From Prevotella sp. (GTDB lineage: Bacteria > Bacteroidota > Bacteroidia > Bacteroidales > Bacteroidaceae), in assembly GCA_017557185.1 (NCBI GenBank), contig JAFZAP010000069.1, positions 1-54,790 on the forward strand: a stretch of DNA of 54,790 nt. Reading direction: 5' to 3'. The notes under the pieces are model-generated. The model was not told where the DNA came from, made no database searches, and saw nothing but the letters and a program-made list of their open reading frames with translations. Position 1 is the stretch's first letter. Each line of letters begins with the position of its first letter. Position numbers and translations under genes: made by a program. Shown piece by piece: positions 1 through 54,790 of the stretch.

Positions 1-193
1 GTTTTGGTGATCAAAAAACAACACTAACAACAAGGGACAACGTAAAGTTGTCCAAAGTTGTCTAAGTTGTCTTAATAAATCCACAGCCAGATTGTCTTTA
101 GAAACAAATGGTTTGGGGGATCAAAAAAAAGTATCAGGGTCTAATTGTATATATTTCTCTAAGTAATTGGTAATTGAAAAAAAGATAGTTGTT
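1..193. repeat. Leader region with short tandem and inverted repeats upstream of nadE
   Basis: This stretch is AT-rich and non-coding. A roughly 10-bp unit, AAAGTTGTCC/T, is repeated three times at about 44-73. The first unit also pairs with GGACAAC just upstream, giving GGACAAC-GTAAA-GTTGTCC. Two related segments, GTTTTGGTGATCAAAAAA near position 1 and GGTTTGGGGGATCAAAAAA near position 112, form an imperfect direct repeat about 110 bp apart. I see no gene and no clear TANNTTTG promoter. The region probably carries the nadE promoter and leader, but this is inferred from position only. Confidence 0.4.
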
Positions 194-2179
194 ATGGAAC
201 ATGGATTTATCAAGGTAGCTGCTGCCGTGCCGACCGTAAGAGTCGGCGACCCGGAGTACAACGTGCAGCAGATTGAGAACCTCATCGTGCAAGCCGAAGG
301 CAAGGCTGTGGAGATTATCGTCTTCCCGGAACTTTGCATCACGGGTTACACGTGTCAGGACCTGTTTGCACAAAGCGTGCTGCTCGATGCCGCTGAGGCT
401 GCAGTCATGAAGCTGCTCGACTTCACGCGCCAGCTCGACATCGTCTCCATCGTCGGACTGCCCGTTGTGGTGGGCGACCTGTTGCTCAACTGCGCTGCCG
501 TCATCCAGAAAGGGCAGCTGCTGGGACTCGTGCCGAAGACGTATCTGCCCAACTACAGCGAGTTCTACGAGAAGCGCTGGTTTGCTTCGGCTCAGGATCT
601 GCGGCCCACCGACATCCGCTTTGCCGGCAATACCATCACCGTCGACCCGGAGGCACAGCTGTTCCGCACCTGCGACAACGTGCTGTTCGGTATCGAGATA
701 TGCGAGGACGTATGGGCTCCCACACCGCCCAGCAACCGATTGGCGCTGGCTGGTGCCGACCTCATCTTCAACCTCTCGGCGAGCGATGAGCTCATCGGTA
801 AGCACAACTACCTGAAGTCGCTGCTCGCACAGCAGAGTGCCCGCACGATGACCGCCTACGTATATAGCGGCTGCGGCTTCGGTGAGTCCACACAGGACGT
901 CGTCTATGGCGGCAATGCGCTCATCTACGAGAACGGTCGCCTGTTGGCCGAGGGAGAGCGCTTCCAGATGCAGAGTCAGACGGTTGCCGTACAGGTCGAT
1001 GTGGAACGGCTGCGTGCCGAGCGCCGCACCAACTCCACCTACGTCAACGCCTTGCGCAACCTGAAGTATGATATGGAGGCCAGCGGAAAGCAGATCCGTA
1101 TTACCAACTGCCGCTCCTATACGCCGCGTGACTTCGTGCTCGAGCGTGAGCTCAATCCGCTGCCGTTCATCCCGATGGCTGCCGATATGGCGAAGAGCTG
1201 TGAGGAGATTCTCAACATCCAGTCGATGGGCCTCGCCAAGCGACTCGTCCACACCAACAGCAAGCGCGTCATCATCGGCATCAGCGGCGGACTCGACTCC
1301 ACGCTCGCTCTGCTGGTCTGCGTCAGGGCGTTCGACAAGCTGGGCTACGACCGCAAGGGAATCGTCGGCGTGACGATGCCGGGCTTCGGCACCACCGACC
1401 GCACCTATCACAACGCCCTTGCCTTGATGCAGAGCCTGGGCATCACCCTGCGCGAAATCAATATTGCCAAAGCCGTCACCCAGCATTTCGAGGACATCGG
1501 CCACGATCCGTCGGTACACGATGTCACCTACGAGAACTCGCAGGCTCGCGAGCGCACACAGCTGCTCATGGATCTCAGCAACCAGCTCGGCGGACTCGTC
1601 GTAGGAACGGGCGACCTCTCCGAACTCGCTCTTGGCTGGGCCACCTACAACGGCGACCATATGTCGATGTACGGTGTGAATGCCGGCGTGCCCAAGACCC
1701 TCATCCGCTATCTCGTGCGCTATGTGGCTGCAGAGTTTGCTTCGCACGACGAGGAGAAGGATGCGGGCGATGTGTCGCGACTGCTACTCGACATCGTCGA
1801 TACTCCCATCAGCCCGGAACTGACGCCAGCCGACGAGAACGGACAGATCAAGCAGAAGACCGAGGACCTTGTGGGTCCCTACGAGCTGCACGATTTCTTC
1901 CTCTACTACTTCCTGCGCTTCGGCTTCGCACCCGAGAAGCTGTTCCTGCTGGCCAAGAAGGCTTTCGACGGTCACGACAGCCGCGTCGCTACCTACGACG
2001 ATGAAGTCATCCGCCATTGGCTTGCCACATTCCTGCGCCGATTCTTCAGTCAGCAGTTCAAGCGCTCCTGCTTGCCCGACGGGCCGAAGGTGGGCAGCGT
2101 GAGCCTCTCGCCGCGCGGCGACTGGCGCATGCCCAGCGACGCCTCCAGCGCCATCTGGCTGAAGCAGCTCACGTCCTAA
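194..2179 (+). CDS. nadE: Glutamine-dependent NAD+ synthetase
   Basis: Final step of NAD biosynthesis: ATP-dependent amidation of deamido-NAD+ using ammonia from glutamine, in the cytoplasm. The 661-aa protein has the two expected parts. The N-terminal nitrilase-type glutaminase shows the Glu-Lys-Cys triad as FPELC (E46), PKTYLPN (K115) and GIEICED (C170). The C-terminal ATP-pyrophosphatase shows SGGLDS at about residue 362 and a [12 protein letters not shown] segment. The length fits the fused, glutamine-using class. ATG at 194 is preferred over an in-frame TTG at 167, because it begins directly with the nitrilase fold. The gene stands alone, with a heptamer repeat tract between it and the next gene. 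A very long antisense reading frame over it is a codon-bias shadow. Confidence 0.96.
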
Positions 2180-2231
2180 CTATCCGCTCGACCCGAAGGG
2201 GCGCTTTCAGAGCGCAGCGGGGAAAGAATTG

Positions 2232-2275
2232 TCAACTCTCAACTCTCAACTCTCAACTGTCAACTATCAACTATC
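2232..2275 (+). repeat. Heptamer tandem repeat (TCAACTC/TCAACTA) x6 abutting a start codon
   Basis: Six consecutive 7-bp units run from 2232 to 2273: three TCAACTC, one TCAACTG and two TCAACTA. They end 2 bp before the TTG start of the next gene. The reverse complement, TAGTTGA, resembles the heptamers at 20306 and 37559. A 7-bp unit changes spacing by a non-integral helical turn when it expands or contracts, so copy number could affect translation or transcription. That effect is inference. Confidence 0.75.
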
Positions 2276-3403
2276 TTGACTCTCCACATCTTCAACCCCG
2301 AACACGACATCGCGCTTGCCACCAATGTGACACGCTTCACGGCTCCGCATGCCGGCCGACAGCTCAGGGCCGACCTGGGCTTTCTGCCTGCGCTTTGGGC
2401 GGCTGATGGCGATTTTGTGCTCGTAGATGATGTGGAGGCGGCACTCGAGGCTGTCCGACATTTCAGGCGACTGGCAGCAGAAGTGCTGTTTGTGACGGTG
2501 CAGGACATGCAGTTGCTGGTTCCGCAACTGACTGACAATATGGTGGTGAAACCCTGGGGGTGGGACTTGGGTGTGATCGAACAACTGCAGCAGATGGGAC
2601 TGCAACAGCAGGCACCCTCTGAAGCACAGCTGGCTTCCATTCGTACGCTCAGCAGCCGAAAGTGGGCAGCGAGTCATCTGTTGCCCGTTGTGCGAACCGC
2701 AGCTGATGGGCTTGTTGGTGAAGCCAGCTACGTCGATGACTTCGATGTCCTGCAACACATGATGCAAGCGGACGGCTCACTCCCTATTGGGGAGGGACGG
2801 GGTGAGGCTGTGCTGAAAGCCCCTTGGAGCAGTAGCGGAAGGGGAGTGCGCTATGTGTTGAATCCCGACCACTGGCGTCACAACGCCTCGTGGGCTCGCA
2901 ATGTCATCGACAAGCAGGGAGGCATCATGCTTGAGCCCTATTATAATAAGGTGAAGGATTTCGGAATGGAGTTCGAGGCCTGTGCCGACGGCCGTGTGGA
3001 ATATCGTGGGCTGTCGGCATTCCAGACGGTGAACGGAGCCTATACGGGTAGCATCATCGCTACCGAACGGGCGAAACGCGAGATGCTCAGTCGCTATGTC
3101 AGTATGCAGCAGTTGGAAGCTGTCAGCGACAGCATTTGCACGACGATGACGAAGGCGTTGCAGGGCATCTATGTCGGTCCGTTCGGCGTGGATATGATGA
3201 TTGTGGCGTCGGAAGAGCAGAACCGATTCCTGATGCACCCCTGCGTGGAACTGAACCTTCGCAATACGATGGGACATGTAGCCCTCTCGCTACCTTGCGA
3301 CGATACGATGCCCCAGCGGCTCATGCGCATCGACTACACCAATCGCTATCATCTGCGAATCGTCGAAACCAACGAAAATGTGCTGAATGGCCTGATGCTT
3401 TGA
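2276..3403 (+). CDS. ATP-grasp-like conserved Bacteroidota protein, function unknown
   Basis: A 375-aa cytoplasmic protein beginning TLHIFNPEHDIALA, a start I recognise only as a conserved uncharacterised Bacteroidota family. Features consistent with an ATP-grasp fold are VKPWGWD (about residue 88), a glycine/serine-rich APWSSSGRGVRY loop (about 182), EPYYNKVKDFGMEF, and a C-terminal acidic/Asn signature VELNLRNTMG (about 329) resembling the metal-binding ExNxR of ATP-grasp ligases. No substrate can be named. The start appears to be TTG at 2276, because the conserved N-terminus begins there; no ATG lies near. Residues around 166-175 (LPIGEGRGEA) are encoded by a GC-rich palindromic repeat, so part of the protein may be repeat-derived. 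Confidence 0.6.
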   Translation: MTLHIFNPEHDIALATNVTRFTAPHAGRQLRADLGFLPALWAADGDFVLVDDVEAALEAVRHFRRLAAEVLFVTVQDMQLLVPQLTDNMVVKPWGWDLGVIEQLQQMGLQQQAPSEAQLASIRTLSSRKWAASHLLPVVRTAADGLVGEASYVDDFDVLQHMMQADGSLPIGEGRGEAVLKAPWSSSGRGVRYVLNPDHWRHNASWARNVIDKQGGIMLEPYYNKVKDFGMEFEACADGRVEYRGLSAFQTVNGAYTGSIIATERAKREMLSRYVSMQQLEAVSDSICTTMTKALQGIYVGPFGVDMMIVASEEQNRFLMHPCVELNLRNTMGHVALSLPCDDTMPQRLMRIDYTNRYHLRIVETNENVLNGLML

Positions 3404-3563
3404 TCAGAAAGTATAAAAGGTATAAAGGGGAGTGAGAGGGCATAAAGGGACATTAGCCCTGCCCTTGGAACACCCAGCTATAAGCAAAGCATACGTCCCT
3501 TTAGACCCTACCATTTCTCTTTAAGTCCTTTAAGCCCTTGAAGTGGGGCCTGTGCCCTTCCTG

Positions 3564-3597
3564 CTCCCTCTCCTTTTGGAGAGGGCTGGGGTGAGGC
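3564..3597 (+). repeat. GC-rich dispersed palindromic repeat copy
   Basis: CTCCCTCTCCTTTTGGAGAG followed by GGCTGGGGTGAGGC. The palindrome plus the TGGGGTGRGGC tail matches copies at 20393, 33581-33658, 36475, 36549 and 37488. It sits between the ATP-grasp-like gene and the end of the permease gene. Confidence 0.6.
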
Positions 3598-3602
3598 TTC
3601 TA

Positions 3603-4823
3603 TTACTCGTGTCGGATGGCCTCAATCGGGTCCATCGTGGCTGCTTTCTGTGCAGGAATGTAGCCGAAGAGGATACCGATGATGACACAGACGAAGAAGG
3701 AGACGTAGATGCTCCATGCGGGCACGCTCGAGGGCATTCCCATCAGGGGCACGACGAATTCGCTGGCGCTGCAGCCTACCAGAATTCCCAGTAGGCCGCC
3801 TGTCACCGATATGAGTACCGACTCGATGAGGAATTGTAGGGAGATGACGGGTCCCGTAGCTCCAACGGCCATTCGCAGACCAATCTCCTTGGTGCGCTCG
3901 GTGACGGAGACGAGCATGATGTTCATGATGCCGATACCAGCCACGAGCAGCGAGAAGGCGGCTGCAACGACGAGGATGATGGTCACGGTGTCCATCGTTG
4001 ACGACATAGTCTCCATCATCTCGGCTTGTGAACGAATGGTGAAATCGTCTTCGGCTTCATCCTTGAGCTTGTGGTTGTCGCGCAGAATCTGTGTGAGCTC
4101 CTCGATAGCAGCGTCGGAGAGTTCCTCGGTGACTGCCGAGCAGACGATGCTGGAGAAATAGGTCTGAGCGGCGATGCGCTTCATGACGGTGGTGTAGGGT
4201 GCGATGATCACGTTGTCCTGGTCCATGCCCCACGAGTTATAGCCTTTCGCCTTGAGTACGCCGACGATACGCATGGGGATGCTCTTGAAGCGGATGGTCT
4301 TGCCGATGGGGTCGGTGGTTTCGCCGAAGAGCTCCTTGACAATTGTAGCACCCACTACGCACACCTTGGCTGCTTTCTTGATGTCTTCCTCGGTGAAGCA
4401 CTCTCCCTCCTCGATGGTCCATTGGCGAATCTCAAGGTAGTCGATCGACTCACCATACATCGAGGAGTTTGTGTTGTTGTTGCCGTAGATGGCCTGTCCG
4501 CTGGCGGTGACCTCGGGCGATACCTTCGTGACGAATCTCTTCTCGCGCACGATGCGTTCGTAGTCGGCCATCTTCAGCGTCTGCATGCTCGACGGGTCTT
4601 GTCGCACGCCGCCGCGCATGTCGGCACCCGGTCGGATGGTGAGCAGGTTGGTGCCCATTGTGGAGAGCTCGGAGCGGATGCTCTCCTTCGAGCCTTGTCC
4701 GATGGCCATCATGATGATGACAGCAGCAACGCCGATGATGATACCCAGCATGGAGAGGAATGATCGCATCTTGTTGCTGGCGACGGCCTTCAGGCTTACT
4801 TTGATAAGGTTTAGTATGTTCAT
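3603..4823 (-). CDS. MacB-type ABC transporter permease
   Basis: A 406-aa inner-membrane permease of the MacB/LolC (FtsX-like) family, which couples a cytoplasmic ATPase to periplasmic substrate handling. The N-terminus has the typical entry NKMRSFLSMLGIIIGVAAVI with the first transmembrane segment. A large periplasmic domain follows (about residues 45-270), then three C-terminal helices near 275-300, 325-355 and 365-390, ending in PIEAIRHE. Family members usually have exactly this 1+3 helix plan. It is the last gene of a minus-strand operon with the ATPase, HlyD-type adaptor and TolC-type factor upstream. A 115-bp inverted-repeat element separates it from the ATPase gene. The substrate (drug, peptide or lipoprotein) cannot be told from the sequence. 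Confidence 0.9.
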   Translation of the reverse strand: MNILNLIKVSLKAVASNKMRSFLSMLGIIIGVAAVIIMMAIGQGSKESIRSELSTMGTNLLTIRPGADMRGGVRQDPSSMQTLKMADYERIVREKRFVTKVSPEVTASGQAIYGNNNTNSSMYGESIDYLEIRQWTIEEGECFTEEDIKKAAKVCVVGATIVKELFGETTDPIGKTIRFKSIPMRIVGVLKAKGYNSWGMDQDNVIIAPYTTVMKRIAAQTYFSSIVCSAVTEELSDAAIEELTQILRDNHKLKDEAEDDFTIRSQAEMMETMSSTMDTVTIILVVAAAFSLLVAGIGIMNIMLVSVTERTKEIGLRMAVGATGPVISLQFLIESVLISVTGGLLGILVGCSASEFVVPLMGMPSSVPAWSIYVSFFVCVIIGILFGYIPAQKAATMDPIEAIRHE

Positions 4824-4830
4824 TTTCTAT

Positions 4831-4945
4831 GCCCCCTAAGTTAGGGGGATGGGGGTCTGACCAAGCGTTATTGTCAGACATTTTGTTTATTTTATGGATG
4901 GAGGTCTGCGCTTGTTCAGACCCCCAACCCCCTAGCTTAGGGGGC
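4831..4945. repeat. MITE/BIME-like element with 30-bp inverted termini
   Basis: Arms at 4831-4860 and 4916-4945 are inverted copies matching at 28 of 30 positions. Each arm carries its own palindrome, CCCCCTAAGYTAGGGGG, followed by a G-rich run and TCTGA. The 55-bp centre is AT-richer and non-coding. The element fills almost the whole gap between the ATPase and permease genes of one operon, so its hairpins would be present in the operon mRNA. Confidence 0.8.
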
Positions 4946-4948
4946 TAA

Positions 4949-5707
4949 TCAATCGTCCTGCGGCATCGGCAGAGCGGCGAGGGCTTCGGCAGCCGACTTG
5001 ATGTTGGTGTTGATGGTGTCCTCGCGTATCTTTCCGTCGCGGAGATTTATGTTGCGACTTGCATACTCGGCAATCTCGGGGTTGTGGGTCACGAAGATGA
5101 TGGTGTGGCCCTGCTTGTAGAGCTCCTGGAAGAGCACCAGCATCTCGAACGATGTGCGGGTGTCGAGGTTACCCGTTGCCTCGTCGGCCAGCACGACGGC
5201 GGGGTCGTTGACCAAGGCGCGGGCGATGGCGACACGCTGCATCTGTCCACCTGACATCTGGTTCGATTTGTGTTCGAGGCGGTCGCCCAGCCCTACTGCC
5301 TGCAGGGCTTTGATGGCTTTCTCGCGACGCTCGCGGGCGGAGTAGTCGGAGTTGTACATCAGCGGCAGCTCTACATTCTCGATGGCCGTCGTCTTCGGCA
5401 GCAGGTTGTAGGTCTGGAACACGAAGCCGATCTTGCGGTTGCGCAGGTGGGCGCGCTGTGTCTTCGACATCGAGCGCACGGAGATGCCGTCGAGGAAGTA
5501 CTCGCCACTGGTGGGAGTGTCGAGGCAGCCCAGCTGGTTCAGGAGCGTAGACTTTCCGGAGCCCGAGGTGCCCTGTATGGTGACGAACTCGCCCTCATAG
5601 ATCTTGAACGATACGCCGCGCAGAGCCTTCACCGTCTCGGAGCCTACCTGGAAGTAGCGCTTGACGTTCTGCAGTTCGATGACGACTTTTCTATTGTCTT
5701 CACTCAT
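4949..5707 (-). CDS. ABC transporter ATP-binding protein (MacB/LolD family)
   Basis: A 252-aa cytoplasmic ATPase. It shows Walker [15 protein letters not shown] (about residue 45), Q-loop [11 protein letters not shown] signature [15 protein letters not shown] (about 147), Walker [14 protein letters not shown] and switch His in FVTHNPEIA. The GNLD and TYNLL variants are typical of the MacB/LolD subgroup that energises lipoprotein or macrolide export rather than uptake. It lies 6 bp downstream of the adaptor gene, so the two are co-transcribed and probably translationally coupled. A short C-terminal tail after the H-loop carries no recognised domain. Confidence 0.93.
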
Positions 5708-5713
5708 GACTTC

Positions 5714-6937
5714 TTATCTTCTGGGCATTTGGTTCTGATTCTGCTGACCGCTCTGGTTCTGTCGGGTATTGTTATTCCTCGGACGCGGCATGAAAGGATT
5801 GTTGGCTTGCTGGGTAGCATCCGGCATTCCTGCACCAGCCACGTTGATGTCGGTGAGCACTTCCGCGCCTTCGTCAATGCCGCTGAGGATCTCGGTGAGC
5901 ACGCCGTTGGTGATGCCGATGCCTACGCTGTGTGCCTTGAAGGTGTTGCCCTCGCGTGTCCACAACTTGTGATCACCCTGACAGTCCTCAATGACCTGGT
6001 CGGGGGTGAGAATAGCCGCGTTGGGCGTGAAGCGCAGCGCCTTTGCTGGAACAGCGAGCACGTTGTTCTTCTCAAGCGTGAAGATAGTGACGTTGGCGGT
6101 AAGGCCGGGCTTCAGCTTCAGCGAGACGTTGGGTGCCGAGATGACAACCTCGTAGGTGACGACGTTGCTCTCGGTGGTGGCCTGCTGGCGCACCTGCTTC
6201 ACGGAACCCTGGAAGGTGTCGTCGGGGAAGGCGTCGACGGTGAAGGTGACGCGCTGGCCTGCCTTCACACCGCCGATGTCAGCTTCGTCGATGTCGGCGA
6301 TGACCTGCATGTTGGTGAGGTCCTGAGCGATGGTGAAGAGCTCGGGCGTGGAGAACGATGCGGCAACGGTCTGTCCTTCCTCAACCGACTTCGACAAAAC
6401 GATGCCGTCGATAGGCGAGGTGATGGTAGCGTAGCCGAGGTTGGTCTGTGCGCGCCTGACAGTCTCGCGGGCCTGTGCCACCTGTTGGTTTGCTTGCTGG
6501 TAGGAGAGACGTGCGTTCTCGAAGTCGTCGGCCGACACGAGTCCCTTCTCGTAGAGGGTCTTGAAACGATTGTAGTTTGCCGACTGGTAGTTCAGCGCAC
6601 TCTGTACGCTATTGAGGTTTGCCTTTGCGGTATTGAGTTCGCTGATGAGGTTGGTCTTGTCGAGTTCGGCGATGACCTGTCCCTTTCGCACCACGCTGTT
6701 GTAATCGACATAGAGTTTTGCTACGATACCGCTCACCTGTGTACCTACGGTGACGGAGGTGACAGGCTCGATGGTGCCTGTGGCGGTGATGGTGGTGTGG
6801 ATGTCCGTCGTGACGACCTTCTCGGTTTCGAAGGTCACGGTATGCTTCTCCTTCTTTCCTGTGAATAGCCAGATCAGAATGCCGATGACTAACAGGGCAA
6901 GGAGGGCGATCCAAATCTTTTTATTGATCTTCTTCAT
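5714..6937 (-). CDS. HlyD/MacA-type periplasmic adaptor protein
   Basis: A 407-aa membrane fusion protein bridging the inner-membrane ABC pump and the outer-membrane factor. Residues 7-25 form a single N-terminal membrane anchor (IWIALLALLVIGILIWLF). A split lipoyl/barrel-sandwich domain follows (GTQVSGIVAKLYVDYNSVVRKGQVIAELD, about 67-95, and TSPIDGIVLSKSVEEGQTV, about 163-181) on either side of an alpha-helical hairpin, then the beta-barrel and membrane-proximal parts. The C-terminus is a low-complexity Asn/Gln/Arg/Pro tail of about 35 residues (for example NNNTRQNQSGQQNQNQ), unusual for MacA and probably disordered. It is 19 bp from the TolC-type gene. Confidence 0.92.
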   Translation of the reverse strand: MKKINKKIWIALLALLVIGILIWLFTGKKEKHTVTFETEKVVTTDIHTTITATGTIEPVTSVTVGTQVSGIVAKLYVDYNSVVRKGQVIAELDKTNLISELNTAKANLNSVQSALNYQSANYNRFKTLYEKGLVSADDFENARLSYQQANQQVAQARETVRRAQTNLGYATITSPIDGIVLSKSVEEGQTVAASFSTPELFTIAQDLTNMQVIADIDEADIGGVKAGQRVTFTVDAFPDDTFQGSVKQVRQQATTESNVVTYEVVISAPNVSLKLKPGLTANVTIFTLEKNNVLAVPAKALRFTPNAAILTPDQVIEDCQGDHKLWTREGNTFKAHSVGIGITNGVLTEILSGIDEGAEVLTDINVAGAGMPDATQQANNPFMPRPRNNNTRQNQSGQQNQNQMPRR

Positions 6938-6956
6938 ATACCTTATATATTTTATG

Positions 6957-8300
6957 TTATTTCAGTTCTCCGCTTTCATAGAATTTCAGCATGTCGATGT
7001 TGAGAATCGTGAGATACTTGCTCTGCAACTCACTTTGCTGGGCTTGCAGCAGGGCATCGCGACCCTTCATGAGCTCCACGATGTTGATGAGGCCAGCATC
7101 GAACTTTCCGCTGAGCATTTCATAACTGGTCTTCGCACTTTCGGTTGCCACCTTGGCGGCCTTGAACTTCTCCTGGTTGGTAGATGACTGGAGCCAGTAG
7201 TTCTCGATGGTGGAGTAGAGGGAGGTCTGTTTGTCCTTCAGGTCGAGGAGGTAGTTTTCGCGCTGCAGTTTTGCCTTGTTGACGGCCGTCTTAGTAGAAC
7301 GGTTGTCGAAGATGGGAACGCTCACATTGAAGCCGGCTCCGAGGTTGAAGTTATTCTTCATCTGCGACCCCAAGGCGTTGTTGCTCATCGAAGTATGGTT
7401 GGTTGTTGCGCTGGCGCTGAATCCGACGGTGGGCAGGCTCTGAGCCTTCGCCATCTTGATGTTCAGGTCGCTGGTTTCGATGCCCAACTTGGCATTTCGG
7501 ATTTCCGGCCGCTGTTCGAGGGCTGCGGTATATACGCTCTGCAGGCTGGGGATGAGCTGTAGGGCCATCTCATCGGTCGTCGTCGGCACGACGATGTCGA
7601 ATTCCTCGTCGTCGACAATCTGCAGAAGCTGCTTCAGCTGGCGCTTGTAGTTGCGCAGGTTGCTCCGTCCCTCAACGATGGAATATTCGTCCTGTGCACG
7701 CTGGGAGGTGAGCTGGGCGAGGTCGGCACGACTCATCTTGCCCACCTCGACGAAAGCCTGACCGCGCTGTTCGTTCTTGCGGCTTGTCTCGAGGCTCTGC
7801 TCGTTCACCTTAATGGCCTCGGTGGAATAAAGTATCTGCACGTAGAGCTGGGCAATCTGCTCCTGGATGCTCTGAGCCGTGATGGCTGAATCGAGCTCTG
7901 CCTGCTGGGCAGCCATCTCGTTCTGACGGATGGTGTTGCGGTTGCGGTTGCCGTTCCAAACGGTCCAGGTCGAGCTGACACCGTAGGAGCCGTTGTAGAA
8001 CACCTTGTCGACGCTCTGCTGAACATAGCCGTTCTGCACCGATGCACGGCCTATCTCAGGCCAAGGCTGATAGGAAACGCTGTGGTTGGTGGAGCCGCTC
8101 AGCGAAGGCAATAGTGCTGCCTGACTCTGCAAGATATCCTCTTGTGCCGAGAGTCGGGTGATGCGGTTTTTCTGAAGTGTGATGTTGTTTTGCAATGCAT
8201 AGTCGATGCATTCGCGGAGTGTCCATTGTCGGGCGGAGGCCGTCGTGATTGCTCCAAACATAAAGAAAAGCAATAGGGCCTTTTTGAAATAATGATTCAT
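6957..8300 (-). CDS. TolC-family outer-membrane efflux protein
   Basis: A 447-aa outer-membrane factor with a cleavable signal peptide (MNHYFKKALLLFFMFGAITTASA) and two OEP repeats rich in long alpha-helical segments. Tell-tale elements are WTLRECIDYALQNNITLQ at the mature N-terminus and repeated Gln/Ala/Asn helices ending in AGLINIVELMKGRDALLQAQ near the C-terminus. It forms the exit duct for the adaptor-ABC pump encoded downstream and is the first gene of the four-gene minus-strand operon. A dyad CGTTGT-GTT-ACAACG lies about 65-80 bp upstream and is a possible operator. Confidence 0.93.
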   Translation of the reverse strand: MNHYFKKALLLFFMFGAITTASARQWTLRECIDYALQNNITLQKNRITRLSAQEDILQSQAALLPSLSGSTNHSVSYQPWPEIGRASVQNGYVQQSVDKVFYNGSYGVSSTWTVWNGNRNRNTIRQNEMAAQQAELDSAITAQSIQEQIAQLYVQILYSTEAIKVNEQSLETSRKNEQRGQAFVEVGKMSRADLAQLTSQRAQDEYSIVEGRSNLRNYKRQLKQLLQIVDDEEFDIVVPTTTDEMALQLIPSLQSVYTAALEQRPEIRNAKLGIETSDLNIKMAKAQSLPTVGFSASATTNHTSMSNNALGSQMKNNFNLGAGFNVSVPIFDNRSTKTAVNKAKLQRENYLLDLKDKQTSLYSTIENYWLQSSTNQEKFKAAKVATESAKTSYEMLSGKFDAGLINIVELMKGRDALLQAQQSELQSKYLTILNIDMLKFYESGELK

Positions 8301-8366
8301 ATAATCTCTATTTAATGACTATTCCTTGAGTATAACTGATGTCTTTAGAACTCATACAATAATTAT

Positions 8367-8381
8367 CGTTGTGTTACAACG
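8367..8381. promoter_or_regulatory. Dyad upstream of the efflux operon (candidate operator)
   Basis: CGTTGT-GTT-ACAACG is a perfect 6-bp dyad with a 3-bp spacer, in the 155-bp gap between riboflavin synthase and the TolC-type gene. Efflux operons are often controlled by TetR/MarR-type repressors binding such dyads. No repressor gene is adjacent, so the role is inferred from position only. Confidence 0.3.
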
Positions 8382-8455
8382 TTTTATTTGACGCTCATCG
8401 AATTATATCGTTTATCTCTTCCTCGGTTTTGTAACATCTATTAACTGCGTCTGTG

Positions 8456-9079
8456 TCAGCTGCTGAGCTCTTGCAGTCGGGCAATGTATTTGCCCAGGAT
8501 GTCGAACTCCAGGTTGACGACAGTGCCGACGGTGATGTTGCAGAAGTTGGTGTTCTCGAAGGTGTAGGGGATGATGGCCACACGGAAAGAATCGGCAGTA
8601 GGGTCACAGACGGTCAGCGAGACTCCGTTGACGGTCACCGAGCCCTTGTCGACGGTGAAGTAACCCCTGCGTGCCATTTCTTTCGACGCTTCATATTCGA
8701 AGGTGAAATAGGTGGAGCCGTCGGCATCTTCCATCGCCGTGCAGCGGGCTGTCTGGTCGACGTGTCCCTGAACGATATGTCCGTCGAGACGGCCGTTCAT
8801 CAACATGGAGCGCTCCACGTTGACGCGGCTTCCCACCTCGAGCAGCCCGAGGTTGGTGCGGATGAGGGTTTCCTTCATAGCCGTAACGGTATAGGAGGCA
8901 GGCATGCTGTCGGTGGCCGGAGTGATTCCGACGACGGTAAGGCAGACGCCATTGTGAGAAATGCTTTGGTCGATACTCAGTTCGTCAACGAACGAACAGG
9001 TGAGGGTGAAATGTATGTTCTCTTGATCTTTCCTGATGGCCAGAACGGTAGCCATCTCTTCCACGATTCCGCTAAACAC
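8456..9079 (-). CDS. ribE: Riboflavin synthase alpha subunit
   Basis: Catalyses dismutation of two 6,7-dimethyl-8-ribityllumazine molecules to riboflavin. At 207 aa the protein has the family's internal duplication. The first lumazine-binding barrel begins MFSGIVEEMATV and contains NGVCLTVVGI (about residue 49). The second begins DGHIVQGHVDQTA (about 101) and contains NGVSLTVCDPTADSFRV (about 150). The second copy closes with FCNITVGTVVNLEFDILGKY. There is no rib operon around it. Upstream, a strong promoter and a 187-nt structured RNA precede it by about 30 bp, so it may be expressed by read-through from that RNA. Confidence 0.94.
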   Translation of the reverse strand: MFSGIVEEMATVLAIRKDQENIHFTLTCSFVDELSIDQSISHNGVCLTVVGITPATDSMPASYTVTAMKETLIRTNLGLLEVGSRVNVERSMLMNGRLDGHIVQGHVDQTARCTAMEDADGSTYFTFEYEASKEMARRGYFTVDKGSVTVNGVSLTVCDPTADSFRVAIIPYTFENTNFCNITVGTVVNLEFDILGKYIARLQELSS

Positions 9080-9106
9080 TTGAAAAACTAATTAAATGAT
9101 TAGATG

Positions 9107-9316
9107 AAAAAAGAGGGGGTGTGCAGTGATGTGATGAAACTCCGAGTAAATATGATTTGAGTGCTCTCCGCCTTTGTAATCCATCGGCTTTGCAGCTTAG
9201 TCCGCTGACATGCAGATTTATATGGCCCGCCATTAGCAAAAGAAGCCGTCTCGGTTTTCTGTATTATTTGATGAGTATCCCGATCAAACTGTCACACCCC
9301 CAAAGGCTTTCTTTCT
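9107..9316 (-). ncRNA. Rod-shaped structured RNA upstream of ribE (6S-like candidate)
   Basis: On the minus strand a perfect 9-bp closing stem, GGGGGTGTG (9293-9301) with CACACCCCC (9115-9123), encloses 187 nt. The rod continues with CAGU/ACUG, GAU/AUC, a second GAU/AUC and ACUC/GAGU, then an open middle. A terminal arm follows, with CGGCUU/AAGCCG and CAGC/GCUG. A CTCTTTTTT run follows the 3' strand. The size, long interrupted closing stem, central bubble and own promoter fit 6S RNA. No FMN-riboswitch core was recognised. Alternative: a regulatory leader of ribE. Confidence 0.45.
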
Positions 9317-9321
9317 GACTG

Positions 9322-9352
9322 CAAATATAAGCATTTTTTTTGTTACTTCAAA
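9322..9352 (-). promoter_or_regulatory. Bacteroidota-type promoter for the structured RNA
   Basis: Minus strand TTTG (9349-9352), 19 bp, then TATATTTG (9322-9329): a textbook Bacteroidota -33/-7 pair. It points toward the structured RNA, with the predicted start about 5-7 bp downstream of the -7 box. Confidence 0.7.
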
Positions 9353-9388
9353 GCGAAACCGGCAAAATCTTCAGTTTTTATACTTTTT

Positions 9389-11302
9389 TTATCTTCTCTT
9401 GCGCCCCTTCTGCGGTTTGGGTGCGCTCACAGCGTTATAACGGCCTGAATAGAGTTTGCTGATGAGGTCGGGACGGCCTATGCGGCGCAGTTCCCGTTCG
9501 ATGGCGGATCGATATTCTGGCTTGTACCAGAAGAAGAAAAGCCGCTGTGCCTGCTTGTCGCGGTCGCTTCTGGCAGAAAAGACGGGCTCGAGCGTATAGG
9601 GGTCATAGCCCGTGTACCACATTTCTGTGGCAACGGTCATCGGCGTCGGCGTGAAGTCCTGCACTTGCTCCAAGTGGAAATCGAGTTGCTTGGTGATGAC
9701 GGCGAGCTCGGCCATATCTTCAGCATAGCAACCTGGATGGGAGGAGATGAAGTAGGGGATGATCTGCTGGCGCAGACCCTCTTCACGGCAGATGCGGTCG
9801 AAGCGGCGCTTGAACTCGTAGAACTGCTGGAACGATGGTTTCCGCATCAACATCAGCACGCGGTCGCTGGTGTGCTCGGGTGCAACCTTCAGTCGCCCGC
9901 TGACGTGATTTGTGATAAGTTCGCGAGTGTACTGCCGCGCTGCCTGATTGCTTTTCTCGTCCTTGCTCTCATGAAGTAGCAGATCGTAGCGCACCCCGCT
10001 GCCGATAAAGCTCTTCTTGATGCCCGGCAGGGCGTCGACGGCGTGATAGATGTCGAGCAATGCTGAATGGTCGGTATTGAGGTTCGGGCAGATTTTCGGA
10101 TGGATGCACGACGGTCGCTTGCAGTGTTCGCAGGCCTTCTGGTTATTGCCGTGCATGCCGAACATGTTGGCCGACGGTCCGCCCAAGTCGCTCAGATAGC
10201 CTTTGAAGTCGGGCATCGCGATGACTTTACGCACTTCCTTCAGAATGTTCTCCTTTGAGCGACAGGTAATGAACTTCCCCTGATGGGCCGAGATGGTGCA
10301 GAAAGCACAGCCGCCGAAACACCCGCGGTGGATGTTCACGGAGAACTTAATCATTTCGTAGGCGGGAATTGTCTTGCCGCGATACTTGGGGTGGGGGAGA
10401 CGGGTGTAAGGAAGGTCGAAGGAGGCATCGAGCTCTTCGGTCGTCATTGGAGGAAACGGTGGATTCACCACGACGTATTTTTGACCGACACCTTGCAGGA
10501 TGCGATGGGCATGCATCATGTTCGACTGTTCTTCGACATGACGGAAATTCTCGGCTTGCGCTCGCTTGTTGCGAAGACATTCCTCATGGCTGTGAAGAAC
10601 GATATCGTCTTCCCTGATACCTTCGGGAATGTTGTTTTTCGTGGTTAGATAAACAGTTTGAGGAATGTGCTGCAAACTGCTGATTTCCAATCCGTTGCTG
10701 AGCGCGTCGGCAATCTCGAGTATCGGCTTCTCGCCCATACCATATATAATGAGGTCGGCCCCCGAGTCGCAGAGGATACAGGGGCGTAGCGCATCTTGCC
10801 AATAGTCGTAGTGGGTGACCCTTCGCATACTCGCCTCGATGCCTCCCAACACAACGGGCACATCGGGAAACAGCTGTTTCAGAATCTTGCTATAAACTAT
10901 GGTCGGATACTCGGGACGGCAGTCGTGGCGTCCGTCAGGACTATAGGCATCCTCGCTGCGCAGACGACGGGCAGCGGTGTACTTGTTCACCATCGAGTCC
11001 ATAGCCCCTGGGGCGATGCCGAAGAACAGACGCGGGCGTCCCAGTTTCTTGAAATCGCGGAAGTCGCCGTGCCAGTCGGGCTGTGGGACAATCGCTACCC
11101 TGTAGCCCGATGCTTCCAGCGTGCGTCCGATGACGGCAGCACCAAACGACGGGTGGTCCACATAGGCATCGCCCGAGAACAGGATAACGTCCAACTCATC
11201 CCATCCCCGCAGCTGGCACTCCTTCTTTGTCGTCGGCAGGAAGTCGGAGAGCAGCGGTTCGTGTCGGTCTATACTTCCTGTACGGTCTGTTTGCTTTTCC
11301 AT
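9389..11302 (-). CDS. YgiQ-family radical SAM protein
   Basis: A 637-aa cytoplasmic [4Fe-4S] enzyme of the UPF0313/YgiQ family. The N-terminal region carries GDAYVDHPSFGAAVIGR (about residue 45), highly characteristic of the family. The radical SAM cluster motif is HRGCFGGCAFC (about 325-335), followed by a typical VAPEHTS segment and the C-terminal DFTPTPMTVATEMWYTGYDP. The tail ends in a basic KPQKGRKRR stretch. Its substrate is not established for the family. It overlaps the preceding small gene by 34 bp, which suggests translational coupling at the end of the five-gene minus-strand operon. No in-frame ATG lies between the chosen start and the conserved region. Confidence 0.93.
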   Translation of the reverse strand: MEKQTDRTGSIDRHEPLLSDFLPTTKKECQLRGWDELDVILFSGDAYVDHPSFGAAVIGRTLEASGYRVAIVPQPDWHGDFRDFKKLGRPRLFFGIAPGAMDSMVNKYTAARRLRSEDAYSPDGRHDCRPEYPTIVYSKILKQLFPDVPVVLGGIEASMRRVTHYDYWQDALRPCILCDSGADLIIYGMGEKPILEIADALSNGLEISSLQHIPQTVYLTTKNNIPEGIREDDIVLHSHEECLRNKRAQAENFRHVEEQSNMMHAHRILQGVGQKYVVVNPPFPPMTTEELDASFDLPYTRLPHPKYRGKTIPAYEMIKFSVNIHRGCFGGCAFCTISAHQGKFITCRSKENILKEVRKVIAMPDFKGYLSDLGGPSANMFGMHGNNQKACEHCKRPSCIHPKICPNLNTDHSALLDIYHAVDALPGIKKSFIGSGVRYDLLLHESKDEKSNQAARQYTRELITNHVSGRLKVAPEHTSDRVLMLMRKPSFQQFYEFKRRFDRICREEGLRQQIIPYFISSHPGCYAEDMAELAVITKQLDFHLEQVQDFTPTPMTVATEMWYTGYDPYTLEPVFSARSDRDKQAQRLFFFWYKPEYRSAIERELRRIGRPDLISKLYSGRYNAVSAPKPQKGRKRR

Positions 11303-11592
11303 TCTATGTAGAGCAACACCAACTGATGAAGGCCAAACGCTTTCATGTTGTTGTTATAGATGACGTCGAGGCAGAGGTCGAGCAGTTCCTTCTTCTCCTC
11401 GGGCTGGCTGTTGTCGCTTGATTCCAGCAGCGAGCGCACGGTGAACTTCAACTTGTCGAGAACGGCTTCGTCGATGATACCGTTGCTGTCGGTGAGATTG
11501 CGCAGCAGCTGATACTGGTCGATGGTTTTCAGATGTTCGTCGCTCACCTCAATGGAGCGTGAACCAGAAGGGTTGGCTTGGATTTTATACAT
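11269..11592 (-). CDS. Conserved small protein of unknown function
   Basis: A 107-aa soluble protein beginning MYKIQANPSGSRSIEVSDEH, predicted mostly helical, with an acidic middle (EEKKELLDLCLDV). No signal peptide or membrane segment is seen. I do not recognise a family. It sits between the amidase-like gene and ygiQ, overlapping ygiQ by 34 bp, so it is made with them. An in-frame ATG at 11634 would add 14 residues (MNIERAASAIKFEH). I prefer 11592 because the protein-like composition starts there, but the longer form cannot be excluded. Confidence 0.6.
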   Translation of the reverse strand: MYKIQANPSGSRSIEVSDEHLKTIDQYQLLRNLTDSNGIIDEAVLDKLKFTVRSLLESSDNSQPEEKKELLDLCLDVIYNNNMKAFGLHQLVLLYIEWKSKQTVQEV

Positions 11593-11646
11593 ATGTTCGA
11601 ATTTAATTGCGCTTGCGGCGCGTTCTATGTTCAAGATTTCAAAGGA

Positions 11647-14277
11647 TTATTTGGCAAAAAGGAATTGCATGATACCCCTGAGAACGCTCTCGCGAGCCTG
11701 TTGGCTGCGGATGCATTCCAGCGGGAAACCTGTTGCAAATGTCTTGTAGTCGCGGCCTGTGTAGGCAACAGCGGCGCTGCTCCCGTCGCCATACTGCAGG
11801 GCACAGTAAGCAGGCTGTAGCGGAAGCAGGATATCCGTGCTGACGGCTGCATAGTGCTTCTCGTTCAAGGTGTTGTGGAAATCGAACGACATCCCCATTC
11901 CATTGACGGCAGCCAGTCTGTTTCGTGCGATGAAAGTGTTGCCGAAGTCATCAGTGTTCAGGCAGGGAGCCACTTTCAGCAGCGTCGACAGGAATTCTCT
12001 GTCTGATGGCGCCAGCATATCGCTTGCTATATTGGCACCGCTCACCAACAGCCGTCCGTGCTGGCTGGTGAATCTGCGCAGCACTTGCTGCATCTGTGGG
12101 GAGAAGGCCTTGTAGTTGGGCAGGGTAGGGAGGACATCGGCATCGTGTTTCTCCAAACCCAATATCAAGTCGATGGCATCGACATGCTTCAGGTTCATCA
12201 TGCCAGCTTCAAGGGCTTCGCTCGAACAACTCACGATGTTATATCGTCTAGCTGTGGCGATGGCGTAGGCGTGGGTACGCACATAGTCGAACGTATTGCC
12301 GGCTACATACTGCCCTTGCAGCTCGGTGCCACAGAAACCCAGTCCTCCAGGCCCTTCAATACCCATCTGCCGTTTGTCAAAGCATTGCTGGTAGCCGCTC
12401 CAGCCGGCCGTCGTGCCATAGGTGATTCCAGGGTCGGCAAGCAGGTCGAACCCCTGTAGCGAATCGTTGTCGACGACAGCGGGCGCTGCCAGTCGGTGGA
12501 AGCCGTTGACGATGAGCACAGTCTGCTTGGCTTCAGGTTGCCAGACGGCAGAAAGTACCTCGGTGGGGAAGCTTTCGCCGCCGTCGTTGGTGGCTGTGAT
12601 GCGGAAATGATACGTTGTGGCGGGGTCGAGTTTCACCGTGTAGGAGTTCTGCCGCACGTGTTCGCCATTGTCGAAACCGCCTGTTCCCACTGCCATATAG
12701 ACATTATATCCGTTCGGCTTTGCGGTACGCTCCAGCGGGTCTTCGACCGACTGCCAGCTGAGTCGCACCTTGTCTTTTCCTACAAATTCAATATGGAAAT
12801 GGTCGGGAGCCAACGGCTGCACGGCATATCGGCGGTCGTGCATGTACGACACGTAGCGCAGGATGCTTTTATAGATGGAGCGGGCGAGGTTGAAGCGGAA
12901 GTTCGGGTTCTGAGCCAGCTTCATATCGGGGAAGCTCTGATGCGAAAGGGTTTCGATGATGGCCGACGGCACCTCGGGCACACGTGTCTCGGAATAGTTT
13001 CGGTCGTAGAAATTCCTGCGCGGCCATCCGCCATAGAGCATCGTGAAGTCGCGCACCTCGCCAGAGAGCACTTCGTCGGCGAGGTTGTGGGAAGCCTGCC
13101 GCGAGATGCCCGCCCCCAGCTTCCCATCGTTGAAGTCGGTGGTGCAGATGGCCAATGGTCCGTAGATGCTCTTGCCGTCGGGGTTGAAGCCTGCATCGCT
13201 GTGAACGGCGAGCGTCAGTTCCAGGGGAACACCCTTTCCCTGTGTATTCGGCACGTACGGAGAGCCACCTGCGAGCCAGTTGGTCATGAGCGAACGCACG
13301 TTGATATCGTCACCGTAGTCGTTCTCTCCGTTCTTCGAGCTGTAGGCGGCATAGGGAGCACCTGCCCACTGGGCATAGTAGCGTGCTCCTTCGAAGGAAC
13401 GCGCCATTCCGCTTGTCGAGCCGCCGCGAGTGATGTTTCCCATGCCTCCACCGAAGCGGACGGCGTCGGTTGTCACCACGCCTTTATGACTGCTGAGATT
13501 GGAGAGCTTCACGCAGTTGAATTCGCTGTATCCTTTGTCGAATTCGAACGTGCCGAGATAAACCCACGTGCCGCCGCCCATCTGTTGATTCACGCGAAAC
13601 ACAGTTTGTTGCCCTTTGTGGCACACCACATATTCTGCATCGGGGACGCTGTTGCGCAGTGTTTGATAGCTCACGTAGACAGCGTAGCGCCCTTCTTCAG
13701 GAAAACTCGGCGTGTAGGTGACGAAACTGGCCTTCTTCCATTTGCCTGTGGCCTTTGCCATACGCGCCGTTCCTGCCTCGAAGGGGTTCTCGCCATCGTA
13801 GTATATTCCGTTGTGGAAGGCGAATCCGGGCTGAGGCGTGTTGATCCAGTCGTATTCCACAGCCTTCTCGATGTAGTGGTAAGGTCTGGCTTCGTCGTTG
13901 TCGACAATCAGCTCGTTTCGCTGCCAGTCGCGTTCGCGAGGAGTAAAGACGACGGCACCCGCATTCTCGAGCATCGGGATGAGATACGGTACGACGATGG
14001 TTTGAGTAAAGAGGTCTTCCGTCGTGCCGAAGAGGAACGGACGCTGCCACTTCCAAAAACCTTTCTCTTGGTCGAAGTAGCGACCGTGGCTGGCCCAGAT
14101 GCTGAGATGACGGTTGTGAAGCCCGTTGGTGATCTCGTTGGGGCGTGATATATTTTCCACCCATGGGGCTCCATTGTAGTCAATGTCGCCCCATGTGGTC
14201 TGATCTTGTGCGACGCCCGTAGCGGTGGCAAAGGTCAGGATGGTCAGTATGAATCCTCTCAGTCTATTCACATTCAC
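11647..14277 (-). CDS. Exported amidase-like protein with golvesin-type and FN3-type domains
   Basis: A roughly 876-aa secreted protein. Start GTG at 14277 (or 14271) gives a signal peptide (RLRGFILTILTFATATGVAQ) and overlaps the end of the acyltransferase gene by 14 bp. Domains in order: an N-terminal region with SIWASHGRY; a beta-sandwich around 190-300 (TWVYLGTFEFDKGY, VTTDAVRFGGG) like golvesin/Xly carbohydrate-binding modules; and an N-acetylmuramoyl-L-alanine amidase (Amidase_3)-like part with a histidine motif LAVHSDAG and a glutamate motif PSAIIETLSHQS. A fibronectin-III-like domain follows (LSWQSVEDPL ... TYHFRITATNDGGESFP), then a C-terminal domain. Such proteins are often labelled xanthan lyase. 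The peptidoglycan amidase reading is inferred from the His and Glu motifs. Confidence 0.7.
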   Translation of the reverse strand: MNVNRLRGFILTILTFATATGVAQDQTTWGDIDYNGAPWVENISRPNEITNGLHNRHLSIWASHGRYFDQEKGFWKWQRPFLFGTTEDLFTQTIVVPYLIPMLENAGAVVFTPRERDWQRNELIVDNDEARPYHYIEKAVEYDWINTPQPGFAFHNGIYYDGENPFEAGTARMAKATGKWKKASFVTYTPSFPEEGRYAVYVSYQTLRNSVPDAEYVVCHKGQQTVFRVNQQMGGGTWVYLGTFEFDKGYSEFNCVKLSNLSSHKGVVTTDAVRFGGGMGNITRGGSTSGMARSFEGARYYAQWAGAPYAAYSSKNGENDYGDDINVRSLMTNWLAGGSPYVPNTQGKGVPLELTLAVHSDAGFNPDGKSIYGPLAICTTDFNDGKLGAGISRQASHNLADEVLSGEVRDFTMLYGGWPRRNFYDRNYSETRVPEVPSAIIETLSHQSFPDMKLAQNPNFRFNLARSIYKSILRYVSYMHDRRYAVQPLAPDHFHIEFVGKDKVRLSWQSVEDPLERTAKPNGYNVYMAVGTGGFDNGEHVRQNSYTVKLDPATTYHFRITATNDGGESFPTEVLSAVWQPEAKQTVLIVNGFHRLAAPAVVDNDSLQGFDLLADPGITYGTTAGWSGYQQCFDKRQMGIEGPGGLGFCGTELQGQYVAGNTFDYVRTHAYAIATARRYNIVSCSSEALEAGMMNLKHVDAIDLILGLEKHDADVLPTLPNYKAFSPQMQQVLRRFTSQHGRLLVSGANIASDMLAPSDREFLSTLLKVAPCLNTDDFGNTFIARNRLAAVNGMGMSFDFHNTLNEKHYAAVSTDILLPLQPAYCALQYGDGSSAAVAYTGRDYKTFATGFPLECIRSQQARESVLRGIMQFLFAK

Positions 14278-14818
14278 CGATGGTAAATTTCTCGGGATAT
14301 TTTCCCTTATAGTCTTTGAAATAGAGTTTGATCTCGCGCATGTCGGCTTCCAAGTCGCCGGTTGGAATGAACGTCTTGGTGCATTCAATCAGCTTGCGCT
14401 CGTAGTCGAGTCCGTAGAGCAGAATGGGAATCTCGGCTTTCTGCGCGATGAAGTAGAAGCCTTTCTTCCAGTCGGCATTGAGCGAGCGAGTGCCCTCAGG
14501 GGTGATGCACAGGTGGAAGTGCTCGGCCTTCTTCGCCTCTGCTGCGAGGTTGTCGGTCATGCTGGTCTTCTTCGTGCGCCATACAGGTATGCCGCCCATT
14601 CTGCGGAAGATGGGTCCGAGTGGCCAGAAGAACCATTCTTTCTTCATCAGGAAATTTATCTTCATATCTTCTGCCCGCATGTAGATCTGTCCCAACATGA
14701 AATCCCAGTTGCTGGTGTGTGGAGCCAAGCAGATAATGAATTTGTCGGGATGGACTTCAGTGATGTTCTTCGTCCATCCCAAGTGCTTATACAAAAGCCA
14801 TTTGCAGAATTTTCCCAT
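14264..14818 (-). CDS. 1-acyl-sn-glycerol-3-phosphate acyltransferase-like protein (PlsC family)
   Basis: A 184-aa acyltransferase. The catalytic HX4D motif is PHTSNWD (H34, D39), and the substrate-phosphate motif is TPEGTRS (about residue 108). It lacks a strong N-terminal membrane helix and is shorter than the usual PlsC of about 240 aa, as in a compact Bacteroidota subgroup. The likely role is acyl transfer to lysophosphatidic acid or a related lysolipid at the inner membrane. The stop codon overlaps the GTG start of the exported amidase-like gene, and the gene is 22 bp downstream of a small ORF, so it is the second gene of the operon. Confidence 0.85.
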   Translation of the reverse strand: MGKFCKWLLYKHLGWTKNITEVHPDKFIICLAPHTSNWDFMLGQIYMRAEDMKINFLMKKEWFFWPLGPIFRRMGGIPVWRTKKTSMTDNLAAEAKKAEHFHLCITPEGTRSLNADWKKGFYFIAQKAEIPILLYGLDYERKLIECTKTFIPTGDLEADMREIKLYFKDYKGKYPEKFTIGECE

Positions 14819-14840
14819 GACGCTGAATAGTCGTTGCTAT

Positions 14841-15110
14841 TTAGTTCATATTGTTGATGTGGTCGATGATCTCTGAAACCCGTTCGTTAAAGCTGTTCTT
14901 CAGGTCATCGAAGTATTTCTTCGGGGGCATTCCAGGTTCTGGATGCGAGATACGGCTGATGTAGTCGTCTCTCATCTCAGCAATACTGACCAGCAGCGCC
15001 TCGACGTTGTTCGGATCAGGATTTCCACTGTACATCGAAGCTGCTACGCACTCTGCGAACAATTCGTCGCAAACGTAATTGACTACTAATTTCAGTTCTC
15101 TTCTTTTCAT
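14841..15110 (-). CDS. Conserved small protein of unknown function
   Basis: An 89-aa soluble, mainly helical protein (KLVVNYVCDELFAECVAASM, then a PEPGMPPKKYFDDLKNSF linker-helix). No signal or membrane segment. It looks like a short Bacteroidota-conserved protein I cannot name. It is the first gene of the five-gene minus-strand operon and lies about 30 bp downstream of a TATCTTTG -7 element, which makes the start at 15110 convincing. Confidence 0.65.
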   Translation of the reverse strand: MKRRELKLVVNYVCDELFAECVAASMYSGNPDPNNVEALLVSIAEMRDDYISRISHPEPGMPPKKYFDDLKNSFNERVSEIIDHINNMN

Positions 15111-15139
15111 ACGATGCTATCTTTTTTTGATTTATTGCC

Positions 15140-15147
15140 CAAAGATA
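15140..15147 (-). promoter_or_regulatory. -7 promoter element for the five-gene minus operon
   Basis: TATCTTTG on the minus strand, 30 bp upstream of the first start codon. No good TTTG at 19-21 bp was seen. Confidence 0.5.
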
Positions 15148-15241
15148 GGAAAAAAAACGCTAAATGGTACACAAAACACAAAAAAAGTTTATAAAAAATA
15201 GTTTTCTTTCCGATTTCTTTCCATATCTCGCCAAAAATGAG

Positions 15242-15249
15242 TAAATTTG
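15242..15249 (+). promoter_or_regulatory. -7 promoter element for pfp
   Basis: TAAATTTG, 47 bp upstream of the ATG of the PPi-phosphofructokinase gene, in an AT-rich gap. The divergent -7 element at 15140-15147 serves the opposite operon. Confidence 0.55.
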
Positions 15250-15296
15250 CAACTGTTTTTAGCAATTTTCTAATCATTATTATATTTTTACTTACA

Positions 15297-16934
15297 ATGA
15301 AAAAAAGTCTTTTGCAAATCGAACGCGCAGCTTATCAGCCCAAACTGCCGAAAGGCCTGCAGGGAGCTGTGAAGGTAAAGGAAGGTGAACCCACACAGAG
15401 TGTAGGCAATCAGGAAGAAATCAAGAAATTGTTCCCCAACACCTACGGAATGCCGTTGGTAGAGTTTGTGCCCGGAGAGGAAACCAAGCACGAGCCCATG
15501 AACGTAGGTGTGATTCTCAGTGGCGGTCAGGCTCCTGGCGGACACAATGTCATCACGGGTCTCTTCGATGCCATCAAGAATCTCAATCCCGAGAGCCGTC
15601 TCTTTGGCTTTATCCTCGGCCCTGGTGGTTTGGTAGACCATAATTATATGGAAATCACCAAGGAGATTGCCGACGAGTATCGCAACACGGGTGGCTTCGA
15701 TATGATCGGCTCCGGCCGCACGAAGCTCGAGAAGGTTGACCAGTTCGAGAAAGGCCTGGAGATCATCCGCAAGCTCAACATCAAGGCTATTGTCATCATC
15801 GGTGGCGACGACTCCAACACCAATGCCTGTGTCCTCGCTGAATACTATGCTGCCAAGCAGTATGGCGTGCAGGTCATCGGTTGCCCGAAGACCATCGACG
15901 GCGACTTGAAGAACGACCAGATCGAGACATCCTTCGGCTTCGACACCGCATGTAAGACTTACTCCGAGCTCATCGGTAACATCGAGCGCGACTGCAACTC
16001 CGCCCGTAAGTACTGGCATTTCATCAAGGTGATGGGTCGTTCGGCCTCTCACATTGCTCTGGAGTGCGCTCTGCAGACACAGCCCAACATCTGTCTGGTC
16101 TCTGAGGAGGTGGAAGCCAAGAACCAGAGCCTCGACGACGTGGTGAGCTACATCGCCGATGCTGTGGCCGTTCGTGCTGCCGACGGACATAACTTCGGTA
16201 CCGTCATCATTCCTGAGGGCGTCATCGAGTTCATCCCCGCCATCAAGAAACTCATCGCTCAGCTCAACGACGTGCTGGCAATGCCTGAGGCAAAGGAGAT
16301 AGGCCGCGACGAGCAGGTGGACTTCGCCAAGAGTCACCTGACTGAGGAGAACCTCGCCGTGTTCAACAGCCTGCCCGTAGGTGTAGCCCGTCAGCTCGCC
16401 CTCGACCGCGACCCGCACGGCAACGTACAGGTATCGCTCATCGAGACCGAGAAGCTGCTCTCCACGATGGTTGCCCAGAAGCTTGAGAAGATGAAGAAGG
16501 AAGGCAAGTTCGTTGGTAAGTTTGCTGCCCAGCACCACTTCTTCGGCTACGAGGGACGCTGTGCTGCTCCATCAAACTTCGATGCCGACTACTGCTACGC
16601 CCTCGGCACCAGCGCTGCCCAGCTCATCGCTGCCGGTAAGACTGGCTACATGGCCATCGTCAAGAACACCACCGCTCCCAGCGACGAGTGGAAGGCTGGC
16701 GGTGTGCCCATCACGATGATGATGAACATGGAGCGCCGCGCCGGCGAGATGAAGCCCGTCATCCGCAAGGCTCTGGTAGAGCTCGATGGTGCTCCCTTCA
16801 AGGCGTTCGTTGCAAAGCGCGACGAGTGGGCACGCTACACCTGCTACATCTATCCCGGTCCTATCCAGTACTGGGGTCCGTCGTCGGTGTGCGACCGTCC
16901 TACTATGACGCTGGCTCTCGAGCAGCAGAAGTAG
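15297..16934 (+). CDS. pfp: Pyrophosphate-dependent 6-phosphofructokinase
   Basis: Reversible glycolytic phosphorylation of fructose 6-phosphate with PPi instead of ATP. The 545-aa length is that of the long PPi-PFK type found in Bacteroidota and plants. Diagnostic residues are GGDDSNTNA (about 190; the Asp of GGDDS blocks ATP) and the PPi-specific PKTIDGDL (about 215), followed by KYWHFIKVMGRSASHIALEC. A helical insertion and a C-terminal hexose-phosphate-binding part (YEGRCAAPSNFD) complete the fold. ATG at 15297 is used because the upstream in-frame residues cross the promoter. It is monocistronic or weakly coupled to the lysozyme gene. An inverted repeat about 55 bp past its stop may act as its terminator. 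Confidence 0.95.
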   Translation: MKKSLLQIERAAYQPKLPKGLQGAVKVKEGEPTQSVGNQEEIKKLFPNTYGMPLVEFVPGEETKHEPMNVGVILSGGQAPGGHNVITGLFDAIKNLNPESRLFGFILGPGGLVDHNYMEITKEIADEYRNTGGFDMIGSGRTKLEKVDQFEKGLEIIRKLNIKAIVIIGGDDSNTNACVLAEYYAAKQYGVQVIGCPKTIDGDLKNDQIETSFGFDTACKTYSELIGNIERDCNSARKYWHFIKVMGRSASHIALECALQTQPNICLVSEEVEAKNQSLDDVVSYIADAVAVRAADGHNFGTVIIPEGVIEFIPAIKKLIAQLNDVLAMPEAKEIGRDEQVDFAKSHLTEENLAVFNSLPVGVARQLALDRDPHGNVQVSLIETEKLLSTMVAQKLEKMKKEGKFVGKFAAQHHFFGYEGRCAAPSNFDADYCYALGTSAAQLIAAGKTGYMAIVKNTTAPSDEWKAGGVPITMMMNMERRAGEMKPVIRKALVELDGAPFKAFVAKRDEWARYTCYIYPGPIQYWGPSSVCDRPTMTLALEQQK

Positions 16935-16959
16935 TCTGTCGCCGCTCTCTATTTTTGAA

Positions 16960-17817
16960 ATGAAGAAAAAGCAGACAAGGAACCGCAAGACTTCCGCCTC
17001 ACACAGGCGGAAGTCTTCTCATCACAGCCACCACCTGCATCCCGTGTTCCATCGCTATCCCCGATGGGCTTGGTGGGTAGGTGGTATCGGCATTGTGGCG
17101 GTCTATGTCTGGCTTTTCTATTATTTCTTCGTCAGCCCGACGGGATTCCGCTGGCGTGCCCTCTATGGCGACGCCCGCTATCCAGCCGGCTACGAAATCC
17201 ACGGTATCGACATCTCGCACTACCAGTCGGACATCGAGTGGGACAAGCTGCGCCACGCTATGATTGAAGGCTGTCCCCTGCGGTTCATCATCGTGAAGTC
17301 CACCGAAGGAGCCTCGCTCCTCGACGAGAAGTTCGATGACTATTTCTATGAAGCTCGCGAATACGGTTTCATTCGCGGAGCCTATCATTTCTGGAGCAAC
17401 CGCTCCTCGGCGCGCGACCAGGCTTACTTCTTCCTGCAGAAGGTGAAGCTCGAAGAAGGCGACCTGCCGCCAGTCCTCGATATTGAGCACAAGCCCAATG
17501 ATCGCTCGGTAGAGGACTTCCAGCGCGATGTGCTCACGTGGCTCCACATTGTCGAGGACCGCTATCATGTGAAACCCATCATCTACACCTATCATAAGTT
17601 CAAGGAAGCCTATCTCAGCGCGCCTGTCTTCGACGACTATCCCTACTGGATAGCCCATTACTACGTTGAGAAGGTTGAGTACAAAGGGCAGTGGAAGTTC
17701 TGGCAGCATACCGACGTCGGTCGCCTGCCCGGCATCAAGGGCTACGTCGATTTCAACATTTACAACGGCTCCTACTACGACCTGAAGAAACTCACTATTA
17801 AGCAAGTGGATAATTAG
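16960..17817 (+). CDS. GH25-family lysozyme (membrane-anchored muramidase)
   Basis: A 285-aa protein. A very basic His/Arg-rich cytoplasmic N-terminus (residues 1-40) precedes one transmembrane helix (about 44-62, VGGIGIVAVYVWLFYYFF) and a periplasmic glycoside hydrolase 25 barrel. The barrel shows EIHGIDISHYQSDIEW (first catalytic-strand Asp), FIIVKSTEGAS, GAYHFWS and the acidic PPVLDIE motif with the active-site Asp-x-Glu. The family cleaves the beta-1,4 MurNAc-GlcNAc bond, suggesting a role in cell-wall remodelling. The start lies 25 bp after pfp. Codons 10-20 fall inside a perfect 13-bp hairpin that looks like a terminator, so a start further downstream is possible. Confidence 0.85.
   Translation: MKKKQTRNRKTSASHRRKSSHHSHHLHPVFHRYPRWAWWVGGIGIVAVYVWLFYYFFVSPTGFRWRALYGDARYPAGYEIHGIDISHYQSDIEWDKLRHAMIEGCPLRFIIVKSTEGASLLDEKFDDYFYEAREYGFIRGAYHFWSNRSSARDQAYFFLQKVKLEEGDLPPVLDIEHKPNDRSVEDFQRDVLTWLHIVEDRYHVKPIIYTYHKFKEAYLSAPVFDDYPYWIAHYYVEKVEYKGQWKFWQHTDVGRLPGIKGYVDFNIYNGSYYDLKKLTIKQVDN
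16987..17017 (+). terminator. Strong hairpin inside the start of the GH25 reading frame
   Basis: AAGACTTCCGCCT (16987-16999), loop CACAC, then AGGCGGAAGTCTT (17005-17017): a perfect 13-bp stem. It is followed by CTCATCAC rather than a T-run, so intrinsic termination is uncertain. It lies 53 bp after the pfp stop and is translated as part of the GH25 basic N-terminus. Confidence 0.45.
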
Positions 17818-17826
17818 GTGATAGCG

Positions 17827-17841
17827 CTGCAGGGCCTGCGG
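17827..17841. repeat. Short dispersed palindrome CTGCAGGGCCTGCGG
   Basis: It lies just after the lysozyme gene. The same core, CTGCAGGGCCTGCAG, occurs at 54460-54474 just after the reverse transcriptase gene; both are followed within about 20 bp by GAGAAGTG or GAAGAGTG. Confidence 0.5.
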
Positions 17842-17908
17842 CGCGGTTCAGAAGAGTGAAGAAGGCAAATAAGTGTCTTTCTTTACTTTCTTATTTGCAA
17901 CCAATTTC

Positions 17909-17962
17909 TCGCTTTTATGTTAATTTCAGTGAATATCACCGATTTTGTTAACATAAAAGCGA
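17909..17962. promoter_or_regulatory. 15-bp perfect inverted repeat upstream of rprX (candidate operator)
   Basis: TCGCTTTTATGTTAA (17909-17923) and its exact reverse complement (17948-17962) flank a 24-bp spacer that itself contains the dyad GTGAATATCAC (17929-17939). The right arm reaches the -33 region of the rprX promoter (-7 at 17983-17990). A regulator bound here could repress or activate the two-component operon; autoregulation is a reasonable guess. Confidence 0.5.
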
Positions 17963-17982
17963 TGTCGTTTTAAGATTTTGTC

Positions 17983-17990
17983 TAACTTTG
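17983..17990 (+). promoter_or_regulatory. -7 promoter element of rprX-rprY
   Basis: TAACTTTG, only 6 bp before the ATG at 17996, implying a very short or nearly leaderless mRNA. Confidence 0.55.
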
Positions 17991-17995
17991 CAACC

Positions 17996-19564
17996 ATGAA
18001 TAAGCGGACCATTTGGATCATAGCAACAATTATGGGTGCCTCGTTCCTTGCTTTGCTCTTCCTGCAGCTGCAGTATATCCGCGAGATGGCAGAGATGAAG
18101 AAGGAACAGTTCGACGAATCTGTCTATCGGGCACTCTATCAGGCCAGTCGCAATCTGGAGCTGAACGAGACGCTGCGCTATCTCGAGAAAGACATCAACG
18201 AGACCGAGCGCCGCGCCTACAGCGTTGACTCAGTGGGCACGCGTTCCGGCCAGCCCGACGGCACGTTCCAGCAGAGCCACCAGTATTCCGTTGTCGGCAA
18301 GGATGGAACCATCTATTCGTCGTTCATGCTGAAGACCATTGAGACCAAGCCCTCACAGATGCCGAAGGCGATGATCCTGCGCAAGGACAAGAGCGCTATC
18401 TCAGAAGCCAACAAGTCGATGCAGGAGGTGATGAAGAGCCGCTATATCTATCAGAAGGCTCTGCTTGATGAGGTGGTCTATTCCATTCTCTATTCCGCCA
18501 GCGACAAACCCCTGAAGGAGCGCATCAACTTCAAGATGCTCGACCGCGACCTCAACGGCGAACTGCTGAACAACGGCATCAAGATACCTTATCACTTCAC
18601 CGTGTGCACGCAGGACGGGCGCGAGGTGTACCGTTGTCCCGACTATAGCGAGGAAGGCGAGGAGTACACTTATACGCAGGTACTCTTCCGCAACGACCCG
18701 CTGTCGAAGATGGGCGTGGTGAAGGTGCACTTCCCCGAGATGAATTCCTACATCTATTCGTCGGTTAAGTTCATGATTCCCAGCATCATTTTCACCGTTG
18801 TGCTGCTCATCACGTTCGTCATCACGCTCATCCTCATCTTCCGGCAGAAGCGCTATTCCGAAATCAAGAACGACTTCATCAACAATATGACGCACGAGCT
18901 GAAGACGCCCATCGCCAGCATTTCGCTTGCCGCACAGATGATGAATGACGACTCGGTGACCAAGAGCGAACAGATGACGCGCCACCTCGGCGGCATCATC
19001 ATCGACGAAGCCAAGCGACTGCGCTTCCTCGTCGAGAAAGTGTTGCAGATGTCGATGTTCGACCGCAACAGCACCACGTTCAAGAAGAAGGAACTCGACC
19101 TCAACGAAATGGTGGAGAATGTCGCCAACACGTTCTCGCTGCGCGTGGAGCACACAGGCGGAAAGATCTACACGCAGATAGAGGCTGTCGACTCCGCGAT
19201 GTACGTCGACGAGGTGCACTTCCAGAATGTCATCAACAACCTGCTCGACAATGCCGTGAAGTATCGCAAGCAGGACAAGCCGCTCGACATTTATATCAAG
19301 ACCTGGAACGACGACAACCATCTTTACTGTTCCATCCGCGATACCGGCATCGGCATCAAGAAGGACAGTCTGAAGAAGGTGTTCGACAAGTTCTACCGTG
19401 TCCACACGGGTAATGTTCACGACGTGAAGGGCTTCGGTCTCGGCCTGGCCTACGTGAAGAACATCGTCGAGCTCCATAACGGCGAAATCAAGGTCGACAG
19501 CGAGTATGGCAAGGGCACTACCTTCACCATCAAGCTGCCAATAATGAAAGAAACTGATAGTTGA
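17996..19564 (+). CDS. rprX: Sensor histidine kinase, RprX-like
   Basis: A 522-aa membrane sensor. TM1 is at residues 5-23 (TIWIIATIMGASFLALLFL). A large periplasmic domain (about 30-255) precedes TM2 at about 260-283 (MIPSIIFTVVLLITFVITLI). HisKA carries the phospho-acceptor His300 in MTHELKTPIASIS. The HATPase domain has the N box NNLLDNAVKY, G1 DTGIGI and G2 KGFGLGLAYVKNIV. No clear HAMP domain lies between TM2 and HisKA. The periplasmic region and layout resemble RprX of Bacteroides fragilis; the partner downstream is a very close RprY match. ATG at 17996 is used since upstream codons overlap the promoter. The signal sensed is unknown. Confidence 0.88.
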   Translation: MNKRTIWIIATIMGASFLALLFLQLQYIREMAEMKKEQFDESVYRALYQASRNLELNETLRYLEKDINETERRAYSVDSVGTRSGQPDGTFQQSHQYSVVGKDGTIYSSFMLKTIETKPSQMPKAMILRKDKSAISEANKSMQEVMKSRYIYQKALLDEVVYSILYSASDKPLKERINFKMLDRDLNGELLNNGIKIPYHFTVCTQDGREVYRCPDYSEEGEEYTYTQVLFRNDPLSKMGVVKVHFPEMNSYIYSSVKFMIPSIIFTVVLLITFVITLILIFRQKRYSEIKNDFINNMTHELKTPIASISLAAQMMNDDSVTKSEQMTRHLGGIIIDEAKRLRFLVEKVLQMSMFDRNSTTFKKKELDLNEMVENVANTFSLRVEHTGGKIYTQIEAVDSAMYVDEVHFQNVINNLLDNAVKYRKQDKPLDIYIKTWNDDNHLYCSIRDTGIGIKKDSLKKVFDKFYRVHTGNVHDVKGFGLGLAYVKNIVELHNGEIKVDSEYGKGTTFTIKLPIMKETDS

Positions 19565-19601
19565 TAATAAATAATTTGTAAAACCTTTAAATATTGAACT
19601 T

Positions 19602-20300
19602 ATGGAAGAGAAACTGAAAATCTTATTGTGCGAAGACGACGAGAACCTCGGCATGCTGCTTCGCGAGTATCTGCAGGCCAAAGGCTATACCACCGAGCTC
19701 TGCGCCGATGGTGAGGCAGGCTTCAAGGCCTTCATGAAGACCAAGTACGACATCTGTGTGCTCGATGTGATGATGCCGAAGAAAGACGGCTTCACCCTCG
19801 CCACCGAAATCCGCCAGGCCAACGCTGAGATGCCCATCATCTTCCTCACTGCCAAGACGCAGAAGGAAGATATCGTGGAGGGATTCAAGCTCGGTGCCGA
19901 CGACTACATCACCAAGCCCTTCTCAATGGAGGAGCTCGTGTTCCGTATTGAAGCCATCCTGCGTCGCGTACGTGGAAAGAAGACTAAGGAGTCGACGCTC
20001 TATCGCATCGGCAACTTCACCTTCGACACCCAGAAGCAGCTCCTCACCATCGGCGAGAAGCAGACGAAGCTCACCACGAAGGAGAACGAACTGCTGGCAC
20101 TGCTCTGCTCACACGCCAACGAGATCCTGCAGCGCGACTTCGCCCTGAAGACCATCTGGATCGACGACAACTACTTCAATGCCCGCTCGATGGATGTCTA
20201 TATCACCAAGCTGCGCAAGCACCTGAAGGATGACCCGCAGATCGAGATCATCAATATCCACGGTAAGGGCTACAAGCTCATCACGCCGGAGGAAGATTAG
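19602..20300 (+). CDS. rprY: OmpR-family response regulator, RprY-like
   Basis: A 232-aa response regulator. The receiver domain (1-120) has the acidic pocket ED (11-12), phospho-acceptor Asp55 in VLDVMMPKKDGF, Thr83 region LTAKT and Lys105 in TKPFS. The winged-helix DNA-binding domain (about 130-228) shows LTTKENELLALLC and the recognition segment SMDVYITKLRKHLK. The start MEEKLKILLCEDDENLGMLL is typical of the RprY group. It lies 37 bp behind rprX in the same operon and is followed by a strong intrinsic terminator. RprY in related species influences Na+ transport and stress genes; targets here are unknown. Confidence 0.93.
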   Translation: MEEKLKILLCEDDENLGMLLREYLQAKGYTTELCADGEAGFKAFMKTKYDICVLDVMMPKKDGFTLATEIRQANAEMPIIFLTAKTQKEDIVEGFKLGADDYITKPFSMEELVFRIEAILRRVRGKKTKESTLYRIGNFTFDTQKQLLTIGEKQTKLTTKENELLALLCSHANEILQRDFALKTIWIDDNYFNARSMDVYITKLRKHLKDDPQIEIINIHGKGYKLITPEED

Positions 20301-20302
20301 TT

Positions 20303-20336
20303 TTTAGTTGATAATTGACAATTGACAATTGATAAT
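20303..20336 (+). repeat. Heptamer repeat TTGATAA/TTGACAA
   Basis: Four 7-bp units (TTGATAA, TTGACAA, TTGACAA, TTGATAA) lie between the rprY stop and its terminator. They belong to the same heptamer family as 2232-2273 (other strand) and 37559-37585. Confidence 0.65.
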
Positions 20337-20339
20337 TAA

Positions 20340-20377
20340 AGAGGGAGCTACGCTGATGCGTGGCTCCCTCTTTTTTC
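20340..20377 (+). terminator. Intrinsic terminator after rprY
   Basis: AGAGGGAGC-TACGC-TGAT-GCGTG-GCTCCCTCT forms a 14-bp stem with one wobble and a 4-nt loop, followed by TTTTTTC. Confidence 0.88.
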
Positions 20378-20392
20378 TCCCCTCCTCACATC

Positions 20393-20424
20393 TCCCTCCC
20401 TACGGGGGAGGGCTGGGGTGGGGC
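20393..20424 (+). repeat. GC-rich dispersed palindromic repeat copy
   Basis: TCCCTCCCTACGGGGGAGGG followed by CTGGGGTGGGGC, between the rprY terminator and the convergent ligase gene. Confidence 0.6.
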
Positions 20425-22044
20425 TTACTTATACAAATACCTCTTAATACTCATCTTCGGCGTTTTCTCGAAGGGCTGTTCCACCAGCTTCACCTTTGTG
20501 ATCTTGCTGTAGGAGGGCAGCGACTTATTGGCCGTCACGCGGATGAGTTCCGGTATGCCTTCCCTCGTCTTCTTGTCAAGGTCGTCGGGAATCTCCGGAT
20601 ACACCAGTGCCACGATCTTTCCCTTGCGGTCGACGACCACCGATTCGTTCACATACGGACATCCCGACAGCACCGCCTCAATCTCCTCAGGATAGATGTT
20701 CTGTCCCGATGAGTTCAGAATCATCGACTTGATGCGTCCGCGAATGAAGATGTTTCCCTCGGCATCCACCGTGCCCAGGTCGCCCGTACGGAACCAACCG
20801 TCGTCGGTGAACGCTGCTGCATTCGCCTCGGGATTCTTATAATAGCCGATTGTCATGTTCTCGCCTCGTGCCTGAATCTCACCAGCCACGTTCAGCGGGT
20901 CCTCAGAATCGATTCTGATTTCGTGAACCGCCTTACCGCAGGAGCCAGGCACGAAGTCGGGCCACCACTCCCAGCCGAGTAGCGGACATGCCTCCGTCAT
21001 ACCGTAACCCACCGTGTAGGGCAGGTGGATTTTCTGGAAGCATTCCTCCACCTCAGGCTTCAGCGGTGCTCCGCCCATGATGAAGCAGCGCACCTGTCCG
21101 CCGAAGGCTGCGATGAGCTTCTTGCGAACCACCTTGTAAACCACCTTCTTGGCATGCGGAATGTGGTTAATCCACTTCAGCTTCTCCAATGACGGCTTGA
21201 TGGAATTGGCATACACCTTCTCCATCACCAGCGGCACCGTCACCACCATATAGGGCTTCACCTCCTGCATCGCCTTGAGCAGCGTCGACGGCGAAGGCGT
21301 CTTGCCGAGGAAGTAGATCGTCACACCGTCGATATTCGGGTGGATGAACTCAATGGCCAGACCATACATATGAGCCATCGGGAGCATCGAGACGATGGTT
21401 TCGCCCGGCTCGTTCGGGAAGTGGGTGTTGCTGAACTCATCGGTATCCGACAGCGCACCATAGGTGAGCATCACTCCCTTCGGATTGCCCGTTGTGCCCG
21501 ACGTGTAGTTGATGATGGCAAGCTTGTCCCAGTTCTCGGAGGGATACGACAAATGCTCTGCCGACAGTCCGCCGGGATGGAAGTGTGCAAACGCCTGTTC
21601 GCGGTTCTCCCACGCCCTTGCCACCTTCTCTTCGCGACTCCACAGCAGGCGGCCGTCCTTCACGTTGATGGCAGCCTTCAGCAGCGGCATCTGCTCAGGG
21701 TTCAACTTCTCCCAGATGTCCTCGTCGGTGAACAGCACGACGCTATCCGAATGATGCGTCAAGGCGGTGATGCCGCTTGGGTGGAAGTCCGCCAGTAGCG
21801 GCACAGCCACACATTCGTTCACGTTCACCTGCCAGAACGTCATCGCCCAGCGCGCACAGTTGCGGGCACAGAGGGCCATTTTGTTGCGCTTCGTGATGCC
21901 GGCCTCGGACATAAACAATCGGAACAGTTCAATCTCCTTTGCCACGTCGGCATAGGTGAACTCTTCGCCTTGGAAGTCGCAGAGAGCCTTCTGGTTCCAC
22001 TGCCTGCGCATGGTTTCCTCCAGTTTCTTCAAGTAGTGTTTCAT
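20425..22044 (-). CDS. AMP-binding acyl-CoA/acyl-ACP ligase
   Basis: A 539-aa adenylate-forming enzyme that activates a carboxylate, most likely a medium or long-chain fatty acid, through an acyl-AMP. Motifs are the P-loop-like INYTSGTTGNPKGVMLTYGAL (about 181), GYGMTEACPLLGWE (A5, about 345), WFRTGDLGTVDAEGN (A7) and IRGRIKSMILNSSGQNIYPEEIE (A8), with the C-terminal lysine region SYSKITKVKLVEQPFEKTPK. The non-FACS-like NSSGQNIYPEEIEA is typical of Bacteroidota fatty-acid ligases. No signal peptide, so it acts at the inner face of the membrane. Single gene with its own promoter (TAATTTTG on the minus strand at 22102-22109). The exact substrate is unknown. Confidence 0.88.
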   Translation of the reverse strand: MKHYLKKLEETMRRQWNQKALCDFQGEEFTYADVAKEIELFRLFMSEAGITKRNKMALCARNCARWAMTFWQVNVNECVAVPLLADFHPSGITALTHHSDSVVLFTDEDIWEKLNPEQMPLLKAAINVKDGRLLWSREEKVARAWENREQAFAHFHPGGLSAEHLSYPSENWDKLAIINYTSGTTGNPKGVMLTYGALSDTDEFSNTHFPNEPGETIVSMLPMAHMYGLAIEFIHPNIDGVTIYFLGKTPSPSTLLKAMQEVKPYMVVTVPLVMEKVYANSIKPSLEKLKWINHIPHAKKVVYKVVRKKLIAAFGGQVRCFIMGGAPLKPEVEECFQKIHLPYTVGYGMTEACPLLGWEWWPDFVPGSCGKAVHEIRIDSEDPLNVAGEIQARGENMTIGYYKNPEANAAAFTDDGWFRTGDLGTVDAEGNIFIRGRIKSMILNSSGQNIYPEEIEAVLSGCPYVNESVVVDRKGKIVALVYPEIPDDLDKKTREGIPELIRVTANKSLPSYSKITKVKLVEQPFEKTPKMSIKRYLYK

Positions 22045-22101
22045 CGGTCTTGTAGTTTTATAGTTTGTTTCTGTTTCTGTCGCTTAAGGGTTTACAATCT
22101 A

Positions 22102-22109
22102 CAAAATTA
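22102..22109 (-). promoter_or_regulatory. -7 promoter element for the acyl ligase gene
   Basis: TAATTTTG on the minus strand, 58 bp upstream of the ATG. No ideal -33 TTTG at 19-21 bp. Confidence 0.4.
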
Positions 22110-22254
22110 CAAAAAATTCACGAAACAACCGTCATTCTGACACTCTTTTTTAATTTCTTTAAGACGACAGGCGGCAAAAAAGCAGAATCAGAAAACATGC
22201 TGCAGCTGAAATTGATGATGGCTGTGAATTGGAGAGGATAATGAAATAATCGGA

Positions 22255-22870
22255 CAAAATGTTGTCGCGGCGTGACTGCATTCTAGAAAAAGGATTGGTC
22301 AAAACGGCGACATTATTGGTCGGAATGTCGCCATCGTGTCATGTTTGGCAAGGTGTCTTGAACAGTATAACATGCCTTTGATGCCCCAAATGCCACTTTT
22401 TAGTCCTTTGGAACATCGTTTTCAGGGTGTTGGAACATTCGTTTCGCGAGCGAAAGGCGTTGCTTCCGGGGACGTAGAGCATTGCTTTTGGGGTAGTAAA
22501 GCAATGCTCCAGTTGTTCGGGAGTATAGCTCTGGTTGTTCGGGAGCATTGCTCCAGTTGCTCGGGAGCATAGCTCCAGTGGATCTAGAGATATGCTTTAG
22601 GCAAAATAGGGGTGTTTTTTAGTCAGAGTAAAGGCGGCTAACAGGTTGTAAAAAGGGGTGATTTTGTGTAACAGGTTGATAGTCAATGAGTTGCAGAACA
22701 TTCTGATTGCGGGCGATTTTTCGGCCAAAGTGGGAGCTGGAGGATTCTGCGCGATTCTCAGAGGGCTTTTCTGACCAATTTTCTTGACATTTCCTGCAGG
22801 CGATGGATTATTCTCCAGCGGTATTTCTTAGCCTAATTCATGTTAAAATATGGCTGTGCTGGGGCCACTC
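22255..22870. repeat. Array A: diverged 22-bp phased tandem array
   Basis: Non-coding. Best units start every 22 bp from 22409 to 22585. Units at 22541 and 22563 read GGGAGCATTGCTCCAGTTGC.. and GGGAGCATAGCTCCAGTGGA.., the unit at 22475 has TAGAGCATTGCTTTTGG, that at 22585 TAGAGATATGCTTTAGG and that at 22453 AAAGGCGTTGCTTCCGG. The same phase is still visible at 22695 (AGAACATTCTG), 22739 (GGAGGATTCTG), 22761 and 22805 (GGATTATTCTCCAG). The consensus core is about RRAGCATTGCTTYNG. Many cores are near-palindromic. The first recognisable block, at 22255, contains GTTGTCGCG. The core nine units are certain; the outer units are progressively weaker. Confidence 0.7.
22306..22332. repeat. 9-bp inverted repeat within array A
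   Basis: GGCGACATT (22306-22314) and AATGTCGCC (22324-22332) are separated by 9 bp. The pair falls near the head of array A and could form a hairpin. Confidence 0.5.
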
Positions 22871-22884
22871 TCGCAGAAAAGTTG

Positions 22885-22892
22885 TAACTTTG
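22885..22892 (+). promoter_or_regulatory. -7 promoter element for the propeller gene
   Basis: TAACTTTG, 43 bp before the ATG at 22936. It lies just after array A, so the array occupies the upstream control region of this gene. Confidence 0.55.
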
Positions 22893-22935
22893 CAAATTAG
22901 ATGTATTCATTCCAAGTCACAGCTTGCAAACCAAC

Positions 22936-24948
22936 ATGAATAAGAAAACGGTCATACTATTCATATTTGCCGTCGTTGCTCTTGCAGCCAACGCCCAGCT
23001 GACGGATTGGCGGAACATTGCGAGCAAGAACTTCGTGATGAAAATCATCCACGACCAGACCTTTCTGTACGTGGGCACGAAGGGTGGCGGCATCGTGAAG
23101 ATGGACAAGCTGAGCGGCCTTCAGACAGTACTCAAACGCGCTGACGGAAGCATGACGGGCAACGCCATCTCCGATATGGTGCTGCACAACGGCGAGTTGT
23201 GGGTAGGCACGGAGTATAATGGTTTGGCAAGAATGACCGACGGCGGCATCGAGAAATTCGACATGAAAAATGCAGGCTTTCAGATTAACCAGCATTTTTC
23301 AGGTTTCTATTTCAACGCTGACGGAACGATGCTCGTAGGCAGTATCGCATACTTGTATGCTTTCGATGGGAAGAAATGCACAGCCGAATACGACATCAAT
23401 CTTCTCAGTCCCTACGCTTACGTCAAGAAGATCCGGGCCGATGTCGACGGGCGAATCTGGGTGGCGTGCTACGATGCTTTGGACAGCTATAATCTCTGCG
23501 TCTTCACACCCAACGGTTTGATGCCATACGACATTCCTTACGGCAGGGTAAACAACATCGAAACCGACAAAGACGGATGCCTGTGGATAGCAACCACCAA
23601 AGGTCTCGTTAAGTTCGACGGCAACGATTTCACACCTTTTACGCCCGATAATTCAGCTTTGCCTGAGGCCAACATCACGGAAATGACATTCGACGAAAAC
23701 GGCAATCTCTGGCTGATGGGCGATCATTTCATCACCAAGTTCGACGGCAACGATTTCACGGGCTACCCCTATGAGCTGAGCGTTGCCAACGACTACCTGC
23801 TGACCATCGACGCCGACGCCAACAACGTGTATGTGGGCTCGCGCTTCGAAGGATTGCTGAGGCTTACGGAGAATGGATTGGAAACCGTTCCGCTAACGGA
23901 CAACCTGCTCTACGAGAACACAATGTCGTATTCCAGCGGCTGCCTCGACGCTGAAGGCAACTTCTACGTCGGTTCACTCTATGGCCTGCAGACTTACAAC
24001 ATCGACACGGGCTACTATTGTTTCGAGCCCATGTCGCAGACCGCCCAGACGGAGGCCGACCGTAACGGGAACGTGTGGATACTCTGGCCTTGGTTCACGA
24101 CCGATACCTGCCTCGTTGAAATTACCGCAACGGGCAGAAATGTCTACATGAGATCCGACTACCCGTTCAGCGAGGCCGACGCCAACCTCATCAAGTTCGA
24201 CCACAAGAATCGCCTCTGGATAGCCACGAACAAGGGCCTCTACATGCGCGACGGAGAATCGTGGACGGTCTTCAACAAGAGCAACTCCAGCCTCTCCGAG
24301 ATCGTTCAAAGCATGGCCTTCGACAGCAACAATCGCCTCTGGTGCGGCACCTTCGGCAGCGGACTCTTCCTTTTCGACGGCAGCAAGTGGACGCAATATA
24401 CCACCTCGAACTCACAGCTCCCCTCCGATTACGTCGGCTTCGTGGCCGTTGATAACGACAACGTCCTTTGGCTGAACTGCCGAGACCCGCAATATCCTGA
24501 CAAAATGGGGTCGGAATTCGGCTTAGGATTGACACGCTTCGACGGAAGTTCGTGGACTACTTTCAACCGCAACAACTCGCCGCTTCCCAGCGATTGCTTC
24601 TGGGACATGCAGGTGGATGCCGACAACCGGAAATGGATAGCCACCGCCGGCGATGTCGGCCTTGTCTGCTATGATGAAACCGCGTGGACAATCTACGACG
24701 CCGACAACTCAGGCATCGCCCTCAACGAGGTGACGAAAATCACCCTCGACCCTAGTCGTGACCTCATCTGGCTCACCCATTCCCCGGGCCTCGGACTCTC
24801 CGTCGCCCGCATGAATTGCCAGACATCAATCAGCAATCCTCGTACCTCTTCCTATAATGAACCCCGCTACTACGATCTGCAAGGTCGGCGGGTGGTAGAG
24901 CCGCGACGCGGAATCTACGTCACTAGAGGACGTAAGGTAATCAGATAA
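22936..24948 (+). CDS. Exported two-component-regulator-type beta-propeller protein
   Basis: A 670-aa protein with a signal peptide (KKTVILFIFAVVALAANAQ) and many propeller repeats of the Reg_prop type. Examples are LWVGTEYNGLARM, LWIATTKGLVKFDG, LWIATNKGLYMRDGESW and LWCGTFGSGLFLFDGSKW, each ending in a hydrophobic strand plus KFDGNDF or RFDGSSWTTF. These modules normally form the sensor of hybrid two-component systems. Here there is no transmembrane, histidine kinase or DNA-binding domain, so it is a free-standing exported propeller. The C-terminus RYYDLQGRRVVEPRRGIYVT resembles tails common on secreted Prevotella proteins (also seen on the next gene). It is 28 bp upstream of the GH27 gene and probably co-transcribed with it. 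Function unknown. Confidence 0.8.
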   Translation: MNKKTVILFIFAVVALAANAQLTDWRNIASKNFVMKIIHDQTFLYVGTKGGGIVKMDKLSGLQTVLKRADGSMTGNAISDMVLHNGELWVGTEYNGLARMTDGGIEKFDMKNAGFQINQHFSGFYFNADGTMLVGSIAYLYAFDGKKCTAEYDINLLSPYAYVKKIRADVDGRIWVACYDALDSYNLCVFTPNGLMPYDIPYGRVNNIETDKDGCLWIATTKGLVKFDGNDFTPFTPDNSALPEANITEMTFDENGNLWLMGDHFITKFDGNDFTGYPYELSVANDYLLTIDADANNVYVGSRFEGLLRLTENGLETVPLTDNLLYENTMSYSSGCLDAEGNFYVGSLYGLQTYNIDTGYYCFEPMSQTAQTEADRNGNVWILWPWFTTDTCLVEITATGRNVYMRSDYPFSEADANLIKFDHKNRLWIATNKGLYMRDGESWTVFNKSNSSLSEIVQSMAFDSNNRLWCGTFGSGLFLFDGSKWTQYTTSNSQLPSDYVGFVAVDNDNVLWLNCRDPQYPDKMGSEFGLGLTRFDGSSWTTFNRNNSPLPSDCFWDMQVDADNRKWIATAGDVGLVCYDETAWTIYDADNSGIALNEVTKITLDPSRDLIWLTHSPGLGLSVARMNCQTSISNPRTSSYNEPRYYDLQGRRVVEPRRGIYVTRGRKVIR

Positions 24949-24976
24949 ACGAAAAGAACATCATCAATTACACTAT

Positions 24977-26731
24977 ATGAAAATCAGAAATGTCATGTTA
25001 GCGATTGCCCTGATGACGGCCGTCTCGGCTGCTGGGCAGGACGGTCCAACGATGGGCTGGAGTTCGTGGAACACTTTCGGCGTGAACATCAGCGAGAGTA
25101 TTATCAAGAGTCAGGCCAACTCGATGGTCAACAAAGGATTGAGCGACGTGGGCTTCGACCACATCAACATCGACGACGGCTACTTCGGCGGGCGCGACAA
25201 GGACGACGGCCATCTGTTGATTCACTCCACGCGCTTTCCTAAAGGACTGAAGCCCGTTGCTGACTACATACACAGTAAGGGCCTGAAGGCGGGCATCTAC
25301 AGCGATGCAGGCCGAAACACGTGTGGCTCGATGTTCAACGGCGATGCAACGGGAAAGGGCGTCGGCCTCTACGAACATGACCAACAGGATGCCGACTTCT
25401 TCTTCAAGGAGTGCGGATTTGATTTCATCAAGGTGGACTTCTGTGGCGGTTCGTACTTTCACAACGAGGATCATCTGGTGCTCGACGAGCAGGAGCGCTA
25501 CACGGCAATTGCTGAAGCTATCAGGAATACGGGCCGGACGGATGTACGCATGAATGCCTGCCGCTGGGCTTATCCTGGCACTTGGATCGACGGTGCCGCT
25601 TTTTCGTGGCGCACGACGGGCGATATCAATGATTCGTGGGAGTCGGTAAGGGGCATCATAGCGGAGAATCTTTATCTCTCAGCCTATTGTAGCAAGGGGC
25701 ACTATAACGATATGGACATGCTGGAAGTGGGGCGCTCGCTGACGACGGAGGAGGACAAAACTCACTTCGGCATGTGGTGTATCATGAATTCTCCGCTGCT
25801 CATCGGCTGTGACTTGCGCAACATCAAGTCGACGGCTCTCACGCTGTTGAAGAACAGGGAGCTGATTGCCCTGAATCAGGACACGCTCTACCAGCAGGCT
25901 TACGTGGTTGGGCAGGTGAACGGTTGCTATGTGTTGGTGAAAGACCTTGAAGAGCGATACGGGACGAAGCGCGCCTTCGCCGTCTATAATCCCAATGATG
26001 CACAGAAGGTGGTGCAGGTGAACTTCTCCGACTTGGACCTCGCTGGCACGGTGAAGTTGCGCGATGTGTTCCAGAAGAAGGATGTGGGCGAGATGACCGA
26101 CGGCTACGAAGTGACGGTTCCTGCTCACGGCACGCGTATCTACGTGGCTGAGGCTGAGACGCGCCTGGAGCGCACTCGCTATGAAGCTGAGACGGGCTAC
26201 ATCAGCACCTATCAGGAAATCAAGAACAACCAAGCTGAGAAGTCGGGCATCTATGAGACTGCCGACTACTGCTCGGCAGGCTACAAGGCCGGTTGGCTGG
26301 GTCAGAGCGAGGCGAACAGTCTGCAGTGGCGCGATGTTTACAGTCGCGACGGCGGGAAGTATCGGCTGACGGTTGCCTTCATCTCCGGCGAGAATCGCAA
26401 TATCACCGTGAGCGTGAATGGCGAGAAGGTAACAACGTTTGCTGGCAATAGCGGCGGCTGGCAGAAGGTGGGCACTAAGACCGTCAACATCGAACTGCAG
26501 AAGGGACTGAACACGATTAGCCTCTCGAACGCCACGAACTGGATGCCCGATATCGACTATATCAAAGTTGTCGCGGTCGTTCCTTCTGACATTCATCCCG
26601 TTGCCGTTGAGCAGGGCAATGCCGTCACCTACGATTTGTCGGGGCGGAAGATTGTAAGTGGTAAATCGGTTAATGGTCAATTGCAGAAGGGTATCATCAT
26701 CCGCAATGGGCGTAAAGTTGTGAGGAATTGA
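24977..26731 (+). CDS. GH27 alpha-galactosidase with C-terminal carbohydrate-binding module
   Basis: A 584-aa exported retaining glycosidase cleaving alpha-galactosides. A signal peptide (about 1-20, AIALMTAVSAAG) is followed by the GH27 start PTMGWSSWNTFGVNIS. The nucleophile is Asp154 in FIKVDFCGG and the acid/base Asp216 in RTTGDINDSW. A C-terminal antiparallel beta domain and a CBM6/35-like module (about 396-540, RYEAETGYI ... WMPDIDYIKV) follow. The last 40 residues (TYDLSGRKIV ... IIRNGRKVVR) match the tail type of the preceding protein and may be a sorting or anchoring signal. Likely role: degradation of galactose-containing plant or host glycans in the periplasm or at the cell surface. 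No SusC/SusD genes are adjacent. Confidence 0.93.
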   Translation: MKIRNVMLAIALMTAVSAAGQDGPTMGWSSWNTFGVNISESIIKSQANSMVNKGLSDVGFDHINIDDGYFGGRDKDDGHLLIHSTRFPKGLKPVADYIHSKGLKAGIYSDAGRNTCGSMFNGDATGKGVGLYEHDQQDADFFFKECGFDFIKVDFCGGSYFHNEDHLVLDEQERYTAIAEAIRNTGRTDVRMNACRWAYPGTWIDGAAFSWRTTGDINDSWESVRGIIAENLYLSAYCSKGHYNDMDMLEVGRSLTTEEDKTHFGMWCIMNSPLLIGCDLRNIKSTALTLLKNRELIALNQDTLYQQAYVVGQVNGCYVLVKDLEERYGTKRAFAVYNPNDAQKVVQVNFSDLDLAGTVKLRDVFQKKDVGEMTDGYEVTVPAHGTRIYVAEAETRLERTRYEAETGYISTYQEIKNNQAEKSGIYETADYCSAGYKAGWLGQSEANSLQWRDVYSRDGGKYRLTVAFISGENRNITVSVNGEKVTTFAGNSGGWQKVGTKTVNIELQKGLNTISLSNATNWMPDIDYIKVVAVVPSDIHPVAVEQGNAVTYDLSGRKIVSGKSVNGQLQKGIIIRNGRKVVRN

Positions 26732-26735
26732 AGCC

Positions 26736-26845
26736 CCACCCCGGCCTGCCCTCCGTCGCGAATGGGGATTCGCTCCCCTTTGTGGGGCCGCAGCCACGCC
26801 GGTGGCTGCTCTGAAGACCCCAGTCGCCCCAAAGGGGGAGGGAGA
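26736..26845. repeat. Composite of dispersed GC-rich repeats
   Basis: Contains CCCCACCCCGGCCTGCCCTC, a GGGGATTCGCTCCCC hairpin, and TTTGTGGGGCCGCAGCCACG continuing CCGGTGGC (26779-26806), which recurs at 36318-36345 with one change. No coding potential seen. Confidence 0.5.
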
Positions 26846-26877
26846 AAGAGGTTCCTCCGACCGTGAAGAGAATGGGG

Positions 26878-27057
26878 TTAGTATTTGCTCTCTCGGCGTT
26901 CTTTCCAGACGTAGGTGGCGGCACCTGCGATGACGAGCAGCAGGCCGATGGCCAGCACGGCGTTGTGGCGGGTGAGTCCTGTGGCATAGCCCAGGGCAAG
27001 AACGGCGACTCCTGCATAGACGAGGGGCAAACCGAGCAATTTATTGAGTTTTCTCAT
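26878..27057 (-). CDS. Small two-helix membrane protein
   Basis: A 59-aa protein, MRKLNKLLGLPLVYAGVAVL followed by a short turn and a second hydrophobic segment AVLAIGLLLVIAGAATYVW, ending in a basic tail (KERRESKY). Two transmembrane helices are predicted with both ends cytoplasmic. I recognise it only as a recurring small Bacteroidota membrane protein next to ribosomal genes. The upstream in-frame ATG at 27102 is rejected, since it falls inside the predicted -7 box (27100-27107). Confidence 0.6.
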   Translation of the reverse strand: MRKLNKLLGLPLVYAGVAVLALGYATGLTRHNAVLAIGLLLVIAGAATYVWKERRESKY

Positions 27058-27099
27058 CGTTTTCGGGTTGTTTTGCGTTGAAATGCAATGTTTTGTGTG

Positions 27100-27107
27100 C
27101 AAAATTA
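27100..27107 (-). promoter_or_regulatory. -7 element for the small membrane protein gene
   Basis: TAATTTTG on the minus strand, back to back with the rpsF promoter (27118-27148). Confidence 0.45.
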
Positions 27108-27117
27108 CTAAAAAAAT

Positions 27118-27148
27118 TTGGTAGGTTGAAGAAAAAGTAGTAATTTTG
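27118..27148 (+). promoter_or_regulatory. Promoter of rpsF-rpsR-rplI
   Basis: TTTG (27118-27121), 19 bp, TAATTTTG (27141-27148): full Bacteroidota consensus. The leader to rpsF is about 40 nt, too short for a large autoregulatory structure. Confidence 0.75.
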
Positions 27149-27195
27149 CACCGCTTTTTGCAAAAATAACATTATTAATCAATTATTTAAGTAGT

Positions 27196-27540
27196 ATGAA
27201 TCAATACGAAACCGTTTTCATTTTAACTCCCGTTTTGTCTGATGATCAGATGAAGGAAACGGTCGAAAAGTTCAAGAAGATTCTGACTGACAATGGTGCA
27301 GAGATTGTGAACGAAGAGACCTGGGGATTGAAGAAGATGGCTTACGCTATCCAGAAGAAGTCGACAGGTTTCTACTGTCTGCTGGAGTTCAAGGGTGAGC
27401 CTACTATCGTTGACAAGCTCGAGACCGGCTTCCGCCGCGACGAGAAGGTAATCCGTTACATTACAGTTAAAGAAGACAAGCACATGGTGGCCTGGTCGGA
27501 GAAGCGCCGCGCCAAGCTTGGTAAAAAAGAGGAGGCTTAA
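27196..27540 (+). CDS. rpsF: 30S ribosomal protein S6
   Basis: A 114-aa S6 with the ferredoxin-like fold, beginning [19 protein letters not shown]. Later motifs are [20 protein letters not shown] and VIRYITVK, which carry the 16S rRNA and S18 contact strands. First gene of the S6-S18-L9 operon, 3 bp before rpsR. The C-terminus is Lys/Arg-rich ([12 protein letters not shown]). No single-strand-binding protein gene lies between rpsF and rpsR, as is usual for Bacteroidota. Confidence 0.97.
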
Positions 27541-27543
27541 ACT

Positions 27544-27810
27544 ATGGCAGAACAAACAGAAATCCGTTATCTCACTGCTCCTTCCATCGATACGAAGAAG
27601 AAGAAGTATTGCCGTTTCAAGAAGAGCGGTATCAAGTACATCGACTACAAGGATCCCGAGTTCCTGAAGAAGTTCCTCAACGAGCAGGGTAAGATTCTTC
27701 CCCGCCGCATCACCGGAACCTCTCTGAAGTATCAGCGCCGTGTGGCACAGGCCGTGAAGCGTGCCCGTCACATCGCCTTGCTTCCTTTCGTAACCGATTT
27801 GATGAAATAA
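27544..27810 (+). CDS. rpsR: 30S ribosomal protein S18
   Basis: An 88-aa protein with the diagnostic central region [18 protein letters not shown], then [20 protein letters not shown] and RHIALLPFV, which form the helix that binds 16S rRNA next to S6. Slightly extended at the N-terminus ([15 protein letters not shown]) relative to E. coli. Middle gene of the operon, 3 bp after rpsF and 19 bp before rplI. Confidence 0.97.
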
Positions 27811-27829
27811 TTAAAGAGGAGGAAACAGA

Positions 27830-28402
27830 ATGGAAATTATACTGAAAGAAGATATTATCGGCTTGGGATACAAGAACGATATCGTGAACGTGAAGAACGG
27901 CTACGGCCGTAACTATCTCATCCCCTCAGGCAAGGGCGTCATCGCTTCGGAGAGCGCTAAGAAGGTGCTGGCCGAGAATCTGCGCCAGCAGGCTCACAAG
28001 CTTGCCGTGCTGAAGCAGAATGCTGAGGAGAAGGCTAAGGTGTTCGAGGGCGTGGCTCTTGAGATTCCCGCTAAGGTGAGCATGACTGGTCAGCTCTACG
28101 GTTCCGTAGGTGCTGCTCAGGTGGTTGCCGCTCTGGCTGAGAAGGGCATCGAGGTTGATCGCAAGATCGTCACCATGCGCGATGCTAAGCAGCTGGGTGA
28201 GTATGAGGCCGTTGTGCACTTCCACAAGGAAGTTGAGGTGAAGGTGCCCGTGAAGGTGGTTGCCGAGAACCCCGAAGTGCTGAAAGCTCCCGTTGTTGAG
28301 GAAGCTCCCGCTGCTCCTGCTGTGGAAGAGGAGATTGCCGAAGAGGTTGAGGAGTTCGTTGAAGAGGCCCTCGACGCTGAGGAAGAAGCCGCTGCAGAGT
28401 AA
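27830..28402 (+). CDS. rplI: 50S ribosomal protein L9
   Basis: A 190-aa protein. The N-terminal rRNA-binding domain is MEIILKEDIIGLGYKNDIVN followed by VKNGYGRNYLIPSGKGV. A long connecting helix and a C-terminal domain (KVSMTGQLYGSV ... VHFHKEVEVKVPV) complete the normal fold, at about 148 residues. Beyond that is an extra acidic tail of about 40 residues rich in Glu, Ala and Pro (EEIAEEVEEFVEEAL). Such acidic extensions are known on Bacteroidota L9 and their role is not established. Last gene of the operon, followed by an intrinsic terminator. Confidence 0.96.
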   Translation: MEIILKEDIIGLGYKNDIVNVKNGYGRNYLIPSGKGVIASESAKKVLAENLRQQAHKLAVLKQNAEEKAKVFEGVALEIPAKVSMTGQLYGSVGAAQVVAALAEKGIEVDRKIVTMRDAKQLGEYEAVVHFHKEVEVKVPVKVVAENPEVLKAPVVEEAPAAPAVEEEIAEEVEEFVEEALDAEEEAAAE

Positions 28403-28467
28403 AGATTTCATCGATACTCGCAAAAAGCAAAGGCAATTATTTGCGCTGTAAAGCAACTTGATAAGAA

Positions 28468-28509
28468 AGTCCTGGCTCTGTCATAGAGTCAGGACTTCTT
28501 TTTTTTTAG
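28468..28509 (+). terminator. Intrinsic terminator after rplI
   Basis: AGTCCTGGCTCTGTCATAGA followed by GTCAGGACT forms a stem (AGTCCTG with CAGGACT plus an inner CTCTGTCATAGAG), then a run of nine T. Confidence 0.88.
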
Positions 28510-29153
28510 GTCTCTTTTAACTCCCTAATCGTCTTGAGTGGGTCGGCAGCCTTGAAGACATAGCTGCCGCTGACCAGCACATCGACACCGGCTGCTACCA
28601 GGCGCGGTGCGGTTTCAGCCTGCACGCCGCCGTCGACTTCGATGAGGGCGTGGCTACCCGTGTCAGCGATGAGCTTGCGCAGCCGCTTTACCTTGTCGAT
28701 GGTGTTTTCGATGAACTTCTGTCCGCCGAAGCCCGGGTTGACGCTCATCAGCAGCACCATATCGACATCACCGATGATGTCTTCGAGTACGCTCACGGGC
28801 GTGGACGGGTTGAGGGTGACGCCTGCTTTCATGCCGGCCTGGTGAATCTCTTCGATGGTGCGGTGGAGGTGCGTGCAAGCCTCATAGTGAACGTTCATCA
28901 TCATCGCACCCAGTCGGGCGGTCTGCTGGATGTAGCGTTCCGGTTTTACAATCATGTAGTGCACATCGAGGGGCTTTTGGCAAATCTTCGCTACGGCTTC
29001 AAGCACGGGGAAGCCAAACGAGATGTTCGGCACGAAGACGCCGTCCATCACATCGAGATGCAGCCAGTCGGCTTCGCTTCGGTTGATCATGTCGATGTCG
29101 TCAGCAAGGTGAGCGAAATCGGCAGCCAACAATGAGGGTGATACCTTAGTCAT
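28506..29153 (-). CDS. rpe: Ribulose-phosphate 3-epimerase
   Basis: Interconverts ribulose 5-phosphate and xylulose 5-phosphate in the pentose phosphate pathway. A 215-aa TIM barrel: SPSLLAADFAHLADDI (start), LHLDVMDGVFVPNISFG (catalytic Asp and metal site), DVHYMI (His), MSVNPGFGGQKFI (phosphate loop), and IEVDGGV (second catalytic Asp). ATG at 29153 gives the usual N-terminus. A longer start would run into the stop of the small gene upstream. It follows that 41-aa gene by 17 bp and probably shares its transcript. Confidence 0.95.
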   Translation of the reverse strand: MTKVSPSLLAADFAHLADDIDMINRSEADWLHLDVMDGVFVPNISFGFPVLEAVAKICQKPLDVHYMIVKPERYIQQTARLGAMMMNVHYEACTHLHRTIEEIHQAGMKAGVTLNPSTPVSVLEDIIGDVDMVLLMSVNPGFGGQKFIENTIDKVKRLRKLIADTGSHALIEVDGGVQAETAPRLVAAGVDVLVSGSYVFKAADPLKTIRELKET

Positions 29154-29170
29154 TGAGGAGTTGAGGGGGA

Positions 29171-29296
29171 TTAGTTCAGACAATATACTTCCGTGCGGCC
29201 ATTCATTTTAATGGCTCGATAGCTGTAGGCTATCTGTCGGATCATGTTAAGTACGTGCTCGGAAGGCTTCAGTTCTTCTTGAGTAAAATGCTGCAT
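29171..29296 (-). CDS. 41-aa conserved-looking small protein
   Basis: A short open frame: MQHFTQEELKPSEHVLNMIR continuing QIAYSYRAIKMNGRTEVYCLN. It has a clear start, no rare-codon signs and a protein-like amphipathic pattern (KPSxxVLNxIRQIAYSYR). I associate this pattern with short uncharacterised Bacteroidota proteins. No signal peptide or membrane helix. It is 17 bp upstream of rpe on the same strand. Function unknown. Confidence comes from composition and placement, not from a search. Confidence 0.6.
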   Translation of the reverse strand: MQHFTQEELKPSEHVLNMIRQIAYSYRAIKMNGRTEVYCLN

Positions 29297-29423
29297 AGGC
29301 AATCTGTTTTTGGGGTTTCTATAATTATAACGAAACAGTATGGGCGATTATTATATGGAAATGAAAAAAAATTTTTAGGCATTCATTTTCCCTTCTGCGT
29401 TGTCTTTTTTCATTTTTTATTTG

Positions 29424-29431
29424 TATCTTTG
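29424..29431 (+). promoter_or_regulatory. -7 element for the TrpF-like gene
   Basis: TATCTTTG, 23 bp before the ATG at 29454, with TTG at 29400-29402 about 21 bp upstream. Confidence 0.55.
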
Positions 29432-29453
29432 CATCGATAAAAAAAAGGAAGAC

Positions 29454-29807
29454 ATGGAATCGCAATACCAGATATTTGACTTCAGACCTGACAGCCCCGA
29501 CTATGTGAAAATGATTAGTTCGCGGGCAGGCATCATTCCCGACTACAGCGAGGAGCGGTTGCGCTCGCTGAGGACTGCTGCCGACGAGGTGGAGCAGGCC
29601 GGTGAGAAGAAGGTACGCGTGGGCATTTTTGCCGACGACATGCCGCAGAACATCGTGACAAGGGTATATAACTACCAACTCGACGTGATCCTTTTGAAAG
29701 GAAACGAGAGCGATGTGATGATCGACAACCTGCACCGCACGCTCGATCCCGACATTCGTCCGGGCATCAGAATTGTTAGGACGCTTGATCTTCCTTCGAC
29801 GGACTGA
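29454..29807 (+). CDS. Short TrpF-like protein (partial phosphoribosylanthranilate isomerase fold)
   Basis: A 117-aa protein whose middle (KKVRVGIFADDMPQNIVTRV followed by YNYQLDVILLKGNESDVMID) resembles the phosphoribosylanthranilate isomerase stretch where VGVF and VQLHG lie on successive strands. Intact TrpF is about 200 aa. Both the N-terminal catalytic Cys strand and the C-terminal catalytic Asp/phosphate loops are missing, so it cannot form a full barrel. It has its own promoter and normal codon use, which argues against a random relic, but enzymatic activity is unlikely. It overlaps the convergent symporter gene end by 32 bp. No other trp genes are in the window. Confidence 0.5.
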   Translation: MESQYQIFDFRPDSPDYVKMISSRAGIIPDYSEERLRSLRTAADEVEQAGEKKVRVGIFADDMPQNIVTRVYNYQLDVILLKGNESDVMIDNLHRTLDPDIRPGIRIVRTLDLPSTD

Positions 29808-32430
29808 GTGTCCGCCACGTGAAGCCCTTCAGCTCGCGACGCTCCGGCAACACGAATGAAAGGAGAAGTGCCACAAGTGTCGAGACGGCGATGGCCGTGA
29901 AGCCGAAGAGCAGGAAGTTTGCATCGCTATAGAAGTTCATCCAGAATACCGTGAGCGTACCCGCGAGGAAGCCCACGAAGGCAGCGCGTGCGCCGATGCG
30001 TTGGAAGAAGATGCCCATGATGAACAATGCGCCTACGGCTCCCGAGAGCAGTCCAAGGATGGTGTTGAAGTAGTCGAGGAGCGACTGGATGTTCATCGTT
30101 GCCATCAGGATGGCGATGAGCATGCCGATGAGTCCGCTGACGATGCCCGTCAGGCGGGCTGTTTTTACTGTGTCGGCGTCGCTGATGGCGGGGTGTGCCT
30201 TCTTCCAGATATCGACAGTGAACGCTGTCGAGATGCTGTTGATGTTCGACGAGATGGTCGACATCGTAGCGGCAAACACCGCTGCGATGAGCAGTCCGGC
30301 GATGCCTGCCGGCAGCTGGCTCATCATGAAGAACGGGAAGATGGCATCGGTCTTCTGCATCGTCAGGTCAGTGGCGGTGGGGTGTGTCTGGTAGAACGTG
30401 TAGAGACCCGTGCCGATGGTGAAGAAGGCGATGGTGACGATGACCGACATCATGCCGTTGGTGAGGATGCCGCGTGCTGCCGAGTGCTCGTCCTTCGTGG
30501 TGAGATAGCGCTGGATCACCGTCTGATCGCTGGTGTAGGAGATGATGTTGTTGGCCAAGCCGCCGAGAATGACCACCCAGAAGGTGGCAGTGCGGTAGTC
30601 GAACGACCAGTCGAAGAGCCGGAACTTGTCGTTCACGTTGGCAATATGGAAGAAGTCCGATGCCCCGCTGCCCGTGTTGAAGATGAGGTAGCCTGCAGCG
30701 AGGAACGCGCCACCCACGAGGATGATGCCCTGCACGACATCACCCCAGACGACGGCCTCGACGCCACCCATCGTGCAATAAATAATGGTGACGATGGCCA
30801 TCACGACGATGCAGACGTAGATGTCGATGCCGGTGACGGCAGTCATCGCCAGTGAGGGCAGGAAGAGCACCAGCGCCATTCGTGCCACCATGAACACGAT
30901 GAACAGCACAGATGCCATCAGTCGGATGGCATACGAGAAGCGGTGCTCGAGGTATTCGTAGGCTGTCGTGACGTTCAGTCGGCGGAAGAACGGCAGGAAA
31001 TACTTAATGACGGGGAACGACACGATGAGTATGCACACCTGCATGGGGTAGTAGGTCCAGTCGGTCATATAGGCCTTTGCGGGTATCGACATATAGGTGA
31101 TGGCTGAGAGCATCGTTGCGAAGATGCTGATGCCTGCCGCCCACCACGGGATGCGGTTGCCGCCCTTGAAGAAGTCGTCGGAGCCTGCTTCGCGCCGCAT
31201 GAAGTAATAGCCGAGCAGGAGCATCGCGATGAGATATGCCACCAGCACCAGGTAGTTCAGCCAACCGAACTTGGCGGTGTAGCTGATGGCGAGCCTCGAA
31301 ACGTCTGCAGTGCGCACGCCCGGCTTCAGCTCACCATTTATTATATAATAGGTGTTGGCCTTGTTGCCTTTCACCACAGCCGCGCCGGCACGCGCCAGCC
31401 GCTGGTCGGCAAAGGTGCACGACCAGGCACCCGTGATGGTGTTGTAGACGAGTAGCGAGTCGCGGAATCGATACCAGTCGGCGGGATGCGTGAGGTAGTC
31501 GGCTTGCTGATCGCGAAGCGCTGCCTCGAACACTATCTTGTTCACGCCTCCGAAGAGCAGGATGTTGTTCGCACCGCACGTAATGGCTGTCGCTCCAACG
31601 GCGGCAAAATAAGTGGGCAAAGCAGAAGCGCTCGAGATGCCCGACACCCCGGCAGTCTTGTTTTCCCCGAAGTCGTCGGTCATGTAGACTGTGCGCTTCG
31701 ACTTGGTCTTCAGGTTCCACACCTCGATGGTGTTGGCGCATTGCTTACGGGCAGCGTCGAAGCCGCCTATGAGCAGCAGTTCCGACCCGTTGCTGCCGTT
31801 CTGTACGGCGAGACAGGGCTGCAGGCGGTTCTCGTCGGATTCCGTGAAGGTCTTCCAACTGGTTGCGCCCTTCGCATAGTCCAATGTGTAAACGGCTTGA
31901 TTGGCTTCGCCGTCGGTCTGTCCGCCCGCCACGTAGATGATTCCATCGGCATATGTGGCTGCCAACTGGTCGAGGCCTACAGGCAGCGCAGGAAGCGGCG
32001 ACGAGGTACCTTCTTTCAGCAGATACACGTCTGCAAGAGAGGACTTGCCGTCGGTAGTGCCGCCGATGCAGACGATGCCTTCAGGAACAGTGACGCTGGC
32101 GCCATAGGCAGTGGGGTGGGGCAGGTCGCCCAGCTTCTCCCATCCGTGCGGGTCGCCAACGGCGAGTCCGTAGATGTCGGAATAGAATCGCTTCTCGCCA
32201 CTTTCGGCAGCGGGCGTCTCAGGGAAGTTGCAGCCGCCAGCCACGATGAGCCAGTCGCCCGACACACCTGCGAAGGGTGCCGCCACACCTTGCACGCTGT
32301 CGCCGACCACCAGTTGCGGCATGTCGTCAACACTAAAGCTATTGAACTGACGGTTGTCGTTCTTGTTGCCGCAGCCTGCTGCCAGCACGGCAAGCAGCAC
32401 GAGCGAAATCGCGATTCTCCACTTCTTCAT
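29776..32430 (-). CDS. Fusion: kelch-type mutarotase + sodium:solute symporter
   Basis: An 884-aa fusion. A lipoprotein-like signal with lipobox LAAGC (Cys20) leads into a periplasmic kelch beta-propeller (about 35-370) of the cyclically permuted mutarotase type, seen as GDWLIVAGGCNFPE, GIVCIGGTTDG, GIIYVAGGQTDGEAN and ELLLIGGFDA. From about 390 there is a full SSS-family Na+ symporter with about 13 helices (GSDDFFKGGNRIPWWAAGIS, SYTSDQTVIQRYLTTKD, ISSNINSISTAF). N-acetylneuraminate mutarotase (NanM) has this propeller, so sialic acid uptake is a sensible hypothesis: the propeller supplies the right anomer to the carrier. No other nan gene lies nearby. If Cys20 is lipidated, the chain is tethered at both domains. 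Confidence 0.85.
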   Translation of the reverse strand: MKKWRIAISLVLLAVLAAGCGNKNDNRQFNSFSVDDMPQLVVGDSVQGVAAPFAGVSGDWLIVAGGCNFPETPAAESGEKRFYSDIYGLAVGDPHGWEKLGDLPHPTAYGASVTVPEGIVCIGGTTDGKSSLADVYLLKEGTSSPLPALPVGLDQLAATYADGIIYVAGGQTDGEANQAVYTLDYAKGATSWKTFTESDENRLQPCLAVQNGSNGSELLLIGGFDAARKQCANTIEVWNLKTKSKRTVYMTDDFGENKTAGVSGISSASALPTYFAAVGATAITCGANNILLFGGVNKIVFEAALRDQQADYLTHPADWYRFRDSLLVYNTITGAWSCTFADQRLARAGAAVVKGNKANTYYIINGELKPGVRTADVSRLAISYTAKFGWLNYLVLVAYLIAMLLLGYYFMRREAGSDDFFKGGNRIPWWAAGISIFATMLSAITYMSIPAKAYMTDWTYYPMQVCILIVSFPVIKYFLPFFRRLNVTTAYEYLEHRFSYAIRLMASVLFIVFMVARMALVLFLPSLAMTAVTGIDIYVCIVVMAIVTIIYCTMGGVEAVVWGDVVQGIILVGGAFLAAGYLIFNTGSGASDFFHIANVNDKFRLFDWSFDYRTATFWVVILGGLANNIISYTSDQTVIQRYLTTKDEHSAARGILTNGMMSVIVTIAFFTIGTGLYTFYQTHPTATDLTMQKTDAIFPFFMMSQLPAGIAGLLIAAVFAATMSTISSNINSISTAFTVDIWKKAHPAISDADTVKTARLTGIVSGLIGMLIAILMATMNIQSLLDYFNTILGLLSGAVGALFIMGIFFQRIGARAAFVGFLAGTLTVFWMNFYSDANFLLFGFTAIAVSTLVALLLSFVLPERRELKGFTWRTLSPSKEDQAS

Positions 32431-32524
32431 AACCAGTATTTTTTATCTAGGTTAAATTAATACTTTCTTGAGCCCTACTGCAAAAAACGCCTTTGATTAG
32501 CGACTTGAAAAAAACAGAAAAACA

Positions 32525-32836
32525 CCGCTTATGGCGGCTGCGGTCTTCGACCTTTCGTGTTGTCCTTCCGTCCTGTGCCCAAAAGCGAGCTTTTGCACAG
32601 CCCGCAAGCCCATCACGGTTTTGTTCCAAAACTCAGCCGCCACAGCGGAAAAAACATAAAAAAAGTTCTCTCCTCACGGCTGTAGTCCCCTCCTTCTGGA
32701 AGGAGGGGTCAGGGGTGGTAGAGAGAAATACGGTCCTAACATCTTTATTTAAATTGGTTAAGCATTCTTTGACCCGCTACCACCCCGTCCTACGGACACC
32801 CCTCCTTCCCGAAGGAGGGGACCACGCTGGGTGCTT
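32525..32836. repeat. Two nested inverted-repeat elements in a 474-bp gene-free gap
   Basis: Element 1: CCGCTTATGGCGGCTG (32525-32540) with its inverted partner CAGCCGCCACAGCGG (32634-32648). Element 2: TCCCCTCCTTCTGGAAGGAG (from 32686) with an inverted counterpart ending in CCTTCCCGAAGGAGGGG (to 32820). Each arm is itself palindromic. Element 2's tail (GGAGGGGACCACGCTGGGTG then a T-run and AGGTCTAG) recurs at 38572-38634. Nothing coding is seen in 32431-32904; a 60-aa minus frame here is repeat-derived. Confidence 0.65.
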
Positions 32837-32904
32837 TTTTTTATTGTTTTTTTCAGGTCTAGCTCCAGGAAAACTTATGTACGTCTGTTACGTATGTCTT
32901 TTCT

Positions 32905-34317
32905 TCACTTGGGGCCTTTGATATTTGCCTTCTCGAGTCCGTAGTTGTGGCGCTTGTCCATGTAGAGCAGGAGGGCAGCCACGAGGGTGGCGGCGAGGGC
33001 GAAGACGGCAAACACCGACATAGGCGCGGTGAAGTCGACGTGGCCGTCGGCAGCCGTGTTTTGGTCGATGATATTCCCCACAAACATCGGCATAAGCATC
33101 AGTCCGATATTCTGGATGTAGTAGATGATGCTATACGACGTTCCCAGCACCTGCAGCGGCACGAGCTTCGGCACGCTGGGCCACATAGCACTCGGCACGA
33201 GCGAGAACGCCACACCCAGCAGCACCATCATCAGCGTGGCCACCCATGTGGTGTTGATGATGGGCAGCGCGAGAACAACATGACAGAACAGCACCAGCGC
33301 ACAGCCGATGAGCATCAGCGTGGCACCGCGACCTATACGGTCGTAGATGCTACCGAAGAGCGGCGTGAGCACGATGGTTCCATAGGGGAGCAGCGACACA
33401 ATCCATCCCGCCGTGACGACATCGATTCCGTATTTGTTCACTAGCAGGTCAGTGGCGAATTTCAGGAACGGACGCAGACTTGAATAGAACAGCACACAGA
33501 GAATGGCGATGATCCAGAAGCCGCTGTTTCGCAGCAGTTTCGTCATGTATGACTGCAGGAGCGTAGACAATTCTCCGTCCTCCTCCCTTCCCTTTAGGGA
33601 GGGGCTGGGGGTAGGCTGTTCCTCCCTCCCCCTATGGGGAGGGTTGGGGTGGGGCTCCTCCATCATCGTATACACCCCGAACATCACAAACCCTGCCAGG
33701 AGCAGCAACGCTCCTACCAGCAGCGGTGCCGGCAGTCCGTAGGTCTGAGCGATGACCGGACTGAGGCTGATGGCCGAAGCCGTTCCCAGTCGCGCCATCG
33801 CCACCTGAATGCCCATTGCTGACGCCAGCTCGTGGCCTGTGAACCACTTTGTCACCACCTTCGAGACGGTGATGCCGGTGATGTCGCACCCCACGCCGAA
33901 CATACCGAAGCCCAGTGCCGACACCAGCACCTGCGTCTTCAGGTATTCGGGAATCAAGCCGAAGAGCGTCACCGGCATTTCGACATAAATGGTCGGCGCG
34001 ACGTATTGCAGCGCAAACCAGTTCACGGCAGCACCGCCCATCATCATGCCCGTAGCGAGCAGACCTGTGAAGCGAATGCCGCACTTGTCGAGAATGATGC
34101 CGCCCAGAAACAGCATCAGCAGGAAGATATTGAAGATGCTGTACGAGCCGGCATAGAAGCCATACTCCGACGCCGTCCACTCCATTCCGCCTTCGCTCAG
34201 CGGAGCCTTCAGCGTCGTCGACAGGGGCGACACGATGTCCCAAAACACGTAGCCCATCATCATGGCAAACGCCACGATGATGAGCACGGTCCAACGTTTT
34301 ACGGCTTGTTTATCCAA
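32905..34317 (-). CDS. MFS transporter (paralogue 1) with repeat-encoded loop
   Basis: A 470-aa major facilitator with 12 predicted helices, starting AVKRWTVLIIVAFAMMMGYV, with GIILDKCGIRFTG (loop 2-3 motif) and SLLPYGTIVLTPLFGSIYDR in the C-half. The middle cytoplasmic loop between helices 6 and 7 contains EEPHPNPPHRGREEQPTPSP and SLKGREED, encoded by two copies of the GC-rich dispersed palindrome. Paralogue of the next gene (shared SLVPSAMWPSVPKLV and IQNIGLMLMP type segments), so the pair arose by duplication. Substrate unknown; the family includes sugar-phosphate and oxalate/formate-like carriers. Confidence 0.87.
   Translation of the reverse strand: MDKQAVKRWTVLIIVAFAMMMGYVFWDIVSPLSTTLKAPLSEGGMEWTASEYGFYAGSYSIFNIFLLMLFLGGIILDKCGIRFTGLLATGMMMGGAAVNWFALQYVAPTIYVEMPVTLFGLIPEYLKTQVLVSALGFGMFGVGCDITGITVSKVVTKWFTGHELASAMGIQVAMARLGTASAISLSPVIAQTYGLPAPLLVGALLLLAGFVMFGVYTMMEEPHPNPPHRGREEQPTPSPSLKGREEDGELSTLLQSYMTKLLRNSGFWIIAILCVLFYSSLRPFLKFATDLLVNKYGIDVVTAGWIVSLLPYGTIVLTPLFGSIYDRIGRGATLMLIGCALVLFCHVVLALPIINTTWVATLMMVLLGVAFSLVPSAMWPSVPKLVPLQVLGTSYSIIYYIQNIGLMLMPMFVGNIIDQNTAADGHVDFTAPMSVFAVFALAATLVAALLLYMDKRHNYGLEKANIKGPK
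33581..33658. repeat. Two palindromic repeat copies inserted in frame in the MFS gene
   Basis: CCTCCCTTCCCTTTAGGGAG.. with a CTGGGGGTAGGC tail, then CCTCCCTCCCCCTATGGGGA.. with a TTGGGGTGGGGC tail. Both have the same orientation and structure as the intergenic copies. Together they add about 26 codons in the cytoplasmic loop without breaking the frame. Confidence 0.8.
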
Positions 34318-34322
34318 AACTT

Positions 34323-34362
34323 CTACACTCCTACACTCCTACACTCCTTTACTCCTACACTC
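34323..34362. repeat. Octamer tandem repeat (TACACTCC) between the two MFS genes
   Basis: TACACTCC units repeat about five times (one variant TTTACTCC) immediately upstream of the ATG of MFS paralogue 1 (minus strand reads GGAGTGTA). The tract fills the 45-bp gap that must contain its ribosome-binding region. Confidence 0.75.
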
Positions 34363-35982
34363 CTATTTGATATTCGGTTCTTCCAGACCGATGCCTTTCT
34401 TGCGGTCGACCACCTTCAGGATGAGACCGAGGATCAGGGCAGCCACACCCAGGCAGGCCAGCATCACCAGCGGCCAGGTGTAGTCGAACTGCGTGGGATC
34501 GGTCACATTGGGGTTGGTCTTGTCAAGCACCTTACCGATGAGCAGCGGGAACAGCCACAGGCCGATGTTCTGAATCCAGAAGATCAGCGCATAGGCCGAG
34601 CCGATCACCTTTGCATCGACGAGCTTCGGCACCGAGGGCCACAGCGAGGCAGGCACGAGCGAGAACGACGAGCCCAGTACAAGGATGGTCACATAGGCGA
34701 TGATGATACCGCCAACGGCATTGCCCTTGAAAAGCGGCAGGATGAAGGCGAATGTCAGGTGGCAGGCGATGAGCAGCAGCGAGCCCAGCACGAGCATCGA
34801 CGCAGCCTTTCCCTTGTGGTCGACATACGAGCCCAGAATCGGTGTGATGAGCACTGCCAGCAGCGGGAACACGGCGAAGATCGACTCTGCCGACTGGCGC
34901 ATGTAGCCCATGTAGCAATAGGTGATGAGAGCAATAATCGACACGGCGAGCAAGCCGTATTTCTTGTTCTTATCCTTCATGAAGTTGCTGGCGAAACCTG
35001 CAGCGGCAACGACGAGCATGATGACATACTGCACGATGGTCACCGACGGACTTGCCCAGAACGAATCCTGTGCAGGCTCCGTGAGCGTGAGGTTGCACTG
35101 CAGCATGTTCACGGCATACTTCTGGAACGGGAAGATGGCGCTGTAGTACAGCACGCACAGCAGAGCCACGAGCCAGAAGCCGCTATCGCTGAGAATCTTT
35201 CCGATATCGCTCACCTTGAACGGGTCGTCCTTCTCCTCAGCCTCGCCCGTCTGCGAGTCGAGCTTGCGGTCCATGAAGAAATAGACGATGAACATCATCA
35301 GGGCAATGCACATCAGAACAACACCGAAAGCCACCGAGCGAGTCACGCTGATGTTTCCGCCCAGCTTGGCGAAGAACGGCGAGAAGATCATACATGTGGC
35401 AACACCCAGACGGGCCAGAGCCATCTCCGAGCCCATAGCCAGCGCCATCTCGCGGCCCTTGAACCACTTCACGATACCGCGGCTCACGGTGATACCAGCC
35501 ATCTCGCAGCCGCAGCCGAAGATCATGAATCCGCAGGCGGCAAACTTCGCCGACGCAGGCATGCCCTCATAGAACGGCGACACGCCCAGTTCGTCGAAGA
35601 GTGGAATGTAGTTCAGGTTGTTCGTGAACCACGTTTCCAGACCGCTGCCGATGAACGACTCGCTCACCGCATACCACTTGATGACGGCACCGATCAGCAT
35701 CACAGCACCCGAGAGCACAGCCGTGAAGCGCACGCCCATCTTGTCGAGGATGATACCCGCAAAGATCAGGAAGAACACGAATACGTTGAGGAACACCTCC
35801 GAGCCCTGCATGGTTCCGAAGGCGGTAGAGTCCCACCCGCGCGTTTCCTGCATCAGGTCCTTGATGGGTGAGAGGATGTCCATGAAAATGTACGAACAGA
35901 ACATGGCCAGAGCCAACAGCAACAGGGCAGTCCAACGCATGCCTGCCGAGTCGCGCAATGTTTTTTGAATTGCTTGTGTCAT
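34363..35982 (-). CDS. MFS transporter (paralogue 2)
   Basis: A 539-aa major facilitator with 12 helices, starting MTQAIQKTLRDSAGMRWTAL followed by LLLALAMFCSYIFMDILSP. It carries GIILDKMGVRFTA, the RGIVKWFKGREMALAMGSEM loop and SFSLVPASLWPSVPKLVDAK, matching the paralogue downstream at equivalent points. It has extra loop residues around 130-165 and no repeat insertion. Start at 35982 is preferred over an upstream in-frame start because the latter overlaps the -7 element (36029-36036). It precedes paralogue 1 by 45 bp and likely forms an operon with it. Confidence 0.88.
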   Translation of the reverse strand: MTQAIQKTLRDSAGMRWTALLLLALAMFCSYIFMDILSPIKDLMQETRGWDSTAFGTMQGSEVFLNVFVFFLIFAGIILDKMGVRFTAVLSGAVMLIGAVIKWYAVSESFIGSGLETWFTNNLNYIPLFDELGVSPFYEGMPASAKFAACGFMIFGCGCEMAGITVSRGIVKWFKGREMALAMGSEMALARLGVATCMIFSPFFAKLGGNISVTRSVAFGVVLMCIALMMFIVYFFMDRKLDSQTGEAEEKDDPFKVSDIGKILSDSGFWLVALLCVLYYSAIFPFQKYAVNMLQCNLTLTEPAQDSFWASPSVTIVQYVIMLVVAAAGFASNFMKDKNKKYGLLAVSIIALITYCYMGYMRQSAESIFAVFPLLAVLITPILGSYVDHKGKAASMLVLGSLLLIACHLTFAFILPLFKGNAVGGIIIAYVTILVLGSSFSLVPASLWPSVPKLVDAKVIGSAYALIFWIQNIGLWLFPLLIGKVLDKTNPNVTDPTQFDYTWPLVMLACLGVAALILGLILKVVDRKKGIGLEEPNIK

Positions 35983-36028
35983 TTTGTAATTACTATGATT
36001 GGTTTTCGATTTTTCAACAATCTGCCTG

Positions 36029-36036
36029 CAAAGATA
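36029..36036 (-). promoter_or_regulatory. -7 promoter element for the MFS pair
   Basis: TATCTTTG on the minus strand, 47 bp before the ATG of paralogue 2. Confidence 0.5.
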
Positions 36037-36091
36037 CAAAGTTTATTTGGAATATCCTCATAACTAGCCGTTTTATTTTCGTTATAAAACG

Positions 36092-36187
36092 AAAACCAGC
36101 CCGGGTCTCACGACTGGGGCTGGAAAAACCTAATATAAATGAAACCTAAACAATTTGTTTTTTAGGGCTTATAAAACTCTATTAACT
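36092..36187 (-). ncRNA. Candidate small RNA of about 95 nt
   Basis: A minus-strand promoter TTTG (36221-36224), 20 bp, TATCTTTG (36193-36200) points at a 60-nt segment containing a CCTAAA...TTTAGG hairpin. A GC-rich hairpin follows (36096-36123, CCAGCCC with GGGCTGG) and then TTTTCGTTTT, a plausible intrinsic terminator. It does not encode a convincing peptide. Alternative: a long attenuated leader for the MFS pair 110 bp downstream. Confidence 0.4.
36096..36123 (-). terminator. Terminator-like hairpin
   Basis: Stem CCAGCCC/GGGCTGG with an inner TCGTGAGACC loop region, followed on the minus strand by TTTTCGTTTT. The same TCGTGAGACC core occurs in the terminator after fabG (38451-38470). Confidence 0.5.
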
Positions 36188-36192
36188 GGCTA

Positions 36193-36224
36193 CAAAGATA
36201 TAAAATCTTTTCCAAAACGCAAAA
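36193..36224 (-). promoter_or_regulatory. Promoter of the candidate small RNA
   Basis: Minus strand TTTG-N20-TATCTTTG. Confidence 0.5.
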
Positions 36225-36317
36225 TTCTATTAACTAATCAGTGGGTACATGTGAACAAACTTTTAGGAGTAATTACGTTTGTTAGCGTTTGTTTGTATTT
36301 ATCAGACATTTCGATTG

Positions 36318-36618
36318 TTTGTGGGGCCGCAGCCACACCGGTGGCGACATCAGATATGCGAGGTAACTGCGACCGGGAGCATGTGAAGAGTCATGCCTAA
36401 AATGAATATAGCTCGGGATCCCGAGCTATTGAGTTGCGGAGGCAGGACTCGCGCTCGGCTTTGCCGCTAATAGCTACCCTCGCCTTTTGGAGAGGGGCTG
36501 GGGGTGAGGCTGATAGCGGGGAAAGAACTGCGACCGGGAGCATGTGAGAGGAGCCCCACCCCAGCCCTCCCCCGTAGGGAGGGAGCATAAAACAAAAAAA
36601 GCAGCCCGATTGGACTGC
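36318..36618. repeat. Mosaic of repeats flanking the tRNA
   Basis: Contains the TTTGTGGGGCCGCAGCCACA element (36318-36345, also at 26779), and a 22-bp direct repeat beginning AACTGCGACCGGGAGCATGT at 36365-36386 and again at 36526-36547. A copy of the tRNA 3' end lies at 36429-36451, with palindromic GC repeats at 36475-36512 and 36549-36590. No gene seen. Confidence 0.6.
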
Positions 36619-36623
36619 TTGAG

Positions 36624-36696
36624 TTGCGGAGGCAGGACTCGAACATGCGACCTCCAGGTTATGAGCCTGGCGAGCTACCAACTGCTCCACTCCGCG
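36624..36696 (-). tRNA. tRNA-Met (CAU), probably initiator
   Basis: Minus-strand cloverleaf. The acceptor is CGCGGAG with CTCCGCA, where position 1 C faces A72, a mismatch characteristic of initiator tRNA. The D-arm contains AGCAGTTGGTAGCT. The anticodon stem-loop is CCAGG-CTCATAA-CCTGG with anticodon CAT. The T-arm contains GTTCGAGTC. CCA is not encoded. The anticodon stem has A-U rather than G-C at the third pair from the loop, so the elongator alternative is not fully excluded. Confidence 0.93.
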
Positions 36697-36806
36697 ATGT
36701 ATTTCTTGTAAGCGGGTGCAAAGGTACTGCTTTTTCCTGAAATATCCAAAAAATATTCCGATTATTTTTATTTATGGCTGTTTTTTCTCTTTTTTAACCC
36801 AATTTA

Positions 36807-36838
36807 TTTGTATGAATGGAAGAAAAAAGCTAATTTTG
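36807..36838 (+). promoter_or_regulatory. Promoter of the TetR-type gene
   Basis: TTTG (36807-36810), 20 bp, TAATTTTG (36831-36838), 55 bp before the ATG. Confidence 0.65.
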
Positions 36839-36892
36839 CACACGACTAATGCAATGTGCAATTTTTAGTTCTCATCATAAGAATCAGAAAGA

Positions 36893-37486
36893 ATGTCGAT
36901 ATCCAAAACTAGACAGTTACTTGTTGAAGTGGCGCGCCAGTTGTTTGCCAAGAACGGGTTGGCGAACACTACGATGAACGACATTGCCGTGGCATCAGGC
37001 AAGGGGCGCCGCACGCTCTACACCTATTTCAAGAGCAAGGAGGAAGTCTATTATGCTGTCATCGAAACCGAGCTGGAACGCTTGAGCGACAAGCTCGACG
37101 AGGTGGCGGCGAAGAAGATACGTCCTCAGGACAAGATCATAGAGCTCATCTACACGCATCTCAGCTCCATCCGTGAGACTGTGGTGCGCAACGGCAATCT
37201 GCGTGCCGAGTTCTTCCGTAACATCTGGACGGTGGAGAAGGTGCGCAAGAACTTCGACGACGAGGAAATCAAGCTCTTCCGGAAGGTCTATGCAGAGGGC
37301 AAGGCCGAAGGCGAGTTCGACATCGATAACGTCGACCTTGTTGCGGACATCACACACTATTGTATCAAGGGTCTTGAGGTGCCGTACATCTACGGACGCA
37401 TTGCACACGGCATGACCGAGGAGGCCACGAAGCCGCAGGTGGCGAAGGTGGTGTATGGTGCACTTGGGAAGAGGATGATAAAGTAG
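36893..37486 (+). CDS. TetR/AcrR-family transcriptional regulator
   Basis: A 197-aa dimeric repressor-type protein. The N-terminal helix-turn-helix shows the standard pattern RQLFAKNGLANTTMNDIAVA followed by SGKGRRTLYTYFKSKEEVYYAV (residues 15-56). The helical C-terminal ligand domain is unrecognised. It is followed after about 115 bp by fabG, suggesting a possible link to fatty-acid synthesis in the manner of FabR/FadR-type TetR proteins; this is inference only. A GC palindrome pair and a heptamer repeat lie between them. Confidence 0.88.
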   Translation: MSISKTRQLLVEVARQLFAKNGLANTTMNDIAVASGKGRRTLYTYFKSKEEVYYAVIETELERLSDKLDEVAAKKIRPQDKIIELIYTHLSSIRETVVRNGNLRAEFFRNIWTVEKVRKNFDDEEIKLFRKVYAEGKAEGEFDIDNVDLVADITHYCIKGLEVPYIYGRIAHGMTEEATKPQVAKVVYGALGKRMIK

Positions 37487-37487
37487 G

Positions 37488-37585
37488 CCCACCCCGACCC
37501 TCCCCCGTAGGGAGGGAAGGGGCCCACCCCCAGCCCCTCCCAAGGGGAGGGGAGCTAATAGTTGATAGTTGATAATTGATAATTA
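37488..37585. repeat. GC-rich palindromes plus heptamer repeat between tetR and fabG
   Basis: Two palindromic copies (CCCTCCCCCGTAGGGAGGG and CCCCTCCCAAGGGGAGGGG with CCCACCCC flanks), then heptamers TTGATAG, TTGATAA, TTGATAA ending 16 bp before the fabG ATG. Confidence 0.65.
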
Positions 37586-37601
37586 TAAAAGAAAAACATT
37601 T

Positions 37602-38339
37602 ATGGGATTATTAGAAGGTAAGACAGCTCTGATTACAGGAGCTGCACGTGGCATTGGCAAGGCCATTGCACTTCGTTTCGCCGCTGAAGGCGCTAACATC
37701 GCATTCACCGACCTCGCCGTGAACGAGGAGACTCAGGCCGAGATTGCTGCCCTGGGCGTGAAGGCAAAGAGTTACGCTAGCAACGCTGCCGACTTCGCTG
37801 AGACCGAGGAGGTGGTGAAGCAGGTGAAAGAAGAGTTCGGTTCGATTGACATCCTTGTCAACAATGCCGGTATTACCAAGGACGGCCTAATGCTCCGCAT
37901 GAGCGAGCAGCAGTGGGATGCCGTCATCGCCGTTAACCTGAAGTCGGCATTCAATTTCATTCACGCCTGTGTGCCTATCATGATGCGCCAGCGTGGAGGA
38001 AGTATCATCAACATGGCATCTGTCGTGGGTGTTCACGGCAATGCCGGACAAGCTAACTATGCAGCTTCGAAGGCCGGCCTTATCGCACTGGCTAAGTCGA
38101 TAGCTCAGGAGATGGGTCCGAAGGGCATCCGTGCCAACGCCATCGCCCCCGGTTTCATTGATACCGCAATGACGCAGGCTTTGCCCGAGGACGTGCGCAA
38201 GGAGTGGTGTCAGAAGATCCCTCTTCGCCGCGGCGGCACCGTCGACGACATCGCCAATACGGCCGTCTATCTCGCCAGCGACTTGTCGTCGTATGTGAGC
38301 GGTCAGGTCATCCAGGTAGATGGCGGAATGAATATGTAA
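37602..38339 (+). CDS. fabG: 3-oxoacyl-[acyl-carrier-protein] reductase
   Basis: A 245-aa NADPH-dependent short-chain dehydrogenase that reduces 3-oxoacyl-ACP in fatty-acid elongation. Cofactor motif TGAARGIG (12-19), NNAG (87-90), and catalytic Ser140, Tyr153 and Lys157 (YAASK). The C-terminal [11 protein letters not shown] and [16 protein letters not shown] are typical of FabG rather than other SDRs. Start at ATG 37602, as upstream codons come from the heptamer repeat. No other fab genes are adjacent. Followed by a terminator-like hairpin at 38451. Confidence 0.93.
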
Positions 38340-38388
38340 TATGCTAATTATTTAATTTTTAAGTACTTAGACACAATAAAATTGGAGT

Positions 38389-38480
38389 AAGACGCGTTTT
38401 CATAATCGATAATTAAACATATTTTCCGTATCATGCGTCTTATTTCGGTGCCCTGGTCGTGAGACCGGGGCTTTCTTTTG
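38389..38480 (+). terminator. Structured 3' region of fabG with terminator
   Basis: Outer pairing AAGACGC (38389-38395) with GCGTCTT (38435-38441), then the hairpin CCCTGGTC-GTGA-GACCGGGG (38451-38470) followed by CTTTCTTTT. Termination is likely. Confidence 0.6.
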
Positions 38481-38486
38481 GGGCTT

Positions 38487-38586
38487 CCCCCGTCCCACTT
38501 GTAGGGATGGGCTTCACTGCCCATCAGCAAGGCACAAAACTACTTGCGGACGGGGAGTGAACCCCGTCCCTACAGGAGGGGACAAC
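38487..38586. repeat. BIME-like element with 38-bp inverted arms
   Basis: Arms 38487-38524 and 38549-38586 are inverted relatives sharing GAYGGGSAGTGAASCCCRTC and TCCCTACA. Each arm has an internal palindrome (GACGGGG-AGTGAA-CCCCGTC). The downstream flank ACGCTGGATGTTTTTT and AGGTCTAG match the copy at 32821-32866. Nothing else is recognised in 38587-38800. Confidence 0.75.
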
Positions 38587-38807
38587 GCTGGATGTTTTTT
38601 CTGTTTTTTTTTCAACATATTGATTCAAGGTCTAGTTGTAGCACGTAAAAGGAAGGGATTGAGCGTATGTGAGCCTTGATTTCTAACTTTTCGGGGCAAT
38701 TTGTGTAAGTTTTTATCTCGATTGGCTTATAATCTCAGAATTTTTATCTAAATTTGGCTATCGCCGAAGGTACTTTCGCTCGAGAAAAAAAATAAAAGTT
38801 GTTTTAT

Positions 38808-38838
38808 TTTGTTTTCTCCTCGCTTATTCGTACCTTTG
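38808..38838 (+). promoter_or_regulatory. Promoter of the GH2 gene
   Basis: TTTG (38808-38811), exactly 19 bp, TACCTTTG (38831-38838), 24 bp before the ATG. Confidence 0.75.
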
Positions 38839-38861
38839 CCAAACAATAACTAACGACCGGT

Positions 38862-41327
38862 ATGGAAACAATCCTTTTCAACAAGACGAGAGAGTGGCAG
38901 CGGTGTTTGCTGACAGGCCTTGTCGTGCTGGCTTCGCTGGCCGCTCAGGCACAGACACGCACGGTAGAAAACCTCATCGACGGCTGGCGCTTCCATGCCG
39001 GCGATATCACAGAGGCTGCACAGCCCGCCTACGATGACAGCTCGTGGCGCACCGTCAGCCTGCCCCACGACTTCCAGATAGAACAGCCGTGGGTGGCGCC
39101 TGCCGTTGGCGAGAAAGGCGATAACACCAATGTGGCAGCCAACATCATGAGCCGCCTGTCGAGTCGCGGTTTCAAGGAGATGGGGCAGGGGTGGTACCGC
39201 TATCACCTCATCGCCAACGACAGCCTGAAGGACAAGCACGTGGTGCTCGACTTCGGAGGCATTATGTATGTCGGCGACGTCTATCTCAATGGTGAGCGCG
39301 TGGGCGGCACCGACTATGGCTACGTAGGCTTCGAAGTCGATCTGACGGGCCGGCTGCGCATTGGCGAGGATAACATCATCGCTGTGCGTGCCGACACCCG
39401 CGACCCGTTCAATTCCCGCTGGTATACCGGGGGCGGACTCTTCCGGGGAGTGAAGCTGGTGGTGACCTCTGGCGACCAGTTCTTCAGCCGCCATCCGCTT
39501 TATATACGTACGCGCGAGAACCGCTATGTCGATATCTCGGCAGAGTTCACCAATCGCGGCCGCGACCGCCAGACCAGTCTGCGCGTGCGCATCCTCGATC
39601 CCGACGGCCAGCAGGTGTATGAGGGCACGTCGACCCGTCGCCGCAATACGCAGTCGCGTACGATGGAGGCCTATCTGAACGATATCCTTATTCCCCAGCC
39701 GCAGCTGTGGGACGTCGACACCCCGCGCCTCTATACGGTTCTGGCACAGCTGGTGCGTGAAGATGGAACGGTGGCCGACGAGGTCAGCGAGCACTTCGGC
39801 ATTCGCACCATAGAGATCGGTCCCGATTACGGCTTGAAGCTCAACGGCCGGAAGGTACTGCTGAAGGGCTATGCCAACCACCACTCGCTCGGTGCGCTCG
39901 GTGCTGCCAACTATCCGCGTGCCATCGAGAAGCGCCTGCAGCTCATGAAGCAATTCGGCATGAACCACATCCGCACCAGCCACAACCCCTATAGCCGGGA
40001 GTTCATCGAGCTGTGCGACCAGTATGGCATCCTCGTCGTCGACGAGCTCTACGACAAGTGGAATCGCCTGAACACTGGTGGCCGTGTGCCCTTCGAGCAG
40101 TTGTGGCAATATGATGTTCCCGAGTGGGTGCGCCGCGACCGCAACTCCCCGTCGGTGGTGCTATGGAGTCTCGGCAACGAGCTGCAGCAAGACCCCACTC
40201 AGCCTTTCAACGACTTCGGCGTGACCATGTATAAACTGCAGAAGACGCTCATCCAGCGATACGATTCCACACGCCTGGTCACCGTCGCCATGCATCCCCG
40301 CTACCGCAACTGGGATACGGATTCGCTGCCCTGCGACCTCGCTATGCAAACCGACGTGCAGGCCTACAACTACCGCTATATGTACTTCCCCGGCGACGGT
40401 CGCCGCTTCCCGTGGATGACATTCTACCAGAGCGAGGCCGCCGTGGCTGCTATGGGGCCGAACTACTTCGAGATGGACCTTGATCGCGTCATCGGACTTG
40501 CCTATTGGGGTGCCATCGACTATTTGGGCGAGTCGCAGGGCTGGCCAGCAAAGGGCTGGGCACAGGGCGTCTTCGACATCTCGCTCGAGCCAAAGCCGAA
40601 AGCTTATCTCATGCGTAGCATGTTCAAGCCCGAAGAGCCTATGGTCCATATTGCCGTCATCGACAGTCGCGGCGACCAGATGTGGAACGGTGTGCAGACG
40701 GGTAACGACGGAATGAGCGACCACTGGGACCGCAAGCCCGGCTCGCGCCTGCAGGTCATCACCTATACGAATGCCGACGAGGTGGAACTCATCGTCAACG
40801 GCAAGAGTCTCGGCCGCAAGGCAAACCCTGTGGATGATGCCAAGCGTCGCAACCAGATACGTTGGGAGGATGTGGAATACCAGCCGGGTCGCGCCGTTGC
40901 CGTTGCCTACAACAACGGGCGAGAGGTAGCGCGTCATCAGGTGGAGACACCGGGTGCAGCGGTCAAACTCGTCGCCATTCCCGATCTCGCCCCTGCGAAG
41001 GACAAACGGAAAGCCGCCGACGGCCAGAGCTGGCAGGCTGATGGTCTGGACCTACAGCATGTGCGCGTCTATGCCGTTGATGCCAAGGGCCGTCGTGTCT
41101 ATGGTGCGCAGCAGGAGTTGACGTTCAGCGTGGCGGGCGATGCCAGCATCGTGGCAGTTACGAATGGCGATATCAACAGCAACGAGCTCAACTGCACCGA
41201 TCACCGCCACCTCTGGAACGGTTCGGCGATGGTCATCCTCCGTGCTGGCAAGACGGCAGGGCCCGTCGTCCTCACCACCCGTGCCGAAGGCCTGAAACCC
41301 CTCACGACAAAGCTTGAGACGCGATGA
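38862..41327 (+). CDS. GH2 beta-galactosidase-type glycoside hydrolase
   Basis: An 821-aa exported enzyme with signal peptide (CLLTGLVVLASLAAQAQ). Domain order: jelly-roll sugar-binding domain (LIDGWRFHAGD ... FGGIMYVGDVYLNGERVGG); an Ig-like domain (about 225-315); TIM barrel (NHIRTSHNPYSREFIELCDQ) with acid/base Glu440 in LGNELQQ and nucleophile Glu557 in DYLGESQGW; a DUF4982-like Ig domain after about 600 (DEVELIVNGKSLGRK); and a C-terminal Ig-like domain (VYGAQQELTFSVAGDASIVA). This is the Bacteroidota GH2 layout for beta-galactosidase or related activities. Substrate (beta-galactoside, glucuronide or other) is unresolved. It ends at a clear terminator; no Sus system is adjacent. Confidence 0.9.
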   Translation: METILFNKTREWQRCLLTGLVVLASLAAQAQTRTVENLIDGWRFHAGDITEAAQPAYDDSSWRTVSLPHDFQIEQPWVAPAVGEKGDNTNVAANIMSRLSSRGFKEMGQGWYRYHLIANDSLKDKHVVLDFGGIMYVGDVYLNGERVGGTDYGYVGFEVDLTGRLRIGEDNIIAVRADTRDPFNSRWYTGGGLFRGVKLVVTSGDQFFSRHPLYIRTRENRYVDISAEFTNRGRDRQTSLRVRILDPDGQQVYEGTSTRRRNTQSRTMEAYLNDILIPQPQLWDVDTPRLYTVLAQLVREDGTVADEVSEHFGIRTIEIGPDYGLKLNGRKVLLKGYANHHSLGALGAANYPRAIEKRLQLMKQFGMNHIRTSHNPYSREFIELCDQYGILVVDELYDKWNRLNTGGRVPFEQLWQYDVPEWVRRDRNSPSVVLWSLGNELQQDPTQPFNDFGVTMYKLQKTLIQRYDSTRLVTVAMHPRYRNWDTDSLPCDLAMQTDVQAYNYRYMYFPGDGRRFPWMTFYQSEAAVAAMGPNYFEMDLDRVIGLAYWGAIDYLGESQGWPAKGWAQGVFDISLEPKPKAYLMRSMFKPEEPMVHIAVIDSRGDQMWNGVQTGNDGMSDHWDRKPGSRLQVITYTNADEVELIVNGKSLGRKANPVDDAKRRNQIRWEDVEYQPGRAVAVAYNNGREVARHQVETPGAAVKLVAIPDLAPAKDKRKAADGQSWQADGLDLQHVRVYAVDAKGRRVYGAQQELTFSVAGDASIVAVTNGDINSNELNCTDHRHLWNGSAMVILRAGKTAGPVVLTTRAEGLKPLTTKLETR

Positions 41328-41356
41328 TTGTGCTAAATAATTCAACTATGTTTCAT

Positions 41357-41386
41357 AGCCCAGGGCATTTTCCTTGGGCTTTTTTG
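41357..41386 (+). terminator. Intrinsic terminator after the GH2 gene
   Basis: AGCCCAGGG-CATTTT-CCTTGGGCT forms a 9-bp stem with one wobble, followed by TTTTTTG. Confidence 0.88.
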
Positions 41387-41390
41387 TGTC

Positions 41391-41742
41391 CGATAAGTTG
41401 TCGCGTTGTAAATGCTAAAGCTCTATAAAGTGAGCGAAGCACGGCTTTCGAATGGCTAAAACACGGCATTCGTATATGCGAAACAATGCTTCCGTTTATC
41501 TATCTCAATACTCCCGTTCAGTAAATTAACTTAATTTGATCGGTAAATTAACTTATTTTATTCAGTAAATTAACTTATTTTACTTGGTAAATTAACTTAA
41601 TTTACTCCACAAATTAACTTAATTTACTATACAATTTAAGTTGATTTGCAAAATCATGTCATTGCTTTGGCATCACGGGAGCATGCAAACAGAGAAATAA
41701 GAGCATGCCTTTAGCGATATGAAAGCAACTGTTATTAGCAAA
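41391..41742. repeat. Array B: diverged 22-bp phased tandem array
   Basis: Sixteen 22-bp registers fit exactly between the GH2 terminator and the ECF sigma leader. Five adjacent units (41523 to 41632) share AAATTAACTTA. The flanking units match array A in the same register: 41479 CGAAACAATGCTTCCG, 41655 CATGTCATTGCTTTGG, 41677 GGGAGCATG, 41699 AAGAGCATGCCTTTAG, 41721 GAAAGCAAC. The first register (41391) contains GTTGTCGCG at the same position within the unit as in array A. No reading frame and no spacer-repeat alternation. Confidence 0.75.
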
Positions 41743-41881
41743 CTTATAAATGGTCAACAAAATACTTTTAGACCCAACCTGGTGATTCATTTTCTTTCTT
41801 TTTCACTTAAAAATCCTTAATCCTTGTTCACAAATGGCGGTTATAATTGTTATATAGATGACGAACGTTTAAAAGAACAGC

Positions 41882-42385
41882 ATGACCGACATCGCATTTG
41901 AACTGCAAGCCCGCCAGCTAAGGCAGAAAGCCGTTGAGGCTAGCCGCAGCTATGGGGCGGGATATACAGAAGCCGAAGACATCGCACAAGATGTGATGTT
42001 ACGTCTTTGGCAAATGCGCCATGACCTCGATCGCTATCATTCGCTTGAGGCAGTCACCGTGCAAGCGGCACGTAGGCTCACCCTGAACCTCCACCGTCGT
42101 CAGTCACCGCTTCCCCTTGCTGGTCAAGACTCCTGTAGCTCGGTTTGTGGCGACCCCTCTCAGCAGTTGGAGGAACGCGAGAATGAATTGTGGTTGCAGC
42201 AGCGACTCGATCGGTTGCCCTCAACACAGCATGCCATTCTCTATATGCGGCAGGTGGAACATCGTTCGAGTACAGAAATCTCCCGCCTGCTCGACATCAG
42301 CGAAGCATCGGTGCGCACGCTGCTCTCACGAGCTCGTCGAAGTCTATTGGAAGAAATCAAGAAAAGAAATCAGTCATTACGATAA
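41882..42385 (+). CDS. ECF-subfamily RNA polymerase sigma factor
   Basis: A 167-aa sigma-70-family protein. Region 2 shows YTEAEDIAQDVMLRLWQMRH (about 27-46) and continues through VQAARRLTLNLHRRQ. Region 4 shows RLDRLPSTQHAILYMRQVEH followed by the helix-turn-helix SSTEISRLLDISEASVRTLL. No region 1.1 or 3. It heads a three-gene run with a single-pass membrane protein and an exported protein, the usual sigma/anti-sigma/effector arrangement. The 135-bp leader (41743-41881) shows no consensus promoter; a TTATAATTG / GACGAACGTT segment could be an autoregulated ECF promoter. Array B lies directly upstream. Confidence 0.88.
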   Translation: MTDIAFELQARQLRQKAVEASRSYGAGYTEAEDIAQDVMLRLWQMRHDLDRYHSLEAVTVQAARRLTLNLHRRQSPLPLAGQDSCSSVCGDPSQQLEERENELWLQQRLDRLPSTQHAILYMRQVEHRSSTEISRLLDISEASVRTLLSRARRSLLEEIKKRNQSLR

Positions 42386-42398
42386 ACACCCTACGCCT

Positions 42399-43139
42399 AT
42401 GAAAGGAATTGATAATCAGAGGCATATCGCGGCTTTGCTCGACCGCTTCTTGCAAGGTACGACCACCGTTGAGGAAGAGAAAAACCTTGCCGACTACCTG
42501 CGTACCGCTACCGATCTACCTGAAGAATGGGAGGCGTATCGCACCATGTTCCAGTACTTTGAACAGGGAATGGAAGAGTTGCCGTCGGCTCAGCCAGTTG
42601 TAGCGGCAGAGTTTCTTTTTGCGGCACCTGTAGAAAGTCGGAGCCAGTCGCACTGGTGGCTGGCAGCCGCCGCCTCCTTGCTGATTCTGGTTGGTGCAAC
42701 GGTAACATTCCATTTCTTCAGACAGGATGAAACTCCCAACATAGAAACCGCGTTTGTTCCCCGTCAGCCAGTGAAACAAGCCAATCAACCAAAACAACCT
42801 AACCCCTCGGCTTATGGTAAGGATGTGATTCATTCACCTACCGCAAGGCTCAACACGAGTAGCGAACGTAGAACGCGCTCAGCTCCGTTGCTCTCTGAGC
42901 GTCAGCAGGAAAAGCCCCTCGTTCCTACAAACCACAATCAGGAGGTCTCTGATGAAGATGATCCTGTAGAGAACTCTTCCTACGAAGACTTGCGCGAGGC
43001 TCAGCAGATCGCCATTCACAACGATGTTGTTGAGGCTGTCTACGAATTGCTCCCTAACGACTACAACCTACTGCAACTCGCCACCGACGAGAACGGCGTC
43101 TATGTGATCATTCCCACGACCATCGTTCGCGAACTATAG
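42399..43139 (+). CDS. Single-pass membrane protein, probable anti-sigma factor
   Basis: A 246-aa protein. The cytoplasmic helical N-terminus (1-85) begins IDNQRHIAALLDRFLQGTTT and EEEKNLADYLRTA, typical of Bacteroidota anti-sigma N-domains. One transmembrane helix lies at about 86-107 (WWLAAAASLLILVGATVTFH). A Pro/Gln/Arg-rich periplasmic linker and a short folded C-terminus (EAVYELLPNDYNLLQLATDE) follow. ATG at 42399, 13 bp after the sigma stop; longer in-frame starts overlap the sigma gene. No FecR or zinc-finger signature is present, so the anti-sigma role rests on order and topology. Confidence 0.65.
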   Translation: MKGIDNQRHIAALLDRFLQGTTTVEEEKNLADYLRTATDLPEEWEAYRTMFQYFEQGMEELPSAQPVVAAEFLFAAPVESRSQSHWWLAAAASLLILVGATVTFHFFRQDETPNIETAFVPRQPVKQANQPKQPNPSAYGKDVIHSPTARLNTSSERRTRSAPLLSERQQEKPLVPTNHNQEVSDEDDPVENSSYEDLREAQQIAIHNDVVEAVYELLPNDYNLLQLATDENGVYVIIPTTIVREL

Positions 43140-43187
43140 TCTATCCATTTCACGCCAAACATATAACCAACAAATAAAAACAACACA

Positions 43188-44192
43188 ATGAAAACAATGA
43201 ACATCCATCAGCATTCTTGTTGCAGGCTGGCTGTCATCAGCATCCTGCTTGCGCTGGCCCCCAGTACTTTTGCACAGAAGAACATCGAGGCCGCCTTCAA
43301 CAGTTTCAAGAAAGACAAGGCCGTCAGTGCCACCGAGAGCCGCAGCCGCGAAAACGATCCCGCCACCGGAAAGCTCATCCAGCGTACCGAGCAAGTTGAC
43401 TTTAGACTTGCCGTAAAGAAGCAAAACCTTATCGACAATCTCCGTGCCGCCTTCGACGCCGACCGCGACGCCTCCTATGATGAGTTCACTCACACCGGTA
43501 ACGGCCACAGCCAGCGTCCGATTCTGTTAGGGAAGGAAATCTCCGTAGGCGTTGCTCCCAATCGCAACTATATCGTTATGGCCTTCGCTGACAAACAGAA
43601 CTCTGCCGACGCCCCCGAGAACCGAACCGCTTATGCCTTGGAGTGGGGGAGGCCCGATAATAGCGATTCCATCAGCGGCTCCCTCTACATCGTCTATGGC
43701 CCCATTCCGCAGAAGAATAGCATTTCCGTCATCCGCACGATTAAAGGAACGACGCCCGAGGCTATCAGCCGTTACCGTGAGAAAATGCGCGACTTTGACT
43801 GGTCAGGATTGAAGTCTTCGCTCGATATCGACTTGTCAGAGATTGGGCAGTCGCTGGGCGATGTGGGCTCGGCACTCGCCGACCTCCGTCTTGGCGAATT
43901 CGGAATCCTTGCCGACAGCCTCGCAGCGTCTTCCGGCCAAGCTACGTTGCAGCCTTGGCTCTACTTCTTCCGCATGCAGACACGCGGCTATCGCAAGGCA
44001 GCCAAGCAAGGTAAGGATGTCACCTACAATCTGACCAGTCTGCTCGAACACTGCAAGAAGGAGAACGGAGTTCTCACCGCCGACGAACGCCGCCTTTGTA
44101 TCGACGAGCTGCGCCGACTACTCGACATCACGAAAGACGACTTCGACCGTGCGTTGCTCGATCAATGTGTCAAGCAGTTGGAGAAGTACTGA
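43188..44192 (+). CDS. Exported protein of unknown function (sigma operon)
   Basis: A 334-aa protein with signal peptide (LAVISILLALAPSTFAQ). The mature region begins KNIEAAFNSFKKDKAVSATE, contains a repeated-looking polar segment (ESRSRENDPATGK) and a beta-rich middle (GKEISVGVAPNRNYIVMAFA). It ends in helical segments (LLEHCKKENGVLTADERRLC). I do not recognise the family. It is 48 bp after the membrane partner gene and is the last gene before a terminator, so it is probably a target or modulator of this sigma system in the periplasm. Confidence 0.7.
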   Translation: MKTMNIHQHSCCRLAVISILLALAPSTFAQKNIEAAFNSFKKDKAVSATESRSRENDPATGKLIQRTEQVDFRLAVKKQNLIDNLRAAFDADRDASYDEFTHTGNGHSQRPILLGKEISVGVAPNRNYIVMAFADKQNSADAPENRTAYALEWGRPDNSDSISGSLYIVYGPIPQKNSISVIRTIKGTTPEAISRYREKMRDFDWSGLKSSLDIDLSEIGQSLGDVGSALADLRLGEFGILADSLAASSGQATLQPWLYFFRMQTRGYRKAAKQGKDVTYNLTSLLEHCKKENGVLTADERRLCIDELRRLLDITKDDFDRALLDQCVKQLEKY

Positions 44193-44236
44193 TTTCCCGC
44201 GTTCCCACAGCCGCAATCGTGGTTCTTTCACCTTTG

Positions 44237-44282
44237 GCCGCCAGTTAGCAAACGGATTTCGCTGACTGGCGGCATTTTCTTT
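44237..44282 (+). terminator. Intrinsic terminator after the sigma operon
   Basis: GCCGCCAGTTAGC paired with GCTGACTGGCGGC (13 bp, one wobble), loop of 11 nt, then ATTTTCTTTCT. Confidence 0.82.
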
Positions 44283-44348
44283 CTCCCTAAAAACGCAGAA
44301 TGAGTGAAATATAGCGGCAGCTGATGAATGTATTTCATTTTTTATTGC

Positions 44349-44356
44349 TATCTTTG
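44349..44356 (+). promoter_or_regulatory. -7 element for the RluA-type gene
   Basis: TATCTTTG, 33 bp before the ATG. Confidence 0.55.
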
Positions 44357-44388
44357 CACGTGAGTAATCGTTCATAGAGAAGAGAGAT

Positions 44389-45075
44389 ATGGAAGTAGTA
44401 TATGAAGACAATCATCTGATCATCGTTTCGAAGCGAAGCGGGGAGATCGTGCAGGGCGATAAGACCGGCGACGAACCGCTGTCGGAGACGGTGAAAAAGT
44501 ATATCAAGGAGAAATACCAGAAGCCCGGGGCGGTGTTTCTGGGCGTCACCCACCGGCTCGACCGGCCTGTGAGTGGTCTCGTGGTGTTTGCCCGTACGTC
44601 GAAGGCACTGGAGCGGCTGAACCGCATGTTTGCCAACGGCGAGGTCCACAAGACTTATTGGGCCATCGTGCCGAAGAAGAAAGAGGAGAGTAGGGGAGTG
44701 GACAACGTTGAGCACACGCTCGAACACTGGCTGACGCGCAACGAGAAACAGAACAAGAGCTATGCCCACGACCGCGAGAAACCAGGGTCGAAACGGGCTG
44801 TGTTGAAGTATAAAGTAATTGGTGAATCCGACCGATATAATCTACTGGAAATCAATCTCTTAACAGGTCGCCATCATCAGATACGTTGTCAGCTGGCAGC
44901 CATCGGCAGTCCCATCAAGGGCGACTTGAAATACGGGGCTCCGAGGTCGAATCCTGATAGCTCCATTTCGCTGCTTTCGCGCCGTGTGGAGTTCGTTCAC
45001 CCCGTCTCGAAGCAACCTATATGCGTTGAGGCTCCGCTGCCCGACGACCCCCTTTGGCAGGCCTTCCGGCAGTGA
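44389..45075 (+). CDS. RluA-family pseudouridine synthase
   Basis: A 228-aa RNA-modifying enzyme that isomerises uridine to pseudouridine in rRNA or tRNA. The catalytic motif is THRLDRPVSGLVVFARTSKA with Asp58. Also seen are the start VVYEDNHLIIVSKRSGEIVQ and the C-terminal LLTGRHHQIRCQLAAIGSPI followed by GDLKYGA. No N-terminal S4 domain, so it is the short RluA/TruC-like type. The target uridine cannot be deduced. Single gene; 130 bp separates it from tamB. Confidence 0.92.
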   Translation: MEVVYEDNHLIIVSKRSGEIVQGDKTGDEPLSETVKKYIKEKYQKPGAVFLGVTHRLDRPVSGLVVFARTSKALERLNRMFANGEVHKTYWAIVPKKKEESRGVDNVEHTLEHWLTRNEKQNKSYAHDREKPGSKRAVLKYKVIGESDRYNLLEINLLTGRHHQIRCQLAAIGSPIKGDLKYGAPRSNPDSSISLLSRRVEFVHPVSKQPICVEAPLPDDPLWQAFRQ

Positions 45076-45168
45076 GAAAGCAAGCCGGAAACGCCCGTTT
45101 CAGCGCGTTCAGCCGACGAATGAGATGAAAAAAACACCGATTTCGCGCGCGGAATCGAAAAAATACAT

Positions 45169-45176
45169 TATCTTTG
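45169..45176 (+). promoter_or_regulatory. -7 element for the tamB operon
   Basis: TATCTTTG, 28 bp upstream of the tamB ATG, in a GC-poorer gap. Confidence 0.55.
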
Positions 45177-45204
45177 CAGTCAGAATGAAGAATTTTGACC
45201 GACG

Positions 45205-48200
45205 ATGAAGAAACTCTTGAAGTGGATGGGCGCTGCCGTTTTGGTTCCCGTCGTACTTGTTTCATCCGTGGCAGGACTGCTTTACTTCCCCCCATTCCAG
45301 CGATGGGCAGTGAAGCAGGCCTCGGCGTATGCGTCGGAAAAAACGGGAATGGATGTGCAGGTGGGCAACGTGCGGCTGCGGTTCCCGCTCGACTTGGAGA
45401 TGAACGAGGTGAGCGTGGTGCAGCGCGATAGCGTGAGCGGAGCGCCTACCGACACGCTGGCCCACGTAGGCAGCATCGTGGCCGATGTGAAGTTGAAGCC
45501 GCTGCTGAAGAAGCAAGTGGTGGTCGACGAGCTCACGTTGGAGGATGCGAAGCTGAACACCGGCGATTTCATCAAGGCGGCACGTGTGAAAGGCCGTGTG
45601 GGTAAGCTGAGTGTGAAGAACTCCGACATCCTGCTGAAAGGGAAGGACGACCCCAGTGTTGGCGATGTGAACCTTGAAGACGTGTTGCTGAAGGATGCCG
45701 ATCTCGACATCGTGTTGGCCGATAGCGTGCCGGAGGATACGACCCAGAGCGAAACCCCTTGGCGCATCGTGGCGAAGAAGGCTAAGATTGAGAATTCGAA
45801 TGTGTGGCTGACGATGCCTGGCGAGGTCGATGCAAAGACTGGCAAGAAGTCGCCCGCAACCCTTGTCACCGCTCGTTTGGGCGATGCCACCATCAGCGAC
45901 GGCTCGTTCGATTTGAAGAACGGCAACTACAAGGTTGGCTCGGTGGACATCGAGAAGAGTGCGCTAGCCTACGACAAGCTCGATGGAAAGGGCAAGCCGA
46001 AGGCCTCTGGCGCGAAAAAAGACAACAACGGCGGTCAGCCCGACCCCGACCACCTTGATATGAAAGACCTGTCGCTACATGCTGAGAACATCAGCTATAG
46101 CGACAAACCTGCTGCGGGCCAGCCTCAGCTCACAGCCAATCTGAAGAAACTTGCTTTCAAGGAGAAGAGCGGCCTCGACGTCAGGAATGTGTCGGGACAG
46201 CTCGCCATGCATGCCGGCGACAACAGCAACGGCGTGCAGACTGCCGGAAGGGTGAGCCTGAAGGACGGCCGCATCGAGACTTCCGAGTCGTCGATTGGCG
46301 GCGACCTCGATATGTCGCTCGACGCGTTCTCCGACTTGAATCCCGGCACGCTGAAAGGAACGGTGCACGCTTCGCTGGGCAAGCAGGACCTCATGCGATT
46401 CATGAAGGACATGCCTGCGGGCTTCCGCCAGAAGTGGCCGAACCAGCAGCTGAAGATAGACGGTGTCGTACGTGGCAACATGAAGAACATGAGCGTGAGC
46501 GATCTGAATGTGTCGCTGCCCACTGCCTTCCGCTTGAAGGCAACAGGCACGCTGCAGAATCTCGACAACCTAGACCGCCTGAAGGCCGATGTCGACGTCG
46601 ACGCCCACGCCTGCAACGCCAGCTTCCTGAAGGAGCTCCTGCCGAAGGACCTGCAGAAGGACGTGAACATACCGCGCAATCTCGCCCTGAAGGGCAATGT
46701 GAAGGCCGACGGCCAGAAATATGCTGCCCGCTTCAAGGCACAGGAAGGCAACGGGTCGCTGGGCGGGACTGTGAGCTACGATGCGGGTCGCGAGGCCTAC
46801 GAGGCGAAGCTCAATGCCAACCGACTGGCCCTGCAGCACTTCCTGCCCAACTACGGGCTGAGTCCGCTCACGGGAACCATCGACCTGAAGGGACAGGGCA
46901 CCGATCTGATGTCACCGCGCACCACGCTTTCGGCGAAGGCCAATATCAAGCAGTTCCGCTATGCCGGCTACGACCTTGCGGGCATGAAGGCTGACGCCCG
47001 CGTGCGCAACGGTCGCGGCTATGCCAACGTCACCAGCAACAACGATCTGTTGAAGGGTGTTGCGAGCATCGATGCGCTGATGAGCAAGAAGCGCTTGCGC
47101 GGCACCGTCGTAATGGATCTCGACAAGGCTGACCTGCGTCGACTCGGCGTCACCGACAGCATGCTCACCATCGGCGGCTGCGCCCACCTCGACATCGACA
47201 GCGACCTGAAGCATAACCACAAGGTGCAAGGCCACGTGGGTGATCTGACAGTTACGACGCGCACGGAGACCTATCGTCCTGGCGATATGTGGATCGACGC
47301 ATTGACGACGAACACCCAGACGCGGGCTGCCGTCGACTGCGGCGACTTCCACCTCGACCTCGATGCCGCCGGCAACTACGAGCGGCTGCTCGATACCGGC
47401 AACAAGCTCATGGCTGAGGCGAAACGGCAATACGACGAGCGACTCATCGACCAGGGGCGCCTGCGCAGTGTGCTCCCCGATGCACGGCTGTCGCTCAGCA
47501 GCGGCCGCGACAACTTCTTCGTTGAGATCATGAACCGCTACGGCTATAGCTTCGACAACCTGAACTGCAATATCACCTCTTCGCCCTTAGACGGCCTGAA
47601 CGGCAAGCTGCATCTGGAGTCGCTGCTCGTCGATAGCATGTTGCTCGACACCGTGAACTTCGCCATTCGCTCCGACTCGGTGCGCACGTCGTATCAGGCA
47701 CAGGTGCGCAACAACGAGAAGAATCCGCAATACACGTTCAACGCACTCGTCGATGGAGTGCTGCAGGACCGTGGCACCGTTTTTGGCACCCGTCTCTACG
47801 ACGACAAGGGCGAGCTGGGCGTAAGGCTGGGCTTGCAGGCGACGATGGAGGGCGACGGCCTGATGTTCCGCGCCTATGGCAAAGACCCTGTGCTGGGCTA
47901 TAGGAAGTTCACGGTGAACGACGACAACTACGTGTTCCTGGGTCGCGACAACCGCTTGTCGGCCGACCTGGTGTTGAAAGCCGACGATGGAACAGGTGTG
48001 CAAATCTATACGAACGACGAGAACGACGAGGCGAAGCAGGACATCACCGCCTCGCTTCACCACTTCGACCTGGAGCGCGTACTCTCCGTCATTCCCTATA
48101 CGCCCGACATTCGCGGTATGTTGAACGGCGACTTGCACTTTGTGCAGACTGACGACCAGGTGAGCGTGTCGAGCGACCTCGCCGTGCAGAACCTCGTCTA

Positions 48201-49986
48201 TGAGAACAGCCGCATCGGCAATCTCGGCACGGAGTTCGTGTATATGCCGAAGAGCGACGGCGCCCACTATGTTGATGGTATCCTCTCGCTCGAAGGACAG
48301 GAGATTGCGACCATCAGCGGCACCTATAGCAACAAGGGCGCCGACCAGGGTTATCTCGATGCGACACTCGACCTCGCCCGCATGCCGCTCTCGTTCGTCA
48401 ACGGCTTCATCCCGAACCAGATTATCGGCTTCGAGGGCTACGGCGAAGGAAGCGTGGCGGTGAAGGGACCGCTGTCGCGACCTGTCGTCGATGGCGAAAT
48501 CTATCTCGACTCTGCCTACATGGTGAGCCAGCCCTACGGAGTGCGCCTGCGCTTCGACAACGACCCTGTTGCTATTAAGGGCAGCCGACTGCTCTTCGAG
48601 AACTTCAATATGTATGCCAATAACAGCAGTCCGCTGACCACCTACGGCGAGCTGAACTTCACCGACCCCTCGCGCATGCGCCTCGATTTGAAGATGCGGG
48701 CACAGAACTTCCTGCTCATCGACTCGAAGGAGAATCCGCGGTCGGAAGCCTATGGCAAGGCTTACGTGAACTTCTACGGAAACATCAACGGTCTGCTCAC
48801 CAACCTGATGATGCGTGGAAAGCTCGACGTGCTGGGCACCACCGACCTTACCTATATCCTGCGCGACTCACCGCTGACTACCGACAACCAGTTTGAAGGC
48901 CTCGTGCGCTTCACCGACTTCGCCGACACCACGCAGACCGTTGTGGAGCGTCCCGAGCTCATGGGCTTCTCGATGGATATGACCGTCGATGTGTCGAAGG
49001 GTGCCCACGTGATGGCTTATCTGAACAGCGACAAGAGCAACTACATCGACCTGATGGGCGGCGGCACGCTGCGCATGATCTACAACATGGCCGACAACCT
49101 GCGGCTCACGGGCCGCTACACGCTCGCCAACGGTGAGATGAAATACTCGTTGCCCGTCATTCCGCTGAAGACGTTCACCATTCAGGACGGCAGCTACATC
49201 GAGTTTACCGGACCTCCGATGAATCCGACGCTCAACATCACCGCCACCGAACATGTGAAGACGGCTGTCTCGGCCAGCAACGGCGTGGGACGCAGCGTCG
49301 ACTTCGACTGCGGCGTCATCATCACGAAGACGCTTGAGGACATGGGCTTGGAGTTCACGCTCGACGCGCCTGAGGACATGCAGCTCCACTCCGAGCTGCA
49401 GTCGATGAGCAAGGAGCAGCGGGGCAAGCTCGCGGTGACGATGCTCACAACAGGCATGTATCTGGCCGACGGCAACACCAATGGCTTCTCGATGAACAAC
49501 GCGCTGAACACCTTCCTGCAGAGCGAGATCAACAACATCACGGGCAACGCCCTGCGCACGCTCGACTTCTCCGTTGGCCTCGACAACACCATTGATGCGA
49601 CGGGCAACACCGCCACGAACTATTCGTTCCGCTTCGCCAAGCGCTTCTGGAACAACCGCCTGAAGATTGCCGTCGGCGGTAAGGTTACCACAGGCGCCGA
49701 GATACAGAACCAGAACCAGTCGTTCTTCGACAACGTGACGTTTGAATACCGTCTCGACGACACAGCCAACAAATACGTCACGCTGTTCTACGAAAACAAT
49801 GTCTACGACTGGCTCGACGGTTATACGCAGAAGTACGGTGCCGGTTTCATCTGGCGTCGCTCGCTGCAGCACTTCAAGGATATCTTCAACCTGCGCGGCG
49901 AGAAGACACAACAGCTATTGCCCGCCGTGCGTCGCGACACGCTGCGCCAAGACACCGTCGTCATCAGAAAGGAGGGACAGGAATGA
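45205..49986 (+). CDS. tamB: TamB-like translocation/assembly or lipid-transport protein
   Basis: A 1593-aa AsmA/TamB-superfamily protein. One N-terminal membrane anchor (KWMGAAVLVPVVLVSSVAGL, residues 5-24) is followed by a very long periplasmic beta-rich shaft of repeated AsmA/DUF490-like strands. Near the end is the DUF490/TamB C-terminal domain (about 1290-1560), with LTGRYTLANGEMKYSLPVIP and FAKRFWNNRLKIAVGGKVTT. The family spans the periplasm and moves phospholipids and/or helps outer-membrane protein insertion with an Omp85 partner. The next gene, overlapping by 4 bp (ATGA), encodes that partner. A proline/lysine-rich stretch at about 265-280 is the only clear low-complexity part. Antisense frames over it are shadows. 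Confidence 0.9.
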   Translation: MKKLLKWMGAAVLVPVVLVSSVAGLLYFPPFQRWAVKQASAYASEKTGMDVQVGNVRLRFPLDLEMNEVSVVQRDSVSGAPTDTLAHVGSIVADVKLKPLLKKQVVVDELTLEDAKLNTGDFIKAARVKGRVGKLSVKNSDILLKGKDDPSVGDVNLEDVLLKDADLDIVLADSVPEDTTQSETPWRIVAKKAKIENSNVWLTMPGEVDAKTGKKSPATLVTARLGDATISDGSFDLKNGNYKVGSVDIEKSALAYDKLDGKGKPKASGAKKDNNGGQPDPDHLDMKDLSLHAENISYSDKPAAGQPQLTANLKKLAFKEKSGLDVRNVSGQLAMHAGDNSNGVQTAGRVSLKDGRIETSESSIGGDLDMSLDAFSDLNPGTLKGTVHASLGKQDLMRFMKDMPAGFRQKWPNQQLKIDGVVRGNMKNMSVSDLNVSLPTAFRLKATGTLQNLDNLDRLKADVDVDAHACNASFLKELLPKDLQKDVNIPRNLALKGNVKADGQKYAARFKAQEGNGSLGGTVSYDAGREAYEAKLNANRLALQHFLPNYGLSPLTGTIDLKGQGTDLMSPRTTLSAKANIKQFRYAGYDLAGMKADARVRNGRGYANVTSNNDLLKGVASIDALMSKKRLRGTVVMDLDKADLRRLGVTDSMLTIGGCAHLDIDSDLKHNHKVQGHVGDLTVTTRTETYRPGDMWIDALTTNTQTRAAVDCGDFHLDLDAAGNYERLLDTGNKLMAEAKRQYDERLIDQGRLRSVLPDARLSLSSGRDNFFVEIMNRYGYSFDNLNCNITSSPLDGLNGKLHLESLLVDSMLLDTVNFAIRSDSVRTSYQAQVRNNEKNPQYTFNALVDGVLQDRGTVFGTRLYDDKGELGVRLGLQATMEGDGLMFRAYGKDPVLGYRKFTVNDDNYVFLGRDNRLSADLVLKADDGTGVQIYTNDENDEAKQDITASLHHFDLERVLSVIPYTPDIRGMLNGDLHFVQTDDQVSVSSDLAVQNLVYENSRIGNLGTEFVYMPKSDGAHYVDGILSLEGQEIATISGTYSNKGADQGYLDATLDLARMPLSFVNGFIPNQIIGFEGYGEGSVAVKGPLSRPVVDGEIYLDSAYMVSQPYGVRLRFDNDPVAIKGSRLLFENFNMYANNSSPLTTYGELNFTDPSRMRLDLKMRAQNFLLIDSKENPRSEAYGKAYVNFYGNINGLLTNLMMRGKLDVLGTTDLTYILRDSPLTTDNQFEGLVRFTDFADTTQTVVERPELMGFSMDMTVDVSKGAHVMAYLNSDKSNYIDLMGGGTLRMIYNMADNLRLTGRYTLANGEMKYSLPVIPLKTFTIQDGSYIEFTGPPMNPTLNITATEHVKTAVSASNGVGRSVDFDCGVIITKTLEDMGLEFTLDAPEDMQLHSELQSMSKEQRGKLAVTMLTTGMYLADGNTNGFSMNNALNTFLQSEINNITGNALRTLDFSVGLDNTIDATGNTATNYSFRFAKRFWNNRLKIAVGGKVTTGAEIQNQNQSFFDNVTFEYRLDDTANKYVTLFYENNVYDWLDGYTQKYGAGFIWRRSLQHFKDIFNLRGEKTQQLLPAVRRDTLRQDTVVIRKEGQE

Positions 49987-52502
49987 ACAACCTACACCCG
50001 TTAGCAACAAGCCTCGGCCTCATGGTCCTCGCCCTGCTGGGACTTGTCGCCTGCTCTACCACAGAGAACATCCCCGATGGCGACCAGCTCTTCGTGGGTC
50101 TGACGAAAATCAGCTACGAGCGCAACGACAGCGGCGTTCCTGCTTCGGTGGCCAACAAGAACTTCATTACCACCCAGGAGGAGGTCGAGGCGGCATTGGC
50201 GACGGCGCCCAACGGAGCCCTCTTCGGCAGCTGCTATCATCGCACGCCGTTCCCCTATGGGCTGTGGGTATGGAATGCCTTCTCAGGTAAGGAAGGAAAG
50301 GTGGCGAAGTGGCTCACGGAGTCGTTCGGCAAGCAGCCCGTGCTCATGAGCTGGGTGAATCCCGACCTGCGCGCTCAGGTGGCACAGACCGTGCTCCACA
50401 ATCACGGCTACTTCCACGGGGAGGTGGGCTACAACGTAGTCACACAGCGCAATCCGAAGAAGGCGAAGATAGGCTACGATGTCAGTATGGGGCCGTTACT
50501 CACCATCGACAGCATCAGTTATCTGGGATTTCCCGCCGAGGCCGACAGCCTGATCAGGGCTACCGCCAGTCAGTCGCTGCTGCACACGGGCGATGCCTTC
50601 ACGGCGGCAGCCCTCGACGGCGAGCGCACACGCCTGTCCACGCTCTTCCGCAACAACGGCTACTACTATTATCAGCCTGCCTACGCCAGCTATCTGGCCG
50701 ACACCGTGTCGGTACCGGGCAAGGCCCAGCTGCGACTGCAGTTGGCAAACGGTATCGCCGACGAGGCGCGCCGCAAATACTATATCGGAAATATCACCGT
50801 GAACCTGCAGAAGAGTTTCATGCAGGAGCCTACCGACAGTCTGCGCCGACGGTCGTTCACGCTCCGCTACAACGGCAAGCACTCACCCGTCCGTCCGCGT
50901 GTGGTGATGGGAGCGATGCGCCTGCGCCACAACCAGCCCTACAGCTACGACCTCTATCTCGAATCGGCCAACGCGCTCAATGCCACAGGCCTGTTCTCGA
51001 TGACCGACTTCCAGTTCAACCGTCGCGACGGGCGCGACCTCTCCGACATCGACTTCCTCCGCGAACTGGAGAAGCCGTCCGACTTTCTCGCCCTCACCTC
51101 AAAGCTCTCCACACGCAGCGTGGCGCTGTCGCCCCTGCTGTCGAACGACACCCTCGACCTCGTCGTCAACTGCGTCTTCGACCGCCCCTACGACGTGTAT
51201 CTCGAGACCAATTTCACGAAGCGCACCATCGGACGCATGGGGCCTGAGATGAAGGTGGGCTTCACGAAGCGCAACGTGTTCCGCGGAGGCGAGAAGCTTG
51301 ACATCAACCTGCACGGCTCCTACGAGTGGCAGACGCGGTCGACGCGCGGAGATATGAATACTTATGAATATGGTGCCGACGTGTCGCTCGAGTTCCCGCG
51401 ACTGGTGGCTCCGTTCATGGGCGGCAACCAGCAGATGCGACGACGCATCGAGCGTGCCCGCGAGAGGGGAGTGACGCCCAATCCGTACCGCTGGCGCCGC
51501 GTGGCCACTACGCTGGCAAAGGTGTCGAGCGACATCGTGCGCCGTCCGGGATACTACAAGATGCACGTTGTATCGGGCGAGTGGACCTACCGCTGGCAGC
51601 CCAGTGCCACCAGTCGCCATGAGTTCTCGCCGCTCTCGCTGAAGTATCAGTTCATGAATTCTCACACCGAGAAGTTTGATAGCATCGTGTTCGACAACCC
51701 GTATCTCGTGGCAACGATGAGCGATTACTTCATCCCGCAGATGCGCTATACCTACGTTTACGCCAGCCCAGCCGACAAACTGAACCCCATCCGCTGGGAG
51801 GTCACGCTGTCGGAGTCGGGCAACCTCACGTCGCTGGGGTACATGGCAGCCGGTAGGAAGTGGAAGGAGAAGGACAAGGAACTGTTCAAGAACCCCTATG
51901 CACAGTTCGTGAAGATTGAGACCGACTTCACCAAGACATGGCAGCTCAGCCAGCACTCGCAGCTCGTTGGACACCTCAACGCCGGACTCGGCATCTGCTA
52001 CGGCAACTCCAGCGACCTGCCCTTCAGCGAGCGCTTCTACGTCGGCGGTGCCAACAGCATCCGCGCCTTCCCGTTGCGCAGTATCGGTCCCGGTCGCTTC
52101 ATTGGCGATTTCGATGGCAATCGGCAGGTCTCCTACCTCATGCAGAACGGCGATGTGAAGTTCCAGGGTAACCTTGAATACCGCCAGCGCCTGTTCGGAA
52201 ACCTGCATGGGGCCGTATTCCTCGATGCCGGCAACGTATGGCTGCGCAAGGATATCGGCTGGGAACTCAAGGAGTTTGCCGACCTCTTCGACGATGCGAA
52301 GTTCCGCTTCAACGAGTTCATGAAGCAGATGGCTGTCGGAACGGGCGTCGGCCTGCGCTACGACCTCGACTTCCTCATTCTCCGCCTCGACTGGGGCGTA
52401 GGCCTCCACGTGCCGTTCGAGACCACGAAGAGTGGCTTCTACAACATCGACAAGTTCAGTCGCTATCAGACCCTCCATTTCGCCATCGGCTATCCGTTCT
52501 AA
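49983..52502 (+). CDS. BamA/TamA-like Omp85 outer-membrane protein with lipoprotein signal
   Basis: An 839-aa protein starting with a lipoprotein-type signal (LGLMVLALLGLVAC, Cys about 25, then STTENIPDGDQLF). POTRA-like modules follow (for example TYYIGNITVNLQ-type strands and VVMGAMRLRHNQPYS), then a C-terminal 16-strand surface-antigen barrel. The barrel is seen in FYVGGANSIRAFPLRSIGPG (the conserved RGF-like loop 6 appears here as IRAF), FQGNLEYRQRLFGNLHGAVF and the terminal strand LHFAIGYPF. Overlap with tamB indicates coupling and a TamA-type partnership. A lipidated N-terminus on an Omp85 protein is uncommon outside Bacteroidota. Confidence 0.88.
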   Translation: MNNLHPLATSLGLMVLALLGLVACSTTENIPDGDQLFVGLTKISYERNDSGVPASVANKNFITTQEEVEAALATAPNGALFGSCYHRTPFPYGLWVWNAFSGKEGKVAKWLTESFGKQPVLMSWVNPDLRAQVAQTVLHNHGYFHGEVGYNVVTQRNPKKAKIGYDVSMGPLLTIDSISYLGFPAEADSLIRATASQSLLHTGDAFTAAALDGERTRLSTLFRNNGYYYYQPAYASYLADTVSVPGKAQLRLQLANGIADEARRKYYIGNITVNLQKSFMQEPTDSLRRRSFTLRYNGKHSPVRPRVVMGAMRLRHNQPYSYDLYLESANALNATGLFSMTDFQFNRRDGRDLSDIDFLRELEKPSDFLALTSKLSTRSVALSPLLSNDTLDLVVNCVFDRPYDVYLETNFTKRTIGRMGPEMKVGFTKRNVFRGGEKLDINLHGSYEWQTRSTRGDMNTYEYGADVSLEFPRLVAPFMGGNQQMRRRIERARERGVTPNPYRWRRVATTLAKVSSDIVRRPGYYKMHVVSGEWTYRWQPSATSRHEFSPLSLKYQFMNSHTEKFDSIVFDNPYLVATMSDYFIPQMRYTYVYASPADKLNPIRWEVTLSESGNLTSLGYMAAGRKWKEKDKELFKNPYAQFVKIETDFTKTWQLSQHSQLVGHLNAGLGICYGNSSDLPFSERFYVGGANSIRAFPLRSIGPGRFIGDFDGNRQVSYLMQNGDVKFQGNLEYRQRLFGNLHGAVFLDAGNVWLRKDIGWELKEFADLFDDAKFRFNEFMKQMAVGTGVGLRYDLDFLILRLDWGVGLHVPFETTKSGFYNIDKFSRYQTLHFAIGYPF

Positions 52503-52550
52503 CTAAAAATATCTATCATCATATCAAACTACAAATCAAAAACGAAAACT

Positions 52551-53069
52551 ATGGATTTAGGAAAACTGTTATTAAAGAAGATCGTGGATGTCGCCAAGGA
52601 CTATCTCGATAGCTCAACGAAAGACTTGGAACCCAGACGACAGAGTCGCCCCGAACAGCGCCCTGAGCCTAAGCAAGAGCCCGAGGCGATTGAAAGGACC
52701 GATGCCGAATGGAAGACCTATTTCAGGGAGATCCTCCAGCGGGAATTCTCGTCGTACACCCTTCGCGAGAACGTCAAGGTGACCGACCTGGCAGGTTACG
52801 TCAGCGATGAGTTCAAACTCTACAAGAAACGCCCGAACCAAGTCTATAAAGCCGAGTGGGGACAGCCCTACACGTTTGTGCTTGAGAGCGCCGGCGCGCC
52901 GAAAGCAGTCGTCATGCTTGGCGACGGCCACAGCCACGACAGCAATGTGAAGTACCTTATCGCTAGGATGTATGCCAAGAAGCTGGGCATGCCCTACATC
53001 AACTTCTATACGCAGATGCCCAACGAAAGGAGCTATGTCGTCGAGCGTGTACGCAAGTTCCTGGACTGA
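52551..53069 (+). CDS. Uncharacterised soluble protein upstream of the RT cassette
   Basis: A 172-aa cytoplasmic protein. An N-terminal helix (MDLGKLLLKKIVDVAKDYLD) precedes a low-complexity Arg/Glu/Pro/Gln linker (about 27-50, RRQSRPEQRPEPKQEPEAIE). The C-terminal alpha/beta domain runs about 55-172 with TDAEWKTYFREILQREFSSY, then YKAEWGQPYTFVLES, GAPKAVVMLGDGHSHDSNVK and KLGMPYINFYTQMPNERSYV. The E-x(n)-VVMLGDG... pattern recalls small nuclease-like or nucleotide-binding folds, but no catalytic motif is certain and I do not recognise the family. It is 48 bp after the Omp85 gene and 175 bp before the reverse transcriptase, so it may belong to either unit. Confidence 0.65.
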   Translation: MDLGKLLLKKIVDVAKDYLDSSTKDLEPRRQSRPEQRPEPKQEPEAIERTDAEWKTYFREILQREFSSYTLRENVKVTDLAGYVSDEFKLYKKRPNQVYKAEWGQPYTFVLESAGAPKAVVMLGDGHSHDSNVKYLIARMYAKKLGMPYINFYTQMPNERSYVVERVRKFLD

Positions 53070-53101
53070 GGCAGTTAGCCTGAATTATTCAAGTTTGAAC
53101 T

Positions 53102-53237
53102 AAGAAAAAGGGGATGCAGCATGAGCTGCGCCTGTAGAGGAGGCAGCCTTCCCACCACTACGTTTTGCAGGCAACAGGGCAAGGTATCCTCTCGTGATCA
53201 GCAATTTTGCTGATTCAAAATCATTCCCCTTTTTCTT
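53102..53237 (+). ncRNA. Candidate RT-associated RNA bounded by an inverted repeat
   Basis: AAGAAAAAGGGGATG (53102-53116) is the reverse complement, with one bulged base, of CATTCCCCTTTTTCTT (53222-53237). Between the arms are a GCAGC-ATGA-GCTGC hairpin (53117-53130), AGAGGA (from 53136) with TCCTCT, CCTGT/ACAGG as an alternative, and ATCAGCA-ATTT-TGCTGAT (53197-53214). The right arm ends 7 bp before the RT ATG. Retron RNAs (msr-msd) have this placement and this kind of terminal inverted repeat (a1/a2), with a size of roughly 100-200 nt. Expression and reverse transcription are not shown. Confidence 0.5.
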
Positions 53238-53244
53238 TTCTCAT

Positions 53245-54450
53245 ATGGAAAGTATCCTCACGCAACTTACCCGGCAGGAGACGTGGGAAGAGTTTCTTGC
53301 CTACCGGCTGTTGAAAGGCCGCTTCAACTGGCATGAGTTCGACGAAGCCGACAGCTATGTCGATCGTGAAGACTACCTCCCCCTGGCACAGAAGATAGCC
53401 CAAGGGGGGCGGTTGGGCATTCCCGTGAAGAAGATCATCAACAAGATGGGAACGGGCAAGAAACGAGTGGTTTACAGCTTCGCGCCTGACGAGATGATGC
53501 TCCTTAAACTCATCGCCTTCAAGCTCTACGACTACGACCATTGCTTCGCACCTAACTGCTACGCGTTCCGGCGGGGCATGCGAGCCTGCGACGCCATCTT
53601 CCACATCCAGCGAGCCGTAGCAGGGCGCAGCATATGGGCCTACAAGCTCGACATCCACGACTATTTCAATTCCATTTCCATCGATCTCCTCCTGCCCATG
53701 CTCGCCGAGATGATGGCCGATGACCAGCCGTTGTACCGTTTCTTCCAGAACATGCTCACCGACAACCGAGCCGTTTACAACGGTGACACCATCCTCGAAC
53801 AGCACGGCGTGATGGCAGGCACACCCACCTCGCCCTTTCTCGCCGATGTCTATCTGAAGGAAGTCGACCGCTATTTCCATGAAGCCAACATCGTCTACGC
53901 CCGCTATTCCGACGACATCATCCTCTTCGCACCCGACCTCGCCACCCTTGATGCCCACAAGAGCCGTATGGCAGCATTCCTCCGTCAGTACCGGCTTCAG
54001 GTAAACCCCGACAAGGAGAAAACCTACACGCCCGATGAGGCCTACGAGTTCCTCGGCTTCAAGTGTCACGCCGGCGATATCGACATTTCAGAAGCCACCA
54101 AAAAGAAGATGAAGGGTAAAATCCGACGCACTGCCAAGTCACTCCAGCGCTGGAGCTCAAAGAACCACATCGAGCCCGAGAAAGCCATGAAAGCACTCAT
54201 CAACCGCTTCAACTGCGTCTTCTTCGAGAACGACGACACCGACGCCCTCACTTGGTCACGATGGTTCTTCCCCGTCATTACCCGTACCGACGGCCTCAGG
54301 GACATCGACCACTACCTCCAGCAGAACATCCGCTTCCTCAGCACGGGAAAACACAACAAGGCCAACTTCAGAACCGATTACGCCCACCTCAAACGCCTGG
54401 GCTACAAAAGTCTGGTGAACGAATACTTCAACTTCAAGGAAGCCAAATAA
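53245..54450 (+). CDS. Stand-alone reverse transcriptase (retron-like or group II-like lineage)
   Basis: A 401-aa RNA-directed DNA polymerase. RT motifs in order: FAPNCYAFRRG (about 101), catalytic Asp136 in YKLDIHDYFNSI, QHGVMAGTPTSPFLADVYL (about 186-204), active-site ARYSDDIILFA (Asp223 and Asp224; YSDD instead of YADD), and EKTYTPDEAYEFLGFKC (about 258-274). A thumb and helical C-terminus follow, ending GKHNKANFRTDYAHLKRLGY and KSLVNEYFNFKEAK. No maturase, HNH, integrase or protease domain. The retron hallmark VTG is not seen where expected, and no NAxxH was found. ATG at 53245 is preferred to GTG 53194, which lies in the RNA hairpin. No toxin or effector gene is visible within the window. 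Confidence 0.9.
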   Translation: MESILTQLTRQETWEEFLAYRLLKGRFNWHEFDEADSYVDREDYLPLAQKIAQGGRLGIPVKKIINKMGTGKKRVVYSFAPDEMMLLKLIAFKLYDYDHCFAPNCYAFRRGMRACDAIFHIQRAVAGRSIWAYKLDIHDYFNSISIDLLLPMLAEMMADDQPLYRFFQNMLTDNRAVYNGDTILEQHGVMAGTPTSPFLADVYLKEVDRYFHEANIVYARYSDDIILFAPDLATLDAHKSRMAAFLRQYRLQVNPDKEKTYTPDEAYEFLGFKCHAGDIDISEATKKKMKGKIRRTAKSLQRWSSKNHIEPEKAMKALINRFNCVFFENDDTDALTWSRWFFPVITRTDGLRDIDHYLQQNIRFLSTGKHNKANFRTDYAHLKRLGYKSLVNEYFNFKEAK

Positions 54451-54790
54451 TAAGTGCCCCTGCAGGGCCTGCAGTATTGAGAAGTGCGGTGGGGGTCGCT
54501 CAATAACTTTAACTAGCATTAACATCGCGGAAACACCCGTTTTTGCGCACGTTTGCCCAAAAGCCATTATATTTGGACACTGTGTAACCCAGAAGAGTTG
54601 CACCCGTAGCACCGGCGACACCGAGCCGCGCAAGCGCGAAGTGAAAAGTGAATAGTGAAAAATACATGGTAGAACAATTTGAACGCCGAAGGCATTGAAC
54701 GTGACAAAGTCACAATTGAACTTCTTGAACTCGACCGCGCTCGGCGACGTAAGGAGACGTTTTCGCAGCATAGCGGAGAAAGAAGGGAGA
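54451..54790. other. Gene-free 3' flank of the RT with promoter-like and repeat sequences
   Basis: Contains the CTGCAGGGCCTGCAG palindrome (54460-54474), a TATATTTG box (54568-54575) with a TTTG 22 bp upstream, GCCGCGCAAGCGCG, three heptamers of the type GTGAAAA/GTGAATA (54641-54661), and GTGAC-AAA-GTCAC. No gene is seen; the box may drive something beyond the window. Confidence 0.4.

Follow-up and report, generated by a model that had tools for sequence, protein, structure and literature searches.

The closest known counterparts that we found of the arrays described here are minisatellites of Porphyromonas. In the accessible part of its description, the P. gingivalis BrickBuilt element is a 23-nt minisatellite within a MITE, present in 19 copies with a conserved leader and tail, 12-nt terminal inverted repeats and some target duplications (Klein and others 2015, PMC4596501). 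The same text reports 22-, 23- and 41-nt repeats in strain W83 and 464/PgRS elements with 41-nt repeats. As far as that account extends, our arrays resemble BrickBuilt as dispersed intergenic tandem repeats of near-equal period, their 22-bp unit falling within the 22–23 nt of elements of this type, in the same bacterial order, with copy-number change between strains, predicted stem-loops and sites partly conserved between strains (PMC4596501). They differ from it in occupying more places, in having species-specific dyads, in combining two palindrome types in one frame and in regular spacing where this was measured. The B family defined below also lacks conserved flanks: among 34–37 aligned copies neither a leader nor a tail was present, and no conserved block that could be a ~12-nt terminal inverted repeat lay at either edge of the element. 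The 464/PgRS elements, in the part of their description that is accessible (PMC4596501), are likened by period and palindromes, not by sequence, to arrays of a 41-bp period in genome G016 and of 41–42 bp in G092, which have several palindromic cores per frame and are not the class of the window arrays. REP/BIME elements with RAYT, in the accessible portion of their account, share extragenic palindromes in high copy with the arrays, and differ in period, in the many-unit structure of our arrays and in the lack of an adjacent Y1 gene at the loci that we examined (PMC3733652). No GTAG or CGTC tag beside the palindrome was seen on reading the B consensus and units. CRISPR loci have unique spacers between repeats, whereas the 22-bp units that were read have none. 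In the open literature, outside which most subscription papers lie, we found no description of such arrays in Prevotella.

The window, that is, the whole 54,790-nt stretch of DNA that was analysed, contains two such arrays, A and B. The extent of array B was taken from where the consensus of its 34–37 genomic copies exceeds background. The features are as follows.

22261–22269, plus strand: GTTGTCGCG, proposed head of array A; present, not a family feature
22457–22622, no strand assigned: array A, ~7 units of 22 bp with the core RGAGCWWWGCTYY
41357–41385, plus strand: hairpin with a T run resembling an intrinsic terminator, located between GH2 and array B, read from the sequence
41397–41405, plus strand: GTTGTCGCG, proposed head of array B; present, outside the conserved element
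41429–41736, no strand assigned: array B, composite in one 22-bp frame of ~4 A-like, 6 AT-rich and 4 A-like units
41429–41516, no strand assigned: left A-like units of array B, with dyads that, as a class, keep the register of the core
41517–41648, no strand assigned: core of array B, made up of six units of 22 bp built around GTAAATTAACTTAATTTAC; predicted to be intrinsically curved
41649–41736, no strand assigned: right A-like units of array B, including GGGAGCAT at 41677; class dyads in register with the core
53194–54450, plus strand: reverse transcriptase of the UG26 group (RVT_1; PADLOC RT_UG26 at 1e-159)

The RGAGCWWWGCTYY core of array A is a 13-bp dyad of 5-3-5 layout (RGAGC-NNN-GCTYY in A-type units), accompanied by a variable spacer of ~9 bp, and GTAAATTAACTTAATTTAC in the core of array B is a 19-bp dyad. 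Tandem Repeats Finder returned a period of 22 for array A and periods of 22 and 44 for array B, and self-matching at lag 22 was strong in both. By profile scans, array A lies in a divergent intergenic region flanked by the genes of an AMP-binding enzyme and a two-component-propeller protein; array B is flanked by a GH2 gene and an ECF sigma factor gene. Scans with Pfam, NCBIfam and PADLOC assigned ordinary functions to the genes of the window, except for the reverse transcriptase. The window also contains a tRNA gene (36624–36696, minus strand) and, by Tandem Repeats Finder, short tandem repeats of 7 and 8 bp at 2232–2272 and 34319–34365; 7-bp repeats of the CATTGAC type occur in stretches of genome G006 as well.

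The proposal of the first-pass annotation that arrays A and B belong to one dispersed family, with a common 22-bp frame and register, was borne out across the genome. Merging the search lists of both arrays with pattern hits and a lag-22 scan gave 83 array places in 3.35 Mb; the lists are incomplete, and a few places are weak (C73 and C74 have no lag-22 run, and some others rest on a single pattern pair). Array B as a query yielded at least 75 matches at ~39 places when the best 40 of 48 first-look candidates were scored, and array A at least 30 matches at ~26 places from the best 40 of 80, with places counted by hand in both cases. The period is not a product of chance, because in a 454.6-kb sample runs at lag 22 (19) outnumbered those at every other lag: its harmonic 44 gave 13, lag 21 gave 5 and the remaining lags between 8 and 60 at most 3. 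The two-unit pattern AGCN3GCT-N13-AGCN3GCT matched 206 times per strand, and its reversed control not once. The family is intergenic, as a predicted ORF overlaps one array among 68; 54 of the 68 could be classified by their neighbouring genes, which were tandem in 29, convergent in 16 and divergent in 9, according to home-made gene calls, from which at least one gene of the window, that of the ECF sigma factor, is missing. A number of B arrays are at or close to the ends of contigs (C18, C51, C33, C38, C16 and C69), and arrays at such places may explain some of the assembly breaks of this genome. Strict patterns matched only 4 and 6 stretches of viral contigs and array B had no match in the plasmid collection, so that carriage by phages or plasmids was rejected.

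Common to the arrays is one dyad every 22 bp, and different palindromes, AGCNNNGCT and AAATTAA[C/G]TTAATTT, share one phase even within a single array. Array B is one of ~37 genomic copies of the composite of ~4 A-like, 6 AT-rich and 4 A-like units. The consensus of the 37 copies rises ~88 bp before the core and returns to background ~88 bp after it, no consensus being left beyond about −110 and +242 relative to the core start, and mean top-base frequency across the six core units is 0.79–0.92. In the A-like flanks of the B cores (36 arrays), dyads were counted 18 and 16 times at offset 0 and 0–9 times at other offsets. The single consensus that had been drawn for both arrays holds for array A and for the two flanks of array B, whose middle consists of a different palindrome set in the shared frame.

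Dyad symmetry exceeded column-permuted controls (mean score, of 5) in the A arrays of this genome (3.54 versus 2.81), in its B arrays (3.64 versus 3.04) and in arrays of G348 (3.53 versus 2.66), the closest of 398 same-genus genomes (93% over a ribosomal operon stretch of ~1.2 kb). Individually, 22 of 31 A arrays, 28 of 37 B arrays and 11 of 13 G348 arrays exceeded the 95th percentile of their own controls. In the distant congener G016, four of seven 22-bp arrays and all seven arrays of the 41-bp class passed this control, and the average was above it. The second class, with a period of 41–42 bp and several palindromes per frame, occurs in G016 and G092 (for example, L108:2746–3455, among others, in G016 and L116:12330–12845 in G092), and one array of this class has three different palindromes in one frame. 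Because different palindromes occupy one frame in several species, the conserved rule seems to be geometry rather than sequence. Compensatory changes within arrays matched shuffled expectation in the A arrays (30 observed versus 30.2) and showed no excess in G016 (4 versus 2.8); they exceeded it in the B arrays (199 versus 114), G348 (75 versus 43) and G006 (38 versus 17). We claim no base-pair covariation, since this excess stems at least partly from palindromes mixed in one frame.

The shared head motif fared differently. The first-pass annotation had noted that GGGAGCAT begins exactly 280 bp after GTTGTCGCG at both arrays; this is correct (22261 to 22541 and 41397 to 41677), as is the register, each head lying, by arithmetic, 1 base (mod 22) ahead of the dyad phase of its own array. 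The expectation that GTTGTCGCG would precede 22-bp periodicity elsewhere failed: the motif lay within 400 bp of just 3 of 68 arrays, namely the two of the window and an inverted copy beyond the right end of another. It occurs six times in the window, against 0.73 expected, the other four copies being within ORFs, and nine times in the 454.6-kb sample, seven of them inside predicted genes. In 34 aligned B paralogs the corresponding columns had no consensus (mean top-base frequency 0.38, background 0.34–0.36). This low proximity and the lack of a paralog consensus rule GTTGTCGCG out as a shared start of arrays, and its position beside arrays A and B is a coincidence. Of the suggested dispersed element with a defined start, the dispersed family therefore stands, and the start does not, GTTGTCGCG being unconserved among the paralogs of array B.

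The spacing of the arrays was measured on contigs C42 and C109, part of C7 and the window in this genome, and on all of contig C22 of G348. These contiguous stretches contain 19 and 13 arrays, respectively, and the 27 array-to-array intervals average 25.4 kb (range 12.3–75.9 kb). None of the 27 was shorter than 12 kb, against 10.5 expected under uniform placement, and none of 100,000 uniform draws reached the observed minimum. The contigs of this genome alone gave an interval CV of 0.29 (P 1e-5), and none of 20,000 draws of random intergenic gaps on them was as extreme as the data in minimum or CV. In G348 taken by itself, the minimum had a P of 0.001 and the CV, with one gap of 75.9 kb, was not significant (P = 0.08). 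Across 36 intervals from the incomplete whole-genome lists, the minimum was 11.2 kb. In 400 kb of G016, 22- and 41-bp arrays taken together were not regularly spaced, ten intervals ranging, by reading, from ~6 to 119 kb. As far as tested, regular spacing belongs to this species and G348 as a pair.

Spacing without close pairs hints at a role in organizing the chromosome. The reading that we prefer, tentatively and at somewhat under even odds, is that of DNA-level arrays of dyad sites for a putative dimer-forming protein with a chromosome-scale role. Each 22-bp unit carries one mirror-symmetric site of 13–19 bp, and a step of 22 bp, close to two turns of the helix, keeps neighbouring sites facing nearly the same way. 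Most likely, one dimeric DNA-binding protein, or a small group of related proteins, would bind these sites cooperatively and form a nucleoprotein filament or a bend in intergenic DNA; because at least two unrelated palindromes share one frame, one sequence-specific protein cannot explain all arrays. In the species pair their chromosome-scale work may be to mark domain boundaries, to anchor DNA or to manage supercoils; such work would account for the ~25-kb separation and mutual avoidance of the arrays. Protein binding, cooperativity and the chromosome-scale role are what we infer from these patterns. A stricter form, in which a putative dimeric protein reads about one array per 25 kb as a chromosome-wide ruler that sets domains of similar size, appears unlikely; here the target sequence of the protein would differ from one species to another on a constant 22-bp geometry. 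Plasmid iterons, parC and parS are helically phased repeated sites for a DNA-binding protein. The arrays resemble them as phased dyad sites at whole helical turns (with 22 bp taken as ~two turns), an analogy for their possible working only, and differ from them in occupying dozens of chromosomal places with no dedicated adjacent gene recognized.

A palindromic array could also act as RNA. Folding z scores were −5.4 for A arrays (n = 31) and −9.4 for B cores (n = 35), against −0.65 for control intergenic sequences (n = 60; 20 shuffles each). Such folding agrees with elements of transcription ends, that is, RNA hairpins, terminators or mRNA stabilizers at operon ends, which we regard as improbable, and good folds are expected anyway, since any array of palindromes must fold. 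The outer bases of the units are asymmetric (GG..TT-like or AA..CC-like), so selection on RNA would reveal a strand. By hand count, 12 arrays lying between codirectional genes had 23 units oriented with transcription and 25 against it, and this lack of bias speaks against an RNA role. Of 64 cases, 18 had a terminator-like hairpin separating the gene end from the array, compared with 5 of 70 array-free gaps (over unequal search lengths), and the 16 classified arrays between convergent genes also suit transcription ends; the 9 between divergent genes, array A among them, do not. No Rfam family reached its gathering score over either array (window 21900–42200), and transcription-end elements would leave the even spacing unexplained. 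RNA-level structure was accordingly set aside as the selected feature, the folds being stable and the orientation indifferent to transcription, and is kept as a rival.

At the DNA level, the B core had a curvature index of 1.41, against 1.09 for shuffled sequences and 1.08 for intergenic controls (95th percentile 1.23); the 95th percentile of AT-rich intergenic controls, 1.53, is above that of the B core. These values come from a Bolshoy-type wedge model. We infer that the arrays act at the DNA level.

Comparison with relatives brings out the strongest rival. The AT-rich B pattern matched 305 times in this genome (G000) and 334 times in G348 and was rare elsewhere: 47 of 398 genomes had any match, and the next highest count, 40 in G006, faced 69 in the reversed control there. 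The reversed control is not neutral for the AT-rich motif, with many control matches in several genomes (G409, G006, G248 and G051, for example) that probably stem from other AT-rich arrays of 22-bp period. The strict two-unit A pattern occurred in 10 of 120 same-genus genomes, and among the matches listed for a four-unit pattern the A type was present in named Prevotella, Hoylesella and Bacteroides records; some of the listed matches from outside Bacteroidales that were read look like unrelated repeats. Of 38 B arrays in G348, 15 are at sites that also border an array in this genome (10 by both flanks, 5 by one), which gives no support to recent mobility as far as these shared sites are concerned. 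The family is dispersed and old enough to be partly common to two species. For the remaining 23, no array site matched among the stretches compared, which include the flanks of B places from the array B query and cover part of this genome. These 23 sites, the arrays that fail the dyad control, the irregular spacing in G016 and the 75.9-kb gap and non-significant CV of G348 count against the DNA-binding reading.

Array turnover between this species and G348 is real. At L229 of G348, one of these 23, both array flanks are adjacent in this genome, with ~14 bases between them, and these joined flanks mean that array gain or loss occurs. In 200 kb of syntenic C42, three of eight arrays of this genome are shared with G348 (two by one flank) and three are absent from sites aligned on both sides; two to three of the eight (24.9, 47.9 and 164.7 kb) border segments that are unaligned or rearranged between the two genomes. 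At three arrays aligned on both sides to array-free G348 sites, the junctions were too diverged for a clear view, and no target duplication was seen. Around array B itself, the ECF sigma gene of G348 lies ~18 kb from GH2 and has its own B array upstream (L226, L264); behind GH2 stands an array with units of a third type. Here one array lies between both genes (41327–44192), which looks as though segments had been swapped at arrays. The gene to the left of array A was compared in six species (protein 78–80% identical), and those of its neighbourhoods that were viewed differed, so that it was of no use for finding empty sites.

These observations bear on a selfish or neutral minisatellite with no host function, in which slippage and unequal exchange change array size, and gene conversion or rare transposition, a route proposed for BrickBuilt MITEs, carries arrays from one intergenic site to another. 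Recombination between neighbouring arrays would delete the intervening DNA, thereby removing close pairs, and dyads would persist as palindromic units are corrected or copied as hairpins. The partial sharing of sites with G348 (15 of 38, and three of eight on C42), the C42 arrays that border unaligned or rearranged segments and the amplification, by one pattern, of the AT-rich type in G000 and G348 all agree with such an origin, as do, in the accessible text on P. gingivalis, its 22-, 23- and 41-nt tandem repeats, some of them in MITE-like elements. B cores of 15 orthologous pairs were 85.5% identical, those of paralogs 84.4% and of non-orthologs 83.4%, and the true ortholog was the best match in 2 of 15. 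The B cores thus appear, from their sequences, to be held near a common consensus by selection or conversion, and orthologs barely closer than paralogs, as expected from conversion, also fit gene conversion without function. Against the minisatellite stand the B family, in which no leader, tail or terminal inverted repeat is shared, the few sites compared, at which no target duplication was seen, and the spacing: random loss should spare close pairs that flank essential genes, and yet the smallest of 36 intervals is 11.2 kb. On balance, we favour DNA-binding arrays with a chromosome-scale role over the selfish minisatellite, itself a serious possibility that is nearly as likely.

Two enzymatic origins were also weighed. 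Movement by a Y1 (RAYT) transposase, as for REP/BIME elements that serve, for example, as gyrase sites, is very unlikely. The arrays are extragenic palindromes, partly at gene ends, and Y1 transposase matches were found in all six genomes tested, yet also in 5 of 14 control genomes. An array-like run was present at 2 of 10 Y1 loci within 1.5-kb flanks (one at the far edge, one weak), none of them directly adjoining; unlike REPs, the arrays have a tandem 22-bp period and no GTAG-type tag. With no array directly beside the gene at 10 loci (of 12 matches), the transposase link was dropped. One Y1 match, G000:C7:68887–69132, lies ~1.3 kb from a B array.

Copying of the arrays from an RNA template by the reverse transcriptase of the window, a form of the link between enzyme and arrays that the first-pass annotation had floated, has next to no probability in our view. 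Its one attraction is proximity, 11.5 kb to the nearer array. The reverse transcriptase occurs in 13 of 120 same-genus genomes (E 1e-30) and overlaps with the A pattern (10 of 120) in two, this genome and G063, against ~1.1 expected by chance. Arrays occur in G006, G016 and G092, none of which belongs to the 13 genomes with the enzyme. The link was rejected on this overlap and on the assignment of the enzyme to the UG26 group. The gene adjoins, within window 52551–54450, a 172-aa ORF with a weak match to the RT-associated COG2852 model (2e-6), and a partial second copy lies at G000:C103:2–751.

Evenly spaced non-coding arrays under a geometric, not a sequence, rule are unusual in bacteria. If they are read by a protein, they would offer a handle on chromosome organization in Bacteroidales; if they are selfish, they would show a mechanism that keeps copies apart. 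They may also link the Porphyromonas minisatellites of 22, 23 and 41 nt, as these appear in the accessible part of their description, to a wider phenomenon.
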